Source: Lachnospiraceae bacterium
Lineage (GTDB): Bacteria > Bacillota > Clostridia > Lachnospirales > Lachnospiraceae
Assembly (NCBI GenBank): GCA_024691425.1
Contig: JAILNQ010000101.1
Location: forward strand, 1-64,000
Reading direction: 5' to 3'
Length of the DNA: 64,000 bases
In this document: piece by piece, positions 1 through 64,000 of the stretch
Layout of the letters: every line of letters begins with the position of its first letter
Position numbering within the stretch: the stretch's first letter is position 1
Notes under the pieces: model-generated
What the model was told of the DNA's origin: nothing
Databases searched by the model: none
What the model saw: the letters and a program-made list of their open reading frames with translations, nothing else
Program-made: the position numbers and the translations under genes

Positions 1-1
1 G

Positions 2-220
2 AGATACCGCGGAGTCGAAGTTGATGCAACGCTGCTGCCGAAGGTCAAGGTGGAAGTGGTCGTATCCAAGATCCCGGTACAGTCCGTCATAGATGCGGCC
101 AAGAAGGCCCTTTACACCGGACATATCGGAGACGGAAAGATCTTCGTTTATCCTGTTGAGAAGGTCGTCAAGATCAGAACCGGAGAAGAAGATTTCGACG
201 CTCTGCAGGATGTGGAATAA
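2..220 (+). CDS. glnB: P-II nitrogen regulatory protein, C-terminal part (5' end outside window)
   Basis: The frame is open from the window edge and encodes the last 72 residues of a P-II signal protein. These trimeric proteins bind ATP/ADP and 2-oxoglutarate and report nitrogen and energy status to enzymes, transporters and regulators. Visible are the end of the T-loop (YRG), the LLPKVKVE strand, the TGHIGDGKIFV segment that binds the nucleotide, and the C-terminal RTGEE. Aligned without gaps to E. coli GlnB, the Tyr at position 46 is kept but the uridylylated Tyr51 is Val, so control by uridylylation at that site is not expected. It lies just upstream of asnB-pyrG-gltBD, which fits a nitrogen-control role. 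Family assignment is firm; whether it is GlnB or GlnK type cannot be decided from this fragment. Confidence 0.93.
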   Translation, partial: RYRGVEVDATLLPKVKVEVVVSKIPVQSVIDAAKKALYTGHIGDGKIFVYPVEKVVKIRTGEEDFDALQDVE

Positions 221-223
221 CAT

Positions 224-281
224 ATCCGCTTTCATATTCATTCACAATGCCGGGCCGCATGAAGCGGCTCGGCTTGCGGAT
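224..281 (+). promoter_or_regulatory. Two-tier hairpin in the glnB-asnB gap
   Basis: An inner 10-bp stem (249-258 with 264-273, one G-U pair, 5-nt loop ATGAA) sits inside an outer 6-bp stem ATCCGC/GCGGAT (224-229 with 276-281). No U-run follows, so it is a poor intrinsic terminator. It could be an mRNA processing or stability element, or an attenuator between glnB and asnB. Confidence 0.35.
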
Positions 282-315
282 GTTTAATGATTAAGGTAAC
301 AAGGAGGAACATCAG

Positions 316-1893
316 ATGTGTTCGATAATGGGATATAAGGGTAAAAGCATTAAGCCGGAGGAGTTCAAGCAGCATTTCGATAAAACGCAGTCAAGAGGTC
401 CTGACATGCAGCGCATAATCTGCTACGGTGATGCGATTCTCGGCTTCGAGAGACTTTCGATAATGGGACTTTCCGAAGAAGGAATGCAGCCGTTCGAGCT
501 GAAGGAGAACGCGATCGTCTGCAACGGAGAGATATACGGGTTCCGGCCGATCAAGAAGGAGCTGGAGAAAGAGTATTCGTTCGCGAGCGATTCCGACTGC
601 GAGATACTTCTTCCGATGTATGAGAAATACGGAACGGATATGTTCGCAAAGCTTGACAGCGAATTCGCGTGCATAATCTATGACGGAAAAAAGGACAGCC
701 TCGTAGCGGCAAGAGATCCTATCGGAATACGGCCGCTTTACTACGGATACACAAAAGAAAATGAAATGATTTTCGCGAGCGAGCCGAAGAACCTTGTCGG
801 GCTTGCCGAAAAGATAATGCCGTTCCCGCCCGGACACTATTATGCCGACGGGAAGTTCGTATGCTACAGGGACATGACCGAAACGGATGAGATCATCACG
901 GACGATATCGAGACTGTATGCCGAAACATTCACGATAAGCTCGTTGCCGGAATAGAAAAGAGACTCGATTCCGATTCGCCGCTAGGATTCCTGCTGAGCG
1001 GCGGTCTTGACAGTTCGCTGGTGTGCGCCGTTTCCGCAAAGATACTCGATAAGCCGATAAGGACGTTCGCGATCGGAATGAGCACCGATGCGATCGACCT
1101 GAAGTATGCTAAGGAAGTTGCCGATTACATCGGAAGCGATCATAGCGAGATAATAATCACGAAGGATGACGTCACGGCGGCTCTCGATGAAGTCATTTAC
1201 ATGCTCGGAACTTATGACATCACTACGATAAGGGCGAGCATGGGAATGTATCTGATCTGCAGGGAGATACGGAAACAGACGGACATCCGTGTGCTCATGA
1301 CAGGAGAGATATCCGATGAGCTTTTCGGATACAAGTACACGGATTTCGCCCCCGATGCCGAGGCCTTCCAGGAGGAAGCGAAAAAGCGTATCAGTCAGAT
1401 ACATATGTACGACGTGCTCCGCGCGGACAGATGCATCTCCGTGAACTCGATGGAAGCCCGAGTTCCGTTCGGCGATCTTGCCTTCGTAAAGTACGTCATG
1501 AGCATAGATCCCGAAAAGAAGATGAACGTTTACGGAAAGGGAAAATACCTGCTCCGCCATGCTTTCGAAGGCGACTATCTTCCTTACGATATTCTTATGC
1601 GTGAGAAAGCAGCTTTCTCGGATGCGGTCGGACATTCGATGGTCGACCATCTCAAGGAGCAGGCCGAGAGAATATACTCTGACGAGGATTTCGAAAAGCT
1701 CAGCGACAAGTATGAACATGCAAAGCCTTTCACGAAAGAATCGCTCATGTACCGTGAGATCTTTGAAAAATACTATCCGGGCCAGTCACAGATGGTAGCG
1801 GATTTCTGGATGCCGAACAAGGAATGGGAAGGATGCGATGTCAACGATCCTTCAGCAAGAGTTCTGTCGAACTACGGTGACAGCGGGAAGTGA
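316..1893 (+). CDS. asnB: Asparagine synthase (glutamine-hydrolysing), class II
   Basis: Makes asparagine from aspartate and ATP using ammonia released from glutamine; cytosolic. The protein has 525 residues. It starts MCSIMGYKG, so Cys2 becomes the N-terminal nucleophile of the class II glutaminase domain (about residues 2-190). The synthetase half carries the PP-loop SGGLDSS near residue 228 that binds ATP pyrophosphate. AAGGAGG lies a few bases upstream of the ATG, which fixes the start exactly where the catalytic Cys needs it. It is followed after 7 nt by pyrG, suggesting cotranscription with the glutamine-using genes downstream. Length and motifs are normal for the family. A related asparagine synthase-type amidotransferase cannot be excluded, but nothing here suggests a specialised pathway. 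Confidence 0.93.
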
Positions 1894-1900
1894 GGTGCGT

Positions 1901-3511
1901 ATGGTCAAGTATGTATTCGTAACGGGCGGGGTCGTATCCGGACTCGGAAAGGGAATAACCGCGGCATCACTCGGGCGGCTTCTTAAAGCACGGGGATATA
2001 ACGTTACCATGCAGAAGTTCGATCCGTACATCAACGTCGATCCGGGAACGATGAACCCGATACAGCACGGGGAGGTTTTCGTTACCGACGACGGTACGGA
2101 AACGGACCTTGATCTCGGACACTACGAAAGATTCATCAACGAATCGCTCGGAAAGAACTCGAATGTCACGACAGGAAAGATATATCAGACAGTGCTGAAC
2201 AAGGAACGCCACGGCGATTACGGCGGCGGAACAGTTCAGGTCATACCGCACATCACGAATGAGATCAAGGCCAGATTCCATAAAGCACAGTCACCTGATG
2301 AAGAAACGATATCGATAATAGAGATAGGAGGCACGGTAGGTGACATCGAAAGCCAGCCGTTTTTAGAGGCCATAAGGCAGTTCCAGGCTGATATCGGAAG
2401 AAACAATTCCGTTATCATACATGTTACTCTAATCCCATATCTGAAGGCTTCGGGGGAGCTGAAGACCAAGCCGACGCAGATGAGCGTCAAGACGCTTCAG
2501 AGCATGGGGCTCTGGCCGGACATCATAGTATGCCGGTCCGATTACCCGATAGAGAAGAGCATGCGTGAAAAGATCGCGCTCTTCTGTAATGTGAAAAGCG
2601 AAAACGTCCTTCAGAATCTTGATGCCGAGTCCCTCTACGAGGTGCCGCTCATGATGGAAGATGAGAATCTTGCCGGTGCGGTATGCGCGTGTCTCGGACT
2701 TCAGCCCCCGGAGCCGGATCTGGATGCATGGAGAAAGCTCGTTGATGATTTCAAGCATCCTCTCCATAGTGCCGAGATCGCCATCGTAGGAAAGTACGTT
2801 GCGCTCCATGACGCTTACCTCAGCGTTGTTGAAGCTCTCAAGCACGGCGGGATAGCGAACAGGACGGACGTGAAGATACGCTGGGTCGATGCCGAGGATC
2901 TTACGCCGGATAATCTTGACGAGCATCTTTCGGGGATAGAAGGTATGATAGTTCCCGGAGGCTTCGGAACAAGAGGCACTGAAGGCAAGATACTTGCGGC
3001 AGGCTACGCACGGACGCGGAAAATCCCATATCTTGGCATATGCCTCGGGATGCAGCTCGCGATAGTCGAATTCGCAAGGAACGTCTGCAATCTTCCGAAA
3101 GCCATGTCATCAGAGCTCGACAGCAAAACGCCGGATCCCGTGATCCATATCCTTCCGGAGAAGGAGAACCTCGAGGACATCGGGGGGACGCTCCGTCTCG
3201 GAGCTTATCCGTGTGAGCTGACTGAAGGCACGAAGGCATATGAGCTTTACGGTGCGAAGAGCATCAGCGAGAGGCACCGTCACAGATATGAAGTGAACAA
3301 CGATTACAGGGACATCCTGACGGAAAACGGCATGGTATTATCCGGAATGTCGCCGGACGGACGGATAGTCGAAATGATAGAGCTTATGGATCATCCTTAT
3401 TTCGTGGCAACGCAGGCCCATCCTGAATTCAGGTCGAGGCCGGATATGCCGCATCCGCTTTTCGCGGGACTTATAAAAGCAGCACTTTGCAGGAAAGAGA
3501 ATGAGAGGTGA
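1901..3511 (+). CDS. pyrG: CTP synthase
   Basis: Converts UTP to CTP with ATP and glutamine, the last step of pyrimidine nucleotide synthesis. The 536-residue protein has the amidoligase domain first (P-loop [12 protein letters not shown] near residues 8-19) and a class I glutaminase domain second, with nucleophile Cys in GICLGMQLA and the HPE of the Cys-His-Glu triad in QAHPEF. An upstream in-frame ATG at 1838 would add 21 residues inside asnB. I prefer 1901 because [10 protein letters not shown] is the normal family start and GAGGTG sits just before it. It lies between asnB and gltB with gaps of 7 and 6 nt, so translation and transcription are probably coupled. Confidence 0.95.
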
Positions 3512-3517
3512 AAGGTA

Positions 3518-6500
3518 ATGAATACTCTTTACGAATCTTCTTTCGAACATGATAACTGCGGCGTCGGCGCCATCATAAATGTCCACGGCAAGGCAAGCCA
3601 TAAGATCGTCAGCGATGCGCTGTCGATCGTGGAGAACTTAGAGCACCGCGCAGGAAAGGATGCAGAAGGAAAGACCGGAGACGGTGTCGGGATCATGACT
3701 CAGATACCTCACCGTTTCTTCGTGAAGGCATGCGCGGACATCGGGATAAAGCTCGGCAAGGCAAGAACATACGGAGTAGGTGTTTTCTTCTTCCCTCAGA
3801 ATGAGCTTTCGAGAATGCAGGCGATGAAGATGTTCGAGATAATCGCCGCGAAGGAAGGACTCCGCTTCCTCGGATGGAGGCAGGTTCCGGTGAAGGACGA
3901 TGTGCTCGGGCAGCGCGCGCTTTCCACGTGTCCGTCCATATATCAGGGCTTTGTAGCACGCCCCGACGGATGTGCCGAGGATATTGATTTTGACCGGAAG
4001 CTTTACGTTATCAGAAGAGTTTTCGAGCATTCGAATGAGGATACTTACGTAGCATCTCTTTCGTGCAGGACGATAGTCTATAAGGGAATGTTCCTTGTAG
4101 GACAGCTCCGCACGTTCTTTTCGGATCTTCAGGACAGCGCATATGAATCCGCGCTCGCGATGGTGCATTCGCGTTTTTCTACAAACACGAATCCGAGCTG
4201 GCTGCGCGCTCATCCTAACAGATTCATAGTCCATAACGGCGAGATCAACACGATCCGCGGAAACGTCGACAAGATGGTCGCAAGGGAAGAGACGATAGAG
4301 ACGAGCTGCTTCTCGGATGAGGAGCTCGCAAAGGTTCTTCCGGTCATATCGGAGGAAGGTTCGGATTCGGCGATGCTCGACAACGCTCTCGAATTCATGA
4401 TCATGGGCGGCATGGAGCCCGCTCTCGCCGCAATGATCTTAGTTCCCGAACCATGGGAGAACAACGAGACGCTCACGGCCGAGGAGAGGGATTTCTATCA
4501 GTACTATGCGACGATGATGGAGCCGTGGGACGGCCCCGCTTCTATCATGTTCTCAGACGGGGATCTCATGGCGGCGATACTCGACAGGAACGGGCTTCGT
4601 CCTTCGCGTTATTACATAATGGATGACGGCAGGCTGATCCTTTCATCCGAGGTCGGCGTTCTGCCTCTTGCAGAGTCGGAGATCGTAAAGAAGGGATGCC
4701 TCTATCCCGGCAAGATGATAGTCGCTGATACGAAGACCGACAGGATATACACCGACAGGGAGATAAAGGACAGGTATGCGATGCGCGAGCCTTACGGCGA
4801 ATGGCTCGACCAGAACCTCGTGCATCTTGCAGAGCTCAAGGTTCCGAACGAATCGGTTCCCCACATTGAAGGAAAGGAGCTTGCAAGGCTTCAGAAATCA
4901 TACGGATACACTTACGAGGAATGCCGCGAGAGAATATATTCAATGGCTCTTTCGGGCAATGAGATGATAGGCTCAATGGGAGTCGACACGCCCATAGCAG
5001 TTCTCTCTCACGAATACAGACCGCTTTTTGATTACTTCAAGCAGCTTTTCGCGCAGGTCACCAATCCCCCGATAGATGCCGTAAGGGAGAAAATCGTTAC
5101 CGCTACATGCGTATACTGCGGCAAGAACGGTGACCTTCTTTCTGACAAGCCGTCGAACTGCAACGTGCTGAAGATCAACAATCCGATACTGTCGGATCTC
5201 GACCTCATGAAGATATCTCATCTTCACAGGCAGGGCTTCAACGTCAAGAAAGTTTCGACGCTCTATTACAAAGGAACTCCGCTCGACCGTGCTATCGACA
5301 ATCTTTTCGTAGAGGTCGACAGGGCATACAAGAACGGTGCGAATATACTGATCCTTTCGGACCGCGGCGTTGATGAAAACCATGTCGCAATGCCGTCGCT
5401 TCTTTGCGTGTCTGCCGTGCACAACTACCTCGTAACTACGAAGAAATGCATGGCGATGTCGCTGATACTCGAGACAGGAGAGCCGAGGGATGTGCACCAT
5501 TTCGCTGCGCTTCTCGGATTCGGTGCGTGCGCGGTCAATCCTTATATAGCGCATGCTACTATAAAAGAACTGATCGACGAAGGAATTCTCGATAAGGACT
5601 ATTATGCGGCTGCATCGGATTATGACAAGGCAGTGCTCGACGGAATAGTAAGGATTGCATCGAAGATGGGAATTTCCACGATCCAGTCATATCAGGGCAG
5701 CAGGATTTTCGAGGCGATAGGTATTTCGAAAAACGTCATAGACAGATACTTCACGAGGACGGTGTCAAGGATCGGCGGCATCGATCTTGCGGACATCGCG
5801 CTCGCAACCGACAGGCAGCATTCGAAGGCATTCGATCCCCTCGGACTTGATACGGATCTTTCGGTCGATTCCGTCGGATTCCATAAGATGAGGGCTCATG
5901 GAGAGCTCCACAGATACAATCCGCAGACCATTCATATGCTGCAGGCCGCTACCCGCGAAAAGGATTACGGCAAGTTCAGGCAGTACACTGCGATGGTCGA
6001 CAAGGAAGAGACCGGCTACATAAGGAGCATACTTGATTTCAACTATGCGGCTGAGCCGATCGATGTTTCTGAAGTCGAGAGCGCTGAGCATATCGTAAGA
6101 CGTTTCAAGACCGGCGCCATGTCATACGGCTCGATATCAGAGGAGGCTCATGAAGCGCTTGCGATCGCGATGAACCATCTTCACGGCAAGTCGAACAGCG
6201 GCGAGGGCGGCGAGAGCGATGAAAGGCTCGAGAGCGCAGGAACCGCGAATGACAGAAGCTCGGCGATAAAGCAGGTCGCATCGGGAAGGTTCGGCGTGAC
6301 ATCACGCTACCTGCAGAGTGCGAAAGAGATCCAGATCAAGATGGCGCAGGGCGCAAAGCCTGGTGAAGGCGGACATCTTCCGGGCAAGAAAGTATATCCG
6401 TGGATAGCGAAGACAAGGCATTCGACTCCGGGAGTAAGCCTGATCTCGCCTCCGCCCCATCATGACATCTATTCGATAGAAGACCTTGCGCAGCTTATCT

Positions 6501-7984
6501 ACGACCTCAAGTGTGCGAACAGGGATGCGCGCATTTCCGTAAAGCTCGTGTCGGAAGCGGGAGTCGGAACGATCGCTGCAGGTGTTGCTAAGGCAGGAGC
6601 CGGCGTCATCCTCATCTCCGGATATGACGGCGGAACAGGTGCAGCGCCGATAAGCTCGATACATAATGCAGGACTTCCGTGGGAACTCGGACTTGCCGAA
6701 ACGCATCAGACGCTCATGATGAACGGACTGAGGGATATGGTAACCGTCGAGACGGACGGCAAGCTCATGAGCGGAAGGGATGTAGCCATTGCCGCGATAC
6801 TCGGAGCAGAGGAGTTCGGCTTCGCGACAGCTCCCCTTGTAACGCTCGGCTGCGTGATGATGCGCGTGTGCAATCTGGATACGTGCCCTATGGGTATAGC
6901 GACGCAGAATCCTGAGCTTCGGAAGAACTTTGCAGGCAAGCCGGAATACGTTGAGAACTTCATGATGTTCATCGCTGAAGAGCTCCGGGAATACATGGCA
7001 AAGCTCGGTGTCAGAAGCGTTGATGAGCTCGTCGGACGGTATGATCTCCTGAAGGTGAAGGAAGGGCTCATCGGTGCGGCAGCAACGATCGATGCCGGAA
7101 AGATACTGTGCGAAAGTCTGCCTCTTGTGAACACATATGATGACAAGAAACTGTACGACTTCATGCTTGATAGCCGTGCAGATCAGGCTCTTCTAAAAGG
7201 CAGGAAGGGCATAAAGAAAGCTATAGAAGAAGGCACGAAGGCCGAGGTCACATGCACTGTTGCGAACACTGACAGGGCTTTCGGTACGATGATCGGCGCA
7301 TACATAACGAAGTGCCATCACCGCGGACTGCCCGATGACAGCATAAGGATAATCTGCCGCGGAGCAGGCGGACAGAGCTTCGGAGCGTTCATGCCGAAAG
7401 GCCAGACCATATGCATCACCGGTGAGGCGAACGATTACTTCGGTAAAGGACTGTCGGGCGGAAAGCTCATCATAAAGGCACCCGAGGATGCCGGATATGA
7501 TGCCGAGAACAACATAATCATCGGAAATGTCGCGCTCTACGGAGCAACATCGGGAGAAGCCTATATAGCCGGCATGGCGGGCGAGAGATACTGCGTGCGC
7601 AATTCCGGTGCAAGGTCAGTCGTTGAAGGAGTCGGAGAGCACGGCTGCGAATACATGACGGGAGGAGTCGCTGTGATAATCGGAAGCGTAGGCAAGAACT
7701 TCGCGGCAGGAATGAGCGGCGGCGTTGCTTACGTCCTTGATGAGAGCAACACTCTCTACCGGAACCTGAACAAAGAGCTCGTCCTCATGGAGAGCATAGT
7801 GTCCGATGCGGACAGACGGGTGATAAGAACCCTTCTTGAAAATCACAGGGAGTACACCGGATCGGAGAAAGCAGCCAAGATACTCGATGCGTTCGAAACC
7901 TACATACCGAAGTTCAAGAAGATAATACCGGAAGAATACAAACGCATAATCGAGCCTGATGAAGCGGCTCGTTCAAAAGACTGA
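3518..7984 (+). CDS. gltB: Glutamate synthase, large (alpha) subunit
   Basis: Large subunit of NADPH-type GOGAT, which makes two glutamates from glutamine and 2-oxoglutarate and with glutamine synthetase forms the main ammonia assimilation cycle. It has 1488 residues, the usual size. The order is a short propeptide with the nucleophile at Cys14 (DNCGVGA), a class II glutaminase domain, a central domain, the FMN-binding synthase barrel (SGYDGGTGAAP), three cysteines of the 3Fe-4S cluster in the segment around 6849-6891 (LGCVMMRVCNLDTCPMG), and a C-terminal GXGXG beta-helix domain. Mature GltB needs cleavage before Cys14. It is followed after 13 nt by gltD, its partner. Confidence 0.97.
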   Translation: MNTLYESSFEHDNCGVGAIINVHGKASHKIVSDALSIVENLEHRAGKDAEGKTGDGVGIMTQIPHRFFVKACADIGIKLGKARTYGVGVFFFPQNELSRMQAMKMFEIIAAKEGLRFLGWRQVPVKDDVLGQRALSTCPSIYQGFVARPDGCAEDIDFDRKLYVIRRVFEHSNEDTYVASLSCRTIVYKGMFLVGQLRTFFSDLQDSAYESALAMVHSRFSTNTNPSWLRAHPNRFIVHNGEINTIRGNVDKMVAREETIETSCFSDEELAKVLPVISEEGSDSAMLDNALEFMIMGGMEPALAAMILVPEPWENNETLTAEERDFYQYYATMMEPWDGPASIMFSDGDLMAAILDRNGLRPSRYYIMDDGRLILSSEVGVLPLAESEIVKKGCLYPGKMIVADTKTDRIYTDREIKDRYAMREPYGEWLDQNLVHLAELKVPNESVPHIEGKELARLQKSYGYTYEECRERIYSMALSGNEMIGSMGVDTPIAVLSHEYRPLFDYFKQLFAQVTNPPIDAVREKIVTATCVYCGKNGDLLSDKPSNCNVLKINNPILSDLDLMKISHLHRQGFNVKKVSTLYYKGTPLDRAIDNLFVEVDRAYKNGANILILSDRGVDENHVAMPSLLCVSAVHNYLVTTKKCMAMSLILETGEPRDVHHFAALLGFGACAVNPYIAHATIKELIDEGILDKDYYAAASDYDKAVLDGIVRIASKMGISTIQSYQGSRIFEAIGISKNVIDRYFTRTVSRIGGIDLADIALATDRQHSKAFDPLGLDTDLSVDSVGFHKMRAHGELHRYNPQTIHMLQAATREKDYGKFRQYTAMVDKEETGYIRSILDFNYAAEPIDVSEVESAEHIVRRFKTGAMSYGSISEEAHEALAIAMNHLHGKSNSGEGGESDERLESAGTANDRSSAIKQVASGRFGVTSRYLQSAKEIQIKMAQGAKPGEGGHLPGKKVYPWIAKTRHSTPGVSLISPPPHHDIYSIEDLAQLIYDLKCANRDARISVKLVSEAGVGTIAAGVAKAGAGVILISGYDGGTGAAPISSIHNAGLPWELGLAETHQTLMMNGLRDMVTVETDGKLMSGRDVAIAAILGAEEFGFATAPLVTLGCVMMRVCNLDTCPMGIATQNPELRKNFAGKPEYVENFMMFIAEELREYMAKLGVRSVDELVGRYDLLKVKEGLIGAAATIDAGKILCESLPLVNTYDDKKLYDFMLDSRADQALLKGRKGIKKAIEEGTKAEVTCTVANTDRAFGTMIGAYITKCHHRGLPDDSIRIICRGAGGQSFGAFMPKGQTICITGEANDYFGKGLSGGKLIIKAPEDAGYDAENNIIIGNVALYGATSGEAYIAGMAGERYCVRNSGARSVVEGVGEHGCEYMTGGVAVIIGSVGKNFAAGMSGGVAYVLDESNTLYRNLNKELVLMESIVSDADRRVIRTLLENHREYTGSEKAAKILDAFETYIPKFKKIIPEEYKRIIEPDEAARSKD

Positions 7985-7997
7985 AGGAGGGGATGAT

Positions 7998-9503
7998 ATG
8001 GGAAAACCAACCGGTTTCATGGAATATGAAAGGTGCGATCTTATAAGCCTGCCCCCGGCAGAGCGCATCAGGAATTTCGATGAGTTCCATAAAGGCCTTC
8101 CTGCCGAGGAGCGAAGGCAGCAGGCGGCAAGGTGCATGGCATGCGGAGTCCCGTTCTGTCAGGCGGGAGTTATGATATCAGGCATGGCATCGGGATGTCC
8201 GCTTCATAATCTCGTTCCGGAAACGAATGAGCTCGTTTATCACGGAAATCTCAAGCAGGCATACAGACGTCTTGAGAAGACTCACAGCTTCCCGGAATTC
8301 ACGGGAAGGGTCTGTCCGGCTCTGTGCGAGGCGGCCTGCACGTGCGGGCATGTTTCCGAGGCGGTAACGACAAAGGATAACGAGAAGGACATCATCGAGT
8401 ATGCATTCGCTAACGGTCTCGTCGATGACAGCGAGCCGGCGGTACGGACAGGAAAGAGCGTGGCAGTTGTAGGAAGCGGCCCTTCAGGTCTTGCATGCGC
8501 ACAGCTGCTAAACAGGCGCGGACATAAAGTCACCGTCTTCGAAAGGTTCGACAGACCCGGCGGACTTCTGCGCTACGGCATTCCGAACATGAAGCTCGAC
8601 AAGAGGATAGTCGACAGAAGAATAGAAGTCATGAAGAAAACCGGGATCGAGTTCAGGTGCGGCGCAGATGTCGGAAAGGATGTATCTTCTGAAGAACTTC
8701 TGAAGGAATTCGACAGAGTCGTCCTTTGCTGCGGAGCTTCAAAACCGAGGGACATAAACGCTCCCGGAAGGGATGCGAAGGGAATTATGTTCGCGGTAGA
8801 GTTTCTCCGAGAGGTAAGCAAAAAGATCATGGATGAAGGCTATGATTACAGAAAAGTCATCGAGGAAGAGGACTTTTCGTTCGGCAGCATGAAGGGTAAG
8901 AACGTCATAGTCATCGGAGGCGGCGATACCGGTAATGACTGCGTCGGAACGAGCATAAGGCTCGGTGCCGCATCAGTCACTCAGATAGAGATGATGCCTC
9001 CCGCACCTGAGAAGAGGCTTCCTTCGAACCCGTGGCCCGAATGGCCGAAGGTCATCAAAACGGATTACGGCCAGGAAGAGGCGATATACTGCTTCGGTAA
9101 GGATCCGAGGATATTCTCGACAACTGTCACTGAATTCATAAAGGACAAAAAAGGAAAGCTTACGGGAGTAAAGACCGTTCAGCTTGAGAGAAAGATCAGC
9201 AAGGACGGGAAGGTTTCGTTCGAGCACGTCAGCGGAAGCGAAGGCGAGCTCAGCGCGGATTTCGTTCTGATCGCAGCAGGATTCCTCGGGTGCGAGGAAT
9301 ATTCGGCAGGTGCATTTTCGGCTGAGCTTACCCCAAGAGGGAACATAGCGGCGGATGAAGGATGCTACAGAACGAGCAACGAAAAGGTGTTTGCGGCAGG
9401 TGATGCCAGAAGAGGGCAGTCGCTCGTCGTATGGGCAATAGCGGAAGGCCGTGCGGCAGCTGCGGCGGTCGATGAATCGCTTGTCGGATATACGAATCTG
9501 TAG
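7998..9503 (+). CDS. gltD: Glutamate synthase, small (beta) subunit
   Basis: Small GOGAT subunit (501 residues) that passes electrons from NAD(P)H through FAD and 4Fe-4S clusters to GltB. The N-terminal cysteine-rich region (CMACGVPFC, then CPLHN, then CPALCEAAC) binds the clusters. Two dinucleotide folds follow: GSGPSGLACAQ near residue 158 and GGGDTGNDCVG near residue 309. The ATG at 7998 follows AAGGAGGGG at a 6-nt gap and gives the standard MGKPTGF start; the longer in-frame ATG at 7959 lies inside gltB and is unlikely. The gene ends 16 nt before an intrinsic terminator, closing the glnB/asnB/pyrG/gltBD group. Confidence 0.96.
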   Translation: MGKPTGFMEYERCDLISLPPAERIRNFDEFHKGLPAEERRQQAARCMACGVPFCQAGVMISGMASGCPLHNLVPETNELVYHGNLKQAYRRLEKTHSFPEFTGRVCPALCEAACTCGHVSEAVTTKDNEKDIIEYAFANGLVDDSEPAVRTGKSVAVVGSGPSGLACAQLLNRRGHKVTVFERFDRPGGLLRYGIPNMKLDKRIVDRRIEVMKKTGIEFRCGADVGKDVSSEELLKEFDRVVLCCGASKPRDINAPGRDAKGIMFAVEFLREVSKKIMDEGYDYRKVIEEEDFSFGSMKGKNVIVIGGGDTGNDCVGTSIRLGAASVTQIEMMPPAPEKRLPSNPWPEWPKVIKTDYGQEEAIYCFGKDPRIFSTTVTEFIKDKKGKLTGVKTVQLERKISKDGKVSFEHVSGSEGELSADFVLIAAGFLGCEEYSAGAFSAELTPRGNIAADEGCYRTSNEKVFAAGDARRGQSLVVWAIAEGRAAAAAVDESLVGYTNL

Positions 9504-9518
9504 CCGTTGTCCGGCTTC

Positions 9519-9560
9519 AAAAAAGGTTACCGTTTTCATGGAAGCGGCAGCCTTTTTTTA
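9519..9560 (+). terminator. Intrinsic terminator after gltD
   Basis: An A-rich upstream arm AAAAAAGGTTACCG pairs with CGGCAGCCTTTTTT with one mismatch and one wobble, and the 3' arm is itself the T-run. It sits 16 nt after the gltD stop. Confidence 0.8.
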
Positions 9561-9607
9561 TGTCTTCGTTTTCATCCGCAAAGTGCCGCAGGCATTGCGT
9601 ATTATGC

Positions 9608-9635
9608 TTGAAAATAGGGGAAAAACCGTTATAAT
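9608..9635 (+). promoter_or_regulatory. Sigma-A type promoter for the kinase block
   Basis: TTGAAA (9608-9613), 16-nt spacer, perfect TATAAT (9630-9635), 45 nt before the first kinase start and directly after a terminator. It is the only convincing promoter seen before the 26.7-kb terminator. Confidence 0.75.
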
Positions 9636-9679
9636 TATATATAACGCTTTTTAATAGGAAATCATTAACGGTATCAGAT

Positions 9680-12505
9680 ATGGATGACTTGAACGAAAAA
9701 GAGAACATCGGAGATATAAAAAGAGAAAGGACGCTCAGGATTTTTTTCTATGTTCTGATCATGGCGATCTTTGTCCTGGCCATGTGGCTTTTCTATACAA
9801 AGCTCTACTCTGCGACAAGGGATAACATCATCGAGAGCGGACGCATCAGTGCAATAGAATCCTCGAACATGATTGATAAATGCATGTCAGCAAGCCTTGA
9901 CACGCTGAAGCTCGCCGCATATACGGTCGACAATATGATAAGGAACGACCGCAACCAGAAAGAGATTTTCGATTATCTGACGGACCAGACCATCGCAGTA
10001 GCCGATTCGCTCATAGCGGACACCACGGGAGTGTACGGATACATAAGGGGCGAATACATGGACGGAAGCGGATGGGTGCCCGATGAAAGTTATGATGCGA
10101 CGAAAAGACCGTGGTACATAGATGCGATGGCAGGAGCAGGACGCCTCGTCGTTGTTGACCCTTATCTTGATCTTGATACCGGAACGGTAATGATAACGCT
10201 GACAAAAACGCTGTGCGATGCGAAGAGCGTCATAGGCATCGACATTTCAATGAATGATCTGCAGACAATAGTAGAAGATCATGCCTCGAAGGAGAATTCT
10301 GCGGCACAGTTCATAGTGAACGGCAAGGGAGTGATCATAGCGCATTCGGACAAAGAGCAGAACGGGAAAGACATCAGCGAGAATACCGATCCGGTTTCCC
10401 AGTATGTCTCTTCAATGATCAGCACATACAAAAGCGGCTACTCGAACATCAGATATGATGGCAGGGATTACATTGTTTACGTCGTGCCGCTCGAGAATGA
10501 GTGGGTATGCGTATCCGTAATGGATGCGACCGAGGATTTCAGCTCGCTCCGCATTCTTCTTATCTCAACAATAGCAATTTCGCTTCTCATGATTTCTATT
10601 CTCGGCATACTTGCCACAAGATCCGAAAAGAAGAGCAGAAAGCTGCGCGAGTCCGCGATGCAGACAAGGCATGCTCTGGCGGCTAACGAAGCCAAGACTG
10701 CATTCCTTTCCAACATGTCTCATGAGATCAGGACGCCGATCAATGTCATTCTCGGCATGAATGAAATGATACTGAGGGAAGAGAGCAATGACAGGATCTT
10801 AAGATATTCTGAAAACATCAGGGGCGCGGGCAATTCGCTGCTCGGGATCATAAACGACGTTCTTGATTTCTCAAAGATAGAAGCCGGCAAGATCGAGATC
10901 ATTCCTGTTGAGTATGATGTTTCATCCGTTATCAATGATCTTGTGAACATGGTGCATACCCGTGCGGAAGAAAAAGGTCTTGCTCTTCAGCTGAACATCA
11001 GCCCGGAGATTCCGAAGATACTGTTCGGAGATGAAGTGAGGATCAAACAGATCATCATGAATATCCTTTCGAATGCCGTGAAGTACACGGAGAAGGGGAG
11101 CATAACCTTCAGCATCGGCTGCAGGAAGATGCATACTGATACTGACGGCGTGCTGATCTCCGTTTCCGTCAAGGATACGGGAATCGGCATCAGAAAAGCT
11201 GACATAAACAGACTCTTCACAAAATTCGAGCGCATTGAAGAGGAGAGAAACCGCAACATAGAAGGCACAGGCCTTGGCTTGAACATTACGAAGAGCCTGC
11301 TCGAGCTCATGGGTTCGACTCTTTCGGTGGACAGCGTTTACGGAGAGGGATCGACGTTCTCGTTCGAGCTGAGCCAGAAAGTCGTCAACTGGGAGCCGGT
11401 CGGTGACTATGAAGCCTCATACCGTGCCCACATGAGAAGCCGCGGTAAATACAAGGAGAGATTCACCGCCGAGCAGGCAAGTGTTCTCGTGGTCGATGAC
11501 AACCCGATGAATCTCATGGTATTTGAAAGCCTGATCAAGCAGACGAAGATAAACACGGACATCGCGAACAGCGGCGACGAGGGAATCGAGCTTTCGAAGA
11601 ACAACAGATACGATATACTTTTCCTCGATCATATGATGCCTAACAAAGACGGCATCGAAACACTGAAGGAGATAAGACTTGATGACGGCAATCCGAATAA
11701 GGCGACGCCTGCAGTATGCCTGACGGCGAATGCGATATCGGGTGCAAGAGAGAAATATATGAATGCCGGATTTGATGGATATCTTACGAAGCCCATCGAT
11801 CCCGACAGGCTTGAGGAGCTTCTTGCAGAGCTTCTTCCGGATGATATGATCACCATGACGGAGCCTGACAGCACGGAAATGCCGGTAATGATCGCAGAGG
11901 GTGCGGAGGAGTTCATACCGAAAGAGATAGAGGCTCTTGACGGAGATCTTATCGAAGTCGATACAGGACTTAAGAACAGTGCGAGCGCCGGCACCTATCT
12001 GTCGGTGCTCAAAGTGTTCTTTACATCCGCTGATGATCAGAGCGGGGAGCTCGCAGGCTTTTTTGAGAATGAAGATATAAGGAACTACACGATAAAGGTC
12101 CATGCGATAAAAAGCTCGGCGAAGCTGATCGGAGCCACAGGATTTGCGATCAAGGCGCAGATGCTCGAAAACGCCGGAAAGAACGGGGACATCGATTACA
12201 TCCGTGAAAATCATGGCCAGTTCATGAAGGAATACATGCTCATCAAAGAACTTCTGTCGAAGGTGTTTGATGAAAAAGAATCCGGGAATAAAAAGCCGGA
12301 AGCTGATGACGGGATCATGAGAGAAGCCTACGAAGGCATAAAGGCGGCCGCGGCCGCAATGGACTGTGAAATGCTCGAGAGCATTTTCGATGAGATGGAA
12401 AAGCATGATCTGCCTGCCGGTGAACACGGACTGTTCAGTGAACTCAAGGCTGCATCAGAGAAATATGACTATGACAGGATACTTGATCTGCTTTCTGGCC
12501 GATAG
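9680..12505 (+). CDS. Hybrid sensor histidine kinase: TM-Cache-TM-HisKA-HATPase-REC-HPt
   Basis: A 941-residue membrane phosphorelay kinase. Transmembrane helix 1 spans about residues 19-40, an extracellular Cache-type ligand domain follows to about 285, and helix 2 is about 292-312. HisKA carries the phosphoacceptor His348 (SNMSHEIRTP); the ATPase has the N-box NILSNAVKYT and the G-boxes DTGIGI and GTGLGL. The receiver has Asp650 (FLDHMMP). An HPt domain has His808 (KVHAIKSSAKL), followed by a C-terminal helical tail shared with two other kinases in this operon. The ribosome site is weak. No output domain is present, so signal probably leaves through the HPt to another receiver. The ligand is unknown; Cache domains commonly bind small metabolites such as amino acids. 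The adjacent binding protein suggests amino-acid sensing. Confidence 0.92.
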   Translation: MDDLNEKENIGDIKRERTLRIFFYVLIMAIFVLAMWLFYTKLYSATRDNIIESGRISAIESSNMIDKCMSASLDTLKLAAYTVDNMIRNDRNQKEIFDYLTDQTIAVADSLIADTTGVYGYIRGEYMDGSGWVPDESYDATKRPWYIDAMAGAGRLVVVDPYLDLDTGTVMITLTKTLCDAKSVIGIDISMNDLQTIVEDHASKENSAAQFIVNGKGVIIAHSDKEQNGKDISENTDPVSQYVSSMISTYKSGYSNIRYDGRDYIVYVVPLENEWVCVSVMDATEDFSSLRILLISTIAISLLMISILGILATRSEKKSRKLRESAMQTRHALAANEAKTAFLSNMSHEIRTPINVILGMNEMILREESNDRILRYSENIRGAGNSLLGIINDVLDFSKIEAGKIEIIPVEYDVSSVINDLVNMVHTRAEEKGLALQLNISPEIPKILFGDEVRIKQIIMNILSNAVKYTEKGSITFSIGCRKMHTDTDGVLISVSVKDTGIGIRKADINRLFTKFERIEEERNRNIEGTGLGLNITKSLLELMGSTLSVDSVYGEGSTFSFELSQKVVNWEPVGDYEASYRAHMRSRGKYKERFTAEQASVLVVDDNPMNLMVFESLIKQTKINTDIANSGDEGIELSKNNRYDILFLDHMMPNKDGIETLKEIRLDDGNPNKATPAVCLTANAISGAREKYMNAGFDGYLTKPIDPDRLEELLAELLPDDMITMTEPDSTEMPVMIAEGAEEFIPKEIEALDGDLIEVDTGLKNSASAGTYLSVLKVFFTSADDQSGELAGFFENEDIRNYTIKVHAIKSSAKLIGATGFAIKAQMLENAGKNGDIDYIRENHGQFMKEYMLIKELLSKVFDEKESGNKKPEADDGIMREAYEGIKAAAAAMDCEMLESIFDEMEKHDLPAGEHGLFSELKAASEKYDYDRILDLLSGR

Positions 12506-12512
12506 GATGAAG

Positions 12513-13319
12513 ATGAAAAAAAACGTTTCTGCGATGAAAACAGTCCGGATAATGATCGCGGTGCTTACCGCTTTATCTTTATGCGGCTGTGCAAAGACAG
12601 ATGATGATTCGCTTGACAAGGTAAAGTCGGAAGGTAAACTTGTCCTCGGCTTTGATGAATACTATCCGCCGATGGGATTCAGGGATGAAGAGGGAAACAT
12701 CACGGGATTCGACATCGACCTGGCGGCCGAGGTCTGCAGAAGAATGGGAGTTGAGCTTGTTCCTAAGCCGATAAACTGGGACAGCAAAGAGAATGAGCTG
12801 AACAGCGGCAGCATAGACTGCATATGGAACGGCCTGTCAGTCAGCGCCGAAAGAGCCGAGAGCATGAACCTCTCGAAACCGTACATGAACAACGATCTCA
12901 TATTTGTGGTTAAGGGCGCGGGAAGGATAAGGTCTGTAGCAGATCTTAAGGGAAGGACTGTTGGAACACAGAAGGGCTCGAGCTCAGAAACTGTTCTGAA
13001 CGCATCCGATTTAAGCCGCAGCTTCAGCGTCGTATATGAAGATGATAACGTCACTCTGCTCGAAAAGCTCGAGGAAGGAACAGTTGATGCGGTGTTCCTT
13101 GATTCGATATTCGCGTATTACTATATTTCGCGGAATGACAAAGAACTCTATATTCTTCCGACTGTTCTCGAAACAGAGAAGATAGCGATAGGATTCAGAA
13201 AAGGAGACGACCGGCTGCGTGACGGAGTGCAGGAGATTCTGCATCAGATGAACTCCGACGGAACTCTGAAGAAGATATCGGATGAATGGTTTGATACCGA
13301 TGTCACGACGGTAAGATGA
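12513..13319 (+). CDS. Amino-acid-binding lipoprotein (SBP family 3), no cognate permease
   Basis: A 268-residue extracellular solute-binding protein of the polar amino acid family, tethered by lipid. The signal sequence ends in the lipobox LCGC, with the lipidated Cys about 26 residues from this start. The mature part has family features such as GFDEYYPPMGF, GFDIDLAAEV and DLKGRTVGTQKGSS. I chose the ATG at 12513 because AGGA overlapping the previous stop is 5 nt upstream; in-frame ATGs at 12507 and 12534 are alternatives. The gene is squeezed between two hybrid kinases and no ABC permease or ATPase is nearby. A role as a sensor that presents a ligand to a kinase is therefore more likely than transport. 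That role is inference; the fold assignment is firm. Confidence 0.88.
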   Translation: MKKNVSAMKTVRIMIAVLTALSLCGCAKTDDDSLDKVKSEGKLVLGFDEYYPPMGFRDEEGNITGFDIDLAAEVCRRMGVELVPKPINWDSKENELNSGSIDCIWNGLSVSAERAESMNLSKPYMNNDLIFVVKGAGRIRSVADLKGRTVGTQKGSSSETVLNASDLSRSFSVVYEDDNVTLLEKLEEGTVDAVFLDSIFAYYYISRNDKELYILPTVLETEKIAIGFRKGDDRLRDGVQEILHQMNSDGTLKKISDEWFDTDVTTVR

Positions 13320-13320
13320 A

Positions 13321-16300
13321 ATGGACGCAAGAAGCATAGTTTATACGAACGAGAACTGCATAGGATGCAATAAATGCATCAAGGTCTGCAGCGCGATAGG
13401 CGCATGCATATCAAAAGAAGAGAACGGAAAAGCAAGGATCGATGTTGACGGGAGCAAATGCGTTGCATGCGGCAGCTGCATCGATGTATGCGTTCACGGT
13501 GCGCGTGAATTCCGCGATGATACAGAGCGTTTCTTTGAAGACCTCAAAAATGGCGAGAACATCTCGCTTCTTCTTGCACCTGCTTTCAAAGCGAATTACC
13601 CCGACGAATACGAAAGCGTTCTCGGCGGCCTGAAGGAAATGGGCATAAACAGAGTGATATCTGTTTCGTTCGGTGCCGACATCACGACGTGGGGTTATCT
13701 CAACTACATTAAAGAACATGATTTTACCGGCGGGATATCTCAGCCGTGTCCCGCGGTCGTATCTTACATAGAACGTTACCTTCCTGAACTGATCCCGAAG
13801 CTTTTTCCGGTTCAGAGCCCCCTGATGTGCGCGGCCGTGTATGCGCGGAAGGAAATGGGGATAACGGACAGGCTTGCGTTCATCAGTCCCTGCATAGCTA
13901 AAAAGATCGAGATAGAAGATCCGCACAATGAAGGTCTTGTTCAGTATAACGTGACTTTCGAGCATCTCATGAAGTATGTGAGAGAACATGGCGTAAAAGG
14001 CGAGCCGGCCCACAGCGAGATCGAGTACGGCCTCGGCTCATTCTATCCGACACCGGGCGGACTTGCGGAAAATGTCCGGTGGTTCCTCGGAGATGCGGTG
14101 TATATAAGACAGATAGAGGGAGAGCGTCACCTTTACGAATGGATGCATCTCAATGCTGAAAGGATAAAGGACAGCAGAACGCCCTTCCTGTTCATTGATG
14201 CGCTCAACTGCGAAAAGGGGTGCATATGCGGAACAGCGGTCAATCCGGAAAAATCAAAGACGGATGATGCACTGTATGCCCTGCTCGACATAAGAGAGGA
14301 TTCAAAGAAAAAAGAGAGCGGAAGCGCATGGTCACGTCCTGATGACTGCGAGGAGCGGCTTAAGAACTACAACGAGCAGTTCGGGAATCTCGACCTTAAT
14401 GATTATCTCCGCGGCTATACCGACAGATCCGAAGAGTGCCGTTATGAGATACCGGATGAGGAGCGGATCGATGAGATTTTCGTCAGCATGAACAAACTGA
14501 CGGAAGAATCGCGGAAGATCGACTGCACATGCTGCGGTTACGAGAACTGCCGTCAGATGGCTATTGCGATACATAACGGATTCAACCATCGCGAGAACTG
14601 CATCTACTACGAAAAGACGATGGTCCATGAGCTTGAGATCAAAAATGCCATCGCCGAAGAGGCTACGAGAGCTAAGAGCGCATTTCTTGCGAACATGTCT
14701 CATGAGATACGTACACCGATAAACGCGATCCTCGGAATGAACGAGATGATACTGCGCGAGTGCGAGGATGATGACATCGCGGAATATTCGGAAAACATAA
14801 AGAGCGCGGGGAACACGCTGCTCGGGCTTGTGAACAATATTCTCGACTTCTCGAAGATCGAAGCCGACAAGATGGAGATCAATCCCGCGGAATATGATCT
14901 GGCCTCGGTGATAAACGACATTGTGAACACTATACAGTCCCGTGCGGATGATAAGGGGATTGCAATGAATCTTTCTATCGATCCAAAGATTCCGAAGGTC
15001 CTTTACGGTGATGAGCTGCGCATAAAGCAGATCATCATGAACATACTGACGAATGCCGTCAAGTATACCGAAAAAGGCTCTGTCACTTTGATCATCGGTT
15101 CCGTGAAGGAGGATGACGATCATGTCATCATAAGGGTATCTGTCAAGGATACCGGCATCGGAATAAAACCTGAAGACATCTCACGTCTTTTCGAAAAATT
15201 CGACCGCATAGAGGAAAGCCGCAACCGCAGCATAGAAGGAACAGGGCTCGGAATGAACATCACTCAGAAGCTGCTCGAGATGATGGGTTCGACGCTCGAT
15301 GTCGAGAGCGTTTACGGCGAGGGCTCCGTATTCTCGTTTGCGCTGCGGCAGAAAGTCATAAGGTGGGAAACACTCGGAGACTATGCTGAGGCATATAAGA
15401 GCGCATCAGCTAAAAACCGGAAATACAGCGCAAAGTTTTCGGCGGAGGATGCGCGTATTCTCGTTGTTGATGATAACGACATGAACCTGACGGTGTTTAA
15501 AAGCCTCCTGAAGCAGACAAAGATAAAGATAGATACCGCAGACGACGGATATGAAGGCGTTTCGCTCGCGCGTGCAAGAAAGTACGATCTGATATTCCTC
15601 GATCATATGATGCCCGGCAAGGACGGCATCGAGACGCTTCATGAAATCCGCTCGCAATCTGACGGCCTCAACGGTGATACGCCTGCGATATGCCTTACGG
15701 CCAACGCAGTAGCGGGAGCGAAGGAGAAATACATCGAAGCCGGATTTGATGATTATCTGACAAAACCCGTCAGCTCTGAAGCGCTTGAGGAGATGATAGC
15801 AGGGCATATTCCGCCTGAGATGATCACATGGCTTGAAGGAGATTCTGAAGATGAAGCTTCTGGAGAGATCGATCCGCGTCTTGAATCTCTTAACCCGTCT
15901 GACGGTATAGACGTTAAGGCCGGGATCGCCAACAGCGGCTCGGTTGATGCCTACATGCCGCTTCTTAAGATATTCTATGAATCGATGGATGAAAAAGCCG
16001 GTCAGATAAGCGGATTCTATGAAAGCGGGGACATTGAGAACTACACGATCAAGGTGCATGCCTTGAAGAGCTCGGCGCGTCTTATCGGAGCTCTGTCTTT
16101 CGCGGACAGGGCGCAGATTCTCGAGGACGCCGGCAAGCGCGGCGACAGAGAGTTCATAAGCGAAAATCATGACAGGTTCATGAGCGATTTTATGAAATTC
16201 GCCGAACCGCTGTCCGCGATCTTTGATACGGAAGAAGATGACGACAGCAGACCGGAAGCCTATCCCGCGCTCATGTCGGAAGTCTATGCGGAGATAAAGG

Positions 16301-16470
16301 CAGCTGCATCTTCAATGGACTGCGACCGTCTTGAATGCGTTTTTGATGAGATGAAAGACTATCGCGTTCCTGCCGGAGACCGCGAGCTTTTTGCTAAAAT
16401 TGCGGATGCGTCTGAGCGGTATGATTATGATGCCATTCTGGAACTGCTGAAGGATCGGCGTCCGGAGTGA
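13321..16470 (+). CDS. [FeFe]-hydrogenase-type sensor fused to hybrid histidine kinase and HPt
   Basis: A 1049-residue soluble protein. Residues 10-60 hold two 4Fe-4S motifs (Cys 13,16,19,23 and 47,50,53,57). Residues about 78-305 form an iron-hydrogenase large domain with all four H-cluster cysteines: Cys143 (QPCPA), Cys191 (SPCIAKK), Cys297 and Cys301 (NCEKGC). A further cluster motif follows at Cys 402, 404, 405, 410 and 427 (CCGYENC). Then come HisKA with His461, the ATPase, a receiver with Asp761, HPt with His913 and the shared helical tail. The loop motifs match sensory (HydS-like) hydrogenases rather than the classical catalytic TSCCP form. Known HydS proteins usually carry a PAS domain; here the module is joined straight to a kinase. 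It probably senses hydrogen or redox state. It starts 2 nt after the binding-protein stop. Confidence 0.9.
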   Translation: MDARSIVYTNENCIGCNKCIKVCSAIGACISKEENGKARIDVDGSKCVACGSCIDVCVHGAREFRDDTERFFEDLKNGENISLLLAPAFKANYPDEYESVLGGLKEMGINRVISVSFGADITTWGYLNYIKEHDFTGGISQPCPAVVSYIERYLPELIPKLFPVQSPLMCAAVYARKEMGITDRLAFISPCIAKKIEIEDPHNEGLVQYNVTFEHLMKYVREHGVKGEPAHSEIEYGLGSFYPTPGGLAENVRWFLGDAVYIRQIEGERHLYEWMHLNAERIKDSRTPFLFIDALNCEKGCICGTAVNPEKSKTDDALYALLDIREDSKKKESGSAWSRPDDCEERLKNYNEQFGNLDLNDYLRGYTDRSEECRYEIPDEERIDEIFVSMNKLTEESRKIDCTCCGYENCRQMAIAIHNGFNHRENCIYYEKTMVHELEIKNAIAEEATRAKSAFLANMSHEIRTPINAILGMNEMILRECEDDDIAEYSENIKSAGNTLLGLVNNILDFSKIEADKMEINPAEYDLASVINDIVNTIQSRADDKGIAMNLSIDPKIPKVLYGDELRIKQIIMNILTNAVKYTEKGSVTLIIGSVKEDDDHVIIRVSVKDTGIGIKPEDISRLFEKFDRIEESRNRSIEGTGLGMNITQKLLEMMGSTLDVESVYGEGSVFSFALRQKVIRWETLGDYAEAYKSASAKNRKYSAKFSAEDARILVVDDNDMNLTVFKSLLKQTKIKIDTADDGYEGVSLARARKYDLIFLDHMMPGKDGIETLHEIRSQSDGLNGDTPAICLTANAVAGAKEKYIEAGFDDYLTKPVSSEALEEMIAGHIPPEMITWLEGDSEDEASGEIDPRLESLNPSDGIDVKAGIANSGSVDAYMPLLKIFYESMDEKAGQISGFYESGDIENYTIKVHALKSSARLIGALSFADRAQILEDAGKRGDREFISENHDRFMSDFMKFAEPLSAIFDTEEDDDSRPEAYPALMSEVYAEIKAAASSMDCDRLECVFDEMKDYRVPAGDRELFAKIADASERYDYDAILELLKDRRPE

Positions 16471-16495
16471 TAATAACTGTAAGGACAGGTATAGA

Positions 16496-18535
16496 ATGAA
16501 CAGGATAAACTTGCATCGCTTCATAATGACAATAATCACGATCGCGGCCATAGGTCTTACGATCGACAGCATACAGGAGGGCTGGGAGTTCTGGGTGAAT
16601 CCGATCCTTATCCTCGGCACGATAGGACTGTGGGTGCTCCATTTCATGCAGCGTCATACAGAAGATATAAGGGAAGCGATCTACCTCGGATTCGGCATGT
16701 TCATGGCTTTATTCCACGGAGTGCATGAGACGAGCCTTTATGATGTATGCACCGTCATACTTCTTATGTTCGTCCTCTTTGCGCTTTATGAGAAAATATA
16801 TGTTCTGGATCTGATACTGATCGAATATTTCCTCATAATGCTGGCCCAGTTTGTCTTTGTCGTAAAACCGGAGAATCTGACGCTTGATGCTGTTACCGTT
16901 TCAAGGCTTGTCCTTCAGCTCGTGATAGTTCTGTCGGTCTATTCTATCTGCAGGATGAACGTTACGAACAGGATAGAACAGCGTGAGGAAGTCGAGAGGC
17001 AGAAGGCAGATATCGAAGCATATGACAGCGATATCGAGGATTTTCTCTCGAACATATCTCATGAGCTCCGTACGCCGGTCAACGTCGTTAACGGAATGTC
17101 GGAGCTGATGCTGAAAAAAGGAGCGGGCAGCGAGGCCGCTGAGATAAAGAACGCGGGGATCAGGCTCGCATATCAGATTGAAGATATACAGGATTATACC
17201 GAGTGCAACAGGTCTAAGGTGATGCTCGAGGAAGAGGATTACATCAGCACATCGCTCATAAATGATGTGGTAACGAGCTTCAGGCTCGTTGACAAGAGCA
17301 GGGATATTGAGCTTGTCGTTGATCTTTCGCCTGAGGTTCCGATGATGATGACAGGTGATATCAAGAAGCTTCATAAGATATTCAGGCATCTTCTTGAGAA
17401 CGCGGTCAAGTTCACGAAACACGGCGGGATATTCGTAAGGATGTACACCGAGCCTGAAGAATACGGCGTCAATCTCTGCATCGAAATGACCGACACAGGC
17501 ATCGGAATGGATCTGAAGGATACGCGTTCCGTCGCACGCGGAATGTATCAGGCAAATAAGCGCAGGGACCGCAGCTCGGGCGGCATAGGACTCGGACTTT
17601 TCATAGTGCACGGATTTGCTCACAGGATGGGCGGCTTCGTGAAAATCGAGAGCGCGAAAAATGCCGGCACGACCGTGAGGGTTACCGTCCCGCAGAAAGT
17701 CAAGGATGCTGCGCCGTGCCTTTCGCTATCAGGAACGTTCGAAGGAGACATTCTTTTCCATGTTAAACCTGATAAATACAAGGTTCCGAGAGTCCGTGAT
17801 TTCTATCGGATGATGGCCGGTGATCTTGCGGCCGGAATACACGTCCCTCTCTACTCCGCTGAAAGCGTGAACGAGATCGAAAGGCTCATGGAAAAACTCA
17901 ACGTCACTCATATTTTCATGGGTGAAGAGGAATATAAGGACAATCCGGAGTATTTTGACAAGCTGAGCAGAGGCGATATGGTTGTTACCGTCTCGGCGTC
18001 TGAGGGATTTTCGCCGAATCTGGGAAGCAACGTTATGGTAATGCCGAAGCCCCTGTACGGATATCCGGTCATCAAAATACTCAACGAGGGAAAAGATGCG
18101 ATGAACATCGAGTTCGCCGACAATACTTCCAGGCCTTCGTTTGAGGGCGTGAGGGCTCTTGTAGTTGATGATGAGCCGATGAACCTTGTTGTGGCCACCG
18201 GTATTTTCAGAGACTATCAGATGGATGTCGACACGGCATCATCCGGAAAAGAATCAGTAATGAAGGTCAGGAACAACGAATATGATATCGTGTTCATGGA
18301 TCATATGATGCCTGAGATGGATGGCGTTGAGGCGATGAAGCAGATAAAGATGTATGCGGCTGAAACGCGTAAGGAACTGGTTGTTGTCGCACTTACTGCA
18401 AATGCGGTCTCAGGCGCCCGCGAGATGTTCATGAGGGAGGGCTTTGACGGATTCATTGCAAAACCGATAAACACGGCGGACTTTGAAAGAGTCATGATCC
18501 GTGTTCTTCCGGGCAGAAAGGGAGGCAGATCATGA
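16496..18535 (+). CDS. Membrane hybrid histidine kinase with degenerate and canonical receivers
   Basis: A 679-residue kinase with about five hydrophobic helices in residues 8-155, a short coiled linker, HisKA with His189 (SNISHELRTP), an ATPase with DTGIGM and GIGLGL, a segment at about 415-530 that resembles a receiver without the phosphorylatable Asp pocket, and a canonical receiver (VVDDEPMN, Asp602 in FMDHMMP). It lacks the HPt domain present in its three neighbours. It would depend on another protein's HPt, or its receiver could accept phosphate from them. Its stop overlaps the start of the next kinase, so the two are probably translated together. The signal is unknown; a multi-helix sensor without an extracellular domain suggests a membrane or cell-envelope cue. 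Confidence 0.88.
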   Translation: MNRINLHRFIMTIITIAAIGLTIDSIQEGWEFWVNPILILGTIGLWVLHFMQRHTEDIREAIYLGFGMFMALFHGVHETSLYDVCTVILLMFVLFALYEKIYVLDLILIEYFLIMLAQFVFVVKPENLTLDAVTVSRLVLQLVIVLSVYSICRMNVTNRIEQREEVERQKADIEAYDSDIEDFLSNISHELRTPVNVVNGMSELMLKKGAGSEAAEIKNAGIRLAYQIEDIQDYTECNRSKVMLEEEDYISTSLINDVVTSFRLVDKSRDIELVVDLSPEVPMMMTGDIKKLHKIFRHLLENAVKFTKHGGIFVRMYTEPEEYGVNLCIEMTDTGIGMDLKDTRSVARGMYQANKRRDRSSGGIGLGLFIVHGFAHRMGGFVKIESAKNAGTTVRVTVPQKVKDAAPCLSLSGTFEGDILFHVKPDKYKVPRVRDFYRMMAGDLAAGIHVPLYSAESVNEIERLMEKLNVTHIFMGEEEYKDNPEYFDKLSRGDMVVTVSASEGFSPNLGSNVMVMPKPLYGYPVIKILNEGKDAMNIEFADNTSRPSFEGVRALVVDDEPMNLVVATGIFRDYQMDVDTASSGKESVMKVRNNEYDIVFMDHMMPEMDGVEAMKQIKMYAAETRKELVVVALTANAVSGAREMFMREGFDGFIAKPINTADFERVMIRVLPGRKGGRS

Positions 18536-21500
18536 AGATCAGGAAGTTCTTTAATGATGTTAAGACTGCCATAATGGATCCGGGAAGGGATTTTTCGGAG
18601 CGCCTTTTCATAAGCTTTTCCATAATCTCTGAAATTGCCGTCATAATCGCTCTTATAGCAGACATCATAGTCGGCGAGAGCATCGGTGAGATCATTACAC
18701 TGGTTCTTACGATAATAGCTGTTCCGACGGTGACGTTCGTATGCATGTACAGGAACAAGCTGAAGTTCGCATCGATTTTTCTTATGTCGTGCACGGTGTT
18801 CCTTGTGCTTCCTGCGCTGTTCTTCTTCGGCGGCGGAGTTGAAGGCGGCGGTGTTCTCTGGTTCATTTTCGTGTTCGTTTTTGTCGGAATAGTCGCGACC
18901 GGAGCACTCCGGGTGTTCATGCTGATGATGATCTTTCTGATCGCGGCTGCATGCTTTTTGATCGAGTATAATTTCCAGGAGCTTGTCGCCAAGCATTCCC
19001 GCAGCGATTTCTTCATTGATCTGTTCATATCTCTGATGCTTGTCGGTGCCGTCTGCTATGTCATGACGTGGTTTTTGAACCGTCTGTTCAAGGACGAGAA
19101 CGAGCGGGCCAGGAAGGAAGCCGAGAGAGCGGAGGAACTGACACGGGCGCAGAACAGATTTTTCTCAAGCATGAGCCATGAGATCAGGACCCCCATCAAT
19201 TCGATATTAGGACTCAACGAACTCATACTGCGCGATACCGATGCGTCAGATGAGATCGCGAAGGATGCGGCAGGCATACAGGGATCGGGAAAGATGCTTC
19301 TGGCCCTGATAAATGACATACTCGATTTTTCGAAAATGGAAGCAGGGAGCATGGATATCGTCCCCGTTGATTACAACGTAGGGGATATGATGTCTGAAGT
19401 CGTGAACATGATATGGCTCCGTGCTGAAGATAAAGGACTGAATTTCAACGTTACCATCGACCCGAAAGTTCCTTCAGTGCTGTACGGCGACGAGGTAAGG
19501 ATCAAACAGGTCATCATCAACCTTCTGAACAATGCAGTGAAGTATACGAAGGAAGGCTCTGTCGAACTCCACGTGGAAAGCGAGGAGGCGGATGATGATA
19601 CGGTCCTGCTCTCGATTTCCGTAACAGACACCGGAATGGGAATAAGAAAAGAGGCCCTGCCTTATCTGTTCGATGCGTTCAGGCGTGTTGACGAGGAAAA
19701 GAACAGGCACATAGAGGGAACCGGACTCGGCCTCAGCATAGTGAAGCAGATAGTTGAGCTCATGGACGGAACGGTCAATGTCAACAGCATATACGGCGAA
19801 GGTTCAACTTTCACAGTGACATTGAAACAGGGTGTATCCGATCATGATGAGATAGGAGAGCTGAACATACACAATCAGCAGACGGTCAGAAGAAGTGCGT
19901 ACGAGAGCAGCTTCAGGGCGCCTGATGCGAAGGTCCTCATCGTCGATGACAATGAAATGAACCTTGAGGTAGAGTGCAGGCTTCTTTCAGGCACGGAGAT
20001 GACGGTCGATACGGCCGCAAGCGGAAAGGCCGCGCTCGAGCTGACCGTCAAGAACCGATATGATGTGATCCTTATGGACCATCTCATGCCGGAAATGGAC
20101 GGAATAGAATGCCTTGACCGCATAAGGCATCAGACCGGGGGGCTTAACAGGCATTCGCCGGTGCTCGTTCTTACTGCAAACGCCGGAAGCGAAAACAGAG
20201 AGATTTACAACAGGTCCGGATTCGACGGATATCTGGTCAAGCCTGTTTCGGGAGAAACGCTTGAAGAAGCGCTCATGCGGTATATCTCAAGCGATAAGAT
20301 GATAGTAAGCAGCAGGATGATGAGCATGCGCAGAGATATAAATGCCTCGGCAGGATATACCGGCAAAGCGCCTGTCGTCATTACCTCGACGAGCATGTGC
20401 GATCTTCCCGATGCAGTCATAAAGAAGCTGAAGCTCCAGATCATTCCGTTCCTCATAAGAACGGAAGAAGGATCGTTCAAGGACGGCGTGCAGATGGATG
20501 CGGATGAGCTTGTCCGCTACATCAGAACCGGCAGGGACGCTTCCTCATCACCTCCGGATGATGCGGAATATGCGGAATTCTTTGCGAAGGCATTAAGGCA
20601 TGCGCATCACGTTATCCATATTTCTCTTACGACGAGCATGAGCACAGATTTTTCGGTTGCGTCGGAAGCGGCTAAGTCGTTTGACAACGTTACGGTCATC
20701 AATTCCGAATGTCTGTCGAGCGCTGCAGGAATCCTTGTCCTTATCGCGCACAAGCTCGCACAGCAGAACATACCTGTTCCTGAGATCGTTGCAGAACTGG
20801 AAGAAGTCAAGCACAGGCTCAGGTGCAGCTTTGTTATTGATACCACGGAATTCATGGCCAGAAGAGGGCTTATCAGCTCCAGGGTCCATAATATCGCTAA
20901 GGCTCTTAACCTTCATCCGACCATCAGATTTTCAGATGACAGATCGGGAGTGGGCGGACTGTGGTTCGGCAACACGAAGAGGGCATACCGCAACTATATC
21001 CGCAGAGCATTTCCGATTGACATAATTCCGGATTCGGATGTTGCGTTCATAACTTATGCGGATGTTCCTATTGAAACACTTGAATGGATAAAAGACGAGA
21101 TAAGCAAGGTCGCTTACTTTGAACATCTTGTCTTCAAGCAGGCGTCAGCCGCCATATCGTCGAACTGCGGCCCCGGAACATTCGGAATACTGTATTTCGT
21201 AAAGAGCAACAAGTCATACAACATCGGTTCTTATTTCGCCGATGCCGCCGAGCATGAAAATGACGAAGAGGAAGAGGTATATGACTTGGCCAAAGAGGAA
21301 AGCGATGAAGCCGGACAGGCGCCGGAACACACCGGTACTCCGGAAAAAGAGCAAAAGTGGTACGAAAAGCTTAACGGCATAGATGCCGATTCTGCGATAA
21401 TAAACAGCGGATCGGAGGAATCTTTCAGGACGGTCCTTAAGATATTCCATGATTCGATGCCGGAGAAAACAGCTGAGATCAACGGCTTCTATTCTTCGAA

Positions 21501-21939
21501 AGACTGGGAGAACTATACTATCAAGATACATGCCCTCAAAAGCTCAGCAAGGCTTATAGGAGCAAATAATCTCGCCGACAGGGCGCAGAAGCTTGAGAAT
21601 GCCGGAAAAGAAGGAGACAGCGGATATATCACGCTTAATCATGAGGACTTCATGAAGGATTATGAAAAGATCGGCAATATGCTTTCCGGACTGTTTACTG
21701 ACGCAAAAGAGGAAGAGGCGAAAAAAGAACGTCCCGTCGCCGATGATTTTCTCATGGACAGTGTTTATGAGGGGATACGTGAAGGCGCCGAGACGATGAA
21801 CTGCGATGCCATAGAGGAGATTCTCAAGGAGCTTGAGGACTATGAAGTTCCGGACTCCGAGAAAGAGAAGTTCAAAAAACTGTGCGACCTTTCGGCGGCA
21901 TTCGACTACGACGGCATCATTGCTCTGCTGGAGAAGTGA
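18532..21939 (+). CDS. Membrane hybrid histidine kinase with DegV domain and HPt
   Basis: An 1135-residue kinase. Residues 25-185 carry about six membrane helices. HisKA has His216 (SSMSHEIRTP), the ATPase has DTGMGI and GTGLGL, and the receiver has Asp516 (LMDHLMP). Residues about 613-895 read as a DegV/fatty-acid-binding domain: STSMCDLPDAV, FKDGVQMDADEL, SLTTSMSTDF, VINSECLSSAAG, then an EFMARRG segment where DegV proteins have their RGGR-like motif. An acidic linker leads to an HPt with His1000 (KIHALKSSARL) and the shared tail. DegV proteins bind fatty acids (FakB type), so this insertion suggests lipid sensing inside the relay. It overlaps the previous gene by 4 nt and is followed by the symporter after 23 nt. 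Confidence 0.88.
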   Translation: MKIRKFFNDVKTAIMDPGRDFSERLFISFSIISEIAVIIALIADIIVGESIGEIITLVLTIIAVPTVTFVCMYRNKLKFASIFLMSCTVFLVLPALFFFGGGVEGGGVLWFIFVFVFVGIVATGALRVFMLMMIFLIAAACFLIEYNFQELVAKHSRSDFFIDLFISLMLVGAVCYVMTWFLNRLFKDENERARKEAERAEELTRAQNRFFSSMSHEIRTPINSILGLNELILRDTDASDEIAKDAAGIQGSGKMLLALINDILDFSKMEAGSMDIVPVDYNVGDMMSEVVNMIWLRAEDKGLNFNVTIDPKVPSVLYGDEVRIKQVIINLLNNAVKYTKEGSVELHVESEEADDDTVLLSISVTDTGMGIRKEALPYLFDAFRRVDEEKNRHIEGTGLGLSIVKQIVELMDGTVNVNSIYGEGSTFTVTLKQGVSDHDEIGELNIHNQQTVRRSAYESSFRAPDAKVLIVDDNEMNLEVECRLLSGTEMTVDTAASGKAALELTVKNRYDVILMDHLMPEMDGIECLDRIRHQTGGLNRHSPVLVLTANAGSENREIYNRSGFDGYLVKPVSGETLEEALMRYISSDKMIVSSRMMSMRRDINASAGYTGKAPVVITSTSMCDLPDAVIKKLKLQIIPFLIRTEEGSFKDGVQMDADELVRYIRTGRDASSSPPDDAEYAEFFAKALRHAHHVIHISLTTSMSTDFSVASEAAKSFDNVTVINSECLSSAAGILVLIAHKLAQQNIPVPEIVAELEEVKHRLRCSFVIDTTEFMARRGLISSRVHNIAKALNLHPTIRFSDDRSGVGGLWFGNTKRAYRNYIRRAFPIDIIPDSDVAFITYADVPIETLEWIKDEISKVAYFEHLVFKQASAAISSNCGPGTFGILYFVKSNKSYNIGSYFADAAEHENDEEEEVYDLAKEESDEAGQAPEHTGTPEKEQKWYEKLNGIDADSAIINSGSEESFRTVLKIFHDSMPEKTAEINGFYSSKDWENYTIKIHALKSSARLIGANNLADRAQKLENAGKEGDSGYITLNHEDFMKDYEKIGNMLSGLFTDAKEEEAKKERPVADDFLMDSVYEGIREGAETMNCDAIEEILKELEDYEVPDSEKEKFKKLCDLSAAFDYDGIIALLEK

Positions 21940-21962
21940 CATAACAGGAAGGTATAATCTGC

Positions 21963-23486
21963 ATGGAAACTGTCATAAGGATAAATGATGCAGTAAACGG
22001 ATTCGCGTGGGGCACGTTCGCTCTTGTGCTGCTTCTCGGAGCCGGTCTTTTATGTACTGCGGTCACGGGATGTTTTCAGATAACCCATCTGCCGCACTGG
22101 ATAAAAAAGACGTTCGGAGTCGTGAACGGTGAGGGGCTCGTCATCAACGATGCGGGAGCACTGTCTCAGTTCCGCGCGTTCTGTACTGCGCTCTGTGCTA
22201 CGATAGGAACCGGAAATATCGCGGGTGTTTCCACCGCCATATGCGTCGGCGGTCCGGGCGCGGTATTCTGGATGTGGGTTGCCGCATTTCTCGGAATGAT
22301 GGTGAAGTATTCAGAGAACGTTCTCGGAATATATTACAGGCGCAGGAATCTTGACGGAGCCTGGTCGGGCGGTCCTATGTGCTATCTGCAGGACGGACTC
22401 GGTTCGATCAAGCACTGCAGGAAACTCGGAAAGATACTTGCCGTTACATTCTGCGTGTTCACTGTTCTGGCTTCATTCGGCGTCGGGAACATGGGGCAGA
22501 TAAACAAGATAGTCATCAATTTCCATGAGGCGTTCCTGTCGGAGGTGAATGGGGGAACTCTCATGGGCGCATCGACAGTGAACATCGGAATCGGCCTAGT
22601 GCTGATGCTTTTTGCCGCACTCATCATACTCGGCGGATTCAGAAGACTCGCGGCCGTTTCGGAAAAGCTCATTCCGTTCATGTGCATCGCCTATATCATA
22701 GGATGCCTGATCGTCATGCTCGCTAAGTTCAGGATGATACCGGAGGCTTTCACTTCGATCATCCGGTTCGCAGCAGGTCCTGAAGCGCTGAAGGGAGGTG
22801 CCGCCGGCACTGCGATAAAGCTTGCGTTCAATACGGTAAAGGCCGGATGCAAGAGAGGCGTGTTCTCCAACGAGGCGGGACTTGGTTCGTCGGTCATGGT
22901 TCACAGCAACAGCTGTGCAAGGGAACCGGTCAGACAGGGAATGTGGGGAATAGCAGAAGTGTTTCTTGATACGATCGTGATATGCACTATGACTGCCATG
23001 GTTGTTCTGACTTCCGGCGCCATAGATCTTAAGACGGGCATTGTTGCCGAAGGAACGAATGATGCGACACTTGTAGCCAAGGCGTTCCGCGGAGCGCTCG
23101 GAAGGCCGGGGGAATGGTTCGTGGTTCTTGCGATAACGCTGTTCGCATTCACGACAGTGATGGGCTGGTCGTACTACGGTGCGAAGGTCACTGAGTATAT
23201 GTTCGGCGTCAGATGGGCCAAAGTATACAGGGTGTTCTTCATCACGCTCATAGTCTTCGGAGCCATAATGGAATCAAGCCTTGCGTGGGACATTTCGGAT
23301 ACGTTCAACGGGCTCATGATGATTCCTAACCTGATAGGTGTGATATCGCTCACGCCTCTTATCATTAAGCTTACAAAGAACTACACCGATCGCAGGATAA
23401 AGGGCAAGGACATCGAACCGATGCTATCGTATAACACGGACATACAGGAAGAAGCAGCAAAAGCCGTCCGCAAGGGAGCCGGCTGA
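21963..23486 (+). CDS. AGCS-family sodium:amino-acid symporter
   Basis: A 507-residue polytopic membrane protein of the alanine/glycine:cation symporter family, which imports small neutral amino acids with Na+. The family region is visible around residues 75-110 (GTGNIAGVSTAICVGGPG, then FWMWVAAFLGM), together with SNEAGLGSS and about 11 hydrophobic segments. B. subtilis GlnT belongs to the same family and is thought to import glutamine. The position between the kinase array and a glutamine synthetase homologue makes glutamine or alanine the most reasonable substrate, but this is inference. AGGAAGG about 9 nt before the ATG supports the start. It is probably cotranscribed with its neighbours, since no terminator is seen on either side. 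Confidence 0.9.
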   Translation: METVIRINDAVNGFAWGTFALVLLLGAGLLCTAVTGCFQITHLPHWIKKTFGVVNGEGLVINDAGALSQFRAFCTALCATIGTGNIAGVSTAICVGGPGAVFWMWVAAFLGMMVKYSENVLGIYYRRRNLDGAWSGGPMCYLQDGLGSIKHCRKLGKILAVTFCVFTVLASFGVGNMGQINKIVINFHEAFLSEVNGGTLMGASTVNIGIGLVLMLFAALIILGGFRRLAAVSEKLIPFMCIAYIIGCLIVMLAKFRMIPEAFTSIIRFAAGPEALKGGAAGTAIKLAFNTVKAGCKRGVFSNEAGLGSSVMVHSNSCAREPVRQGMWGIAEVFLDTIVICTMTAMVVLTSGAIDLKTGIVAEGTNDATLVAKAFRGALGRPGEWFVVLAITLFAFTTVMGWSYYGAKVTEYMFGVRWAKVYRVFFITLIVFGAIMESSLAWDISDTFNGLMMIPNLIGVISLTPLIIKLTKNYTDRRIKGKDIEPMLSYNTDIQEEAAKAVRKGAG

Positions 23487-23539
23487 CGCTGAAGGATATA
23501 AGAAGCAACAGAAAATCATAGAGGAGGTTATGAACCATC

Positions 23540-24826
23540 ATGAGAAAAGAAGACATACAGAGAATGATCGAGGAGGAAGGAGTGGAGTTCATCAGGCTTC
23601 AGTTCACCGATATTTTCGGACGGCTGAAAAATCTTGCCGTAACCCCGGGACAGATGGACAAAGTTTTCGAGAACAGGTACTCGTTCCACGGAGCGGCGAT
23701 TTTCGCAGGAATATACGACTATGATGACAGGCTGTATCTTTATCCGGATCTCGACACGTTCACGATACTTCCGTGGAGGCCTCAGCAGGGCAAGGTTGCG
23801 AAAATAGTGTGCGACGTGTGCTACATGGACGGGACTCCTTTTGAGTCATGCTCAAGGCATATTCTCAAGCAGGCCGTGAAGTCTGCCGCGGAAAAAGGCT
23901 ACACGATGATCGTTGATCCCGAGTGCGAGTTCTTCCTTTTCCATACGGATGAGAACGCTCTTCCGACAACTACGTCGCATGAGCGTGCGGAATACATGGA
24001 TGTCGGACCTTCAGATTTCGGTGAGAATGCGAGAAGAGACATAGTGCTCATGCTCGAGGATATGGGATTCGAGATAGAGTCATCGCTTCATGAGCATGCG
24101 CCTGCGCAGCATGAGATAGATTTCAAGGAAGAGGATGCGCTCTCGATGGCCGATTCCATCCAGACATTCAAATTCGCAGTAAGGTCTATCGCAAAAAGGT
24201 TCGGTCTCTATGCGACTTTCATGCCAAAGCCGCGTCAGGATGCAGCAGGCTCGGGCATGCACATACATCTTAAACTCATGAAGAACGGGAAGAACATCTT
24301 CATAGGTGAAGACAAAAATCCTTCGCAGGAAGCTAAGTGGTTTGCAGGCGGGATAATGGCTCATGCCCGGGCACTTGCCGCGATCAGCAATCCGTGCGTC
24401 AATTCGTACAAGAGGCTCCTGTCGGGATATGATGCTCCGTATCTTATAACATGGGCGGAAAAGGGAGAGAAGGCGCTCATCAACATAAACAAGGAGATCG
24501 ATGATGTCAAGATAGAGCTGCGCTTCCCGGACGGTGCTGCGAATCCTTACCTGCTGTTCGCTGCATGCCTTGCGGCAGGCTTTGACGGCATTGAGAAGAA
24601 GACTGAGCTCGGAAGCAGATGGGGAAGCGAAGAAGCATCTTCGGCCGCAACTCTCCCCGAGGATCTCAAGGAAGCCATCTGCGAGCTGGGCAATGATGAT
24701 GTCATCGTCGATGCGCTAGGCAGAGATTTCATGAAGTATTATACGAAAGTCAAGCGCGCCGAATGGAGAGCGTTCCTCAGCGAAGTTACGCAGTGGGAGA
24801 TTGACAGTTACCTGACCAGAATATAA
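23540..24826 (+). CDS. Glutamine synthetase homologue (GSI-alpha type) with altered active site
   Basis: A 428-residue protein that aligns end to end with short type I glutamine synthetases: IRLQFTDIFGRLKN, DLDTFTILPWRPQQGKVA, CEFFLFHTD, APAQHEIDF, ATFMPKPR, NSYKRLLSGYDAP and AANPYLLFAA. Several residues expected at the active site are changed. The DGSS loop carrying the ammonium-binding Asp50 is HGAA. The NRSA/IRIP segment with Arg339 and Arg344 (enteric numbering) reads KGEK and ININ. The flap Glu327 is Asp. A second, canonical GS lies at 54655. This one may therefore be inactive, changed in substrate (for example a gamma-glutamyl ligase), or a glutamine/nitrogen sensor. It sits 21 nt before an ANTAR regulator. 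I leave the symbol empty because the catalytic identity is doubtful. Confidence 0.85.
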   Translation: MRKEDIQRMIEEEGVEFIRLQFTDIFGRLKNLAVTPGQMDKVFENRYSFHGAAIFAGIYDYDDRLYLYPDLDTFTILPWRPQQGKVAKIVCDVCYMDGTPFESCSRHILKQAVKSAAEKGYTMIVDPECEFFLFHTDENALPTTTSHERAEYMDVGPSDFGENARRDIVLMLEDMGFEIESSLHEHAPAQHEIDFKEEDALSMADSIQTFKFAVRSIAKRFGLYATFMPKPRQDAAGSGMHIHLKLMKNGKNIFIGEDKNPSQEAKWFAGGIMAHARALAAISNPCVNSYKRLLSGYDAPYLITWAEKGEKALININKEIDDVKIELRFPDGAANPYLLFAACLAAGFDGIEKKTELGSRWGSEEASSAATLPEDLKEAICELGNDDVIVDALGRDFMKYYTKVKRAEWRAFLSEVTQWEIDSYLTRI

Positions 24827-24847
24827 GCTTTTAAGCAAGGAGATAAT

Positions 24848-25384
24848 ATGGGCGCGATTCTCGTGGCAATGCCCAGACATGAGGACTCGGGTCGGATCTC
24901 TGATATCATAAAACGGAGCGGCATAGGCGATGAAATATTCATATGCGATACCGGCTCCGAGGTCCTGCGCAGGATCGAAGACATGGACATCAGTCTCGTT
25001 CTTTGCACGCGCAGGCTGAAAGATATGGGATACGAGGAACTGTACGGCTATATGCCGCCGGGCATGTACATGCTCATGCTCTCGAAGGATGTACGTACAG
25101 ATCTGTTCTCGAGCAATATAATAGTTCTGCAGATGCCTTTCAAGACCGCAGATCTGATCAGCAGCATACGGATGCTGGTTCCCGAAGGATACAGAAGGAG
25201 CCCCAGGAGAAGCACGGCGCGTTCTGCCGGTGACAAGGAGACGATAGATAAGGCAAAGCTCCTTCTCATGGAAAGGAACAACATGACCGAACCTGAGGCA
25301 TACAGATATCTGCAGAAGAACAGCATGGATATGAGCCGTACGCTGTCTGAAACTGCGCAGATGATACTGTCTCTCGGCGGATAG
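24848..25384 (+). CDS. ANTAR-domain RNA-binding antiterminator with degenerate receiver
   Basis: A 178-residue regulator. The first 115 residues resemble a receiver fold but lack a clear acidic pocket and phosphoacceptor Asp, so phosphorylation is doubtful. The last 55 residues are an ANTAR domain (KAKLLLMERNNMTEPEAYR, then SMDMSRTLSETAQ). ANTAR proteins bind paired hexaloop hairpins in mRNA leaders and prevent termination, and many control nitrogen genes. AAGGAGATAAT precedes the ATG. Directly following the GS homologue, it may respond to that protein, to the kinase array, or to both. I found no convincing dual-hexaloop target in this window; leaders upstream of glnB lie outside it. Confidence 0.9.
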   Translation: MGAILVAMPRHEDSGRISDIIKRSGIGDEIFICDTGSEVLRRIEDMDISLVLCTRRLKDMGYEELYGYMPPGMYMLMLSKDVRTDLFSSNIIVLQMPFKTADLISSIRMLVPEGYRRSPRRSTARSAGDKETIDKAKLLLMERNNMTEPEAYRYLQKNSMDMSRTLSETAQMILSLGG

Positions 25385-25425
25385 TAATATACGGCAATCT
25401 AATAAAATGAAAAAGGGGTAAAGAC

Positions 25426-26640
25426 ATGGTAAAGATCAATGAGAACTATCAGAAACTTCAGGGAAGCTATCTTTTCTCTACGATAGCAAAAAAAGTCGGT
25501 GCATATGCCGAAGCTAATCCGGACAGGAAGATAATAAGGCTCGGCATAGGCGACGTTACGAGACCGCTGACGCCGACCATAATCAAGACACTGCATAACG
25601 CGGTCGATGAGATGGCGGATGAGAAGACGTTCAGAGGATACGCACCCGACCTCGGATATGATTTTCTGCGCAAGGCAGTGTGCGACAATGACTACAGGGC
25701 AAGAGGATGCGCGATAGAAGAGGATGAGATATTCATCTCGGACGGCGCGAAGCCCGATTCCGGAAACATACAGGAGATATTCGGAAACGATAACAGGATA
25801 GCAGTCTGCGATCCGGTATATCCGGTATACGTTGACTCGAATGTCATGGCAGGGCGTGCCGGCGACTACGTTGAAAGCACCGGAAGATATTCTGACATAC
25901 TGTACCTGCCATGCAGCGCCGGGAACAATTTCGCTCCCGAGCTTCCGGAGAGCGAATGCGGACTCATCTATCTGTGCTTCCCGAACAACCCGACAGGCAT
26001 GGCCATCACGAAGGATGAGCTGCAGAAATGGGTAGACTACGCGAACGAGCACGGCTCAGTGATCATATTCGATGCCGCATATGAGGCATATATATCTGAA
26101 GAGAACGTTCCGCATTCCATATATGAATGCGACGGTGCGAAAACATGCGCGATCGAGCTGCACTCTTTTTCAAAGAACGCAGGATTTACGGGACTGCGTC
26201 TCGGATACGCGGTAGTTCCTAAGGAGCTTGTACGCGGAGGGGTCTCGCTTAACTCACTCTGGGCCAGAAGGCACGCCACGAAATACAACGGCGCCCCTTA
26301 CATCGTACAGCGCGCCGGCGAGGCCGTATATTCGCCCGAAGGAAAGAAGGAGATCCGCGGACTCGTTGACTTCTACATGGAAAATGCATCATATATCCTT
26401 TCCGGTCTTAAGAAGGCAGGATACACCGTATTCGGCGGCGTCAATTCTCCGTATATATGGCTCGCGACGCCTGATAACATGTCGAGCTGGGATTTCTTCG
26501 ATCATCTTCTCGAGGATGCAAACGTGGTCGGAACGCCCGGAGTCGGATTCGGATCGTGCGGCGAAGGCTATTTCCGCCTGACCGCGTTCGGAAGCCACGA
26601 GAACACGAAGGAAGCCGTTGACAGGATATGCCGGCTATAG
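25426..26640 (+). CDS. dapL: LL-diaminopimelate aminotransferase
   Basis: A PLP enzyme (404 residues) that converts tetrahydrodipicolinate directly to LL-diaminopimelate with glutamate as amino donor, bypassing the acylated intermediates of the lysine and peptidoglycan pathway. Family features are the start [30 protein letters not shown], the cofactor segment FPNNPTG, and the PLP lysine in [12 protein letters not shown] purine-rich GGGGTAAAG precedes the ATG. It needs glutamate, which fits its place at the end of a nitrogen gene block. An intrinsic terminator follows 16 nt after the stop. Confidence 0.95.
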
Positions 26641-26655
26641 ATACGCTCAGATGCT

Positions 26656-26690
26656 GCGCTCCGGACAGGATATGCCGGAGCGCTTTTTTA
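26656..26690 (+). terminator. Intrinsic terminator after dapL
   Basis: A perfect 9-bp GC-rich stem GCGCTCCGG/CCGGAGCGC is followed by a TTTTTT run. It separates the nitrogen/kinase block from the amino-sugar operon. Confidence 0.9.
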
Positions 26691-26728
26691 TTGCTTTTCG
26701 CGAAGTCCCTCATGCTATGCCCGTGATA

Positions 26729-26811
26729 TGTCAAGATTTACAACCGGGATCGACTGCAAATGTCAAGATACAGAAATCTATATCTTGACATTTGAAACGT
26801 ACAACTTGACA
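26729..26811 (+). promoter_or_regulatory. Four TGTCAAG half-sites, two forming a 38-bp palindrome: probable operator of the glm operon
   Basis: Positions 26757-26770 and 26781-26794 are perfect 14-bp inverted arms (CAAATGTCAAGATA and its complement) around a 10-nt centre that is itself nearly symmetric. A third TGTCAAG half-site lies at 26729-26735, and a fourth, inverted, at 26805-26811 contains the -35 box. The layout suits a repressor or activator dimer acting at the glm promoter. The helix-turn-helix domain at the start of the next reading frame is the obvious candidate binder, but this is inference. Confidence 0.75.
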
Positions 26812-26833
26812 AATGACTTTTGCGGTGTAAAAT
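26806..26833 (+). promoter_or_regulatory. Sigma-A type promoter of the glm operon
   Basis: Perfect -35 TTGACA (26806-26811), 16-nt spacer and -10 TAAAAT (26828-26833). The -35 lies within a copy of the CTTGACA operator motif, so binding there would directly affect RNA polymerase. Confidence 0.75.
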
Positions 26834-26916
26834 AGTACTGTGCAGTATTTGTGGGTTACAGAGCGCGCGGCACAATATGTTGCGAAAATCCGCGCCGGGA
26901 AAGGAAAAAAGAGGCA

Positions 26917-28479
26917 ATGAAGTATCTTGACGTTCATGAAGCATCGGTCAAATGGGAAATGACGGAACGGCGCATAACAATGCTGTGCCGCGACGGCAAG
27001 ATCGACGGAGCCAGGAAAGAGGGAAAACTCTGGCTCATACCGGACAATTCTCCAAAGCCTTTTGACGGAAGGACGAAGGAGGCTCACCGGAAATCAGAAC
27101 AGTCAAAAAAGAAAGAGAGGAAAGCTATGGGCAAGTATTTCGGAACAGACGGATTCCGCGGCAAAGCGGGAGAAGTGCTGACGGCTGAGCATGCGTTCAA
27201 GATCGGACGTTTCCTCGGCTGGTATTACGGCAAGGAGCATAAGGCGAGGATAGTCATCGGCAAGGACACGAGACGTTCTTCTTATATGTATGAGAATGCT
27301 CTTTCGGCAGGAATAACATCTTCGGGCGGAGATTCATATCTTCTGCATGTAACGACGACGCCCTGCGTCAGCTACATCACGAGGACAGAAGGATTCGACT
27401 GCGGCATAATGATCTCGGCGAGCCACAATCCGTTCTATGACAACGGTATCAAGCTCATGAACGCCGAAGGCGAGAAAATGGAGGATGAGGTTCAGGATCT
27501 CGTCGAGCAGTTCATAGACGGTGAGATAGATGATGTCAAGTGGGCTACGGATGAGAATATCGGACATACTATAGACTTCTATTCTGGCAGGAACCGTTAC
27601 ATAGGATATCTTACGAGCATAGCACCTGTTTCGTTCGAGAAGTGCAAGGTCGCTCTCGACTGCGCGAACGGTAGCGCATGGATGATAGGACGTGCGGTTT
27701 TTGATGCGCTCGGAGCTAAGATAAACGTAATGAACGACGCTCCTGACGGCGTCAACATCAACCTCAATGCAGGCAGCACGCACATCGAGGGGCTTCAGAA
27801 ATATGTCAGGGAGAACAAGGTCGATGTCGGATTCGCGTTCGACGGAGATGCAGACAGATGCCTTGCGGTTGATGAGTACGGCGATGTAGTCAACGGAGAC
27901 ATGATCATGTACATCTGCGCGAAGTACTTCAAGAGCAAGGGAATGCTCCCGAGCAACACGGTCGTTACTACGATCATGTCCAACTTCGGACTGTACAAGG
28001 CTTTTGACAATATCGGCATCAATTATGAGAAGACGAAAGTCGGTGACCGTTACGTATACGAGAATATGAAAGAGAACGATCATATGATCGGCGGAGAGCA
28101 GTCCGGTCACGTGATCTTCAGGAAGTATGCTCATACCGGAGACGGACTTGTAACAGCGATCATGCTGATGACGGTTCTCGTTGAGACGCATCTGCCTCTT
28201 TCGGTGCTCGCATCGGAAGTTAAGATGTATCCTCAGGTTCTCAAGAACGTGGAAGTCGATGACAAGGAAAAGACGCTTGATGATCCGGCAGTGAAGAAAG
28301 CCGTAGAGTCAACGACCGAGTTCCTCGGAAACGACGGCAGGGTGCTGCTGCGTGCATCAGGAACCGAGCCGGTTCTTCGCGTAATGTCTGAGGCGGTGAC
28401 ATATAAGGACTGCGAGAAATGTGTGGATGAAATAATAGAAGCGATGAAGACATCCGGTCATCTCATCAAGGTAAGATGA
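26917..28479 (+). CDS. glmM: Phosphoglucosamine mutase with in-frame N-terminal helix-turn-helix domain
   Basis: Residues 71-520 are a complete GlmM, which interconverts glucosamine-6-phosphate and glucosamine-1-phosphate for UDP-GlcNAc synthesis. The start is GKYFGTDGFRGKAGEVL, the phosphoserine loop is ISASHNPF, the metal loop is DGDADR and the C-terminal phosphate loop is RASGTEPVLRVM. Residues 1-50 form an excisionase/MerR-like helix-turn-helix (YLDVHEASVKWEMTERRI) of a type usually found as a small separate protein. A lysine-rich linker joins them and no stop codon intervenes. An internal ATG at 27127 with a good AGAGAGGAAAG site would give normal 450-residue GlmM. The cell may therefore make the fusion, free GlmM, or both. 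The palindromic operator upstream suggests autoregulation by the HTH part. Confidence 0.88.
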   Translation: MKYLDVHEASVKWEMTERRITMLCRDGKIDGARKEGKLWLIPDNSPKPFDGRTKEAHRKSEQSKKKERKAMGKYFGTDGFRGKAGEVLTAEHAFKIGRFLGWYYGKEHKARIVIGKDTRRSSYMYENALSAGITSSGGDSYLLHVTTTPCVSYITRTEGFDCGIMISASHNPFYDNGIKLMNAEGEKMEDEVQDLVEQFIDGEIDDVKWATDENIGHTIDFYSGRNRYIGYLTSIAPVSFEKCKVALDCANGSAWMIGRAVFDALGAKINVMNDAPDGVNINLNAGSTHIEGLQKYVRENKVDVGFAFDGDADRCLAVDEYGDVVNGDMIMYICAKYFKSKGMLPSNTVVTTIMSNFGLYKAFDNIGINYEKTKVGDRYVYENMKENDHMIGGEQSGHVIFRKYAHTGDGLVTAIMLMTVLVETHLPLSVLASEVKMYPQVLKNVEVDDKEKTLDDPAVKKAVESTTEFLGNDGRVLLRASGTEPVLRVMSEAVTYKDCEKCVDEIIEAMKTSGHLIKVR

Positions 28480-28516
28480 TCAAGGCGAGTTAGAAAATAC
28501 AGAAAGGAAGCAGAGT

Positions 28517-29188
28517 ATGAACTGTAAAGTAAGTGATCTTTATGACCTGTCTCATTCCCTGGCAGGCGAGTATCTGAAGGGATTCGAGTATCCGTGGGAA
28601 GCGCTCGAGGGGATCAAGGAGCTGATACTTAAGATCGGAGCATCCCTTCCGGCAGACGAATTCGATCATCCGGAAGAAGACGTATGGATCGCAAAAGATG
28701 CAAAGCGCTATCCGAACAACTACATCGGCGGACCGTGCATCATCGGACACGGGACCGAGGTACGCCCCGGAGCGTTTATAAGAGGCTCGGCGCTTGTAGG
28801 TGATAACTGTGTAGTAGGAAACTCCACGGAGCTTAAGAACGTCATCCTTTTTGATAACGTTCAGGTGCCTCATTACAACTATGTCGGCGATTCCATTCTC
28901 GGCTACAAGGCGCATATGGGAGCCGGATCGATCACGAGCAACGTCAAGTCTGACAAGAAGCTCGTCGTTATAAAGGACGGTAACGAAAGGATCGAGACGG
29001 GGCGTAAGAAGGTAGGCGCAATGCTCGGCGACAGGGTTGAGGTCGGATGCAACAGCGTGCTGAATCCCGGAACGGTCATCGGAAGGGACAGCAACGTCTA
29101 TCCTGTATCATGCGTACGCGGAGTGATCCCTGCAGACAGCATATACAAGGAAGCTAAGAAGATAGTCATAAAAGAGAACATGGATTAA
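28517..29188 (+). CDS. Stand-alone GlmU-type acetyltransferase (left-handed beta-helix)
   Basis: A 223-residue protein with an N-terminal helical stretch of about 65 residues and then hexapeptide repeats forming a left-handed beta-helix (PCIIGHGTEVRPGAFIRG onward). The segment VPHYNYVGDSILG matches the catalytic histidine strand of the GlmU acetyltransferase half, and GAGSITSNVKSDKK matches its acetyl-CoA/substrate loop. No uridylyltransferase domain is present. The likely reaction is acetylation of glucosamine-1-phosphate to GlcNAc-1-phosphate, between GlmM and a separate uridylyltransferase. Some annotations call such proteins UDP-GlcNAc pyrophosphorylase, but the sequence does not support that half-reaction. 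It lies 37 nt after glmM and 44 nt before nagB. Confidence 0.8.
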   Translation: MNCKVSDLYDLSHSLAGEYLKGFEYPWEALEGIKELILKIGASLPADEFDHPEEDVWIAKDAKRYPNNYIGGPCIIGHGTEVRPGAFIRGSALVGDNCVVGNSTELKNVILFDNVQVPHYNYVGDSILGYKAHMGAGSITSNVKSDKKLVVIKDGNERIETGRKKVGAMLGDRVEVGCNSVLNPGTVIGRDSNVYPVSCVRGVIPADSIYKEAKKIVIKENMD

Positions 29189-29232
29189 AAGATCAGATAC
29201 GGGAAAAAATCAGAGTAACAGGAGGAAGCAAC

Positions 29233-29964
29233 ATGAAAGTTATTGTAGCGGAAAATTATGAAGACGGCGCAAAGAAGGCAGCGGATTTCATCGATAAGCT
29301 GGTGCGCGAAAAACCTGACTGCACGCTCGGTCTTGCAACGGGCTCAAGCCCTGTAGGCATGTACAAGGAGCTTGCTAGAAGATGCAAAGAGGAGGGACTT
29401 GATTTTTCAAAAGTTCATTCGGTAAATCTTGACGAGTATGTAGGACTCGCTCCTGACCATCCTCAGAGCTACAGGTTTTTCATGGATGACAATCTGTTCA
29501 ACCATATCAACATCGATAAGGCGAACACATATGTCGCAAAAGGAACCGGTGATGTAGAAGCTAACCTCAAGGAGTTCAATGAAGTTCTCGACCGTACCGA
29601 TATCGATCTTCAGGTGCTCGGAGTAGGCCCTGACGGACATCTCGGATTCAACGAGCCCGGCGCGGTTCTTTACGAAAAGGCTCACAAGGAAACTCTCGAG
29701 GACAGCACGATCGATGCGAATACGAGATTCTTCGAAAGCCGTGATGAGGTTCCCCGCTACGCCGTTACGATGGGCATGGGAAGTATTATGAAGGCCAAGA
29801 CGCTTCTCATGATCATAAACGGAAACAAGCAGGAAGCGGCCAGGAAGCTTCTTCTTACCGATACGATCGACCCGATGTGTCCAGCAACATTCATGCGGAT
29901 TCACAGGGATGCGATCGTCGTCATCGAAAAGAAGCTCGCCGATGAGATCGGTTATAAGGGTTAA
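29233..29964 (+). CDS. nagB: Glucosamine-6-phosphate deaminase
   Basis: A 243-residue isomerase/deaminase converting glucosamine-6-phosphate to fructose-6-phosphate and ammonia, the reverse direction to GlmS. Family motifs are LGLATGSSPVGMYKEL (phosphate loop), HSVNLDEYVG with the catalytic Asp, and LGVGPDGHLGFNEPG with the catalytic His. AGGAGG precedes the ATG. It is shorter than the allosteric enteric enzyme, which is usual in Firmicutes. Pairing it with glmS in one operon gives balanced flow between cell-wall precursors and glycolysis. Confidence 0.95.
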   Translation: MKVIVAENYEDGAKKAADFIDKLVREKPDCTLGLATGSSPVGMYKELARRCKEEGLDFSKVHSVNLDEYVGLAPDHPQSYRFFMDDNLFNHINIDKANTYVAKGTGDVEANLKEFNEVLDRTDIDLQVLGVGPDGHLGFNEPGAVLYEKAHKETLEDSTIDANTRFFESRDEVPRYAVTMGMGSIMKAKTLLMIINGNKQEAARKLLLTDTIDPMCPATFMRIHRDAIVVIEKKLADEIGYKG

Positions 29965-30005
29965 ACGGCATGTCCCGCTTCCGTAAGGAATAAAGGAGAT
30001 AAGAA

Positions 30006-31880
30006 ATGTGCGGAATAGTAGGCTACATAGGAGATAAGCAGGCGGCACCGATACTGCTTCAGGGTCTTGCCAAGCTTGAGTACAGAGGGTACGACTCGGC
30101 GGGTATCACCGTAAGAGAGGGAGAGAAGCCGGCCGAGGTCGTAAAGACGATCGGAAAGCTCCACAACCTGATCGAAAAGACTGACGAGGGACGTGCCCTT
30201 GTCGGCACATGCGGGATCGGTCATACAAGGTGGGCCACTCACGGCGCACCGAGCAAGACGAATGCCCATCCCCATGTTTCGGGCAACTGCACCAATTCAG
30301 GATCCGGTGCAGTTGAATCCGAGGTGGTCGGAGTTCACAACGGTATCATCGAGAACTATCAGGAGCTGAAGGCAAAGATGGAGCGTCACGGATACAAGTT
30401 CTATTCCGAGACGGATACCGAGGTGCTCATAAAGCTCGTCGACTACTACTTCAAGAAATACAAGATGGGTCCGATCGATGCTCTGGCAAAGACGATAGTC
30501 AGAGTAAGGGGATCTTATGCGCTTGTCGTCATGTTCGCGGATTATCCCGACAGGATTTTCGTTGCGCGAAAAGATTCCCCGATGATAATCGGAGTCAACG
30601 ACGGCGAGTCGTTCATAGCCTCGGATGTTCCGGCGATTCTTTCGCACACAAGGAACGTCTACTACATCGGCAATCTTGAGATGGCCGAGATCTCCGCCGG
30701 AAATGTCGACTTCTATAACCTCGACGGCGACAGGATAGAAAAAGAGGAAACGCACATAGAGTGGGATGCAAAGGCCGCGGAAAAAGGCGGATACGAGCAT
30801 TTCATGATGAAGGAGATACACGAGCAGCCGCAGGTTGTTCTTGACACTCTTCACAAATACATAAAAGAGGAAGGCGCCGCCAAGACCATAGACTTAAGCG
30901 AAGTAGGGCTTACGGACGAGGACATCACGAAGTTCTCAAACGTATACATAGTTGCATGCGGCAGCGCCTGGCATGTCGGAATGGAGGCACAGTATGTCCT
31001 TGAGGAGCTCGGTGATTTTCAGGTAAGGGTCGAGCTGGCATCCGAGTTCCGTTACAGGAAGAACCGTCTGCCTGCCGACTCGCTCGTGATCATAATATCC
31101 CAGTCGGGAGAGACGGCAGATTCGCTGGCGGCGCTTCGGATGGCGAAAGATAAAGGCATCACGACGCTTGCGATAGTAAACGTAGTCGGCTCGTCGATCG
31201 CACGCGAAGCGGATTACTGCATGTATACGCTCGGCGGTCCGGAGATTTCTGTTGCAACGACTAAGGCATACAGCTGCCAGCTTGTGTGCATGTTCATGCT
31301 CGCGCTGAAGTTCGCGGTAGTTCGGGGCTGCATGGAAGATTACGGAAATTATCTTGACGAGCTGCTTTCTATACCCGAGAAGATGAACAAGGTTCTCGAG
31401 GACAAGGAGAGGATCCAGTGGTTCGCGTCCAAGTACTCGAACGCAAGAGATATATTCTTCATCGGAAGAGGAATAGACTACGCGATCTGTCTTGAGGGGT
31501 CGCTCAAGATGAAGGAGATAAGCTACATACATTCAGAGGCGTATGCAGCAGGCGAGATGAAGCACGGAACGATCTCACTCATCGAGGACGGAACGCTCGT
31601 CATCGGAACTCTGACCCAGTCAGACCTTTACGAGAAGACGCTTTCGAACATGATGGAGTGCAAGAGCCGCGGCGCCTATCTTATGGGCATAACGTCCTAC
31701 GGGAAGTATGATGTAGAGGATTCCGTCAACTTCCCGGTATATGTTCCGAAAGTTGATGAGCATTTCATCGGAAGTCTTGCTATAATACCTTTGCAGCTTC
31801 TCGGTTATTACTTAAGCGTCTCAAGGGGACTTGATGTTGATAAACCGCGCAATCTTGCGAAGAGCGTGACCGTTGAGTGA
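30006..31880 (+). CDS. glmS: Glutamine--fructose-6-phosphate aminotransferase (isomerising)
   Basis: Makes glucosamine-6-phosphate from fructose-6-phosphate and glutamine, the entry step of amino-sugar synthesis. The 624-residue protein starts MCGIVGYIGD, with Cys2 as nucleophile of the class II glutaminase domain (to about residue 235). Two sugar-isomerase SIS domains follow (SQSGETADSLAALR and the ending PRNLAKSVTVE). AAAGGAG lies before the ATG. No glmS ribozyme is expected or seen: the gap to nagB is only 41 nt, so control probably occurs at the operon promoter upstream of glmM. Confidence 0.96.
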   Translation: MCGIVGYIGDKQAAPILLQGLAKLEYRGYDSAGITVREGEKPAEVVKTIGKLHNLIEKTDEGRALVGTCGIGHTRWATHGAPSKTNAHPHVSGNCTNSGSGAVESEVVGVHNGIIENYQELKAKMERHGYKFYSETDTEVLIKLVDYYFKKYKMGPIDALAKTIVRVRGSYALVVMFADYPDRIFVARKDSPMIIGVNDGESFIASDVPAILSHTRNVYYIGNLEMAEISAGNVDFYNLDGDRIEKEETHIEWDAKAAEKGGYEHFMMKEIHEQPQVVLDTLHKYIKEEGAAKTIDLSEVGLTDEDITKFSNVYIVACGSAWHVGMEAQYVLEELGDFQVRVELASEFRYRKNRLPADSLVIIISQSGETADSLAALRMAKDKGITTLAIVNVVGSSIAREADYCMYTLGGPEISVATTKAYSCQLVCMFMLALKFAVVRGCMEDYGNYLDELLSIPEKMNKVLEDKERIQWFASKYSNARDIFFIGRGIDYAICLEGSLKMKEISYIHSEAYAAGEMKHGTISLIEDGTLVIGTLTQSDLYEKTLSNMMECKSRGAYLMGITSYGKYDVEDSVNFPVYVPKVDEHFIGSLAIIPLQLLGYYLSVSRGLDVDKPRNLAKSVTVE

Positions 31881-31889
31881 ATTCCGGAT

Positions 31890-31932
31890 TGGTTTACATA
31901 ACATTAGAACACCGGAGCTGGTTTACATAACA
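31890..31932. repeat. Two direct 14-bp repeats TGGTTTACATAACA, possible relic IS21-type end
   Basis: Identical copies at 31890-31903 and 31919-31932, 29 bp apart, each preceded by CCGGA. On the minus strand they read TGTTATGTAAACCA, beginning with TG. IS21-family ends typically begin with TG and hold tandem transposase-binding repeats, so a leftover end is plausible. Alternatively they are paired operator sites (GTT-N5-AAC) for purC. Confidence 0.55.
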
Positions 31933-31955
31933 CAAAGTTGAAAGGAACACAGAAA

Positions 31956-32825
31956 ATGCAGGAATACACACCCGTTAAAGAAGGAAAAGTACGCGAGATC
32001 TACGATATAGGCGATGCGCTCGTTATAGTCGCAACTGACAGGATCAGCTGCTTCGATGTCATTCTTGACAATGTCATAACCGACAAAGGCAGAGTGCTTA
32101 CGCAGATGTCGAGATTCTGGTTCGATTTTACGAAGGATATCGTACCGAACCATATGATCTCTACCGATGTGAACGACATGCCGGAGTTTTTCAGGAATGA
32201 GAAGTTCGAAGGCAGGAGCATGCTCGCGAAAAAGCTCACGATGCTTCCGATCGAGTGCATCGTAAGAGGATACATCACGGGCACGGCATGGAAGGAATAC
32301 TGCAAGAGCGGGACGGTATGCAATACGAAGGTTGCGGAAAATCTCGTCGAGTCTCAGAAGTTCCCGGAGGCGATTTTCACTCCGTCAACGAAGGCCGAGA
32401 TCGGAGAGCACGATGAAAATGTATCATTTGATGAGTGCGTGGCATACCTCGAGAAGAGATTTCCGGGCAAGGGAGCAGCGTACGGAGCGAAGATCAGAGA
32501 TTATTCTCTCGCGATCTACAATAAATGTGCGTCATATGCCAGCGAACGCGGTATAATAATAGCTGATACGAAGTTCGAATTCGGACTTGATGAGAACGGT
32601 GAAGTCATTCTCGGCGACGAAGTGCTCACCCCCGACTCATCGAGATTCTGGGCGAAGGACCAGTATGAGCCCGGAAGAGGACAGTTCTCTTTCGACAAGC
32701 AGTTCGCAAGAGACTGGCTTACGAACAATCCGGGACATACATGGAAGCTTCCTGAGGATGTCACGAAGGAAACGATAAACAAGTATCTTCAGGGCTATGA
32801 AATGCTGACAGGCACGAAGCTCTGA
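31956..32825 (+). CDS. purC: Phosphoribosylaminoimidazole-succinocarboxamide synthase (SAICAR synthetase)
   Basis: Joins aspartate to CAIR with ATP in purine synthesis. The 289-residue protein shows KEGKVREIYDIGD, ATDRISCFD and GYITGTAWKEY, and a C-terminal part typical of the longer form (GQFSFDKQFARDWL). AAAGGAA 8 nt upstream supports the ATG at 31956; an in-frame TTG at 31938 overlaps that site and is less likely. It lies 75 nt after glmS, in the gap that holds the direct repeats, and 23 nt before purB. Confidence 0.94.
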   Translation: MQEYTPVKEGKVREIYDIGDALVIVATDRISCFDVILDNVITDKGRVLTQMSRFWFDFTKDIVPNHMISTDVNDMPEFFRNEKFEGRSMLAKKLTMLPIECIVRGYITGTAWKEYCKSGTVCNTKVAENLVESQKFPEAIFTPSTKAEIGEHDENVSFDECVAYLEKRFPGKGAAYGAKIRDYSLAIYNKCASYASERGIIIADTKFEFGLDENGEVILGDEVLTPDSSRFWAKDQYEPGRGQFSFDKQFARDWLTNNPGHTWKLPEDVTKETINKYLQGYEMLTGTKL

Positions 32826-32848
32826 GACGAAAACACACGGAGATGATC

Positions 32849-34300
32849 ATGAACACAGACACATACATAAGCCCCCTGTCGGAGCGCTATTCTTCAAAAG
32901 AGATGCAGTACATTTTCTCCCAGGACAAGAAGTTCTCAACGTGGAGAAAACTGTGGATCGCGCTCGCGGAAACAGAGAAGGAGCTCGGTCTTTCGTCCGA
33001 CGGAAAACCCGTGATTACGGATGAGATGATAGAAGAGATGAAAGCCCATGTTGACGACATCAATTATGATGTCGCAAAAGAGCGAGAAAAGAAAGTAAGG
33101 CATGACGTGATGAGCCATGTTTACGCATACGGGCAGCAGTGCCCTAAGGCCGCGGGCATAATCCATCTCGGAGCTACGAGCTGCTATGTCGGAGACAATA
33201 CCGATATCATCATCATGAGAGAAGGGCTTGAACTCGTGCGTAAAAAGCTCGTGAACGTCATAGCCGTTCTCGCGGATTTTGCCGACAGGTACAAGGACGA
33301 GCCTACGCTCGCGTTCACGCATTTCCAGCCTGCCCAGCCTACGACGGTCGGAAAGAGGGCGACGCTGTGGATCAATGAATTCATGATCGATCTCGAAGAC
33401 GTCGAGTATGTAATGGGAACGCTGAAGCTTTTAGGATGCAAGGGAACGACGGGAACTCAGGCATCGTTCAAGGAGCTTTTCGACAACGATAAGGAAAAGC
33501 TCGACAAGCTTGATGAACTGATCGCTAAGAAGATGGGATTTTCAGCATGCGTTCCGGTGAGCGGTCAGACATATTCGAGAAAAACAGATACGAGAGTGCT
33601 GAACGTTCTTGCAGGCATTGCCGCAAGCGCTCACAAGATGTCCAATGATATAAGACTTCTTCAGCATCTGAAGGAAGTCGAGGAACCTTTTGAAAAGGAC
33701 CAGATCGGATCTTCCGCGATGGCATACAAGCGTAATCCGATGAGGTCGGAGAGGATCGCATCGCTCTCAAGATACGTGATGATCGATGCGCTTAATCCGG
33801 CTATCACATCTGCAACGCAGTGGTTCGAGAGAACCCTTGACGACTCTGCTAACAAGAGGCTTTCGGTTGCTGAAGGATTCCTTGCTCTCGACGGTATACT
33901 TGACCTGTGCATTAATGTTACCGACGGACTCGTCGTTAACACGAAAGTCATAGAGAAACATCTGCTCAGCGAGCTTCCGTTCATGATAACCGAAAACATC
34001 ATGATGGATGCTACGCGCGCGGGCGGCAACAGACAGGAGCTTCACGAGGCCATAAGAAAGCTTTCGGTTGAAGCCGGAAAACACGTCAAACAGGAAGGTG
34101 CAGAAAACAATCTGCTCGAGCTTATTGCGGCATCTCCTGAGTTCGATCTTTCACTTGAGCAGCTGAACGGGTACATGAATCCCGCCGATTACACAGGAAG
34201 GAGCAGCGAGCAGGTTGCCTCCTATCTTGACGGCGTTGTGCGTCCGATGCTTGAGGATAATAAGGATCTTCTCGGCGTAAAGGCGCAGATAAACGTCTGA
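32849..34300 (+). CDS. purB: Adenylosuccinate lyase
   Basis: Removes fumarate from SAICAR and adenylosuccinate, so it acts directly after PurC and again in AMP synthesis. The 483-residue protein carries the fumarase-superfamily signature (SSAMAYKRNPMRSE) and the catalytic His region HLGATSCYVGDNTD. GGAGA lies 6 nt before the ATG at 32849; the ATG at 32843 overlaps that site. The gene is 10 nt upstream of atpB with no terminator, so purine and ATP synthase genes may share a transcript. Confidence 0.94.
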   Translation: MNTDTYISPLSERYSSKEMQYIFSQDKKFSTWRKLWIALAETEKELGLSSDGKPVITDEMIEEMKAHVDDINYDVAKEREKKVRHDVMSHVYAYGQQCPKAAGIIHLGATSCYVGDNTDIIIMREGLELVRKKLVNVIAVLADFADRYKDEPTLAFTHFQPAQPTTVGKRATLWINEFMIDLEDVEYVMGTLKLLGCKGTTGTQASFKELFDNDKEKLDKLDELIAKKMGFSACVPVSGQTYSRKTDTRVLNVLAGIAASAHKMSNDIRLLQHLKEVEEPFEKDQIGSSAMAYKRNPMRSERIASLSRYVMIDALNPAITSATQWFERTLDDSANKRLSVAEGFLALDGILDLCINVTDGLVVNTKVIEKHLLSELPFMITENIMMDATRAGGNRQELHEAIRKLSVEAGKHVKQEGAENNLLELIAASPEFDLSLEQLNGYMNPADYTGRSSEQVASYLDGVVRPMLEDNKDLLGVKAQINV

Positions 34301-34310
34301 GGTTTATGAA

Positions 34311-35138
34311 ATGGATAAAAAGAAAAGAACACGATTTCTGATCATCATAGGCTGCATTCTGGCCGTCCTTCTTGTCGGGATAATCCTCACCGGAAATCAT
34401 TCCGGCCATGAGGAGCCGATAAAACTCGTCATGAAGGATGCGGTGCTGCATGAAGAGAACCGTATAAACTTTTTGGGGATCATGCTTGTCAATCCCGCAG
34501 TGATCTCCGCATACACGGTCACTGCGATCATTTTCATTTTCGCGCTCATTGTCAGACTGTTCGTGATACCGAGGTTCACAGATGCCCCCGGAAAATTCCA
34601 GCTTCTTTTAGAACAGGCCGTGGGCATTTTTGACGGACTCGCAAAATCGAACAGCCCGCAGAGAAATAAGTTCTTAGGAGCGTATGTGTTCACCGCGGGA
34701 ACTTACATATTCGTCGGAACTATGTTCGAGCTTCTCGGCATCATGGTACCGGCAACGTCAGGAACGGCGATCGCATTGCCCGCTCCGCTTGCCGACATAA
34801 ACGGAGCGATATCTATGGGCGTGTTCTCATACTGCGTCATCCTTTCCGGCGGAATCGCGGGGAATAAGATCAAGGGAGCGCTCGGCACGCTCAAGGATTT
34901 CTCGCTTCCGATATCGATGAGCTTCCGTCTTTTCGGTGCGCTGCTTTCCGGCGCGCTCGTTACGGAGCTCGTTTACTATTACATCACCACAAGCTTTGTC
35001 ATTCCGGTTTTAGTAGCCGTAATGTTCACGATGCTTCATGCATTGATACAGGCCTACGTCCTGACAATGCTCACGGCATTGTTTTATGGGGAAGTATGTA
35101 CTAAGGAGGGGCCCATCGAAGATGGGAAGATTCCTTAG
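34311..35138 (+). CDS. atpB: ATP synthase F0 subunit a
   Basis: Membrane stator subunit that forms the ion half-channels against the c-ring. 275 residues. The essential arginine is in SFRLFGALLSG, and the last helices carry HALIQAYVLTMLTALFYGE. The N-terminus has an extra hydrophobic helix (FLIIIGCILAVLLVGIIL) before the usual core. GAGG 8 nt upstream supports the start. The 3' end, including the stop, lies within a strong mRNA hairpin (35101-35138). Confidence 0.94.
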   Translation: MDKKKRTRFLIIIGCILAVLLVGIILTGNHSGHEEPIKLVMKDAVLHEENRINFLGIMLVNPAVISAYTVTAIIFIFALIVRLFVIPRFTDAPGKFQLLLEQAVGIFDGLAKSNSPQRNKFLGAYVFTAGTYIFVGTMFELLGIMVPATSGTAIALPAPLADINGAISMGVFSYCVILSGGIAGNKIKGALGTLKDFSLPISMSFRLFGALLSGALVTELVYYYITTSFVIPVLVAVMFTMLHALIQAYVLTMLTALFYGEVCTKEGPIEDGKIP

Positions 35139-35178
35139 TGCACCGCGAGCCCGTTTGCGAAGCAAATTCCTAATGGGC
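35101..35178 (+). other. Two tandem mRNA hairpins at the atpB-atpE junction
   Basis: The first (35101-35138) pairs CTAAGGA with TCCTTAG and an inner CCCATC with GATGGG around a GAA loop, and contains the atpB stop. The second (35149-35178) pairs GCCC/GGGC and TTTGC/GCAAA around GAA. Neither is followed by a T-run. Such elements often mark processing or protect the downstream message, which would help make the many c subunits needed per complex. Confidence 0.6.
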
Positions 35179-35216
35179 GAGCAGTCCTTATTATTTTCAA
35201 TAGGAGGAATAAACAA

Positions 35217-35576
35217 ATGAAGAAACTGATCGTCAGAATCGCAGCAGTCCTTATGCTTGTGCTAGTTGTCTCAGCGATCGCATCACCTGTACCTGTACTC
35301 GCCGATGACGGCGCGACAGTTGCAGTTGCGGCCATGTCCGATGAGGCGGCGAACATCCACTCAAAGGCATGGGCAGCCAGCATCGTAATCGCTGTTGTAG
35401 CAGCGGCCGGTGCGATCTCGATGGGTCTCGTTATATGGAAGACCATCGAAGGCATTGCAAGACAGCCTGAAGCAGAAGGAAAGATAAGGACCGCGATGAT
35501 GCTCGGCCTCGTTTTCGTGGAAACGGCCATCATCTATGCTCTTATCGTAGCCATTCTTATCGTATTCGTCTTATAG
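35217..35576 (+). CDS. atpE: ATP synthase F0 subunit c with N-terminal signal-like extension
   Basis: Rotor ring subunit. The C-terminal 75 residues are the usual hairpin of two helices joined by ARQPEA, with the ion-binding Glu in LGLVFVETAIIY. At 119 residues it is about 40 longer than standard: residues 1-29 look like a cleavable signal peptide ending VLA, followed by a short polar stretch. A Thr after the Glu and a downstream Tyr recall Na+-binding rings, but the residue matching Gln32 of the Na+ rings is Met, so protons are more likely. A strong AGGAGG precedes the ATG, and two mRNA hairpins lie upstream. Confidence 0.92.
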   Translation: MKKLIVRIAAVLMLVLVVSAIASPVPVLADDGATVAVAAMSDEAANIHSKAWAASIVIAVVAAAGAISMGLVIWKTIEGIARQPEAEGKIRTAMMLGLVFVETAIIYALIVAILIVFVL

Positions 35577-35594
35577 GAATAGAAGGAGCGCATT

Positions 35595-36092
35595 ATGCCG
35601 TTAAACATCGATCCGCAGCAGATACTGCTGCATCTGTTCAATCTAGTCCTTCTGTTCGGCATCCTCTATGTCCTTCTGTACAAGCCTGTACATGACTTCA
35701 TGGACAAGCGTGAGGAAGAATATGCGAAAAGGGAGAAGAGCACGAAGGATGCTCTTGATGATGCCGAAAAGCTCAAGGCGGAGTATGAGGAAAAAATCCT
35801 TACGGCGCAGAAGGAGACCGCAATGGAGCGCGCTAAAGCGAGCGCGGCCTCGGAATCCGAAAGAGAGAAGATCATAAGCGATGCGCATGAACGTGCCGAC
35901 AAGATAGTCAGCGACGCACGCGACAAAGCGCAGGCGGAACATGACCGCCTGATCGCAAGGGCGCAGAGCGAGATTGCCGAATATGTGTCAAAAGCCGCGG
36001 AAAAGATCGTCATGAGAGAAGGGGATATTGAGGATGATTTTGACACCTTCTTTGAGAGCCAGGAAGTAAAGAAGGATAATGACAATGGATGA
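35595..36092 (+). CDS. atpF: ATP synthase F0 subunit b
   Basis: Peripheral stalk subunit, 165 residues. One N-terminal membrane helix (HLFNLVLLFGILYVLLYKPV) is followed by a long charged coiled coil rich in Glu, Lys and Ala. Length and layout are normal, and there is no fused delta domain at its C-terminus. AAGGAG precedes the ATG. Its end overlaps the start of atpA. In the usual complex its C-terminus binds delta, here represented only by the domain fused to alpha. Confidence 0.93.
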   Translation: MPLNIDPQQILLHLFNLVLLFGILYVLLYKPVHDFMDKREEEYAKREKSTKDALDDAEKLKAEYEEKILTAQKETAMERAKASAASESEREKIISDAHERADKIVSDARDKAQAEHDRLIARAQSEIAEYVSKAAEKIVMREGDIEDDFDTFFESQEVKKDNDNG

Positions 36093-37806
36093 AAAAATGA
36101 CCGCTGTTCTGTACAGCAGCGAAAAACCTTCGGATAAGGATCTGAAGAGACTGGCCGATTTTCTCCTGAAGAAATATGATGAGCCGGTTTCGATAGGATG
36201 GAAGAACACGCCGGAAGTTACCGGCGGGTTCAGGCTTGTTGTCGGAGGAGACGTATATGACTGGAATAAGCAGGGCAGACTGAGGCAGCTTCAGGATGCT
36301 CTTCTTGCGCTCCGGGAGGAACGCGAGGACATCATTCCGCTCATAAAGGATACTCTCATAAACTGGACTCCGACGGTCATGGTGAATGAGATCGGAAAGG
36401 TCACTTCTGTCGGTGACGGTATCGCGACCGTCAGCGGACTTGAGGATACTTCATACGGAGAGATACTTCTTTTCTCCGGAGGAGTAAGAGGCATGGCGCT
36501 TGACCTGCGCCGCGATGAGACTGCCTGCATTCTTTTCGATGCCGAAGAGGAAGTGTGCGAAGGAAGCACCGTAAAGCGCACGGGAAGAGTTGCCGGAGTG
36601 CCTGTCGGAGAAGGATTCCTAGGGCGAGTTGTGGATCCGCTCGGAGTGCCGGTTGACGGACTCGAGGACATTCTTGCCGATGATTACAGACCGGTTGAGA
36701 GCGAGGCTCCCGCAGTCATCGACAGGCAGCCTGTAAACGTTCCGCTCGAGACGGGAATTCTTGCGATAGATTCAATGTTCCCGATAGGACGCGGACAGAG
36801 AGAGCTGATCATCGGCGACCGTCAGACCGGAAAGAGCACGATAATAACCGACACCATACTCAACCAGAAGGGTAAGGATGTCATATGCATATATGTTGCG
36901 ATCGGACAGAAAACTAGCACGGTCGCAAGACTTGTTGATACGCTGAAGAAGAACGGTGCGATGGAATACACGATCGTCGTGAACGCTTCGGCTGCAGAAT
37001 CCGCGCCGCTCCAGTACATCGCTCCCTATGCAGGATGCGCCATGGGAGAGTATTTCATGGAGAAGGGCAAGGATGTGCTGATCGTTTATGATGATCTTAC
37101 GAAGCATGCGATCGCATACCGTTCGATAAGCCTTCTTCTTGAGAGGGCCCCGGGACGTGAAGCTTACCCCGGAGATGTTTTCTATCTTCACTCAAGGCTT
37201 CTTGAGCGTTCCGCGCGGCTTTCGAATGAAAAGGGCGGTGGCTCGCTCACTGCTCTTCCTGTCATAGAGACGCAGGAAGAAGATGTTTCCTCGTACATTC
37301 CGACGAACGTCATATCGATAACGGACGGACAGATATTCCTGTCGGGCGGGCTTTTCAGGCTCGGACAGCGCCCCGCGATAAATGTCGGACTGTCAGTATC
37401 GCGTGTCGGCGGAGACGCGCAGACGAAAGCGATGAAGAAGGCAGTCGGAACGCTGAGGCTCGACCTTGCGCAGTACCGTGAGATGGAAACTTTCTCGCAG
37501 TTCGCGGGCGACATGGATGAAGCGACGAGAAAGCAGATCAAGTACGGCGAAGGCCTGATGAAGATACTCAAACAGAAACAGAACCGTCCCCTGTCGCTTC
37601 CTGAGCAGGTATTCATGCTTGTTATCGCGACAACGGACAGATTCGAGCATTTCGATATCGAAGGCATCGAAGACAGGATAAGAGATATCGCGCGGGTGGC
37701 GATGAAGTCCTGCCAGGATATCGTCATGCGCATAGAGAACGCCGGCGTTATAGATGACGCCGACAAGAAGAGGATCGTGGAAGCGGCGATAAGAGCAAAT
37801 GGCTGA
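36085..37806 (+). CDS. atpA: ATP synthase F1 subunit alpha with N-terminal delta-subunit domain
   Basis: A 573-residue protein. Residues from about 80 onward are a complete alpha subunit (VGDGIATVSGL, P-loop GDRQTGKST near residue 246, about 73 residues later than usual, and VGLSVSRVGGDAQ). Residues about 5-70 match the C-terminal half of the delta subunit: DLKRLADFLLKKYDEPVSI, then GGFRLVVGGDVYDWNKQGRL, the counterpart of the b-binding part of delta. No separate atpH exists and the alpha-binding N-terminal half of delta is absent. ATG at 36085 has AGGA 8 nt upstream; 36079 is too close to it. GGGAGGA at 36314-36320 stands 10 nt before in-frame ATC/ATT codons near the alpha boundary, so a short alpha from a rare start cannot be excluded. 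Confidence 0.93.
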   Translation: MDEKMTAVLYSSEKPSDKDLKRLADFLLKKYDEPVSIGWKNTPEVTGGFRLVVGGDVYDWNKQGRLRQLQDALLALREEREDIIPLIKDTLINWTPTVMVNEIGKVTSVGDGIATVSGLEDTSYGEILLFSGGVRGMALDLRRDETACILFDAEEEVCEGSTVKRTGRVAGVPVGEGFLGRVVDPLGVPVDGLEDILADDYRPVESEAPAVIDRQPVNVPLETGILAIDSMFPIGRGQRELIIGDRQTGKSTIITDTILNQKGKDVICIYVAIGQKTSTVARLVDTLKKNGAMEYTIVVNASAAESAPLQYIAPYAGCAMGEYFMEKGKDVLIVYDDLTKHAIAYRSISLLLERAPGREAYPGDVFYLHSRLLERSARLSNEKGGGSLTALPVIETQEEDVSSYIPTNVISITDGQIFLSGGLFRLGQRPAINVGLSVSRVGGDAQTKAMKKAVGTLRLDLAQYREMETFSQFAGDMDEATRKQIKYGEGLMKILKQKQNRPLSLPEQVFMLVIATTDRFEHFDIEGIEDRIRDIARVAMKSCQDIVMRIENAGVIDDADKKRIVEAAIRANG

Positions 37807-38686
37807 TATCAGAGAGATCAAAATGAGAATGAAATCAGTGGCCGACACCGAGAAGATCACGAAAGCGATGTACATGATCTCCTCGAGCAAGATGCGCAAG
37901 GCCAGGGCCGAGCTTGAGCGCACACGGCCTCATTTTGATGCCCTGAACAATGAGATAAAAAGGATTTTCAGATCGAAATCGAAAATCGAAAGCCCCTACA
38001 TGTACCCTGCAGACGGATCGCACGACCTGCCGGGAGCTTACGCTTACATAGTCGTTACCTCCGACAAAGGTCTCGCAGGTTACTATAACCATGCTGTCAT
38101 AAAGGAATTCGAAAGCCAGATGACCGACCATGAGAGCAGATATTTCATGGTCGGGGACTACGGATGTAAATACTGTGATGCCCTGAAAATACCATATGAT
38201 GATAAGTTCAGGTTCTCAGCGGACAACCCGACCATGCGGCGCACGAGGCTCATGGCCGATTACATTCTTTCGGAATATGATGAGGGACACATATCGAAAA
38301 TCTTCCTCATCTACACCGATCTCGAAAACGGCGTCGTACAGAAGGCCAAGACCGTAAGGCTTCTTCCGTTCCACAGGCGCGAGTTCATGGAACAGGATGA
38401 GAAGGAGAACATCAGGTTTGATTTTCACCCTTCTGCGGAGACTGTTCTGCAGAATATAGTGTACAGCTATGTTGCCGAGTATCTCTACAGCGCGCTCGTT
38501 GACAGCTACTGCTGCGAGCAGGGCGCTAGGATGAATGCGATGGATGAGGCCGACAAGAATGCGGCATCGCTCATGAATGAGCTTCGGCTCGAATACAATC
38601 ACGCCCGGCAGGGGAAGATAACAAGGGAGATAACTGAGATATCTTCAGGTGCGAGGGCACTCAAGAAGAAAAAGAACAGGATATGA
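37799..38686 (+). CDS. atpG: ATP synthase F1 subunit gamma
   Basis: Central rotor shaft, 295 residues. The N-terminal helix (EIKMRMKSVADTEKITKAM) and C-terminal helix (ARMNAMDEADKNAASLMNEL) that form the coiled coil are both present, with the Rossmann-like middle (ITSDKGLAG-type segment VVTSDKGLAGYYN). It overlaps atpA by 8 nt, implying coupled translation. Length is normal. Confidence 0.94.
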   Translation: MADIREIKMRMKSVADTEKITKAMYMISSSKMRKARAELERTRPHFDALNNEIKRIFRSKSKIESPYMYPADGSHDLPGAYAYIVVTSDKGLAGYYNHAVIKEFESQMTDHESRYFMVGDYGCKYCDALKIPYDDKFRFSADNPTMRRTRLMADYILSEYDEGHISKIFLIYTDLENGVVQKAKTVRLLPFHRREFMEQDEKENIRFDFHPSAETVLQNIVYSYVAEYLYSALVDSYCCEQGARMNAMDEADKNAASLMNELRLEYNHARQGKITREITEISSGARALKKKKNRI

Positions 38687-40518
<1,832 letters not shown>

Positions 40519-40571
40519 TTTTGCCGATATATATATGTAATGTATATTTTTTTATTAACGGAGAATAATGC

Positions 40572-43500
40572 ATGAAAATTAAACGTTTCATTTCCTTAAT
40601 ACTGTCGATGCTGCTGATCCTTTCACTTACGGCCGGAAGCGTCGGCGCTGCTGAACCTGTCGATACGGATGCATCTTTTGCGTATACGGATATTTCGGAA
40701 GAAGATTCAGAAGATGCTGAAGAATATGCAGATGATTTCCAGACGGGCAGTGAGGATCATGAGACTGCGGATGAAGAAGCTGAGGACGAGGAAGCTGATC
40801 GTCTTATGAGTGTTGACGAGGAAGATGCGGGGTCAGATGACGGCGAAGATTTTGCTCTCGGTTATGTGCCGGCTCCTTTTGAGAACGAGTATGAAAGCCG
40901 CAATACCGGAGACGGAGACGGTTTCTTCGATGTTACGGAAAGAAAATACATATCTCCGGAAGTACTGACGCTTCCCTCGCGCCACCAGGGGATATACGGA
41001 ACCTGCTGGGCGCATGCGACGATGGCCGGAGTCGAAACGTCTGCAATAAAACACGGCGTCCTCCAGCCTGACGGAGAAGCTGCGGATGAGACGATCGACA
41101 TGTCAGAGCTTCATCTTGCCTATTTCACGCAGAAGGGACTTGAAGCATACGATCCTCTCGGAGGCCTTGACGGCGACCGGAACGGTGTTCCTGCAGGCGA
41201 GGATTTTCTGGATAACGGAGGATCTCCCGAAAATGCCGCCAATATGTTCGCGTGCTGGACCGGTGCGGCATCTGAAGAGAAATATCCGTACAGTGAAGCC
41301 TCAAAGACATACACCTCCGACAGAGCCAATTCAATCGATGATGCGATGCATCTGCGGGGATATTACATCGCCGATCCGAAGACGGACCGTAACGGTGTGA
41401 AGGAGCTTGTAAAGAATTACGGCGCCGTAACGGTCAGTTTCTGTGCGATAAGAAACAATGGCGAAAAGATCGGAGGTCTGAAATACAATAACGTTTACAG
41501 CGAAGAATACAACAGCTATTTCATTCCGAAGGACGGCATTGAGAGCAATCATTCCGTTGCCATAGTCGGATGGGATGATGATTTTCCGAGAATGAATTTT
41601 GCAAACAGCGCAAAGCCGGCAGGGGACGGAGCATGGCTCATAAGGAACAGCTGGATGGACGGAAACTTCATCGACGAAGACGGAAACCCCATAGGAACTG
41701 ATGCGGGATTCAGGTCATATTTCTGGCTTTCATATTTTGACAAGAGCATAGAGGACTCCGGCATCGCGTTCGAGATGGATACCGAGGACAATTACGATCA
41801 CAACTATCAGTATGATGGAGCGATGATCAATGCACCTTGCAGCGGAAGGTCGAAGTATGCGAATATTTTCACCGCCGCATCTGACGATCCCGAGAGCTTA
41901 AGGGCCGTATATTTTGCGACATACAGTGCGGACTTTGACTGTACGATAGATGTTTATACCGGTGTTACCGGAACGGATCCGCAGTCAGGTACACATGCAC
42001 TGTCCGGAAAGGTCAAACATGTCACGTTTCCGGGAGGATACACGGTTGAGCTCGATTCCCCGGTAATGCTCACGAAGGGTGAGAAATTCTCTGTTGTTCT
42101 GACGGTTCCTGCGGATGTGAAGATATGCAGAGAATATACAAATACCAAATATTACGTTACGACTGCCCATACCGAACCGGGAAGGGGCATGAGTTACATA
42201 CCGCAAACCGCTTCCTGGGATGACGCTTCAGATGACGGAGCGTACGGCGATTACCGCATAAAAGCGTTCACTGCTGACGAATCTGCCATCCAGCCGACAG
42301 TCACCTTTGATCCGAACGGCGGCACATGCGAAACGGAGAGTAAGACGGTCACATATCTGAAAAAATACGGCGAGCTTCCCGAGGCAACGCGTGACGGCTA
42401 CACGTTTGACGGATGGTTCACTGAAGTTTCAGGAGGATCAGAAGTCACCTATTCAACGAAAGTAACTTCGAAAACTGACCATACAGTTCATGCTCACTGG
42501 ACACCGTGCAAGTACACGGTCAGCTTTGATGCCAACGGCGGAACGTGCGAAACGGAGTCGAAGGAGGTCACATACGGCGGCACTTATGGAACACTTCCTG
42601 ATGCAACGCGTTCTAACTATGATCTTCAGGGATGGTTCACTCTGGCCGAAGGCGGAGATGAGATCACGAGCAGCACTGTGGTTGACATAACTTCAGAGCA
42701 GACACTTTATGCGCACTGGCTCGGAAATGAGATCAGGGTTGATTTTGACGCCGACGGCGGAACATGCGATCCGGAATATAAGATGGTCAACTACATGGGC
42801 ACATACGGTGTGCTTCCGGTTCCCGAAAAGCCCGGATGTAAGTTCCTCGGATGGTATCCGGAAGGTGCGGCCGCAAAGAAGGTAGAGGAGTCGACAAAGG
42901 TCGAGACCGATGCGGGTCATACTCTTCTTGCGAAATGGAAGATCATAGAATATGGCATCAATTTTGATGCTAACGGCGGAACATGCAAAACAGAAAGCAT
43001 TACCGCAACTTACGGAAACGCATATGGCACGCTTCCGACACCGGAAAGAGAGAACTTTGTGTTCGACGGCTGGTTCACTTTGGCCGATGGCGGAGAAAAG
43101 ATAGAAGCGGATACAGTTTTCTGCGGAACTGACGATCAGACGCTCTATGCCCACTGGCACGGTGTGAGCGTCAGAGTATCTTTATATGCGGATGGCGGAA
43201 CGGTAACGCCGGCATCGTTAACCGTCTATTATGATGCGCCTTATGGCACTCTTCCTGAGCCTGTCAGAGAAGGATGCGAGTTCTCGGGATGGTACACTTC
43301 GATGATCGGCGGGACAAAGGTCACAGCAACGACGAAGGTCCTGAAGACAACAGCCCATACTCTCTATGCTCGCTGGAACTCACATCAATATAAAGTCTAT
43401 CTGAATCCGAACGCTGAAGATGCAACCTGCCCTCGCGAGTATGTTGTGGTTGATTCAGGAAGCACCTATGGAGAACTTCCCGCGGCAGTCCGCGAAGGGT

Positions 43501-46500
43501 TTGCTTTTGCGGGATGGTACACTGCACCTGAAGACGGAACATGGATAACGCCGTCAACACGCGTCAATCTTACTGCAGACCAGACGCTTTTCGCGCATTG
43601 GACGACAAAGCCGTTTACCGTATATTTTGATGCAAACGGCGGAACAGTCTCCCCCGAGCAGAAGGATGTCATAACAGGGCTTCCTTACGGCACGCTCCCT
43701 GAACCGGTGTACACCGGATATGCATTCCTCGGCTGGTTCCTTGACCTTACGGATGATGATCCTGTAACAAAGGATACAGAAGTTACTGCAGTGGATGAAC
43801 ATACGCTCCATGCGAAATGGCGCGGAGCCCCGTATACCGTGACATTCGATCCGAGGGGCGGCATAGCGGAATTTCCAAGTAAGACCGTATATTTCAAAGA
43901 CGTATACGGTACTCTTCCGGAAGCGGAAATGGACGGGTATGATTTTCTCGGATGGTACACCAGCATCGCCGGAGGCGAGCATATACATGAGGATACGGCA
44001 GTTACGATAACCGCGGCACAGACGCTTTATGCACACTATTCAAAGAAGAGCGTCACGGTAACGCTTGACGGTAACGGCGGAAAGTGGAACGGGAAAGCGA
44101 CAAAGAAGATCGTGAAGGAATGGGGAACCGTTCTTTCGGCAGATGATCTTGCGGCTCCTTCATATGACAGAAAGCATGCCTTCACGTCATGGTACAGGGA
44201 AAGCGGCTGCATACATCTGTTTGATACGACCGAGCCGGTGAAGGGCGATGTGACGATCTTCGCAGGATGGGATGAGTCCGGAGCGCTCGATTTCGAAGGC
44301 TTCATGATAGAAGGACTTGACGGAGAGTTTGAATACACCGGAAGCGCTATAAAGCCGAATATTACCGTATATTACGGTGACTACGAACGCGAGCTTACCG
44401 AAGGTGTTGACTATTCGGTTGCATATAAGAACAACATCAATGCAGCTGACCGTAATGCGGTCAGTAAGTCCGGAGCGCTCGCAGCTCCGATGGTGACCGT
44501 TACCGGGAAAGGCAATTACAGCGGAACGCTGTCAGAGACTTTCACCATAAGCCCGATCCCGATGAGCATGGCTTACACTGATTCGGACAGGCTCATACAG
44601 TCCGGAGTTTCTGATGCGAATATCATCCTTGCGGGAACAGGAAAGAGCCAGAAGGTATCGCCTGTATTTACCGTCACGCTTTCCGATGGAAGGAATGTCA
44701 ATCTGAAGAAGGGTACGGACTATACTTTAGAGCGCGAGGAATTCACCGATGCCGGCACTTATGTCGTTAAAGTTTACGGAAAAGGCAATTATTCAGGGCA
44801 GCGAGAATTCGTTGTAAGGATAAGGGATGTTGCTCATATAAGCAGAGCTGTATTCCCGGCTATTCCTGACCAGCCGTATGATGCGGGCTTTTCCTATATA
44901 CTTGCAGGACTTGCCGATGACGGACAGAAGCGTGCTACCAACAGGGACGGCAGCGTGTTTGAATGGCATATCACGGACCCGGCTACAAAGAATGAGCTCG
45001 TCTTCGGAAAAGACTATGAGCTTGCTTACGATAACAATTCCGATGCCGGAACGGCCGGCGTGACGGTGCTCGGCAAAGGCAGCTATACAGGCACTGTCAG
45101 GAAGACGTTCGCCATCACCGGAATCATAATGAAGAATGTGAAGATATCAGGGGATCCGGCAGTAGTGGAATACACCGGTTATCCGGTGAAGATAGCAGGC
45201 TCTGAGACCGGAACTGATACAGGCGGAGTGAATCTTACCGCATATGTTCCGGGAATCGGCAATGTTCTTCTCGAAAAGGGAACAGACTATACGGTTTCAT
45301 ATTCGGACAATATCAATCCTGGAAATGCATGCGTAACCTATACAGGAAAAGGCAGAGTATCCGGTTCTATCAAGAAGACATTCAAAATACGTCTGTTCGA
45401 TATGTCGAAGGCCGGTGATAAGATCACCGTCAGATGGCCTGACGGCTCGCAGGTTTGGGCGGGAAGCAATGTTCCCGTATATGAGTGCACCAAGACGGCA
45501 TTAAAGCCGGAACCCGTTGTGATCTATACATATAACGGCGCTGAAATCTGTCTTGCTGCAGGCAAGGATTACACGCTGTCATGGTCGAACACCGTAAAGC
45601 CCGCGGCATATAATGCCGCAAAGAATGCTCCTACGGTCAATATTGTCGGTAAGGGCAACTTTATGGGCATGATCACGAGGACGTTCACGATAACGAACGG
45701 AAGATTTGCTTCATTCGTGGCCGGAGATGTTGCATACCAGAAGGAAAAGACAGGCCTGCATCTTAAGACGAAAACCGTTGTGAAAGACAGCGCAGGCACG
45801 GAGCTTAAGGCAGGTACGGATTACTATTCGCTGAATGACAAAACTGTTCCGGCGGATTTCAGATTCGTATCGTTCGATTTTGATGATTCAGAAGTGAATG
45901 GAAAGGTTCTTGTAAAGAGCGGCAGAAACTGGGTAGAGAAGAATGTATCGGCAGGGGAAGCAGTTGACAGCTCTTACTGCATACTTCCGGGAACAAAGCT
46001 AAGGGTGACGGTTTACGGCAAGGGAAGCTATGAAGGTGAGTCGGCAGCGGCTGAGTTTTCGATAGGAGAGATCGATTTCTCGAAAGCTTCGGCATCTATA
46101 GGAGATATAACTTATACCGGAAAACCGATCACGGCTGATGATCTGAAACCGGCAGTCAAGGTTGAGATAAAGGTCAATAACGTGAAGCGCAATCTTCTGT
46201 GCGACAGCGATTTCGTGATCGACCCGCGCTCTTTTATCAACAATGTCAACGCGGGAACTGCAAAAGTCACCTTGAGAGGAAAGCCTGAAAGCGGCTATGC
46301 GGGCGAGAAGACTGTATCTTTCAAGATCGTTCCGGATAAGCTGAACTGCACCGTTTCCTATGAGGGCAATAACGGTGATGCTTCGTATGGCCTGATAAAA
46401 GCCGTCATGGCCGCAGATCCTGACGGTAAGAAGACATATGCATATTACAGCACTCATTACCGGGTGAGCGGCACGATGAAGGATTCGTCGACACCGATAG

Positions 46501-46733
46501 GAGGAAAGCTTACGAGAAATGCATTCAAGGTGCAAAAATACGATGACAGGACGAACAAGTGGGGGCCGTTGCCTGCATCATCTAAGATAAAGTTCAAGGG
46601 CTGGACAGCCGATGCGGAAGGCACCGGGAGACTGTATGCCGATGCGGGCGATTTTCTCCCATCATGGGCAGAGAGGCTTCTTAACCGCTATAATACTTGG
46701 ACGCTGCATGCTCAGTGGGAAGCAGGAAAATGA
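40572..46733 (+). CDS. Large secreted papain-like (C1A) protease with InlB-type repeats
   Basis: A 2053-residue exported protein. A signal peptide covers residues 1-27, then an acidic Asp/Glu-rich stretch to about 95. A C1A-type peptidase domain follows with Gln139, Cys145 (YGTCWAHAT), His327 (NHSVAIVGWDD) and Asn359 (IRNSW), the full papain set. A beta-rich domain comes next, then eight InlB/Listeria-Bacteroides repeats plus one divergent copy (about 575-1235). About five Ig-like modules with GTDY/GKGNYSG motifs follow, and a final InlB-like remnant. No LPXTG sorting signal or C-terminal membrane helix is seen, so anchoring may rely on the repeats or the protein is released. Likely role: extracellular proteolysis or surface attachment. 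The substrate is unknown. Confidence 0.88.
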   Translation: MKIKRFISLILSMLLILSLTAGSVGAAEPVDTDASFAYTDISEEDSEDAEEYADDFQTGSEDHETADEEAEDEEADRLMSVDEEDAGSDDGEDFALGYVPAPFENEYESRNTGDGDGFFDVTERKYISPEVLTLPSRHQGIYGTCWAHATMAGVETSAIKHGVLQPDGEAADETIDMSELHLAYFTQKGLEAYDPLGGLDGDRNGVPAGEDFLDNGGSPENAANMFACWTGAASEEKYPYSEASKTYTSDRANSIDDAMHLRGYYIADPKTDRNGVKELVKNYGAVTVSFCAIRNNGEKIGGLKYNNVYSEEYNSYFIPKDGIESNHSVAIVGWDDDFPRMNFANSAKPAGDGAWLIRNSWMDGNFIDEDGNPIGTDAGFRSYFWLSYFDKSIEDSGIAFEMDTEDNYDHNYQYDGAMINAPCSGRSKYANIFTAASDDPESLRAVYFATYSADFDCTIDVYTGVTGTDPQSGTHALSGKVKHVTFPGGYTVELDSPVMLTKGEKFSVVLTVPADVKICREYTNTKYYVTTAHTEPGRGMSYIPQTASWDDASDDGAYGDYRIKAFTADESAIQPTVTFDPNGGTCETESKTVTYLKKYGELPEATRDGYTFDGWFTEVSGGSEVTYSTKVTSKTDHTVHAHWTPCKYTVSFDANGGTCETESKEVTYGGTYGTLPDATRSNYDLQGWFTLAEGGDEITSSTVVDITSEQTLYAHWLGNEIRVDFDADGGTCDPEYKMVNYMGTYGVLPVPEKPGCKFLGWYPEGAAAKKVEESTKVETDAGHTLLAKWKIIEYGINFDANGGTCKTESITATYGNAYGTLPTPERENFVFDGWFTLADGGEKIEADTVFCGTDDQTLYAHWHGVSVRVSLYADGGTVTPASLTVYYDAPYGTLPEPVREGCEFSGWYTSMIGGTKVTATTKVLKTTAHTLYARWNSHQYKVYLNPNAEDATCPREYVVVDSGSTYGELPAAVREGFAFAGWYTAPEDGTWITPSTRVNLTADQTLFAHWTTKPFTVYFDANGGTVSPEQKDVITGLPYGTLPEPVYTGYAFLGWFLDLTDDDPVTKDTEVTAVDEHTLHAKWRGAPYTVTFDPRGGIAEFPSKTVYFKDVYGTLPEAEMDGYDFLGWYTSIAGGEHIHEDTAVTITAAQTLYAHYSKKSVTVTLDGNGGKWNGKATKKIVKEWGTVLSADDLAAPSYDRKHAFTSWYRESGCIHLFDTTEPVKGDVTIFAGWDESGALDFEGFMIEGLDGEFEYTGSAIKPNITVYYGDYERELTEGVDYSVAYKNNINAADRNAVSKSGALAAPMVTVTGKGNYSGTLSETFTISPIPMSMAYTDSDRLIQSGVSDANIILAGTGKSQKVSPVFTVTLSDGRNVNLKKGTDYTLEREEFTDAGTYVVKVYGKGNYSGQREFVVRIRDVAHISRAVFPAIPDQPYDAGFSYILAGLADDGQKRATNRDGSVFEWHITDPATKNELVFGKDYELAYDNNSDAGTAGVTVLGKGSYTGTVRKTFAITGIIMKNVKISGDPAVVEYTGYPVKIAGSETGTDTGGVNLTAYVPGIGNVLLEKGTDYTVSYSDNINPGNACVTYTGKGRVSGSIKKTFKIRLFDMSKAGDKITVRWPDGSQVWAGSNVPVYECTKTALKPEPVVIYTYNGAEICLAAGKDYTLSWSNTVKPAAYNAAKNAPTVNIVGKGNFMGMITRTFTITNGRFASFVAGDVAYQKEKTGLHLKTKTVVKDSAGTELKAGTDYYSLNDKTVPADFRFVSFDFDDSEVNGKVLVKSGRNWVEKNVSAGEAVDSSYCILPGTKLRVTVYGKGSYEGESAAAEFSIGEIDFSKASASIGDITYTGKPITADDLKPAVKVEIKVNNVKRNLLCDSDFVIDPRSFINNVNAGTAKVTLRGKPESGYAGEKTVSFKIVPDKLNCTVSYEGNNGDASYGLIKAVMAADPDGKKTYAYYSTHYRVSGTMKDSSTPIGGKLTRNAFKVQKYDDRTNKWGPLPASSKIKFKGWTADAEGTGRLYADAGDFLPSWAERLLNRYNTWTLHAQWEAGK
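42292..44275 (+). repeat. Tandem array of nine InlB-type repeat units within the protease gene
   Basis: Units of about 70 codons recur, each with FDxNGGT near the front, YGTLP in the middle, GWFT after it and YAHW at the end. Units 1-8 are close; unit 9 is divergent. Third-position differences between units show they are old rather than recently expanded. Confidence 0.85.
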
Positions 46734-46756
46734 TAGGGATTAAGAACGTATGAGCG

Positions 46757-46960
46757 TTAAGAATTCCTGCGCTGTTCGTAAACGAGCTTGAGAAGCTCGG
46801 AATTGGCTACGTCGCGCTTCTCGTCAGTAGGCTCCGCATTCGAGCAGTAGTCGACGGCTGTAGGAAAAGCAAGACCTTTTTCGTTGTTGCACATGCTGAT
46901 TCCTTCAGGGTTGATATAGAAATGTTTGCAGGCGCTGCAGGTAGTAATGTCTTTGTACAT
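46757..46960 (-). CDS. Small cysteine-rich protein, probably metal-binding
   Basis: A 67-residue protein on the opposite strand to its neighbours. Four to five cysteines (CSACKHF near residue 8, then MCNNE and YCSNAEP) suggest a zinc or iron-sulphur knuckle. A strong GGAGG lies 7-8 nt before the ATG on the minus strand, which makes it a real gene despite its size. It lies convergent to the protease gene and divergent from the peptide-export locus. Function is not recognised. Confidence 0.75.
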   Translation of the reverse strand: MYKDITTCSACKHFYINPEGISMCNNEKGLAFPTAVDYCSNAEPTDEKRDVANSELLKLVYEQRRNS

Positions 46961-47051
46961 ATGTGTTCCTCCATGAGCCGTTACGGTGTTTACGGTCGCA
47001 TAAAGAGTATAACATAAATGCGGATTTAATTGTATACGGAGAAAAGATGAT

Positions 47052-47273
47052 ATGAGTGAACTGTTCCGGAAAAAAAGTTTAGAGAGAGTAACGTCACCCG
47101 AAGAACTGAATGATTATATCAGGGTGACGACGGTACCTGTATGGCTCGTGCTCCTTGCGACGCTTATAATTCTTGCAGGCCTTATTGTCTGGGGCATTTT
47201 CGGAAAAGTGGATATGGTGACCGCTGACGGCGTTGTCAAGACGGTCAGCCCCATAACATTCGTGATCAATTAG
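47052..47273 (+). CDS. Very short NHLM-type membrane-fusion protein (N-terminal part only)
   Basis: A 73-residue protein. The start (LFRKKSLERVTSPEELNDYI) and the single membrane helix (WLVLLATLIILAGLIVWGIF) resemble the beginning of NHLP-system secretion proteins of the HlyD type, which are normally about 250 residues long. Here it stops soon after the helix, 9 nt before the next gene, and no remnant of the coiled-coil or beta domains is left. It may be a deletion product or a genuine mini-adaptor. GGAG lies 10 nt before the ATG. It leads the export locus. Confidence 0.75.
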   Translation: MSELFRKKSLERVTSPEELNDYIRVTTVPVWLVLLATLIILAGLIVWGIFGKVDMVTADGVVKTVSPITFVIN

Positions 47274-47281
47274 GGAGCATC

Positions 47282-49456
47282 ATGGCAGGAGAAACTGTTA
47301 AAAAACCGGTCAGGAATAAAGTGGCGCGAGTTCCCGTCGTCATGCAGATGGAGGCGTTAGAATGCGGTGCCGCATCTCTTGACATGATACTTGCATATTA
47401 CGGAAAGTGGATACCGCTCGAACAGGTACGCAAAGACTGCGGAGTAAGCCGTGACGGGTCGAACGCCATGAACATCATCAAGGCGGCACGCAGTTACGGA
47501 CTTGAAGCCGAGGGCTTCCGTGTTGAGACGGAAAACCTGAAAAAAGACGGTATGTTTCCGTGCATCGTTCACTGGGAATTCAACCATTTCGTTGTTCTTC
47601 GCGGATTTTCGCGCGACAGGGCATATCTCAATGATCCCGCAAAAGGAAACTATTCGGTTGATATGGAGCGCTTTGACGAAGCGTTCACCGGAATCGTGCT
47701 TATGTTTGAGCCGACGGAAAATTTCGAGCCCGGAGGCAGACCTAAGAGCGTTATCTCATTCGCGAAAAAGAGACTGAAAGGTGCAGGCCCGGCGATCGCT
47801 TTCGTGACCATATCACTTGTGATATCATCGCTTGCGACCATACTGAACGCAGGCTTTTCAAGAGTGTTCATAGATCAGCTTCTTACGGGCAGGAACAGCA
47901 ATTGGATCATACCGTTCTTTGCAGGACTTGCAACCGTTACGCTTCTTCAGATCGTGACCGCTTGGATCGGAGCAGTTTATTCACTCCGCCTTTCCGGCAG
48001 CATGGCGGCGGTCGGCAACAGCACGTACATGTGGAAGGTGCTGAGACTGCCGATGGAATTTTTCACGCAGAGGCTTGCCGGAGACATTCAGGAGCGAAAG
48101 CTTTCAAACGGAAGTATTGCTCAGACCGTAGTAGACACGATCACGCCGCTTGCCATCAATTCCATCATGATGATCTTCTACATGATCGTTATGTTCCGTT
48201 ATTCCGTTATCCTTTCGTGCATCGGACTTTTCGCCGTGGCAGTAAATGCCGGCCTGTCACGGTTCATTTCGGCAAAGAGGATAAACATCACCCGTGTCAT
48301 GATGCGCGATCAGGGTAAGCTCGCATCCGCGACAGTAGGCGCCATCGACATGATCGAGACGATAAAATCAAGCGGCGCTGAGAACGGCTATTTTGAGAAA
48401 TGGTCCGGATATCAGGCATCATACAACACGCAGACGGTCAGATATCAGAAACAGGATGCACTGCTCGGGCTCATTCCGCAGACGGTCCTTCAGCTGACCA
48501 GCATTCTCATACTTATTCTCGGATTATATCTTACTATGCAGGGAAAATTCACGGCAGGCATGATCATTGCGTTCCAGGGATTCCTCGGTTCGTTCACGCT
48601 GCCCGCGCAGCAGACGATAACTGCCAGTCAGACAATACAGGAGATGCGTACATCAATGGAGCGTATCGAGGACGTGATGGATTATCCGGAAGCCGAAGTT
48701 TTTTCCGGCAGTGCCGGATGCGAGGAGTACGGAAAGCTGTCCGGGGCAATTTCGATGAAAGGTGTGACTTTCGGTTATTCAAGGCTTGCCGAACCTCTTA
48801 TCAAGGATTTTGATCTCGAGATAAAACCGGGACAGAGAGTTGCTTTCGTCGGTGCATCAGGATGCGGCAAGAGCACTCTTTCAAAACTGATATCAGGGCT
48901 TTACGAACCGTGGAGCGGCCAGATACTTTTTGACGGAAAACCGATAAGCGAAATAGACAGGAATGTTTTCACAGGTTCCCTTGCCGTTGTAGATCAGGAT
49001 GTCATTCTGTTCGAGGATACGATATCGGGAAACATAAAGATGTGGGACAATTCCATCGAGGATTTCGAGATGATAATGGCGGCAAGGGATGCCAGCATTC
49101 ACGAGGACATCATAATGCGCCGCGGCGGATATCAGTATAAGCTTGCAGAGGGCGGTCGCGATTTCTCGGGAGGTCAGTGTCAGAGGCTTGAGATAGCGCG
49201 TGTTCTTGCCCAGGATCCGACTATGATCATAATGGATGAGGCGACATCTGCGCTCGATGCGCGCACGGAATATGAGGTCGTTAAGTCTATAAAGGACAGG
49301 GGAATAACCTGTATCGTTATCGCGCACAGGCTTTCAACGATACGTGACTGTGATGAGATAATCGTTCTCGACCACGGCGTTGTAGTCGAGCGGGGAACGC
49401 ATAAGGAACTGATGGAAAAAGGCGGCGCCTACATGGAACTCGTCAGCAGCGACTGA
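47282..49456 (+). CDS. C39 peptidase-containing ABC exporter (NHLM family, first subunit)
   Basis: A 724-residue protein that cleaves double-glycine leaders and exports the peptide. The N-terminal C39 peptidase has Cys28 (ALECGAAS), His102 (FNHFVVLRG) and Asp118 (LNDPAKG). A six-helix membrane domain spans about 155-450. The ATPase carries GASGCGKST near residue 523, the FSGGQCQRLEIARVL signature and IIMDEATSALD. It is the likely processing enzyme for the peptide at 51830. GGGAG precedes the ATG, and the gene is 9 nt after the short fusion protein. Confidence 0.93.
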   Translation: MAGETVKKPVRNKVARVPVVMQMEALECGAASLDMILAYYGKWIPLEQVRKDCGVSRDGSNAMNIIKAARSYGLEAEGFRVETENLKKDGMFPCIVHWEFNHFVVLRGFSRDRAYLNDPAKGNYSVDMERFDEAFTGIVLMFEPTENFEPGGRPKSVISFAKKRLKGAGPAIAFVTISLVISSLATILNAGFSRVFIDQLLTGRNSNWIIPFFAGLATVTLLQIVTAWIGAVYSLRLSGSMAAVGNSTYMWKVLRLPMEFFTQRLAGDIQERKLSNGSIAQTVVDTITPLAINSIMMIFYMIVMFRYSVILSCIGLFAVAVNAGLSRFISAKRINITRVMMRDQGKLASATVGAIDMIETIKSSGAENGYFEKWSGYQASYNTQTVRYQKQDALLGLIPQTVLQLTSILILILGLYLTMQGKFTAGMIIAFQGFLGSFTLPAQQTITASQTIQEMRTSMERIEDVMDYPEAEVFSGSAGCEEYGKLSGAISMKGVTFGYSRLAEPLIKDFDLEIKPGQRVAFVGASGCGKSTLSKLISGLYEPWSGQILFDGKPISEIDRNVFTGSLAVVDQDVILFEDTISGNIKMWDNSIEDFEMIMAARDASIHEDIIMRRGGYQYKLAEGGRDFSGGQCQRLEIARVLAQDPTMIIMDEATSALDARTEYEVVKSIKDRGITCIVIAHRLSTIRDCDEIIVLDHGVVVERGTHKELMEKGGAYMELVSSD

Positions 49457-49493
49457 GAAAGGAGGGAGCGGACCGGACAGGTTTGCGTTATAT

Positions 49494-51683
49494 ATGGGTT
49501 GGTTCGATGAACAGATACGCCAGCGCATGAACGCTGACGAAGAAGTGTTTGAGGACGCTTTCCTCAGCATCGCAGGCGCTGTAATGGGACGGAGAGTCTC
49601 AGATGCGATCAATGAGGGCAGCAGGGCGGCAGAAGATGCCATCGGATATGTCATGGATTACTACCACGTGAAGAAGCGTGACATTTCCGAAGACTGCAAC
49701 ATGAATGAAATGCTTGAGCGTCAGCTGAGGCCGTACGGGATCATGAGACGCAACGTCAGACTTGAACGTGGCTGGTACAAGGATGCATCCGGTGCCATGC
49801 TCGGTGTGAGAAAGGATGACGGGAGCGTTGTAGCGCTCATTCCGAGAGGAACGGGCGGATACAGCTATCACGACAGACTGACTGGCAAGAGGGTCAGGAT
49901 AAACCGGAAGAATGAGGATATCATCGCAAGAGAGGCTATAGCTTTCTACAAGCCTTTCCCTCTCGGACAGACAGGCGCGCTTACACTTTTAAATTACATA
50001 ATCGAGCAGATTGATTCAAAGGATATAGCGGCCGTTATCGCAACAATGCTCGCGGCAACGCTTGTCGGACTTATGATACCGAGGATAAATGCAATGCTTT
50101 TCTCGGATGTTCTTGCATCGGGAAGATACGTGGCACTTATCGGAACAGGTATTTTCATGCTCTGCGCCGTCATGGGCAACCTTCTGTTCAGTTCGGCGGG
50201 ACAGTTCGCCAGCATGCGGATAAATAACAAGCTCAGCGTGAATGTTGAGGCAGCTGCTATGATGAGGCTCCTGTCGCTCCCTGCGGATTTCTTCAGGGAA
50301 TACAGCGCAGGTGAACTGTCAAGCAGAATGGAATATATCAATTCGCTTGCATCTCAGCTTGTCGTGATATTCATGAACACCGGACTGTCATCGCTTTTCT
50401 CTCTTGCGTATATTTTCCAGATCAGGCATTATTCGCCGCATCTTGCGGTACCGGCCCTGACGGTGACGATCCTGTCGTTTTTCGTTACTGCAGCATCCGT
50501 CAATATCGAGATGGCAGTGAACAGGCAGCGCATGCTTCTTTCAGCAAAGGAGAGCGGAATCAGCTATGCTCTGATTTCCGGTATTTCGAAGATCAGACTG
50601 GCCGGAGCGGAAAAGAGGGCGTTCGCACGCTGGGGCAGAGCGTATGCCGATCAGTCCGCGTATACCTACAACCCGCCGCTGTTCATAAAAGTGAGCGGAG
50701 TTATATCGACGGCTATCACGCTGATCGGAGCGCTTTTCATATATTTTGAAGCGATTAAGAGCAATGTCAGCGTTGCGGAATATTATGCATTCAACTCCGC
50801 ATACGGCGTTGTCAGCGCGGCTTTTGCTGCGCTTTCCGGAATTGCGATGTCGGTCGCATCCATACGGCCGACGCTTGAGCTTATAAAGCCGCTCATGGAG
50901 ACGGAACCCGAGGTTTCCGAAGAAAAGGAGATCGTGACGAAGCTTTCAGGTGCCGTTGAAATGAACCATGTTACGTTCAGATATACGGATGACATGCCGC
51001 CGGTTCTTGATGATCTGTCGCTGAAGATCAACCCGGGACAGTACATCGCCATAGTCGGAAAGACCGGATGCGGCAAGAGCACTCTGATGCGTATTCTTCT
51101 CGGATTCGAGATGCCTCAGAAGGGAGCAGTGTTCTATGACGGCAAGGACGTAAAGAGGATGGATCTGAAATCGCTCCGCCGCAGGATAGGTGCGGTCATG
51201 CAGAACGGTAAGCTTTTCACCGGGGATATTTTTTCGAATATAGTTATATCCGCACCGTGGCTTACAATGGATGACGCATGGAAGGCGGCTGAGATAGCAG
51301 GAATGGCAGAGGACATCAAGCGGATGCCGATGGGAATGTTCACGATGCTTTCCGAAGGACAGGGCGGAATATCAGGAGGGCAGAAACAGCGTATCCTCAT
51401 AGCGAGGGCGGTCGCACCGAAGCCAGCGATACTGATGTTTGATGAGGCGACATCTGCGCTCGACAACATAACGCAGAAACAGGTCAGCGATGCGCTCGGG
51501 AGAATGGACTGTACAAGGATAGTCATAGCACACAGGCTTTCCACGATAAAGCAGTGCGACAGGATAGTTGTGCTCGATAAGGGCCAGATAGCGGAAGACG
51601 GCACTTATGACGAGCTCATTGCAAAGAAAGGCATGTTCGCCGAGCTTGTTGAAAGGCAGAGGCTTGACGATGAAAACGGCTGA
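49494..51683 (+). CDS. NHLM-family ABC exporter, second subunit (permease-ATPase)
   Basis: A 729-residue half-transporter of the type paired with the C39 exporter. The N-terminal region of about 155 residues (starting MGWFDEQIRQR) is a soluble domain without protease residues. Membrane helices follow, then an ATPase with GKTGCGKST near residue 521, ISGGQKQRILIARAV and MFDEATSALD. Both ATPases look complete, so a heterodimer is expected. The start matches the family pattern although its ribosome site is spaced far upstream. It ends 146 nt before the peptide gene, which has its own promoter. Confidence 0.92.
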   Translation: MGWFDEQIRQRMNADEEVFEDAFLSIAGAVMGRRVSDAINEGSRAAEDAIGYVMDYYHVKKRDISEDCNMNEMLERQLRPYGIMRRNVRLERGWYKDASGAMLGVRKDDGSVVALIPRGTGGYSYHDRLTGKRVRINRKNEDIIAREAIAFYKPFPLGQTGALTLLNYIIEQIDSKDIAAVIATMLAATLVGLMIPRINAMLFSDVLASGRYVALIGTGIFMLCAVMGNLLFSSAGQFASMRINNKLSVNVEAAAMMRLLSLPADFFREYSAGELSSRMEYINSLASQLVVIFMNTGLSSLFSLAYIFQIRHYSPHLAVPALTVTILSFFVTAASVNIEMAVNRQRMLLSAKESGISYALISGISKIRLAGAEKRAFARWGRAYADQSAYTYNPPLFIKVSGVISTAITLIGALFIYFEAIKSNVSVAEYYAFNSAYGVVSAAFAALSGIAMSVASIRPTLELIKPLMETEPEVSEEKEIVTKLSGAVEMNHVTFRYTDDMPPVLDDLSLKINPGQYIAIVGKTGCGKSTLMRILLGFEMPQKGAVFYDGKDVKRMDLKSLRRRIGAVMQNGKLFTGDIFSNIVISAPWLTMDDAWKAAEIAGMAEDIKRMPMGMFTMLSEGQGGISGGQKQRILIARAVAPKPAILMFDEATSALDNITQKQVSDALGRMDCTRIVIAHRLSTIKQCDRIVVLDKGQIAEDGTYDELIAKKGMFAELVERQRLDDENG

Positions 51684-51724
51684 TGAATCCATCTGTGTTT
51701 TTTTGTGTTTTTAGCGCTTTATTG

Positions 51725-51753
51725 TTGCAGCAATTGCATATATATGTGATAAT
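51725..51753 (+). promoter_or_regulatory. Promoter of the double-glycine peptide gene
   Basis: TTGCAG (51725-51730), 17-nt spacer, extended -10 TGTGATAAT (GATAAT at 51748-51753). Predicted transcription starts near 51760, so the leader begins with the hairpins listed next. Confidence 0.7.
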
Positions 51754-51758
51754 ATAAG

Positions 51759-51794
51759 GAGTTGAAAGCCAACTCTCACAGAATTTTTTCTGTG
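51759..51794 (+). other. Two hairpins at the 5' end of the peptide mRNA
   Basis: GAGTTG/CAACTC with a 5-nt loop (51759-51775) is followed one base later by CACAGAA/TTCTGTG with a TTTT loop (51777-51794). A hairpin at the extreme 5' end commonly protects a message from decay, which fits a strongly expressed peptide. They do not have the paired hexaloops of ANTAR targets. Confidence 0.5.
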
Positions 51795-51829
51795 CACAAC
51801 TGATAATCAAAGATTAAGGAGGATCAACA

Positions 51830-52081
51830 ATGGACGACAAACTCAGAGGGAAACTTGATGAGAGCCTGCTCGAGGGAGTAACAGGCGGAGTAGTATTTGA
51901 TGCAAGAGACATTTCAGGGGCAGATCCGTCACATCCGTTCGAAGTTCTTGATGACAAGAACGGCACTGTTCTCGGACGCTTCACGAGCATGAACGATGCG
52001 ATGTATGCTGCAGGTACGATCAGCCAGAACCATATGGTAGTAAACTGGGATCAGGTACTTCAGCTCCGCGGACAGAAGTAA
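51830..52081 (+). CDS. Double-glycine leader peptide, substrate of the adjacent exporter
   Basis: An 83-residue precursor. Residues 1-20 form a leader (KLDESLLEGVTGG) with the hydrophobic spacing and Gly19-Gly20 expected for C39 cleavage. The predicted mature peptide is 63 residues (VVFDARDISGADP onward), without cysteine, few Ser/Thr runs, slightly acidic, ending VLQLRGQK. There is no lanthipeptide, sactipeptide or cyclodehydratase enzyme nearby, so it is probably exported unmodified as a bacteriocin-like or signalling peptide. AAGGAGG lies 7 nt before the ATG. It has its own promoter and terminator. The biological activity is unknown. Confidence 0.85.
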   Translation: MDDKLRGKLDESLLEGVTGGVVFDARDISGADPSHPFEVLDDKNGTVLGRFTSMNDAMYAAGTISQNHMVVNWDQVLQLRGQK

Positions 52082-52104
52082 GATAGCAGTTCGTGTTCAC
52101 ACAG

Positions 52105-52135
52105 AACGGGCGGGCATATTGCCTGCCCGTTTTTT
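52105..52135 (+). terminator. Intrinsic terminator after the peptide gene
   Basis: A 10-bp stem CGGGCGGGCA/TGCCTGCCCG with one G-U pair, three-base loop and a run of six T. It starts 24 nt after the stop. Confidence 0.9.
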
Positions 52136-52151
52136 GCGGAGCAATTTCTGG

Positions 52152-52268
52152 ATGGCGTTCATCTATGTATTGGCGGTATTTCTGCTCGCATATCTGCTCG
52201 ATGCCGCAAAAGTCAGGAACGATATCATGTTCATAAACTCGAGCATTAAAAACCGCAGGGAACAATAA
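52152..52268 (+). CDS. Possible 38-residue membrane peptide
   Basis: A short open frame with a hydrophobic helix at the N-terminus (MAFIYVLAVFLLAYLLDAAK) and a charged tail (NRREQ). GCGGAG stands 10 nt before the ATG. It lies just after the terminator of the peptide gene, so it would depend on read-through. Its position suggests an immunity or helper peptide, but chance cannot be excluded. Confidence 0.4.
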   Translation: MAFIYVLAVFLLAYLLDAAKVRNDIMFINSSIKNRREQ

Positions 52269-52290
52269 AAAAGTTAAATCATGCTTTCTG

Positions 52291-52318
52291 TTGACTAGAG
52301 CGCGAATATTACTATACT
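52291..52318 (+). promoter_or_regulatory. Promoter of the SDR gene
   Basis: TTGACT (52291-52296), 16-nt spacer, TATACT (52313-52318), followed by an 81-nt leader to the ATG at 52400. Confidence 0.7.
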
Positions 52319-52399
52319 TGAATATGGGGTTGCGCCGGCAGCAATGCCGACGGGAAAAAACAAACAGTAAATATTCAAGAAAGGAAGGTAGAACAGAAA

Positions 52400-53176
52400 A
52401 TGTTCAAAAGAATTTTCGAGATCACGGGAAATGTTGCCCTGATCACCGGGTGCTCATCAGGACTCGGCGTGCAGATGGCACATGCTCTCGCGAACCAGGG
52501 CTGCAAGATCGTTGCGATAGCGAGAAGGCAGGAATTACTGGAACAGGTATGTAAGGAGATTGCGGAGGAGCACGGTGTTGAGACTATGCCTATCCGCTGC
52601 GACATAACGAAGACGGATGAGATAGAAGAAACGGTCAAGAAGGTCGTGGACAGATTCGGAAGGATCGATATCCTTGTGAACAATGCCGGAACCGGTGCCG
52701 TTGACCACGCGGAGAACATTACCGATGAGCAGTTCCAGAAAGAGTTTGATGTGGACCTGTTCGGTACTTTCAAATTCGCGCGTGCGGTTGCAAACCAGGC
52801 AATGATACCCGCAAAGTACGGAAGAATCATCAACATTGCATCAATGTACGGACTTGTCGGTAACAAGATTGCCGGATCCGCGCCGTATCATGCAGCAAAA
52901 GGCGGAGTAGTTAACCTCACGAGAGCACTTGCGGCTGAGTGGGGCGCATACGGCATCACGGTCAATTCCATATGCCCGGGCTATTTCTATACGCCGCTTA
53001 CAACGGATACGCTGAACAGCGATTTCTTCCAACAGAATGCGAAGACAATGATCCCTCTTGAGCGTTATGGAAATGAAGGTGAGCTTGATACGGCCGTAGT
53101 ATTCCTCGCTTCACCGAACTCTTCATACGTTACGGGCATTGCGCTTCCGGTCGACGGAGGATACACCTGCATGTAA
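52400..53176 (+). CDS. Short-chain dehydrogenase/reductase (classical SDR)
   Basis: A 258-residue NAD(P)-dependent oxidoreductase. Cofactor motif TGCSSGLG (about residues 16-23), NNAG (about 93-96), the Ser of NIASMYG and the YHAAK pair complete the catalytic set, and the C-terminus PVDGGYTCM is typical. It resembles gluconate 5-dehydrogenase and 3-oxoacyl-ACP reductase types, but the substrate cannot be told from sequence. It is a single-gene unit with its own promoter and terminator. Confidence 0.9.
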   Translation: MFKRIFEITGNVALITGCSSGLGVQMAHALANQGCKIVAIARRQELLEQVCKEIAEEHGVETMPIRCDITKTDEIEETVKKVVDRFGRIDILVNNAGTGAVDHAENITDEQFQKEFDVDLFGTFKFARAVANQAMIPAKYGRIINIASMYGLVGNKIAGSAPYHAAKGGVVNLTRALAAEWGAYGITVNSICPGYFYTPLTTDTLNSDFFQQNAKTMIPLERYGNEGELDTAVVFLASPNSSYVTGIALPVDGGYTCM

Positions 53177-53196
53177 TGCATGCTCTGAATGATAAG

Positions 53197-53233
53197 AGAA
53201 CCCGGAACAGCCTGCAATGATTCCGGGTTCTTT
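53197..53233 (+). terminator. Probable terminator after the SDR gene
   Basis: A perfect 10-bp stem GAACCCGGAA/TTCCGGGTTC closes 20 nt after the stop. The following T-run is short (TTTGCATTAT). Confidence 0.7.
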
Positions 53234-53282
53234 GCATTATTGCAGAAATGTTTTGGAATAGAAAAATGGGAGAGATAAGATC

Positions 53283-53831
53283 GTGAACATAGTCAGCATA
53301 GAATGCCCCAACTGCGGCGGCAGAATCGATCGTGATAAGAACGAATACTTTGCGAACTGTCCGTTCTGCGGAACTGAAGTCTGCTTTGATGAGATAAAAG
53401 GCGAGGCTCAGTATGGACAGATCGACGAGCTCAAGGACCGTGTGGAAGCGTTCGAGAAAAGAGAGCGTTTTGATGAAGAGGGCAGATCGAGGATCAGGAA
53501 GTGGATCAAGTGGAGGAACATATCTTATGTCGCGATTTCCGGAGCGACTTTTCTCGGTTTTTTCTTCGTCGGACTCGGCAGCGGTTCTCATCCGGAAAAC
53601 GATATATTCATCGGAATAGGCGCCGTGATCTTCATCTTAATGATGACGCTTTTCTTTGCCTGCCCTCCGGCGCTTGCAGCACATTATCCGGACTATGACC
53701 TCATAAACGGCAAGGTGAACTTTGCGGACAGGCTGGCGATGTACGTCAAGATAGCTGCAACATCCATAGGAATCGGAGTCATTTCCGCGTTCGCCGCATA
53801 CATCGTTCTGAAATCAATGGGCAGAGCGTGA
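53283..53831 (+). CDS. Zinc-ribbon membrane protein of unknown function
   Basis: A 182-residue protein. Residues 8-30 form a zinc ribbon (CPNCGG then CPFCGTEVC), a charged coiled stretch follows, then three hydrophobic segments (about 82-100, 112-132 and 153-177). It starts with GTG; GGGAGAG at an 8-nt gap supports this. Similar architectures occur in small zinc-ribbon membrane proteins with unknown roles. Confidence 0.75.
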   Translation: MNIVSIECPNCGGRIDRDKNEYFANCPFCGTEVCFDEIKGEAQYGQIDELKDRVEAFEKRERFDEEGRSRIRKWIKWRNISYVAISGATFLGFFFVGLGSGSHPENDIFIGIGAVIFILMMTLFFACPPALAAHYPDYDLINGKVNFADRLAMYVKIAATSIGIGVISAFAAYIVLKSMGRA

Positions 53832-53840
53832 TATTTGGTT

Positions 53841-54599
53841 ATGAACGGTTTCTTTACTTACGGTTATAATCTGCCAGAGGGTTCGGGATACGCACTCTAT
53901 AGCGTAACACATATAATACTGATCGTTCTCAGCATTGTGATGATCGTCGGTATCATCATGTTCTGCAGAACCGGCCGCGGCAAAAGCGGCAGAATCGCCA
54001 GGCGCATTACGGCCATAATCCCGATTGTTCTTATGATCATGAGATGGGTTTTCGTTGCGGTAAGCAATGTTGCTTTTATCTCGGAACTTCCTCTTCACCT
54101 TTGCAGCATGACGGGAATGCTCTGTCTTCTGTATGAACTGACAAGTCATGATTCGTTTTTTGGCTCCGTCCTGGGTCAGGCCCTGTTTGCTCTGTGTCTT
54201 CCAGGTGCAGTCATGGCGATACTGTTTCCGGATGCAACTTATTATCCGGCGTGGCATTTCATTACCGTGGAGAGTTTTCTTTTCCATGTGTTCATTACCG
54301 CGTACATAATTGTTATGCTGATCGACGGGAGCATACGGCCGGATATAGGGGAAGCGTATAAGAGCATATTGTTCCTGTTTGTGATCGTTCCTCCGGTCAT
54401 GATTTTCGATCATCGGTTCGGAACAAACTATATGTTTCTTAACGGACCGTCGAACGGCTCGCCGCTCACAATCTTTTATGAATCCGGAGGATATGGGGGA
54501 TACCTTGTGGCTTATGGGCTTATTGCGCTCGCAGTAATAATTCTGATGAATGCTGCGGGTTTTTTCATCATCAATTTAAGACAAAAAAAGGCTTCATGA
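53841..54599 (+). CDS. YwaF/TIGR02206-family integral membrane protein
   Basis: A 252-residue protein with about seven membrane helices. Family features are LPLHLCSMTG, YYPAWHFITVESFLFHV and GTNYMFLNGPSNGSPL. A TTG two codons earlier is possible; ATG at 53841 is preferred. The ribosome site is weak, and the gene follows the zinc-ribbon gene by 9 nt, so translation may be coupled. Function of the family is not known. Confidence 0.8.
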   Translation: MNGFFTYGYNLPEGSGYALYSVTHIILIVLSIVMIVGIIMFCRTGRGKSGRIARRITAIIPIVLMIMRWVFVAVSNVAFISELPLHLCSMTGMLCLLYELTSHDSFFGSVLGQALFALCLPGAVMAILFPDATYYPAWHFITVESFLFHVFITAYIIVMLIDGSIRPDIGEAYKSILFLFVIVPPVMIFDHRFGTNYMFLNGPSNGSPLTIFYESGGYGGYLVAYGLIALAVIILMNAAGFFIINLRQKKAS

Positions 54600-54608
54600 T
54601 GTTATAAT
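54600..54608 (+). promoter_or_regulatory. Extended -10 promoter for glnA
   Basis: TGTTATAAT, a TGn extended -10 with perfect TATAAT at 54603-54608. No good -35 is seen at the right distance. It lies 46 nt before the glnA start. Confidence 0.5.
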
Positions 54609-54654
54609 ATGAGAGTCTTATGAAGATCATTATATAGACATATGGGAGGAAGAG

Positions 54655-56085
54655 ATGGCAAGAACACTGAAAGAGATTCGTAAAATCATTGAGGATGAAG
54701 GCATCAGGATGGTTGACTTCAAACTGACCGATATTGACGGAAGATGGCGTCATCTGAGCATTCCGGCGGAGAGACTGACGGAAAGCATTATGGAGCATGG
54801 AATAGGGTTTGATGGATCGAATTACGGATATGCACCTGTTGAGAACAGCGACATGGTATTCATACCTGTGCTTGACTCGGCAGTTATCGATCGTTATTCG
54901 GAGATTCCGACTCTATCAATGATCGGAGATGTAAGGGTTATAGATCTTCCGAACAACAGACCGTTTGACCAGTATCCGAGAAATGTTGCCATAAGGGCGC
55001 TCGAATATATGGAGGAAATCGGGGTTGCCGACAGGATGGTTATCGGTCCGGAATATGAGTTCTATATTTTTGACAGCGTGCAGTACAGTACAGATTATTA
55101 CAACATGTACGCACGATTATTCACTTCACAGGCAGGTTTTGCGGCCGGCCTTGAAGATAATAACAAAGGCTATCAGCTGAAATCAGGAGCAGGTTATCAC
55201 AATTCGCTCCCGACGGATATCAGGAATGACTTGAGATCACGGATGTGTCTTGCCATGAACGAATGGGGCATTGATGTGAAATATCATCATCCCGAGGTGG
55301 GCGGCAGCGGCCAGATGGAGATAGAGGTTGAGCTCGGTGACATGCTGAAGCTCGCCGATGATACGATGTCGGCAAAATATGTCATTAAAAATGAGGCCGT
55401 GAAGGACGGCTGTACGGCAACGTTCATGCCAAAGCCGCTGGCCGGTGAAGCAGGTAACGGAATGCATGTGCACATGCTGCTTTTCAAGAAAGGAAAGCCG
55501 GTATTCTATGATGCAAAGGGATATGCCCAGCTCAGCGATAAGGCGCACTGGTTCATGGGCGGTCTGCTTTCTCATGCGTGTTCCTTATGTGCGATAACAA
55601 ATCCTTCCACCAATTCATACAAGAGGCTGGTACCCGGTTTCGAGGCACCTGTTACTATAGGTTATGCCATGTCGAACCGAAGTGCGGTCATACGCATTCC
55701 TGCGTACGCAAAGACTCCGGATACAAAACGTTTTGAACTCAGGAATCCGGATGCAACATGCAATCCGTATTACGCATACGCGGCAATCCTTATGGCCGGG
55801 CTTGACGGAATAAAGAACAAAATTGATCCTCATAAAGCGGGATGGGGTCCTTATGACTACAACCTTTACGAGCTTTCGGACGAAGAGAAGGCAAAACTGT
55901 CAGCTCTTCCTACGTCTCTTGATGAGGCAGTTGATGCGCTTGAGGCCGATCATGATTATCTGACCGCAGGAGGCGTGTTCCCTGAAAGACTGCTTAAACA
56001 GCTTATCACCCGCTGTAGAAAATCGAGCGACCGCATATCCAGATTGCCTCATCCAGCAGAATTCGCCGAGTACTACGATCTGTGA
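54655..56085 (+). CDS. glnA: Glutamine synthetase, type I (canonical active site)
   Basis: Makes glutamine from glutamate, ammonia and ATP; expected dodecamer. The 476-residue protein keeps the residues missing from the homologue at 23540: Asp in GFDGSNYG, PEYEFYIFD for the metal site, SYKRLVPGFEAP with the flap Glu, NRSAVIRIP with both arginines, and FELRNPDA. NLYELSDEE resembles the adenylylation-site region of the beta type, though whether the Tyr is modified is not known. A changed QMEIE stands where QHEID or QNEIG is usual. GGGAGGA lies 4 nt before the ATG, with a strong terminator after it. It probably supplies the glutamine used by the amidotransferases in this window. Confidence 0.94.
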   Translation: MARTLKEIRKIIEDEGIRMVDFKLTDIDGRWRHLSIPAERLTESIMEHGIGFDGSNYGYAPVENSDMVFIPVLDSAVIDRYSEIPTLSMIGDVRVIDLPNNRPFDQYPRNVAIRALEYMEEIGVADRMVIGPEYEFYIFDSVQYSTDYYNMYARLFTSQAGFAAGLEDNNKGYQLKSGAGYHNSLPTDIRNDLRSRMCLAMNEWGIDVKYHHPEVGGSGQMEIEVELGDMLKLADDTMSAKYVIKNEAVKDGCTATFMPKPLAGEAGNGMHVHMLLFKKGKPVFYDAKGYAQLSDKAHWFMGGLLSHACSLCAITNPSTNSYKRLVPGFEAPVTIGYAMSNRSAVIRIPAYAKTPDTKRFELRNPDATCNPYYAYAAILMAGLDGIKNKIDPHKAGWGPYDYNLYELSDEEKAKLSALPTSLDEAVDALEADHDYLTAGGVFPERLLKQLITRCRKSSDRISRLPHPAEFAEYYDL

Positions 56086-56138
56086 GGGACGAGCAGCTTG
56101 AGGCCTTTTGCCGGAATGTCTGCTGAAGGCGGACATAC

Positions 56139-56168
56139 AATAAACTGCCCGATGCGGGCAGTTTATTT
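56139..56168 (+). terminator. Intrinsic terminator after glnA
   Basis: A perfect 13-bp stem (AATAAACTGCCCG with its complement) and ATG loop, where the 3' arm ends in the T-rich tail. It is symmetric enough to work in both directions. Confidence 0.9.
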
Positions 56169-56206
56169 CATACAGAGATAATAGAGTTCTTAATGGAGAT
56201 AGAATT

Positions 56207-57817
56207 ATGAGTTTCGGATTTTCATATATTGGACTGATATGGCTTTTAATGCTTCTCGTTCCCAATTTCATCTGGACGAAGAATAAGCCTGTCGATTATG
56301 AAAAATATGCCGCAAAAGAGAATAAAGTACTGCTTGCGCTTGAAAGGACAGGAGAGTTCATAGTTACGCCTGTCGCGCTTTTCTTTTCGGACTTCAATTA
56401 TAAAGGCTGGCATTTCTGGAGCCTGGTTCTTCTGGCATCATTCGTCTGCATGGTGCTCTATGAGATTTTCTGGATCAGGTATTTCAGAAGCGAGAAGACG
56501 ATGAAGGATTTCTACAGGGGACTTATCGGCATTCCGGTTGCTGGAGCGACATACCCTGTGATCGCTTTCTTCCTGCTCGGGATATATGGCGGGAACATAC
56601 TTATGCTGCTCGGCTCTATAATACTCGGAATAGGACATATCGGAATTCACCTTGATCATCATAAAGAAGTATACGGACCGAAGGAAAAGAAGAAACTTCC
56701 TATCCGGATACTGTTCGGATTCATGAAGGTTACAGCTATCGTCATTCTTACGGTCATCATAGGAGCGTTCGTGTTCTTCATTGCCTGCCGGAACATAAAA
56801 CAGTTCAGGCATGCGATTGCATATAAGGACGGCGTCAATGAACAGATATTTGTTCAGCTGAATGACCAGGAAGAGTATGTATCGATCATAGGGGAGTCTG
56901 CCGACAACCCTGTCATCATATCTCTGCACGGAGGTCCCGGCTCTCCGACGACTTTCATCGATTACTGCTGGCAGGATTATCTTACGGATGAGTATACGGT
57001 CATCAGCTGGGATGAGAGAGGGTGCGGCAGATCGTATTATCGCAATGCCGGCATCGATCCTGACAATGCGACGCTGACTTTTGAGCAGCAGCTTGCCGAC
57101 CTTGATGCGCTTGTCGATTACGCCTGCGGACGTTTCGGCAGGGAACAGGTGATCATTCTCGGACATTCATACGGCTCCATGCTCGGAAGCAGATATGCCC
57201 TGACACATCCTGAAAAAGTATCCGCTTACATCGGCGTAGGCCAGTGCGTGAATGAACGGGACTATTACGGGGAAACCTATTCATATGAGGATGCTCTCAA
57301 GACCGCAAAGGAGCGGGGAGATGATACGGCGGAGCTTGAGACCGCTTATGAGAGATTCATGTCGGACAAGAGCATTGCTAATCTTCTTCAGCTGAGGACG
57401 CTTACTGATGTTTACCATCCGCAGACCGTCACGAAAGATGTTTCGACGATGGCTGCACTGACCAGCCCGATTGCCGGCGTGGACGATATCAGGTGGTACA
57501 TGATCCAGATGAGTGCAATGTCTGGCGGAACGAGATACGAAGTGCTTGTTGAGAAGCCGCTCGGCGGATATATGATGGATTTTGATGCACTCGAACATGA
57601 AGATGCATATCAGATGCCGGTGCTTCTGCTTTCCGGCTCATGCGACTGGATCTGTCCGGTCGGACTTGTTGAGGAATACGCAGATAACATTACCGCACCT
57701 GAGGTTTCTGTCCATCTTATGGAAGGCTGCGGACATTCACCTCAGGGACAGCTGCCGGAGGAATTTGCCGGGAAAATCAAAGATTTCCTGGCTGGCTGTT
57801 ATCCAGGAAATAAGTAA
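56207..57817 (+). CDS. Membrane-anchored alpha/beta hydrolase, proline iminopeptidase-like
   Basis: A 536-residue protein. The first 200 residues hold about five to six membrane helices. The rest is an alpha/beta hydrolase with HGGPGSP (oxyanion region), WDERGCGRS, nucleophile Ser in GHSYGSMLG, Asp in GSCDWICP and His in GCGHSP. HGGPG and DxRGxGxS are typical of prolyl aminopeptidases, so peptidase activity at the membrane is plausible; the side of the membrane is not clear. GGAG is 8 nt before the ATG. A hairpin TTTCCTGG/CCAGGAAA overlaps its last codons. Confidence 0.87.
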   Translation: MSFGFSYIGLIWLLMLLVPNFIWTKNKPVDYEKYAAKENKVLLALERTGEFIVTPVALFFSDFNYKGWHFWSLVLLASFVCMVLYEIFWIRYFRSEKTMKDFYRGLIGIPVAGATYPVIAFFLLGIYGGNILMLLGSIILGIGHIGIHLDHHKEVYGPKEKKKLPIRILFGFMKVTAIVILTVIIGAFVFFIACRNIKQFRHAIAYKDGVNEQIFVQLNDQEEYVSIIGESADNPVIISLHGGPGSPTTFIDYCWQDYLTDEYTVISWDERGCGRSYYRNAGIDPDNATLTFEQQLADLDALVDYACGRFGREQVIILGHSYGSMLGSRYALTHPEKVSAYIGVGQCVNERDYYGETYSYEDALKTAKERGDDTAELETAYERFMSDKSIANLLQLRTLTDVYHPQTVTKDVSTMAALTSPIAGVDDIRWYMIQMSAMSGGTRYEVLVEKPLGGYMMDFDALEHEDAYQMPVLLLSGSCDWICPVGLVEEYADNITAPEVSVHLMEGCGHSPQGQLPEEFAGKIKDFLAGCYPGNK

Positions 57818-58302
57818 TAAATAACCAGTTGATGCAACAAAACAAATAATGGGTATTCCGATGCGATTACAAGATGTGTAAAGGATGGAACAAGCCAGTG
57901 GACAAATAACACGCAGGGCAGATGCGCTCTCTCTTCAACAATGGGTGGAGTGGAGCGTTGCGGGAGCCAAGCGTAGGTCAGCAACAGAGCTGATAAGTAA
58001 AAAGCTTTACAGTAGCAGAATATGGTAAAGCACTCCTGCAGGCATGATAGCTCTTCAGGAGTGTAATTTTTTAGCGAAAAAACACGCCTGGAAGCAAATG
58101 ATAGCTTCTGGAGTGCTTGAGGAGAAGAAAACAAGAGGGGAAAGCACATAAAAAGCACTCTATGACGCACAGAAAGCTCTAGAGAGTGCTTGGACGCTGA
58201 AAATCCGGATCGCCAAGACACTCCTACGGCGATAAGAACTCCAATAGAGTGCAGATCTTCTGAAGACGGTGGAAAACCAAAGGACCACAAGAGTCAAGAA
58301 AC
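57818..58302. other. Non-coding stretch with four related hairpins beside tRNA-Leu
   Basis: No convincing gene is seen in about 485 nt. Four imperfect inverted units begin with CACTC or CACGC and end with GAGTG: 58031-58063 (followed by TAATTTTTT, terminator-like), 58083-58115, 58153-58191 (perfect 9-bp AAGCACTCT/AGAGTGCTT) and 58219-58251. Two of them share ATGATAGCT in the loop. Spacing is 52-73 nt, so this is not a CRISPR array. Possibilities are a structured small RNA, a decayed mobile element next to a tRNA 3' end, or repeats spread by duplication. Confidence 0.55.
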
Positions 58303-58345
58303 AAAAAAGCTCAGGACCATTGATTCAACAGTTCTGAGCTTTTTT
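58303..58345. terminator. Bidirectional terminator between the hairpin region and tRNA-Leu
   Basis: A 15-bp stem, AAAAAAGCTCAGGAC with GTTCTGAGCTTTTTT and one G-U pair. It has T-runs on both strands, and stops the tRNA transcript 2 nt after its 3' end on the minus strand. Confidence 0.85.
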
Positions 58346-58347
58346 CG

Positions 58348-58432
58348 TGCGGAAGATGAGACTTGAACTCACACGAGCGCATTGCTCACAAGATCCTTAG
58401 TCTTGCTCGTCTGCCAATTCCGACACTTCCGC
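58348..58432 (-). tRNA. tRNA-Leu (anticodon AAG, reads CUU)
   Basis: An 85-nt class II tRNA read on the minus strand. The acceptor stem is GCGGAAG/CTTCCGC with discriminator A, the anticodon stem is CAAGA/TCTTG with loop CTAAGGA, and a long variable arm (GAGC...GCTC) and T-loop TTCAAGT are present. The anticodon is complementary to 58396-58398. CCA is not encoded. A strong promoter and terminator flank it. Confidence 0.93.
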
Positions 58433-58442
58433 TCAAGTTGAT

Positions 58443-58471
58443 ATAATATCAGAGTAATCGGATGTAGTCAA
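58443..58471 (-). promoter_or_regulatory. Promoter of tRNA-Leu
   Basis: On the minus strand TTGACT (58466-58471), 17-nt spacer and TATTAT (58443-58448), 10 nt before the tRNA 5' end. Confidence 0.8.
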
Positions 58472-58481
58472 CAGGAAATTA

Positions 58482-58490
58482 TGTTATAAT
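58482..58490 (+). promoter_or_regulatory. Extended -10 promoter of the small membrane protein
   Basis: TGTTATAAT with perfect TATAAT (58485-58490), 22 nt before the ATG at 58513. It lies back to back with the tRNA promoter; the two may interfere. Confidence 0.5.
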
Positions 58491-58512
58491 TCTGCCTGAA
58501 AGGATTTAGGCC

Positions 58513-58803
58513 ATGGAAATAGTAGTTCTTGTACTCGGAATAGTGGGATTCGTAATGTCCTGGGTGATAGTCGGAGCGGTTCCGGCCGCGCTGGCTCTTC
58601 TTTTCGGACCGATACGGCTTCTGATGAAGAAAAAACCGCTGAGAAAGCTTGGAAAGTTTGAGATAATCCTCGGGATCATTTTTGCCATTCTTGCGATAAT
58701 AATAAGCGTATACGTCTATTGTGCGGGGATCATGGATATTGATTTCGTCAAGATCGTTCGCGGATATATTGATGATTTTCTTCTTTTCTTCAAGCACGAG
58801 TGA
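58513..58803 (+). CDS. Small membrane protein of unknown function
   Basis: A 96-residue protein with two or three hydrophobic helices (about 2-18, 19-38 and 50-70) and a basic loop MKKKPLRKLGK between them. AAAGGA lies upstream of the ATG. It has its own extended -10 promoter. No family is recognised. Confidence 0.7.
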   Translation: MEIVVLVLGIVGFVMSWVIVGAVPAALALLFGPIRLLMKKKPLRKLGKFEIILGIIFAILAIIISVYVYCAGIMDIDFVKIVRGYIDDFLLFFKHE

Positions 58804-58846
58804 TTCAGACGGATTGATTATTTTTCCGCAAAATGTGACATTTTCC

Positions 58847-58875
58847 TTGAATATATTGTGCCAAATGACTATAAT
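58847..58875 (+). promoter_or_regulatory. Promoter of the chemoreceptor gene
   Basis: TTGAAT (58847-58852), 17-nt spacer, perfect TATAAT (58870-58875), 53 nt before the ATG. It is a housekeeping-type rather than a flagellar sigma-28-type promoter. Confidence 0.75.
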
Positions 58876-58928
58876 TACTGTTAAAAGCACGGCAGATTCC
58901 GTGAAAAAATAACAAGGAGAAGGATGTT

Positions 58929-61052
58929 ATGGCTAATAGCACTGGAAGATCAGGCGCATCAGCGCCGAAGACTTCGTCAAAGAAATCGGCGAAGACGGCA
59001 TCGAAAGGGGGAGCGAAGTCAAAACTCAACATGCGGATAACGCTTATTCTGTTCGCGCTCATTCCGCTTTTCGTATCCTCACTCATCATCGGAATAGTTC
59101 TTTACAACAAGAGCAGCAAAGAGATGAAGAACTATACGCACAATTCGCTTGTGCAGGTCGTTGATGATGTCGGTAATTCTTTTGATACGATGGTCGAAAC
59201 GAACAAAGAGATTCTTAAGGCGTACACAACCGCACCCATCATCCTGCAGGCTCTCAATGAGCCCAATAATGCGGCCGTTCAGGAAAAGGCTCAGCAGTAC
59301 ACGATCGATTATTTCAGCAGGCTGAACGGATGGGAAGGCATTTATCTTGCACAGTGGGATTCCAACGTTCTTACTCATCCCACGGCGCCGCAGATCATAG
59401 GCAAGCCGCTCCGTGAGGGAGATCCTCTGAAGCAGCTGCAGACCGCAATGGAAGGTGCGTCAGACGGCGTTTACAATACGGGTATCATGGTAAGCCCCGC
59501 AACAGGAAAGCTTATCATGTCAATGTACGCTCCGATCAATGTCAACGGCCAGAACATCGGATACGCTGGATGCGGATTCTTCGTACAGGATATTGCAGCG
59601 GCTATTTCAGATGTATCTGATCTCAAGCTCAGCAGCGCATATGTATATTTCGTTGATAAAGAAGGAACCATGCTCTATCATCCCGATGAGTCCAAGATAG
59701 GTAATCCTGTCGAGAACGCAGCAGTCAAGGGACTGGTTGCAAAGCTTGCAGCAGGTGAGCATCCTCAGCCGGACGTCGTCGAATATGAGTACAAGGGCGC
59801 AATGAAGTATGCCGGCTACTATGTAGGAGCTAATGAGCATTACATCGCAGTTCTCACCGCAGATGAGAAGGATGTTCTCGGCGGAATAAAATCACTCCAG
59901 ACTTATACGATCATCATCTGCCTCGCATGCATAATTCTTTTCGCAGTAATAGCGATGATCATAGAGAGAATAATTTCTGTTCCTCTCATCACGATCTCCA
60001 AGTCGCTCGAGAAACTCAGCACAGGTGATGTTACGACGGAGTGCAATGCAAAATCTCATATCAAGGAGACAGTCAGCATCATAAATGCTTTCCAGGATCT
60101 GAAGAAAGCGCTCACTACTTCGATGAAGTCGGTTAAGGATTCAGCGTTCGTACTCAACAATGCGATAGTCAATGTCGACGGTATGACCGGCAACAATGTT
60201 GAGTCCGTATCGCAGATCAACACGGCTATCAATGAAGTCGCACAGACATCCCAGAGTGTTGCCGAGAATGCTCAGACAATGGCTGAGAAGGCAGCCGAGC
60301 TCGGTAACGATATAGAGAAGCTCAACGATAACGTTCATAAACTTTATGATGCATCACAGACGATCAAGAATGCGAACAATGATGCAACCGACTGCATGAA
60401 GTCAGTTTATGCAGGAGCTAATGAATCCGTTGAGGCAATGGAGAACATCAACAACAAGATCGCTGAGACAAATACGGCGATAGCAGAGATCGGAACGGCC
60501 GTTCAGGCTATCGAGACGATCGCGGCGCAGACAAACCTCCTGTCACTCAACGCTTCGATAGAGGCAGCACGTGCCGGCGAGGCAGGACGCGGATTCGCGG
60601 TTGTTGCTGACGAGATCAGAAGCCTTGCAGATTCCTCGGCTCAGTCGGCTAAGGAGATCAAGCAGATCATCGAGAACGTCATCGTTCTTTCGAACGGAAC
60701 GGTTGACATCAGCAACAGAGTTTTCGATGTCATCAGCAAAGAGCAGTCCGATATCGAAATGGCACAGGATAAGTTCAACGTTCTTTCCGATTCGGTTGAG
60801 GCATCCATAACCGAGATCGATACGATCAGACAGATGACGGCTATGCTCGACAAGATCAAGGTAGAGCTTTCGAATACGACGACAGAGCTCGGTGCGATTT
60901 CCGAAGAGCTCGGTGCTTCTGCAGAAGAAGTTGCGGCATCGTGCCAGACCGTTACGAATGCATGCTCGGATACGCAGAACTCAACTGCGGAGATGCGCAA
61001 CATAAACGAGGACATGAGCGCAGCGATAGATTTCTTTAAACTGTCAGAATAA
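58929..61052 (+). CDS. Methyl-accepting chemotaxis protein with Cache sensor
   Basis: A 707-residue chemoreceptor. A basic, Ser/Lys/Ala-rich N-terminus of about 33 residues precedes helix 1 ([20 protein letters not shown]). An extracellular dCache domain follows to about 315 ([31 protein letters not shown]), then helix 2, a HAMP domain and a long cytoplasmic coiled coil with the signalling tip [20 protein letters not shown]. It would pass ligand signals to CheA/CheW, which are not in this window. It is monocistronic, with its own promoter and terminator. The ligand is unknown. Confidence 0.93.
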
Positions 61053-61076
61053 GATCGGCAGCATTCAGGTTATTTC

Positions 61077-61112
61077 AGCTCTGCCTGCATCAGATGATGC
61101 AGGCAGAGTTTT
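61077..61112 (+). terminator. Intrinsic terminator after the chemoreceptor gene
   Basis: A perfect 13-bp stem CTCTGCCTGCATC/GATGCAGGCAGAG with loop AGAT and a following TTTTG. Confidence 0.85.
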
Positions 61113-61130
61113 GTGTAAAGGAGCAACCCT

Positions 61131-61778
61131 GTGCTTAAAGACAAGGACATCAGGGAGCCGCTTTTCTTCTTCCTTGAGGAGAAGTACGGCAAGATAAGGA
61201 TACTCGAAGAGAAGAACATAGGAAGATCACGTGCGGACGCGGTAATGATCACCGAGGATGCGATTTTCGGCATAGAGATAAAGAGCGATGCCGACACGTA
61301 TGCGCGCCTTGCACGGCAGGTTGAAGACTATGACAGATACTATGACAGGAACATCGTCGTTGTCGGAAGCAGCCACGCGCTCCACATAAGGGAGCATGTT
61401 CCGGAGCACTGGGGAGTTATCACCGTGGAGCTTGAAGGCGATGAGCATGATTTCTATGTGCTGAGAGAGCCGAAAGAGAATGCGGAAGTGACTTTCAGGA
61501 GGAAGCTTGAATTCCTCTGGCGCCCTGAACTCGTGAAGATTCAGCGGTATCATGACATGCCTGCCTATAAAGAGAAGAGCAAGTCGTTCGTCATCGACAA
61601 GATCGCGGTGCTCGCAGAGCAGGAAAAAATCGATGCTGCCGTGCTCCAGAAGGAAATATGTGAGTTGCTTTTTGAACGCGATTATAATACTATATTTGAG
61701 GAAATCAACAAGTACAGGCAGGAAGAGGGAAAGCGCAAAAGATACAGGCGCAGAGTGAGAAAGAAGAGAAGCAGATGA
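61131..61778 (+). CDS. PD-(D/E)XK nuclease-like protein (sce7726/MmcB-like)
   Basis: A 215-residue protein. RADAVMI followed by FGIEIKSDADT gives the Asp...Glu-X-Lys core of the restriction-endonuclease-like fold, and IVVVGSSHAL is a likely following strand. The C-terminus is extremely basic (KRKRYRRRVRKKRSR), suggesting nucleic-acid binding. It starts with GTG behind GGAG at an 8-nt gap. There is no partner methylase or toxin-antitoxin gene nearby. A role in DNA processing is inferred; the substrate is unknown. Confidence 0.75.
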   Translation: MLKDKDIREPLFFFLEEKYGKIRILEEKNIGRSRADAVMITEDAIFGIEIKSDADTYARLARQVEDYDRYYDRNIVVVGSSHALHIREHVPEHWGVITVELEGDEHDFYVLREPKENAEVTFRRKLEFLWRPELVKIQRYHDMPAYKEKSKSFVIDKIAVLAEQEKIDAAVLQKEICELLFERDYNTIFEEINKYRQEEGKRKRYRRRVRKKRSR

Positions 61779-61801
61779 ACGGGGAAGAGGAGAAGAGCAT
61801 A

Positions 61802-62578
61802 ATGGATAACGAGAACAGAGCAGTTTCGATCCTGAAGCCGATAATAACACTCATATGCGTTATTATTGCCGCCGCGGCGGCTGTAGCGTGCACATATATT
61901 TTCACAGGCGGTCTGGTCGAGTACAAGAAGGACAACGGCGGCGGACTTTCCGCTACGGGTTCTGCGAGCGTGGATTTCGAGGCCGACCTCATCGTATGGC
62001 GCGGAACCTATTCCGCATTCGCAGAGAACACGACCGAAGCATATTCAAGGCTCAACAGGGATGCCCGCAAGATAAAGAACTATCTTGCTGAGAAGGGCAT
62101 TGCAGAGAGCGATGTTGTTTTCTCGGCGATCGAGATATCAAAGAGATATTCATCGAATTACAATGATGCCGGCAACTATGTCGGCGATACGTTCAACGGC
62201 TATGAGCTCTATCAGACAGTGACCGTCTCCTCAGAGGACGTGGACGGGGTAGAGGAAGTTTCCCGCGGTATAACGGAGCTCATTGAGGACGGCGTTGAGT
62301 TCACATCGAATTCACCCGAGTATTACTACAAGGATCTTGACTCGCTCAAGCTCGAGCTTGTCGAGGCTGCTACCGAGAACGCTAAGCAGAGGATAGACCT
62401 AATGGCGAAGGGCAGCGGATGCACCGTAGGAAAGCTCGTATCATCTAATCTCGGCGTGTTCCAGATCACGGCGAAGAATTCCGCGGATGACGAGTACAGC
62501 TCGGGAGGAACATACAACACTTCATCGAGGCATAAGACGGCAACGATAACCGTCAAGCTTAATTATACGGTGGAGTAG
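61802..62578 (+). CDS. SIMPL-domain (DUF541) exported protein
   Basis: A 258-residue protein with one N-terminal membrane helix (IITLICVIIAAAAAVACTYIF) and an extracytoplasmic SIMPL domain (SATGSASVDFEADL, YELYQTVTV, AATENAKQRIDLMAKGSG). GAGGAG 9 nt upstream favours ATG 61802; ATG 61775 overlapping the previous gene would add nine residues. SIMPL proteins are linked to envelope stress in some bacteria, but the role here is unknown. Confidence 0.82.
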   Translation: MDNENRAVSILKPIITLICVIIAAAAAVACTYIFTGGLVEYKKDNGGGLSATGSASVDFEADLIVWRGTYSAFAENTTEAYSRLNRDARKIKNYLAEKGIAESDVVFSAIEISKRYSSNYNDAGNYVGDTFNGYELYQTVTVSSEDVDGVEEVSRGITELIEDGVEFTSNSPEYYYKDLDSLKLELVEAATENAKQRIDLMAKGSGCTVGKLVSSNLGVFQITAKNSADDEYSSGGTYNTSSRHKTATITVKLNYTVE

Positions 62579-62590
62579 GCAGGAGATAAA

Positions 62591-63469
62591 ATGAAACAGG
62601 ACTATATAATCGCAACGGCATCGACATGCGACCTTACGAGGGAATACCTCGACGAGCACAATATTCCTTTCATAAGCTATTCATACGTCATGGACGGGAA
62701 GGATTATGAGGATGACTGCCGTGAAGAAACAAGAATGGAAACGTACAGGCAGATGAGGGAAGGAAAGCTGCTCTCGACTTCCGCTATCAACATGTACACG
62801 TACAGAAAGTTTTTCGAGGGACTTTTCAGCGACGGAATTAAGCCGATAATCTTCCTCGACATGACGAGACCGCTCTCGTCATCATATAAATACTGCGAGG
62901 AAGCTATCGCTGATCTCAAGGAGGAGTATCCGGACAGCAACATCATAAATGTCGACACGCGCTGCGTTTCCGGCGGACTCGGAATGCTCGTGAAGCATGT
63001 CTGCAAGATGTACGAGAACGGCGAGCCGATGGACAAGGTGCTTGAATGGATAGAGGAGAACAAGCTGAAGATCGCGCATCGCTTCACCGTTGACGATCTG
63101 AACTATCTGAAGCGCGGCGGAAGAGTGTCGAACGCATCGGCGCTCGTCGGAACGCTCCTTTCGATCAAGCCCGTGCTCTATGTGCCCGACGAAGGTACGC
63201 TTGTTGCATCAAATAAAGTCAGAGGCCGAAAGGCTGCGCTTTCGAGCATAATCGATTCGATCAAATCTGACATCAAAGACGAGCAGCGTCCGGAGTTTCT
63301 CATAAACCATGCGGACTGTTTTGCGGATGCCGAGTACGTAAGGGACAGGATACTTGAAGCATATCCTGCGGCGAAAGTCACCATATCGGGACTCGGAGTT
63401 GTCATCGGAGCGCACTGCGGGCCGGGACTTTTCACCGTGTTCTACATGACCGATGCCAGAAGGCCGTGA
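62591..63469 (+). CDS. DegV-family (fatty-acid-binding, FakB-like) protein
   Basis: A 292-residue cytosolic protein. ASTCDLTREYL opens the fold, STSAINMYTY and TRPLSSSYK form the lipid-binding region, RGGRVSNASAL is the family motif and KPVLYVPDEGTL follows. FakB proteins present fatty acids to the FakA kinase for phospholipid synthesis; no FakA is in this window. GCAGGAGATAAA precedes the ATG. A related DegV domain is fused into the kinase at 18532. Confidence 0.9.
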   Translation: MKQDYIIATASTCDLTREYLDEHNIPFISYSYVMDGKDYEDDCREETRMETYRQMREGKLLSTSAINMYTYRKFFEGLFSDGIKPIIFLDMTRPLSSSYKYCEEAIADLKEEYPDSNIINVDTRCVSGGLGMLVKHVCKMYENGEPMDKVLEWIEENKLKIAHRFTVDDLNYLKRGGRVSNASALVGTLLSIKPVLYVPDEGTLVASNKVRGRKAALSSIIDSIKSDIKDEQRPEFLINHADCFADAEYVRDRILEAYPAAKVTISGLGVVIGAHCGPGLFTVFYMTDARRP

Positions 63470-63470
63470 C

Positions 63471-63950
63471 ATGAGGATCGACGTACTTGCGGCCGGAAAG
63501 CTGAAGGACGGATTTTACAGGGACGCTGCGGATGAATATGCGAAGCGCCTTTCCAGATACGTTAAACTGAATATTATAGAAGTGAAGGATGAGAAGACGA
63601 GCGAAGGTGCGAGCGCGCATGAGTGCGATCTCGTAAAGCAGGCTGAAGCCAAGCGCCTGCAGCGGCATGTTGCTGATGATGCCGTTCTCATCCCTCTTTG
63701 CATAGAGGGGAAGGAAATGCCGTCCGAGGAGTTTGCCGGCTTCATATCGGATCTCGAGAACCGGGGCGAAAGTCATGTTCAGTTCGTTATCGGCGGATCG
63801 CTGGGGCTCGATGAATCGCTTAAGGAAAAAGGAATGATGAAGCTTTCTTTTTCGAAGATGACATTCCCGCATCAGCTCATGCGGGTGATACTTCTCGAGC
63901 AGATCTACAGAGCGTACCGTATCAAGAACAACGAACCCTACCACAAATGA
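63471..63950 (+). CDS. rlmH: 23S rRNA pseudouridine-1915 N3-methyltransferase
   Basis: A 159-residue SPOUT-fold enzyme that methylates Psi1915 in helix 69 of 23S rRNA. Family motifs are MRIDVLAAGKLK at the start, FVIGGSLGLDE and KLSFSKMTFPHQLMRVILLE, and the C-terminal YRIKNNEPYHK. ATG 63471 gives the standard length; an earlier in-frame ATG at 63453 lies inside the DegV gene. It is one base after the DegV stop. Confidence 0.95.
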   Translation: MRIDVLAAGKLKDGFYRDAADEYAKRLSRYVKLNIIEVKDEKTSEGASAHECDLVKQAEAKRLQRHVADDAVLIPLCIEGKEMPSEEFAGFISDLENRGESHVQFVIGGSLGLDESLKEKGMMKLSFSKMTFPHQLMRVILLEQIYRAYRIKNNEPYHK

Positions 63951-64000
63951 TGAATAAGAAGATGAAAAGAACAACAGCAGCGATCGCATGCTCTGCCATA
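63950..64000 (+). CDS. Start of an unidentified gene, cut by window end
   Basis: The ATG overlaps the rlmH stop codon by one base. The first 17 codons (MNKKMKRTTAAIACSAI) look like the start of a signal peptide: basic, then Ala-rich hydrophobic. Nothing more can be said. Confidence 0.5.
   Translation, partial: MNKKMKRTTAAIACSAI

What the first reader, a model, noticed from the sequence alone, without database searches (positions are those of the whole stretch)
36085..37806. Delta C-terminal domain fused to ATP synthase alpha; no atpH
About 70 extra residues before alpha align with the b-binding half of delta, the alpha-binding half is missing and no separate delta gene is in the operon. With three alphas per F1, three stalk-binding domains would exist for one b dimer, unless a short alpha is also made. 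GGGAGGA at 36314 before in-frame ATC/ATT codons at the domain border could start such a form. The peripheral stalk must be built differently.
Basis: partly seen in the sequence, partly recalled or inferred. Interest (0 to 1): 0.78.

Follow-up and report, generated by a model that had tools for sequence, protein, structure and literature searches.

The report
ATP synthase with fused stalk anchor
In this gut bacterium the part of ATP synthase that normally holds its single side-stalk is welded onto a subunit present three times, the same layout that, when engineered in the laboratory, gave an enzyme with up to three stalks that makes ATP from a weaker proton gradient.

Summary
Window 36079-37806 is one open frame: the C-terminal (b-binding) domain of delta joined to a complete F1 alpha. 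The delta N-terminal domain is absent, and no separate delta was found in the operon or the assembly. "No atpH" cannot be concluded for the organism: this MAG is 83.8% complete, two genes that flank a canonical atp operon in congeners are missing too, and all 13 congeners with the fusion also have a full separate delta. The proposed internal start for a short alpha is not supported.

Anatomically this is a natural "delta-delta-N-alpha" enzyme. Ueno et al. [quoted passage not shown] they noted a natural case in Acidaminococcus fermentans. PDB chain 9jc1_I is the only solved chain found that aligns through the fusion.

New here: such fusions occur in at least 22 of 195 other genomes of the class, three single-contig genomes carry one as the only delta found, the delta N-domain was apparently lost repeatedly, and a lineage with two delta C-domains also has a doubled b motif. 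Best reading: an H+-type, probably multi-stalk ATP synthase. Stalk number is unmeasured.

The parts
34311..35138 (+). atpB, subunit a (275 aa), divergent, keeps the conserved Arg motif (FRLFG)
   Evidence: PF00119 68 bits; motif read
35217..35576 (+). atpE, subunit c (119 aa) with a signal-like N-terminal extension (by eye); Met where Na+-type c subunits have Gln: H+-type by motif
   Evidence: PF00137 at residues 53-115; c comparison
35595..36092 (+). atpF, subunit b (165 aa)
   Evidence: PF00430 66 bits
36039..36053 (+). b C-terminal aromatic motif FDTFF, counterpart of the delta C-domain (inferred contact)
   Evidence: doubled in loci where the delta C-domain is doubled
36079..37806 (+). delta-C-domain/alpha fusion gene (575 aa from ATG 36079; 573 aa from ATG 36085)
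36097..36303 (+). delta (OSCP) C-terminal domain, signature VYDW
   Evidence: PF00213 103-172; fold match
36304..36387 (+). short linker and retained alpha N-terminal helix (IIPLIKDTLINW)
   Evidence: alignment with 9jc1_I; helix predicted, low confidence
36388..37803 (+). alpha beta-barrel, nucleotide-binding and C-terminal domains
   Evidence: PF02874, PF00006, PF00306
36314..36336 (+). GGGAGGA plus ATC/ATT proposed as an internal start; not conserved, rejected
37799..38686 (+). atpG, gamma
   Evidence: PF00231 280 bits
38723..40108 (+). atpD, beta
   Evidence: TIGR01039 787 bits
40105..40518 (+). atpC, epsilon, with C-terminal helix domain
   Evidence: PF02823, PF00401

Best explanation
The operon makes a complete H+-type F1Fo ATP synthase in which delta is reduced to its b-binding C-domain and carried covalently by every alpha. 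Shown by sequence: the fusion, the loss of the delta N-domain, no other delta in the operon, and the H+-type c motif. Inferred: all three alphas carry the anchor. Because the delta N-domain no longer sits on the threefold axis, each anchor can take its own b2 pair with its own a subunit, so the enzyme has one to three peripheral stalks, not strictly one. By the rule proposed from the engineered PS3 twin (H+ per turn = c number x a number), it would have a raised H+/ATP ratio. It could then make ATP at low pmf, or pump more H+ per ATP when reversed, beside the Na+-type canonical ATP synthase found in the genus.
For: Same domain order, NTD loss and short linker as the engineered enzyme: 9jc1_I aligns over residues 9-531 in one stretch and is the only one of 2 and of 51 PDB sequences matched by the N-terminal part that spans both domains. 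That construct showed 0/1/2/3 stalks in 15/51/26/8% of particles and H+/ATP 5.8 against 3.0 (PMC12229609). No conserved internal start. The layout persists without any other delta: 18 other genomes with an NTD-less fusion and no second PF00213 match have one a gene each and no credible free NTD; single-contig genomes G160, G207 and G283 have one PF00213 match each, the fusion. The b C-terminus co-varies with the anchor: b 155-176 aa in 48 loci, 229 and 231 aa with two motifs in the two loci with two C-domains. NTD presence changes repeatedly on the alpha tree. c lacks the Na+ Gln in the 59 c subunits read from 60 loci of this lineage; canonical c of relatives has it in 31 of 31.
Against: No stalk number can be read from sequence. 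Most engineered particles had one stalk or none on the grid (PMC12229609). Ten fusions read keep an NTD (L049, L050, L051, L058, L090, L091, L101, L139, L163, L164), where three NTDs could not all sit on the axis, so fusion by itself need not mean multi-stalk. Ion type rests on a motif. c-ring size is unknown. No expression or biochemical data were available.
Confidence: 0.6

Rival explanations
1. Single-stalk enzyme: all three alphas carry the delta C-domain, but only one is used, because the membrane part or b/a supply limits the enzyme to one stalk. The fusion is a convenient covalent tether that made the delta N-domain redundant.
For: Most engineered particles had one stalk or none on cryo-EM grids (51% and 15%; PMC12229609). 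NTD loss recurs among fusions, as expected if the tether replaces the NTD. Fusions that keep the NTD exist.
Against: Free-standing delta C-domains without NTD exist too (L158-L161), so NTD loss does not need a covalent tether. Two spare anchors per enzyme would have no obvious use, though identical alphas make them unavoidable.
Confidence: 0.3
2. Mixed alphas: one fused alpha and two short ones per F1, the short form made by internal initiation or proteolysis, which restores one anchor per enzyme.
For: GGGAGGA and rare-start codons are present in the window; an in-frame ATG at 36379 is kept in 13 of 13 of the clade.
Against: SD at the proposed site in 2 of 13 sequences of the clade and 4 of 55 loci overall, about background; no SD-like word before ATG 36379; no synonymous conservation at the border. 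Proteolysis is not testable here.
Confidence: 0.05
3. The full delta of the second, canonical operon caps this F1 as well, and the fused domain is accessory.
For: All 13 congeners with the fusion also encode a full delta.
Against: Many genomes, three of them single-contig, have the fusion and no other delta found. The b and delta signatures of the two enzymes differ (YDW with YDxF or FDxF against VDSS with SLIEETL in three congeners).
Confidence: 0.05

Closest known systems
Engineered delta-delta-N-alpha FoF1 of Bacillus PS3 (Ueno et al. 2025, PMC12229609; PDB 9jc1)
   Same: delta NTD deleted, delta CTD joined to the alpha N-terminus by a short linker, no separate delta; continuous alignment over 9-531
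   Different: Designed, epsilon C-domain removed, PS3 Fo. The window enzyme is natural, keeps the epsilon C-domain, has a divergent a and a c subunit with an N-terminal extension; stalk number unmeasured
Acidaminococcus fermentans ATP synthase operon (natural case named by Ueno et al., with UniProt G4Q3K6 and A0A1I2C5T3)
   Same: delta-alpha fusion lacking the delta NTD, as stated in their Discussion
   Different: Different class by recall; its sequence was not in hand, so its kinship to this lineage is untested
Mycobacterial b-delta fusion ATP synthase (PMC8617483, passages)
   Same: delta fused to a neighbouring subunit; the delta C-domain fold matches
   Different: There delta is fused to b, one copy per enzyme, so the stalk number stays one
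N-ATPase (alternate F1Fo)
   Same: No separate delta gene; a second F-type operon in a genome
   Different: Gene order there is beta-epsilon-a-c-b-alpha-gamma (PMC5709465, passages), here a-c-b-deltaalpha-gamma-beta-epsilon; alt_F1F0 alpha scores 616.8 against a cut-off of 750.5

Membership tests
F-type ATP synthase | alpha and beta equivalogs over curated cut-offs, with gamma, epsilon, a, b, c in one operon | tested here: met
   TIGR00962 697.5/484.5, TIGR01039 787/463, TIGR01146 244/194 bits; a, b, c, epsilon by Pfam
Delta/OSCP subunit | C-terminal b-binding domain | tested here: met
   PF00213 positions 103-172, 27.4/22.3 bits; fold match
Delta/OSCP subunit | N-terminal alpha-binding domain | tested here: not met
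   Absent from the protein and not found in the assembly
Delta-delta-N-alpha FoF1 (Ueno et al. 2025) | delta CTD fused in frame to the N-terminus of a complete alpha, short linker | tested here: met
Delta-delta-N-alpha FoF1 (Ueno et al. 2025) | No separate full delta serving the enzyme | tested here: inconclusive
   None in operon or assembly; congeners have one elsewhere; single-contig genomes with the fusion show none
Delta-delta-N-alpha FoF1 (Ueno et al. 2025) | More than one peripheral stalk and a subunit; raised H+/ATP | not testable with these tools
   Needs cryo-EM, native MS or proteoliposome thermodynamics
N-ATPase | alt_F1F0 models over cut-off, beta-epsilon-first gene order | tested here: not met
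   alpha 616.8/750.5, beta 572/752, b 47.8/224.7 bits
b-delta fusion (mycobacterial type) | delta fused to b | tested here: not met
   b is a separate 165-aa frame

The most novel reading that the evidence does not exclude
[quoted passage not shown] They apparently arose more than once by fusing delta to alpha and losing the delta N-domain, and in one lineage the grip was doubled by duplicating both the anchor and the matching b motif. The window encodes one such low-pmf, H+-driven enzyme beside a one-stalk Na+ enzyme.
Probability: 0.5. Interest if true: 0.92.

Novelty: new member of a known kind. Interest (0 to 1): 0.72.

Why it matters
Ueno et al. state that all ATP synthases so far have a single a subunit per complex, so that in nature H+/ATP varies through the c-ring (PMC12229609). 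If delta-C/alpha enzymes are multi-stalk in nature, a second way of changing gear evolved in fermenters that live on small ion gradients. The loci listed here, including named strains (Shuttleworthella satelles DSM 14600, Faecalibacterium gallinarum JCM 17207), turn a short prediction in a Discussion into something that can be purified and counted.

Tried and rejected
Internal translation start: tested on 55 fused loci (L063 dropped as a duplicate of L032) and not supported. The raised synonymous conservation at both ends of the gene (z 5.4 and 2.5) coincides with the overlaps with b and gamma, so it shows that the test sees constraint, not that it recognises starts. Free delta NTD elsewhere: none credible in G000 and 18 other genomes; G109 gave two weak matches (E 0.02, 0.04) in larger frames; four controls (G001, G045, G067, G133) were found. 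Second F1 in this genome: the other PF00006 hits are FliI and Rho, named by eye from sequence and neighbours. A split delta in S. satelles (PF00213 22-170 with a TAA) turned out to be read-through of b. True loss of the canonical operon in G000: not supported, two flanking genes are gone too. PF00213 misses some fusions: in G114 and G117 it found only the separate delta although L078 and L081 are fusions. Trees: the script collected no canonical alphas; one search repaired this (62 rows, 25 of 68 core rows dropped, 19 canonical added); one search used 57 of 68; one search used 47 of 50 (three free-delta-C alphas, L158, L160, L161, lost to trimming). The b-plus-delta model (pTM 0.54) gave only secondary structure, no contacts, and is not used. 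One b row (L096) shows two motifs only through a loose pattern (VEKLL). In one search one of 60 c reads (Asn, EAISSY) is taken for an unrelated frame, since one search lists 59 c subunits, none with that motif; the c of L078 was not read.

Full report
WHAT IS THERE. The operon reads a (34311-35138), c (35217-35576), b (35595-36092), delta-alpha (36079-37806), gamma, beta, epsilon (to 40518), all + strand. The fusion starts inside the end of b and runs 575 aa without a stop. Residues 7-75 match Pfam OSCP positions 103-172 (27.4 bits, cut-off 22.3), and residues 82-566 match alpha (TIGR00962, 697.5 bits). The model of residues 4-125 (22-row alignment, mean pLDDT 73, about 85 in the delta domain) has chains of ATP synthase entries at ranks 1-47 of the 50 PDB hits listed. 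The alpha N-terminal helix is kept after a short linker.

IS ATPH MISSING? In the assembly, none was found: one PF00213 match, the fusion, one a gene, and four ATP-synt_ab matches, two of them this alpha and beta, the others FliI in a flagellar cluster and Rho by eye. In the organism, unknown. The MAG is 83.8% complete. Of 36 congeners searched, 35 have a full separate delta (about 182-196 aa frames); 13 have the fusion, and all 13 have both. In the 5 of these 13 whose canonical locus was read (G001, G004, G006, G015, G031), c is Na+-type. The canonical operon lies upstream of an M29-peptidase-like gene in three congeners and downstream of a dCMP-deaminase-like gene in the two whose contig reaches that far (names by eye). 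Neither gene has more than a 29% or 31% match in G000, so the neighbourhood seems to be unassembled. Over 98 relatives (99 genomes with G000), 21 have a fusion frame, all read: 17 with the C-domain only and 4 with an NTD too. 20 of these 21 also have a separate delta; G088 (96% complete) has only the fusion.

HOW WIDESPREAD. 34 are uninterrupted fusions (28 with one C-domain, 2 with two, 4 with NTD) and 46 are separate or interrupted; the 34 are Clostridia or Bacillota by record title. L063 is the same contig as L032 (G001). In their genomes, 20 of 34 show no PF00213 match besides the fusion (17 C-domain type, 3 with NTD), 12 have a near full-length separate delta and 2 a partial one (G100, G119); completeness is not told there. 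In an even draw from the class (195 genomes besides G000), 22 have a delta-alpha fusion frame by PF00213: 18 with the C-domain only and 4 with a longer delta; 17 of the 22 have no other PF00213 match. 15 of the 22 were read; G152, G162, G187, G215, G222, G263 and G315 rest on frame length, and G222 lies under the Pfam cut-off. The count is a lower bound: G147 and G185 share their delta places with G114 and G117, whose fusions PF00213 missed. 5 more have a C-domain in a short frame of its own (81-113 aa; all read). Single-contig genomes G160 (99% complete), G207 (99%) and G283 (100%) have one PF00213 match each, the fusion; G160 belongs to the window's clade. Named strains: Shuttleworthella satelles DSM 14600 (fusion only) and Faecalibacterium gallinarum JCM 17207 (both).

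EVOLUTION. Alphas of this lineage, with three that sit behind a separate delta of the same kind (L093, L097, L134), form a set apart from 19 canonical alphas of relatives and 5 others (100/100). Within it, presence of the NTD needs 4 changes, all forced by well-supported branches. In a wider set of 47 rows, 7 changes are needed, at least 5 forced. Fusions also occur in the other part of the alpha tree (L145, L146, L148-L155; their own grouping is weak, 85/57); the fused state needs 4 changes there, at least 3 forced, which may be gains or re-splits. The series separate delta, full delta-alpha, C-domain-alpha is therefore seen in living genomes. That the changes in NTD are losses is inference (regain is unlikely).

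CO-VARIATION WITH b. Fused C-domains of the window's clade carry YDW where canonical delta of three congeners has VDSS, and their b ends in YDxFL or FDxFF where the canonical b has SLIEETL. Of 50 loci with b read, 48 have b of 155-176 aa; L088 and L089, whose alpha carries two tandem C-domains, have b of 229 and 231 aa with two such motifs, the second segment resembling the first (scores 42 and 55 against shuffled means of about 23-24, 0 of 500 shuffles as high). This is the best sequence evidence that each fused C-domain really binds b; the two loci are close kin and count as one event.

INTERNAL START. Among 55 fused loci, a 5-base SD core within 20 nt upstream of the border codons occurs in 4 (7%; background 1754 of 32717 codons, 5.4%); in the 13 sequences of the window's clade in 2. 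Synonymous-site conservation in these 13 is below average at the border (z -0.5 to -1.2) and high only at the two ends, where the gene overlaps b and gamma (z 5.4, 2.5). An in-frame ATG after the alpha N-helix (36379) is kept in 13 of 13 but has no SD-like word; 19 of 55 loci have some start codon with a short SD-like word in the wider border region, at scattered places, for which no background was computed. The short-alpha idea has no good support; proteolysis is not excluded.

ION TYPE. At the position of the Na+ ligand Gln (ruler recalled) the c subunits of this lineage have Met (42) or Ile (17), and 31 of 31 canonical c read in relatives have Gln. So the fused enzyme is H+-type and the canonical one Na+-type by motif. 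Rumen butyrivibrios with both Ech and Rnf are described in PMC4478896 (passages read); a paper on H+ and Na+ circuits in Pseudobutyrivibrio is recalled only and not held.

MECHANISM. Ueno et al. 2025 (PMC12229609; abstract, passages, sections 10 and 13 read) reasoned that the delta NTD on the threefold axis limits F1 to one stalk, deleted it and fused the delta CTD to alpha. They saw up to three stalks, each with an a subunit bound canonically, 15/51/26/8% of particles with 0/1/2/3, and H+/ATP 5.8 +/- 0.4 against 3.0 +/- 0.2. They state that the A. fermentans operon has this fusion without NTD and expect a multi-stalk enzyme there. Their chain 9jc1_I is the only PDB sequence matched that aligns through delta and alpha (whole protein residues 9-531; N-terminal part E 3.6e-12; profile 81 bits). 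The natural protein thus has the anatomy of the engineered one. That it has several stalks is inference by analogy (about 0.5-0.6).

NOVELTY. The kind (delta-delta-N-alpha FoF1) is in print for one natural operon and two UniProt entries. I found no report of it in Clostridia, of the doubled anchor with doubled b motif, or of free-standing delta C-domains, in searches of open-access papers; most subscription journals and preprints are not held there, and supplements were not searched.

Noticed in passing
L088:4246-6246 and L089:2402-4408: Alpha with two tandem delta C-domains (667-669 aa), next to b subunits of 229-231 aa with two C-terminal YDx(F/Y)L motifs: coordinated duplication of anchor and ligand.
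   Followed up: yes
L158, L159, L160, L161, L162 (G183, G234, G148, G144, G219): Free-standing delta made only of its C-domain (about 75-110 aa) as a small gene before alpha (between b and alpha in L158-L161; b of L162 not read). In G183 (98% complete), G234 and G148 it is the only PF00213 match; G144 and G219 have others.
   Followed up: partly
L145, L146, L148-L155: C-domain-alpha fusions in another part of the alpha tree, most with canonical-like delta signatures: possibly an independent fusion; L145 and L146 come from single-contig genomes.
   Followed up: partly
L049, L050, L051, L058, L090, L091, L101, L139, L163, L164: Delta with an NTD (short) plus CTD fused to alpha, about 670-690 aa; how three NTDs fit on one F1 is unexplained.
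   Followed up: no
window 34311-35576 and clade relatives: Fo of the window's clade is remodelled: c has a signal-like N-terminal extension (about 115-158 aa by first start codon) and a is divergent (58-74 bits to PF00119 against 150-176 for three canonical and three sister-clade a).
   Followed up: partly
G138:C196, G159:C402, G193:C13, G219:C22, G198:C1, G297:C3: PF00213 matches inside frames of 231-302 aa, possibly other delta fusions.
   Followed up: no
L156 (G239), fusion N-terminus: Three tandem copies of a stretch of about 20 residues (NEMSDNEFRSRVASATNG) precede the delta C-domain.
   Followed up: no
window 40572-46733: 2053-aa frame directly downstream of the atp operon, with a papain-like N-terminal stretch and many similar repeats (by eye).
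   Followed up: no
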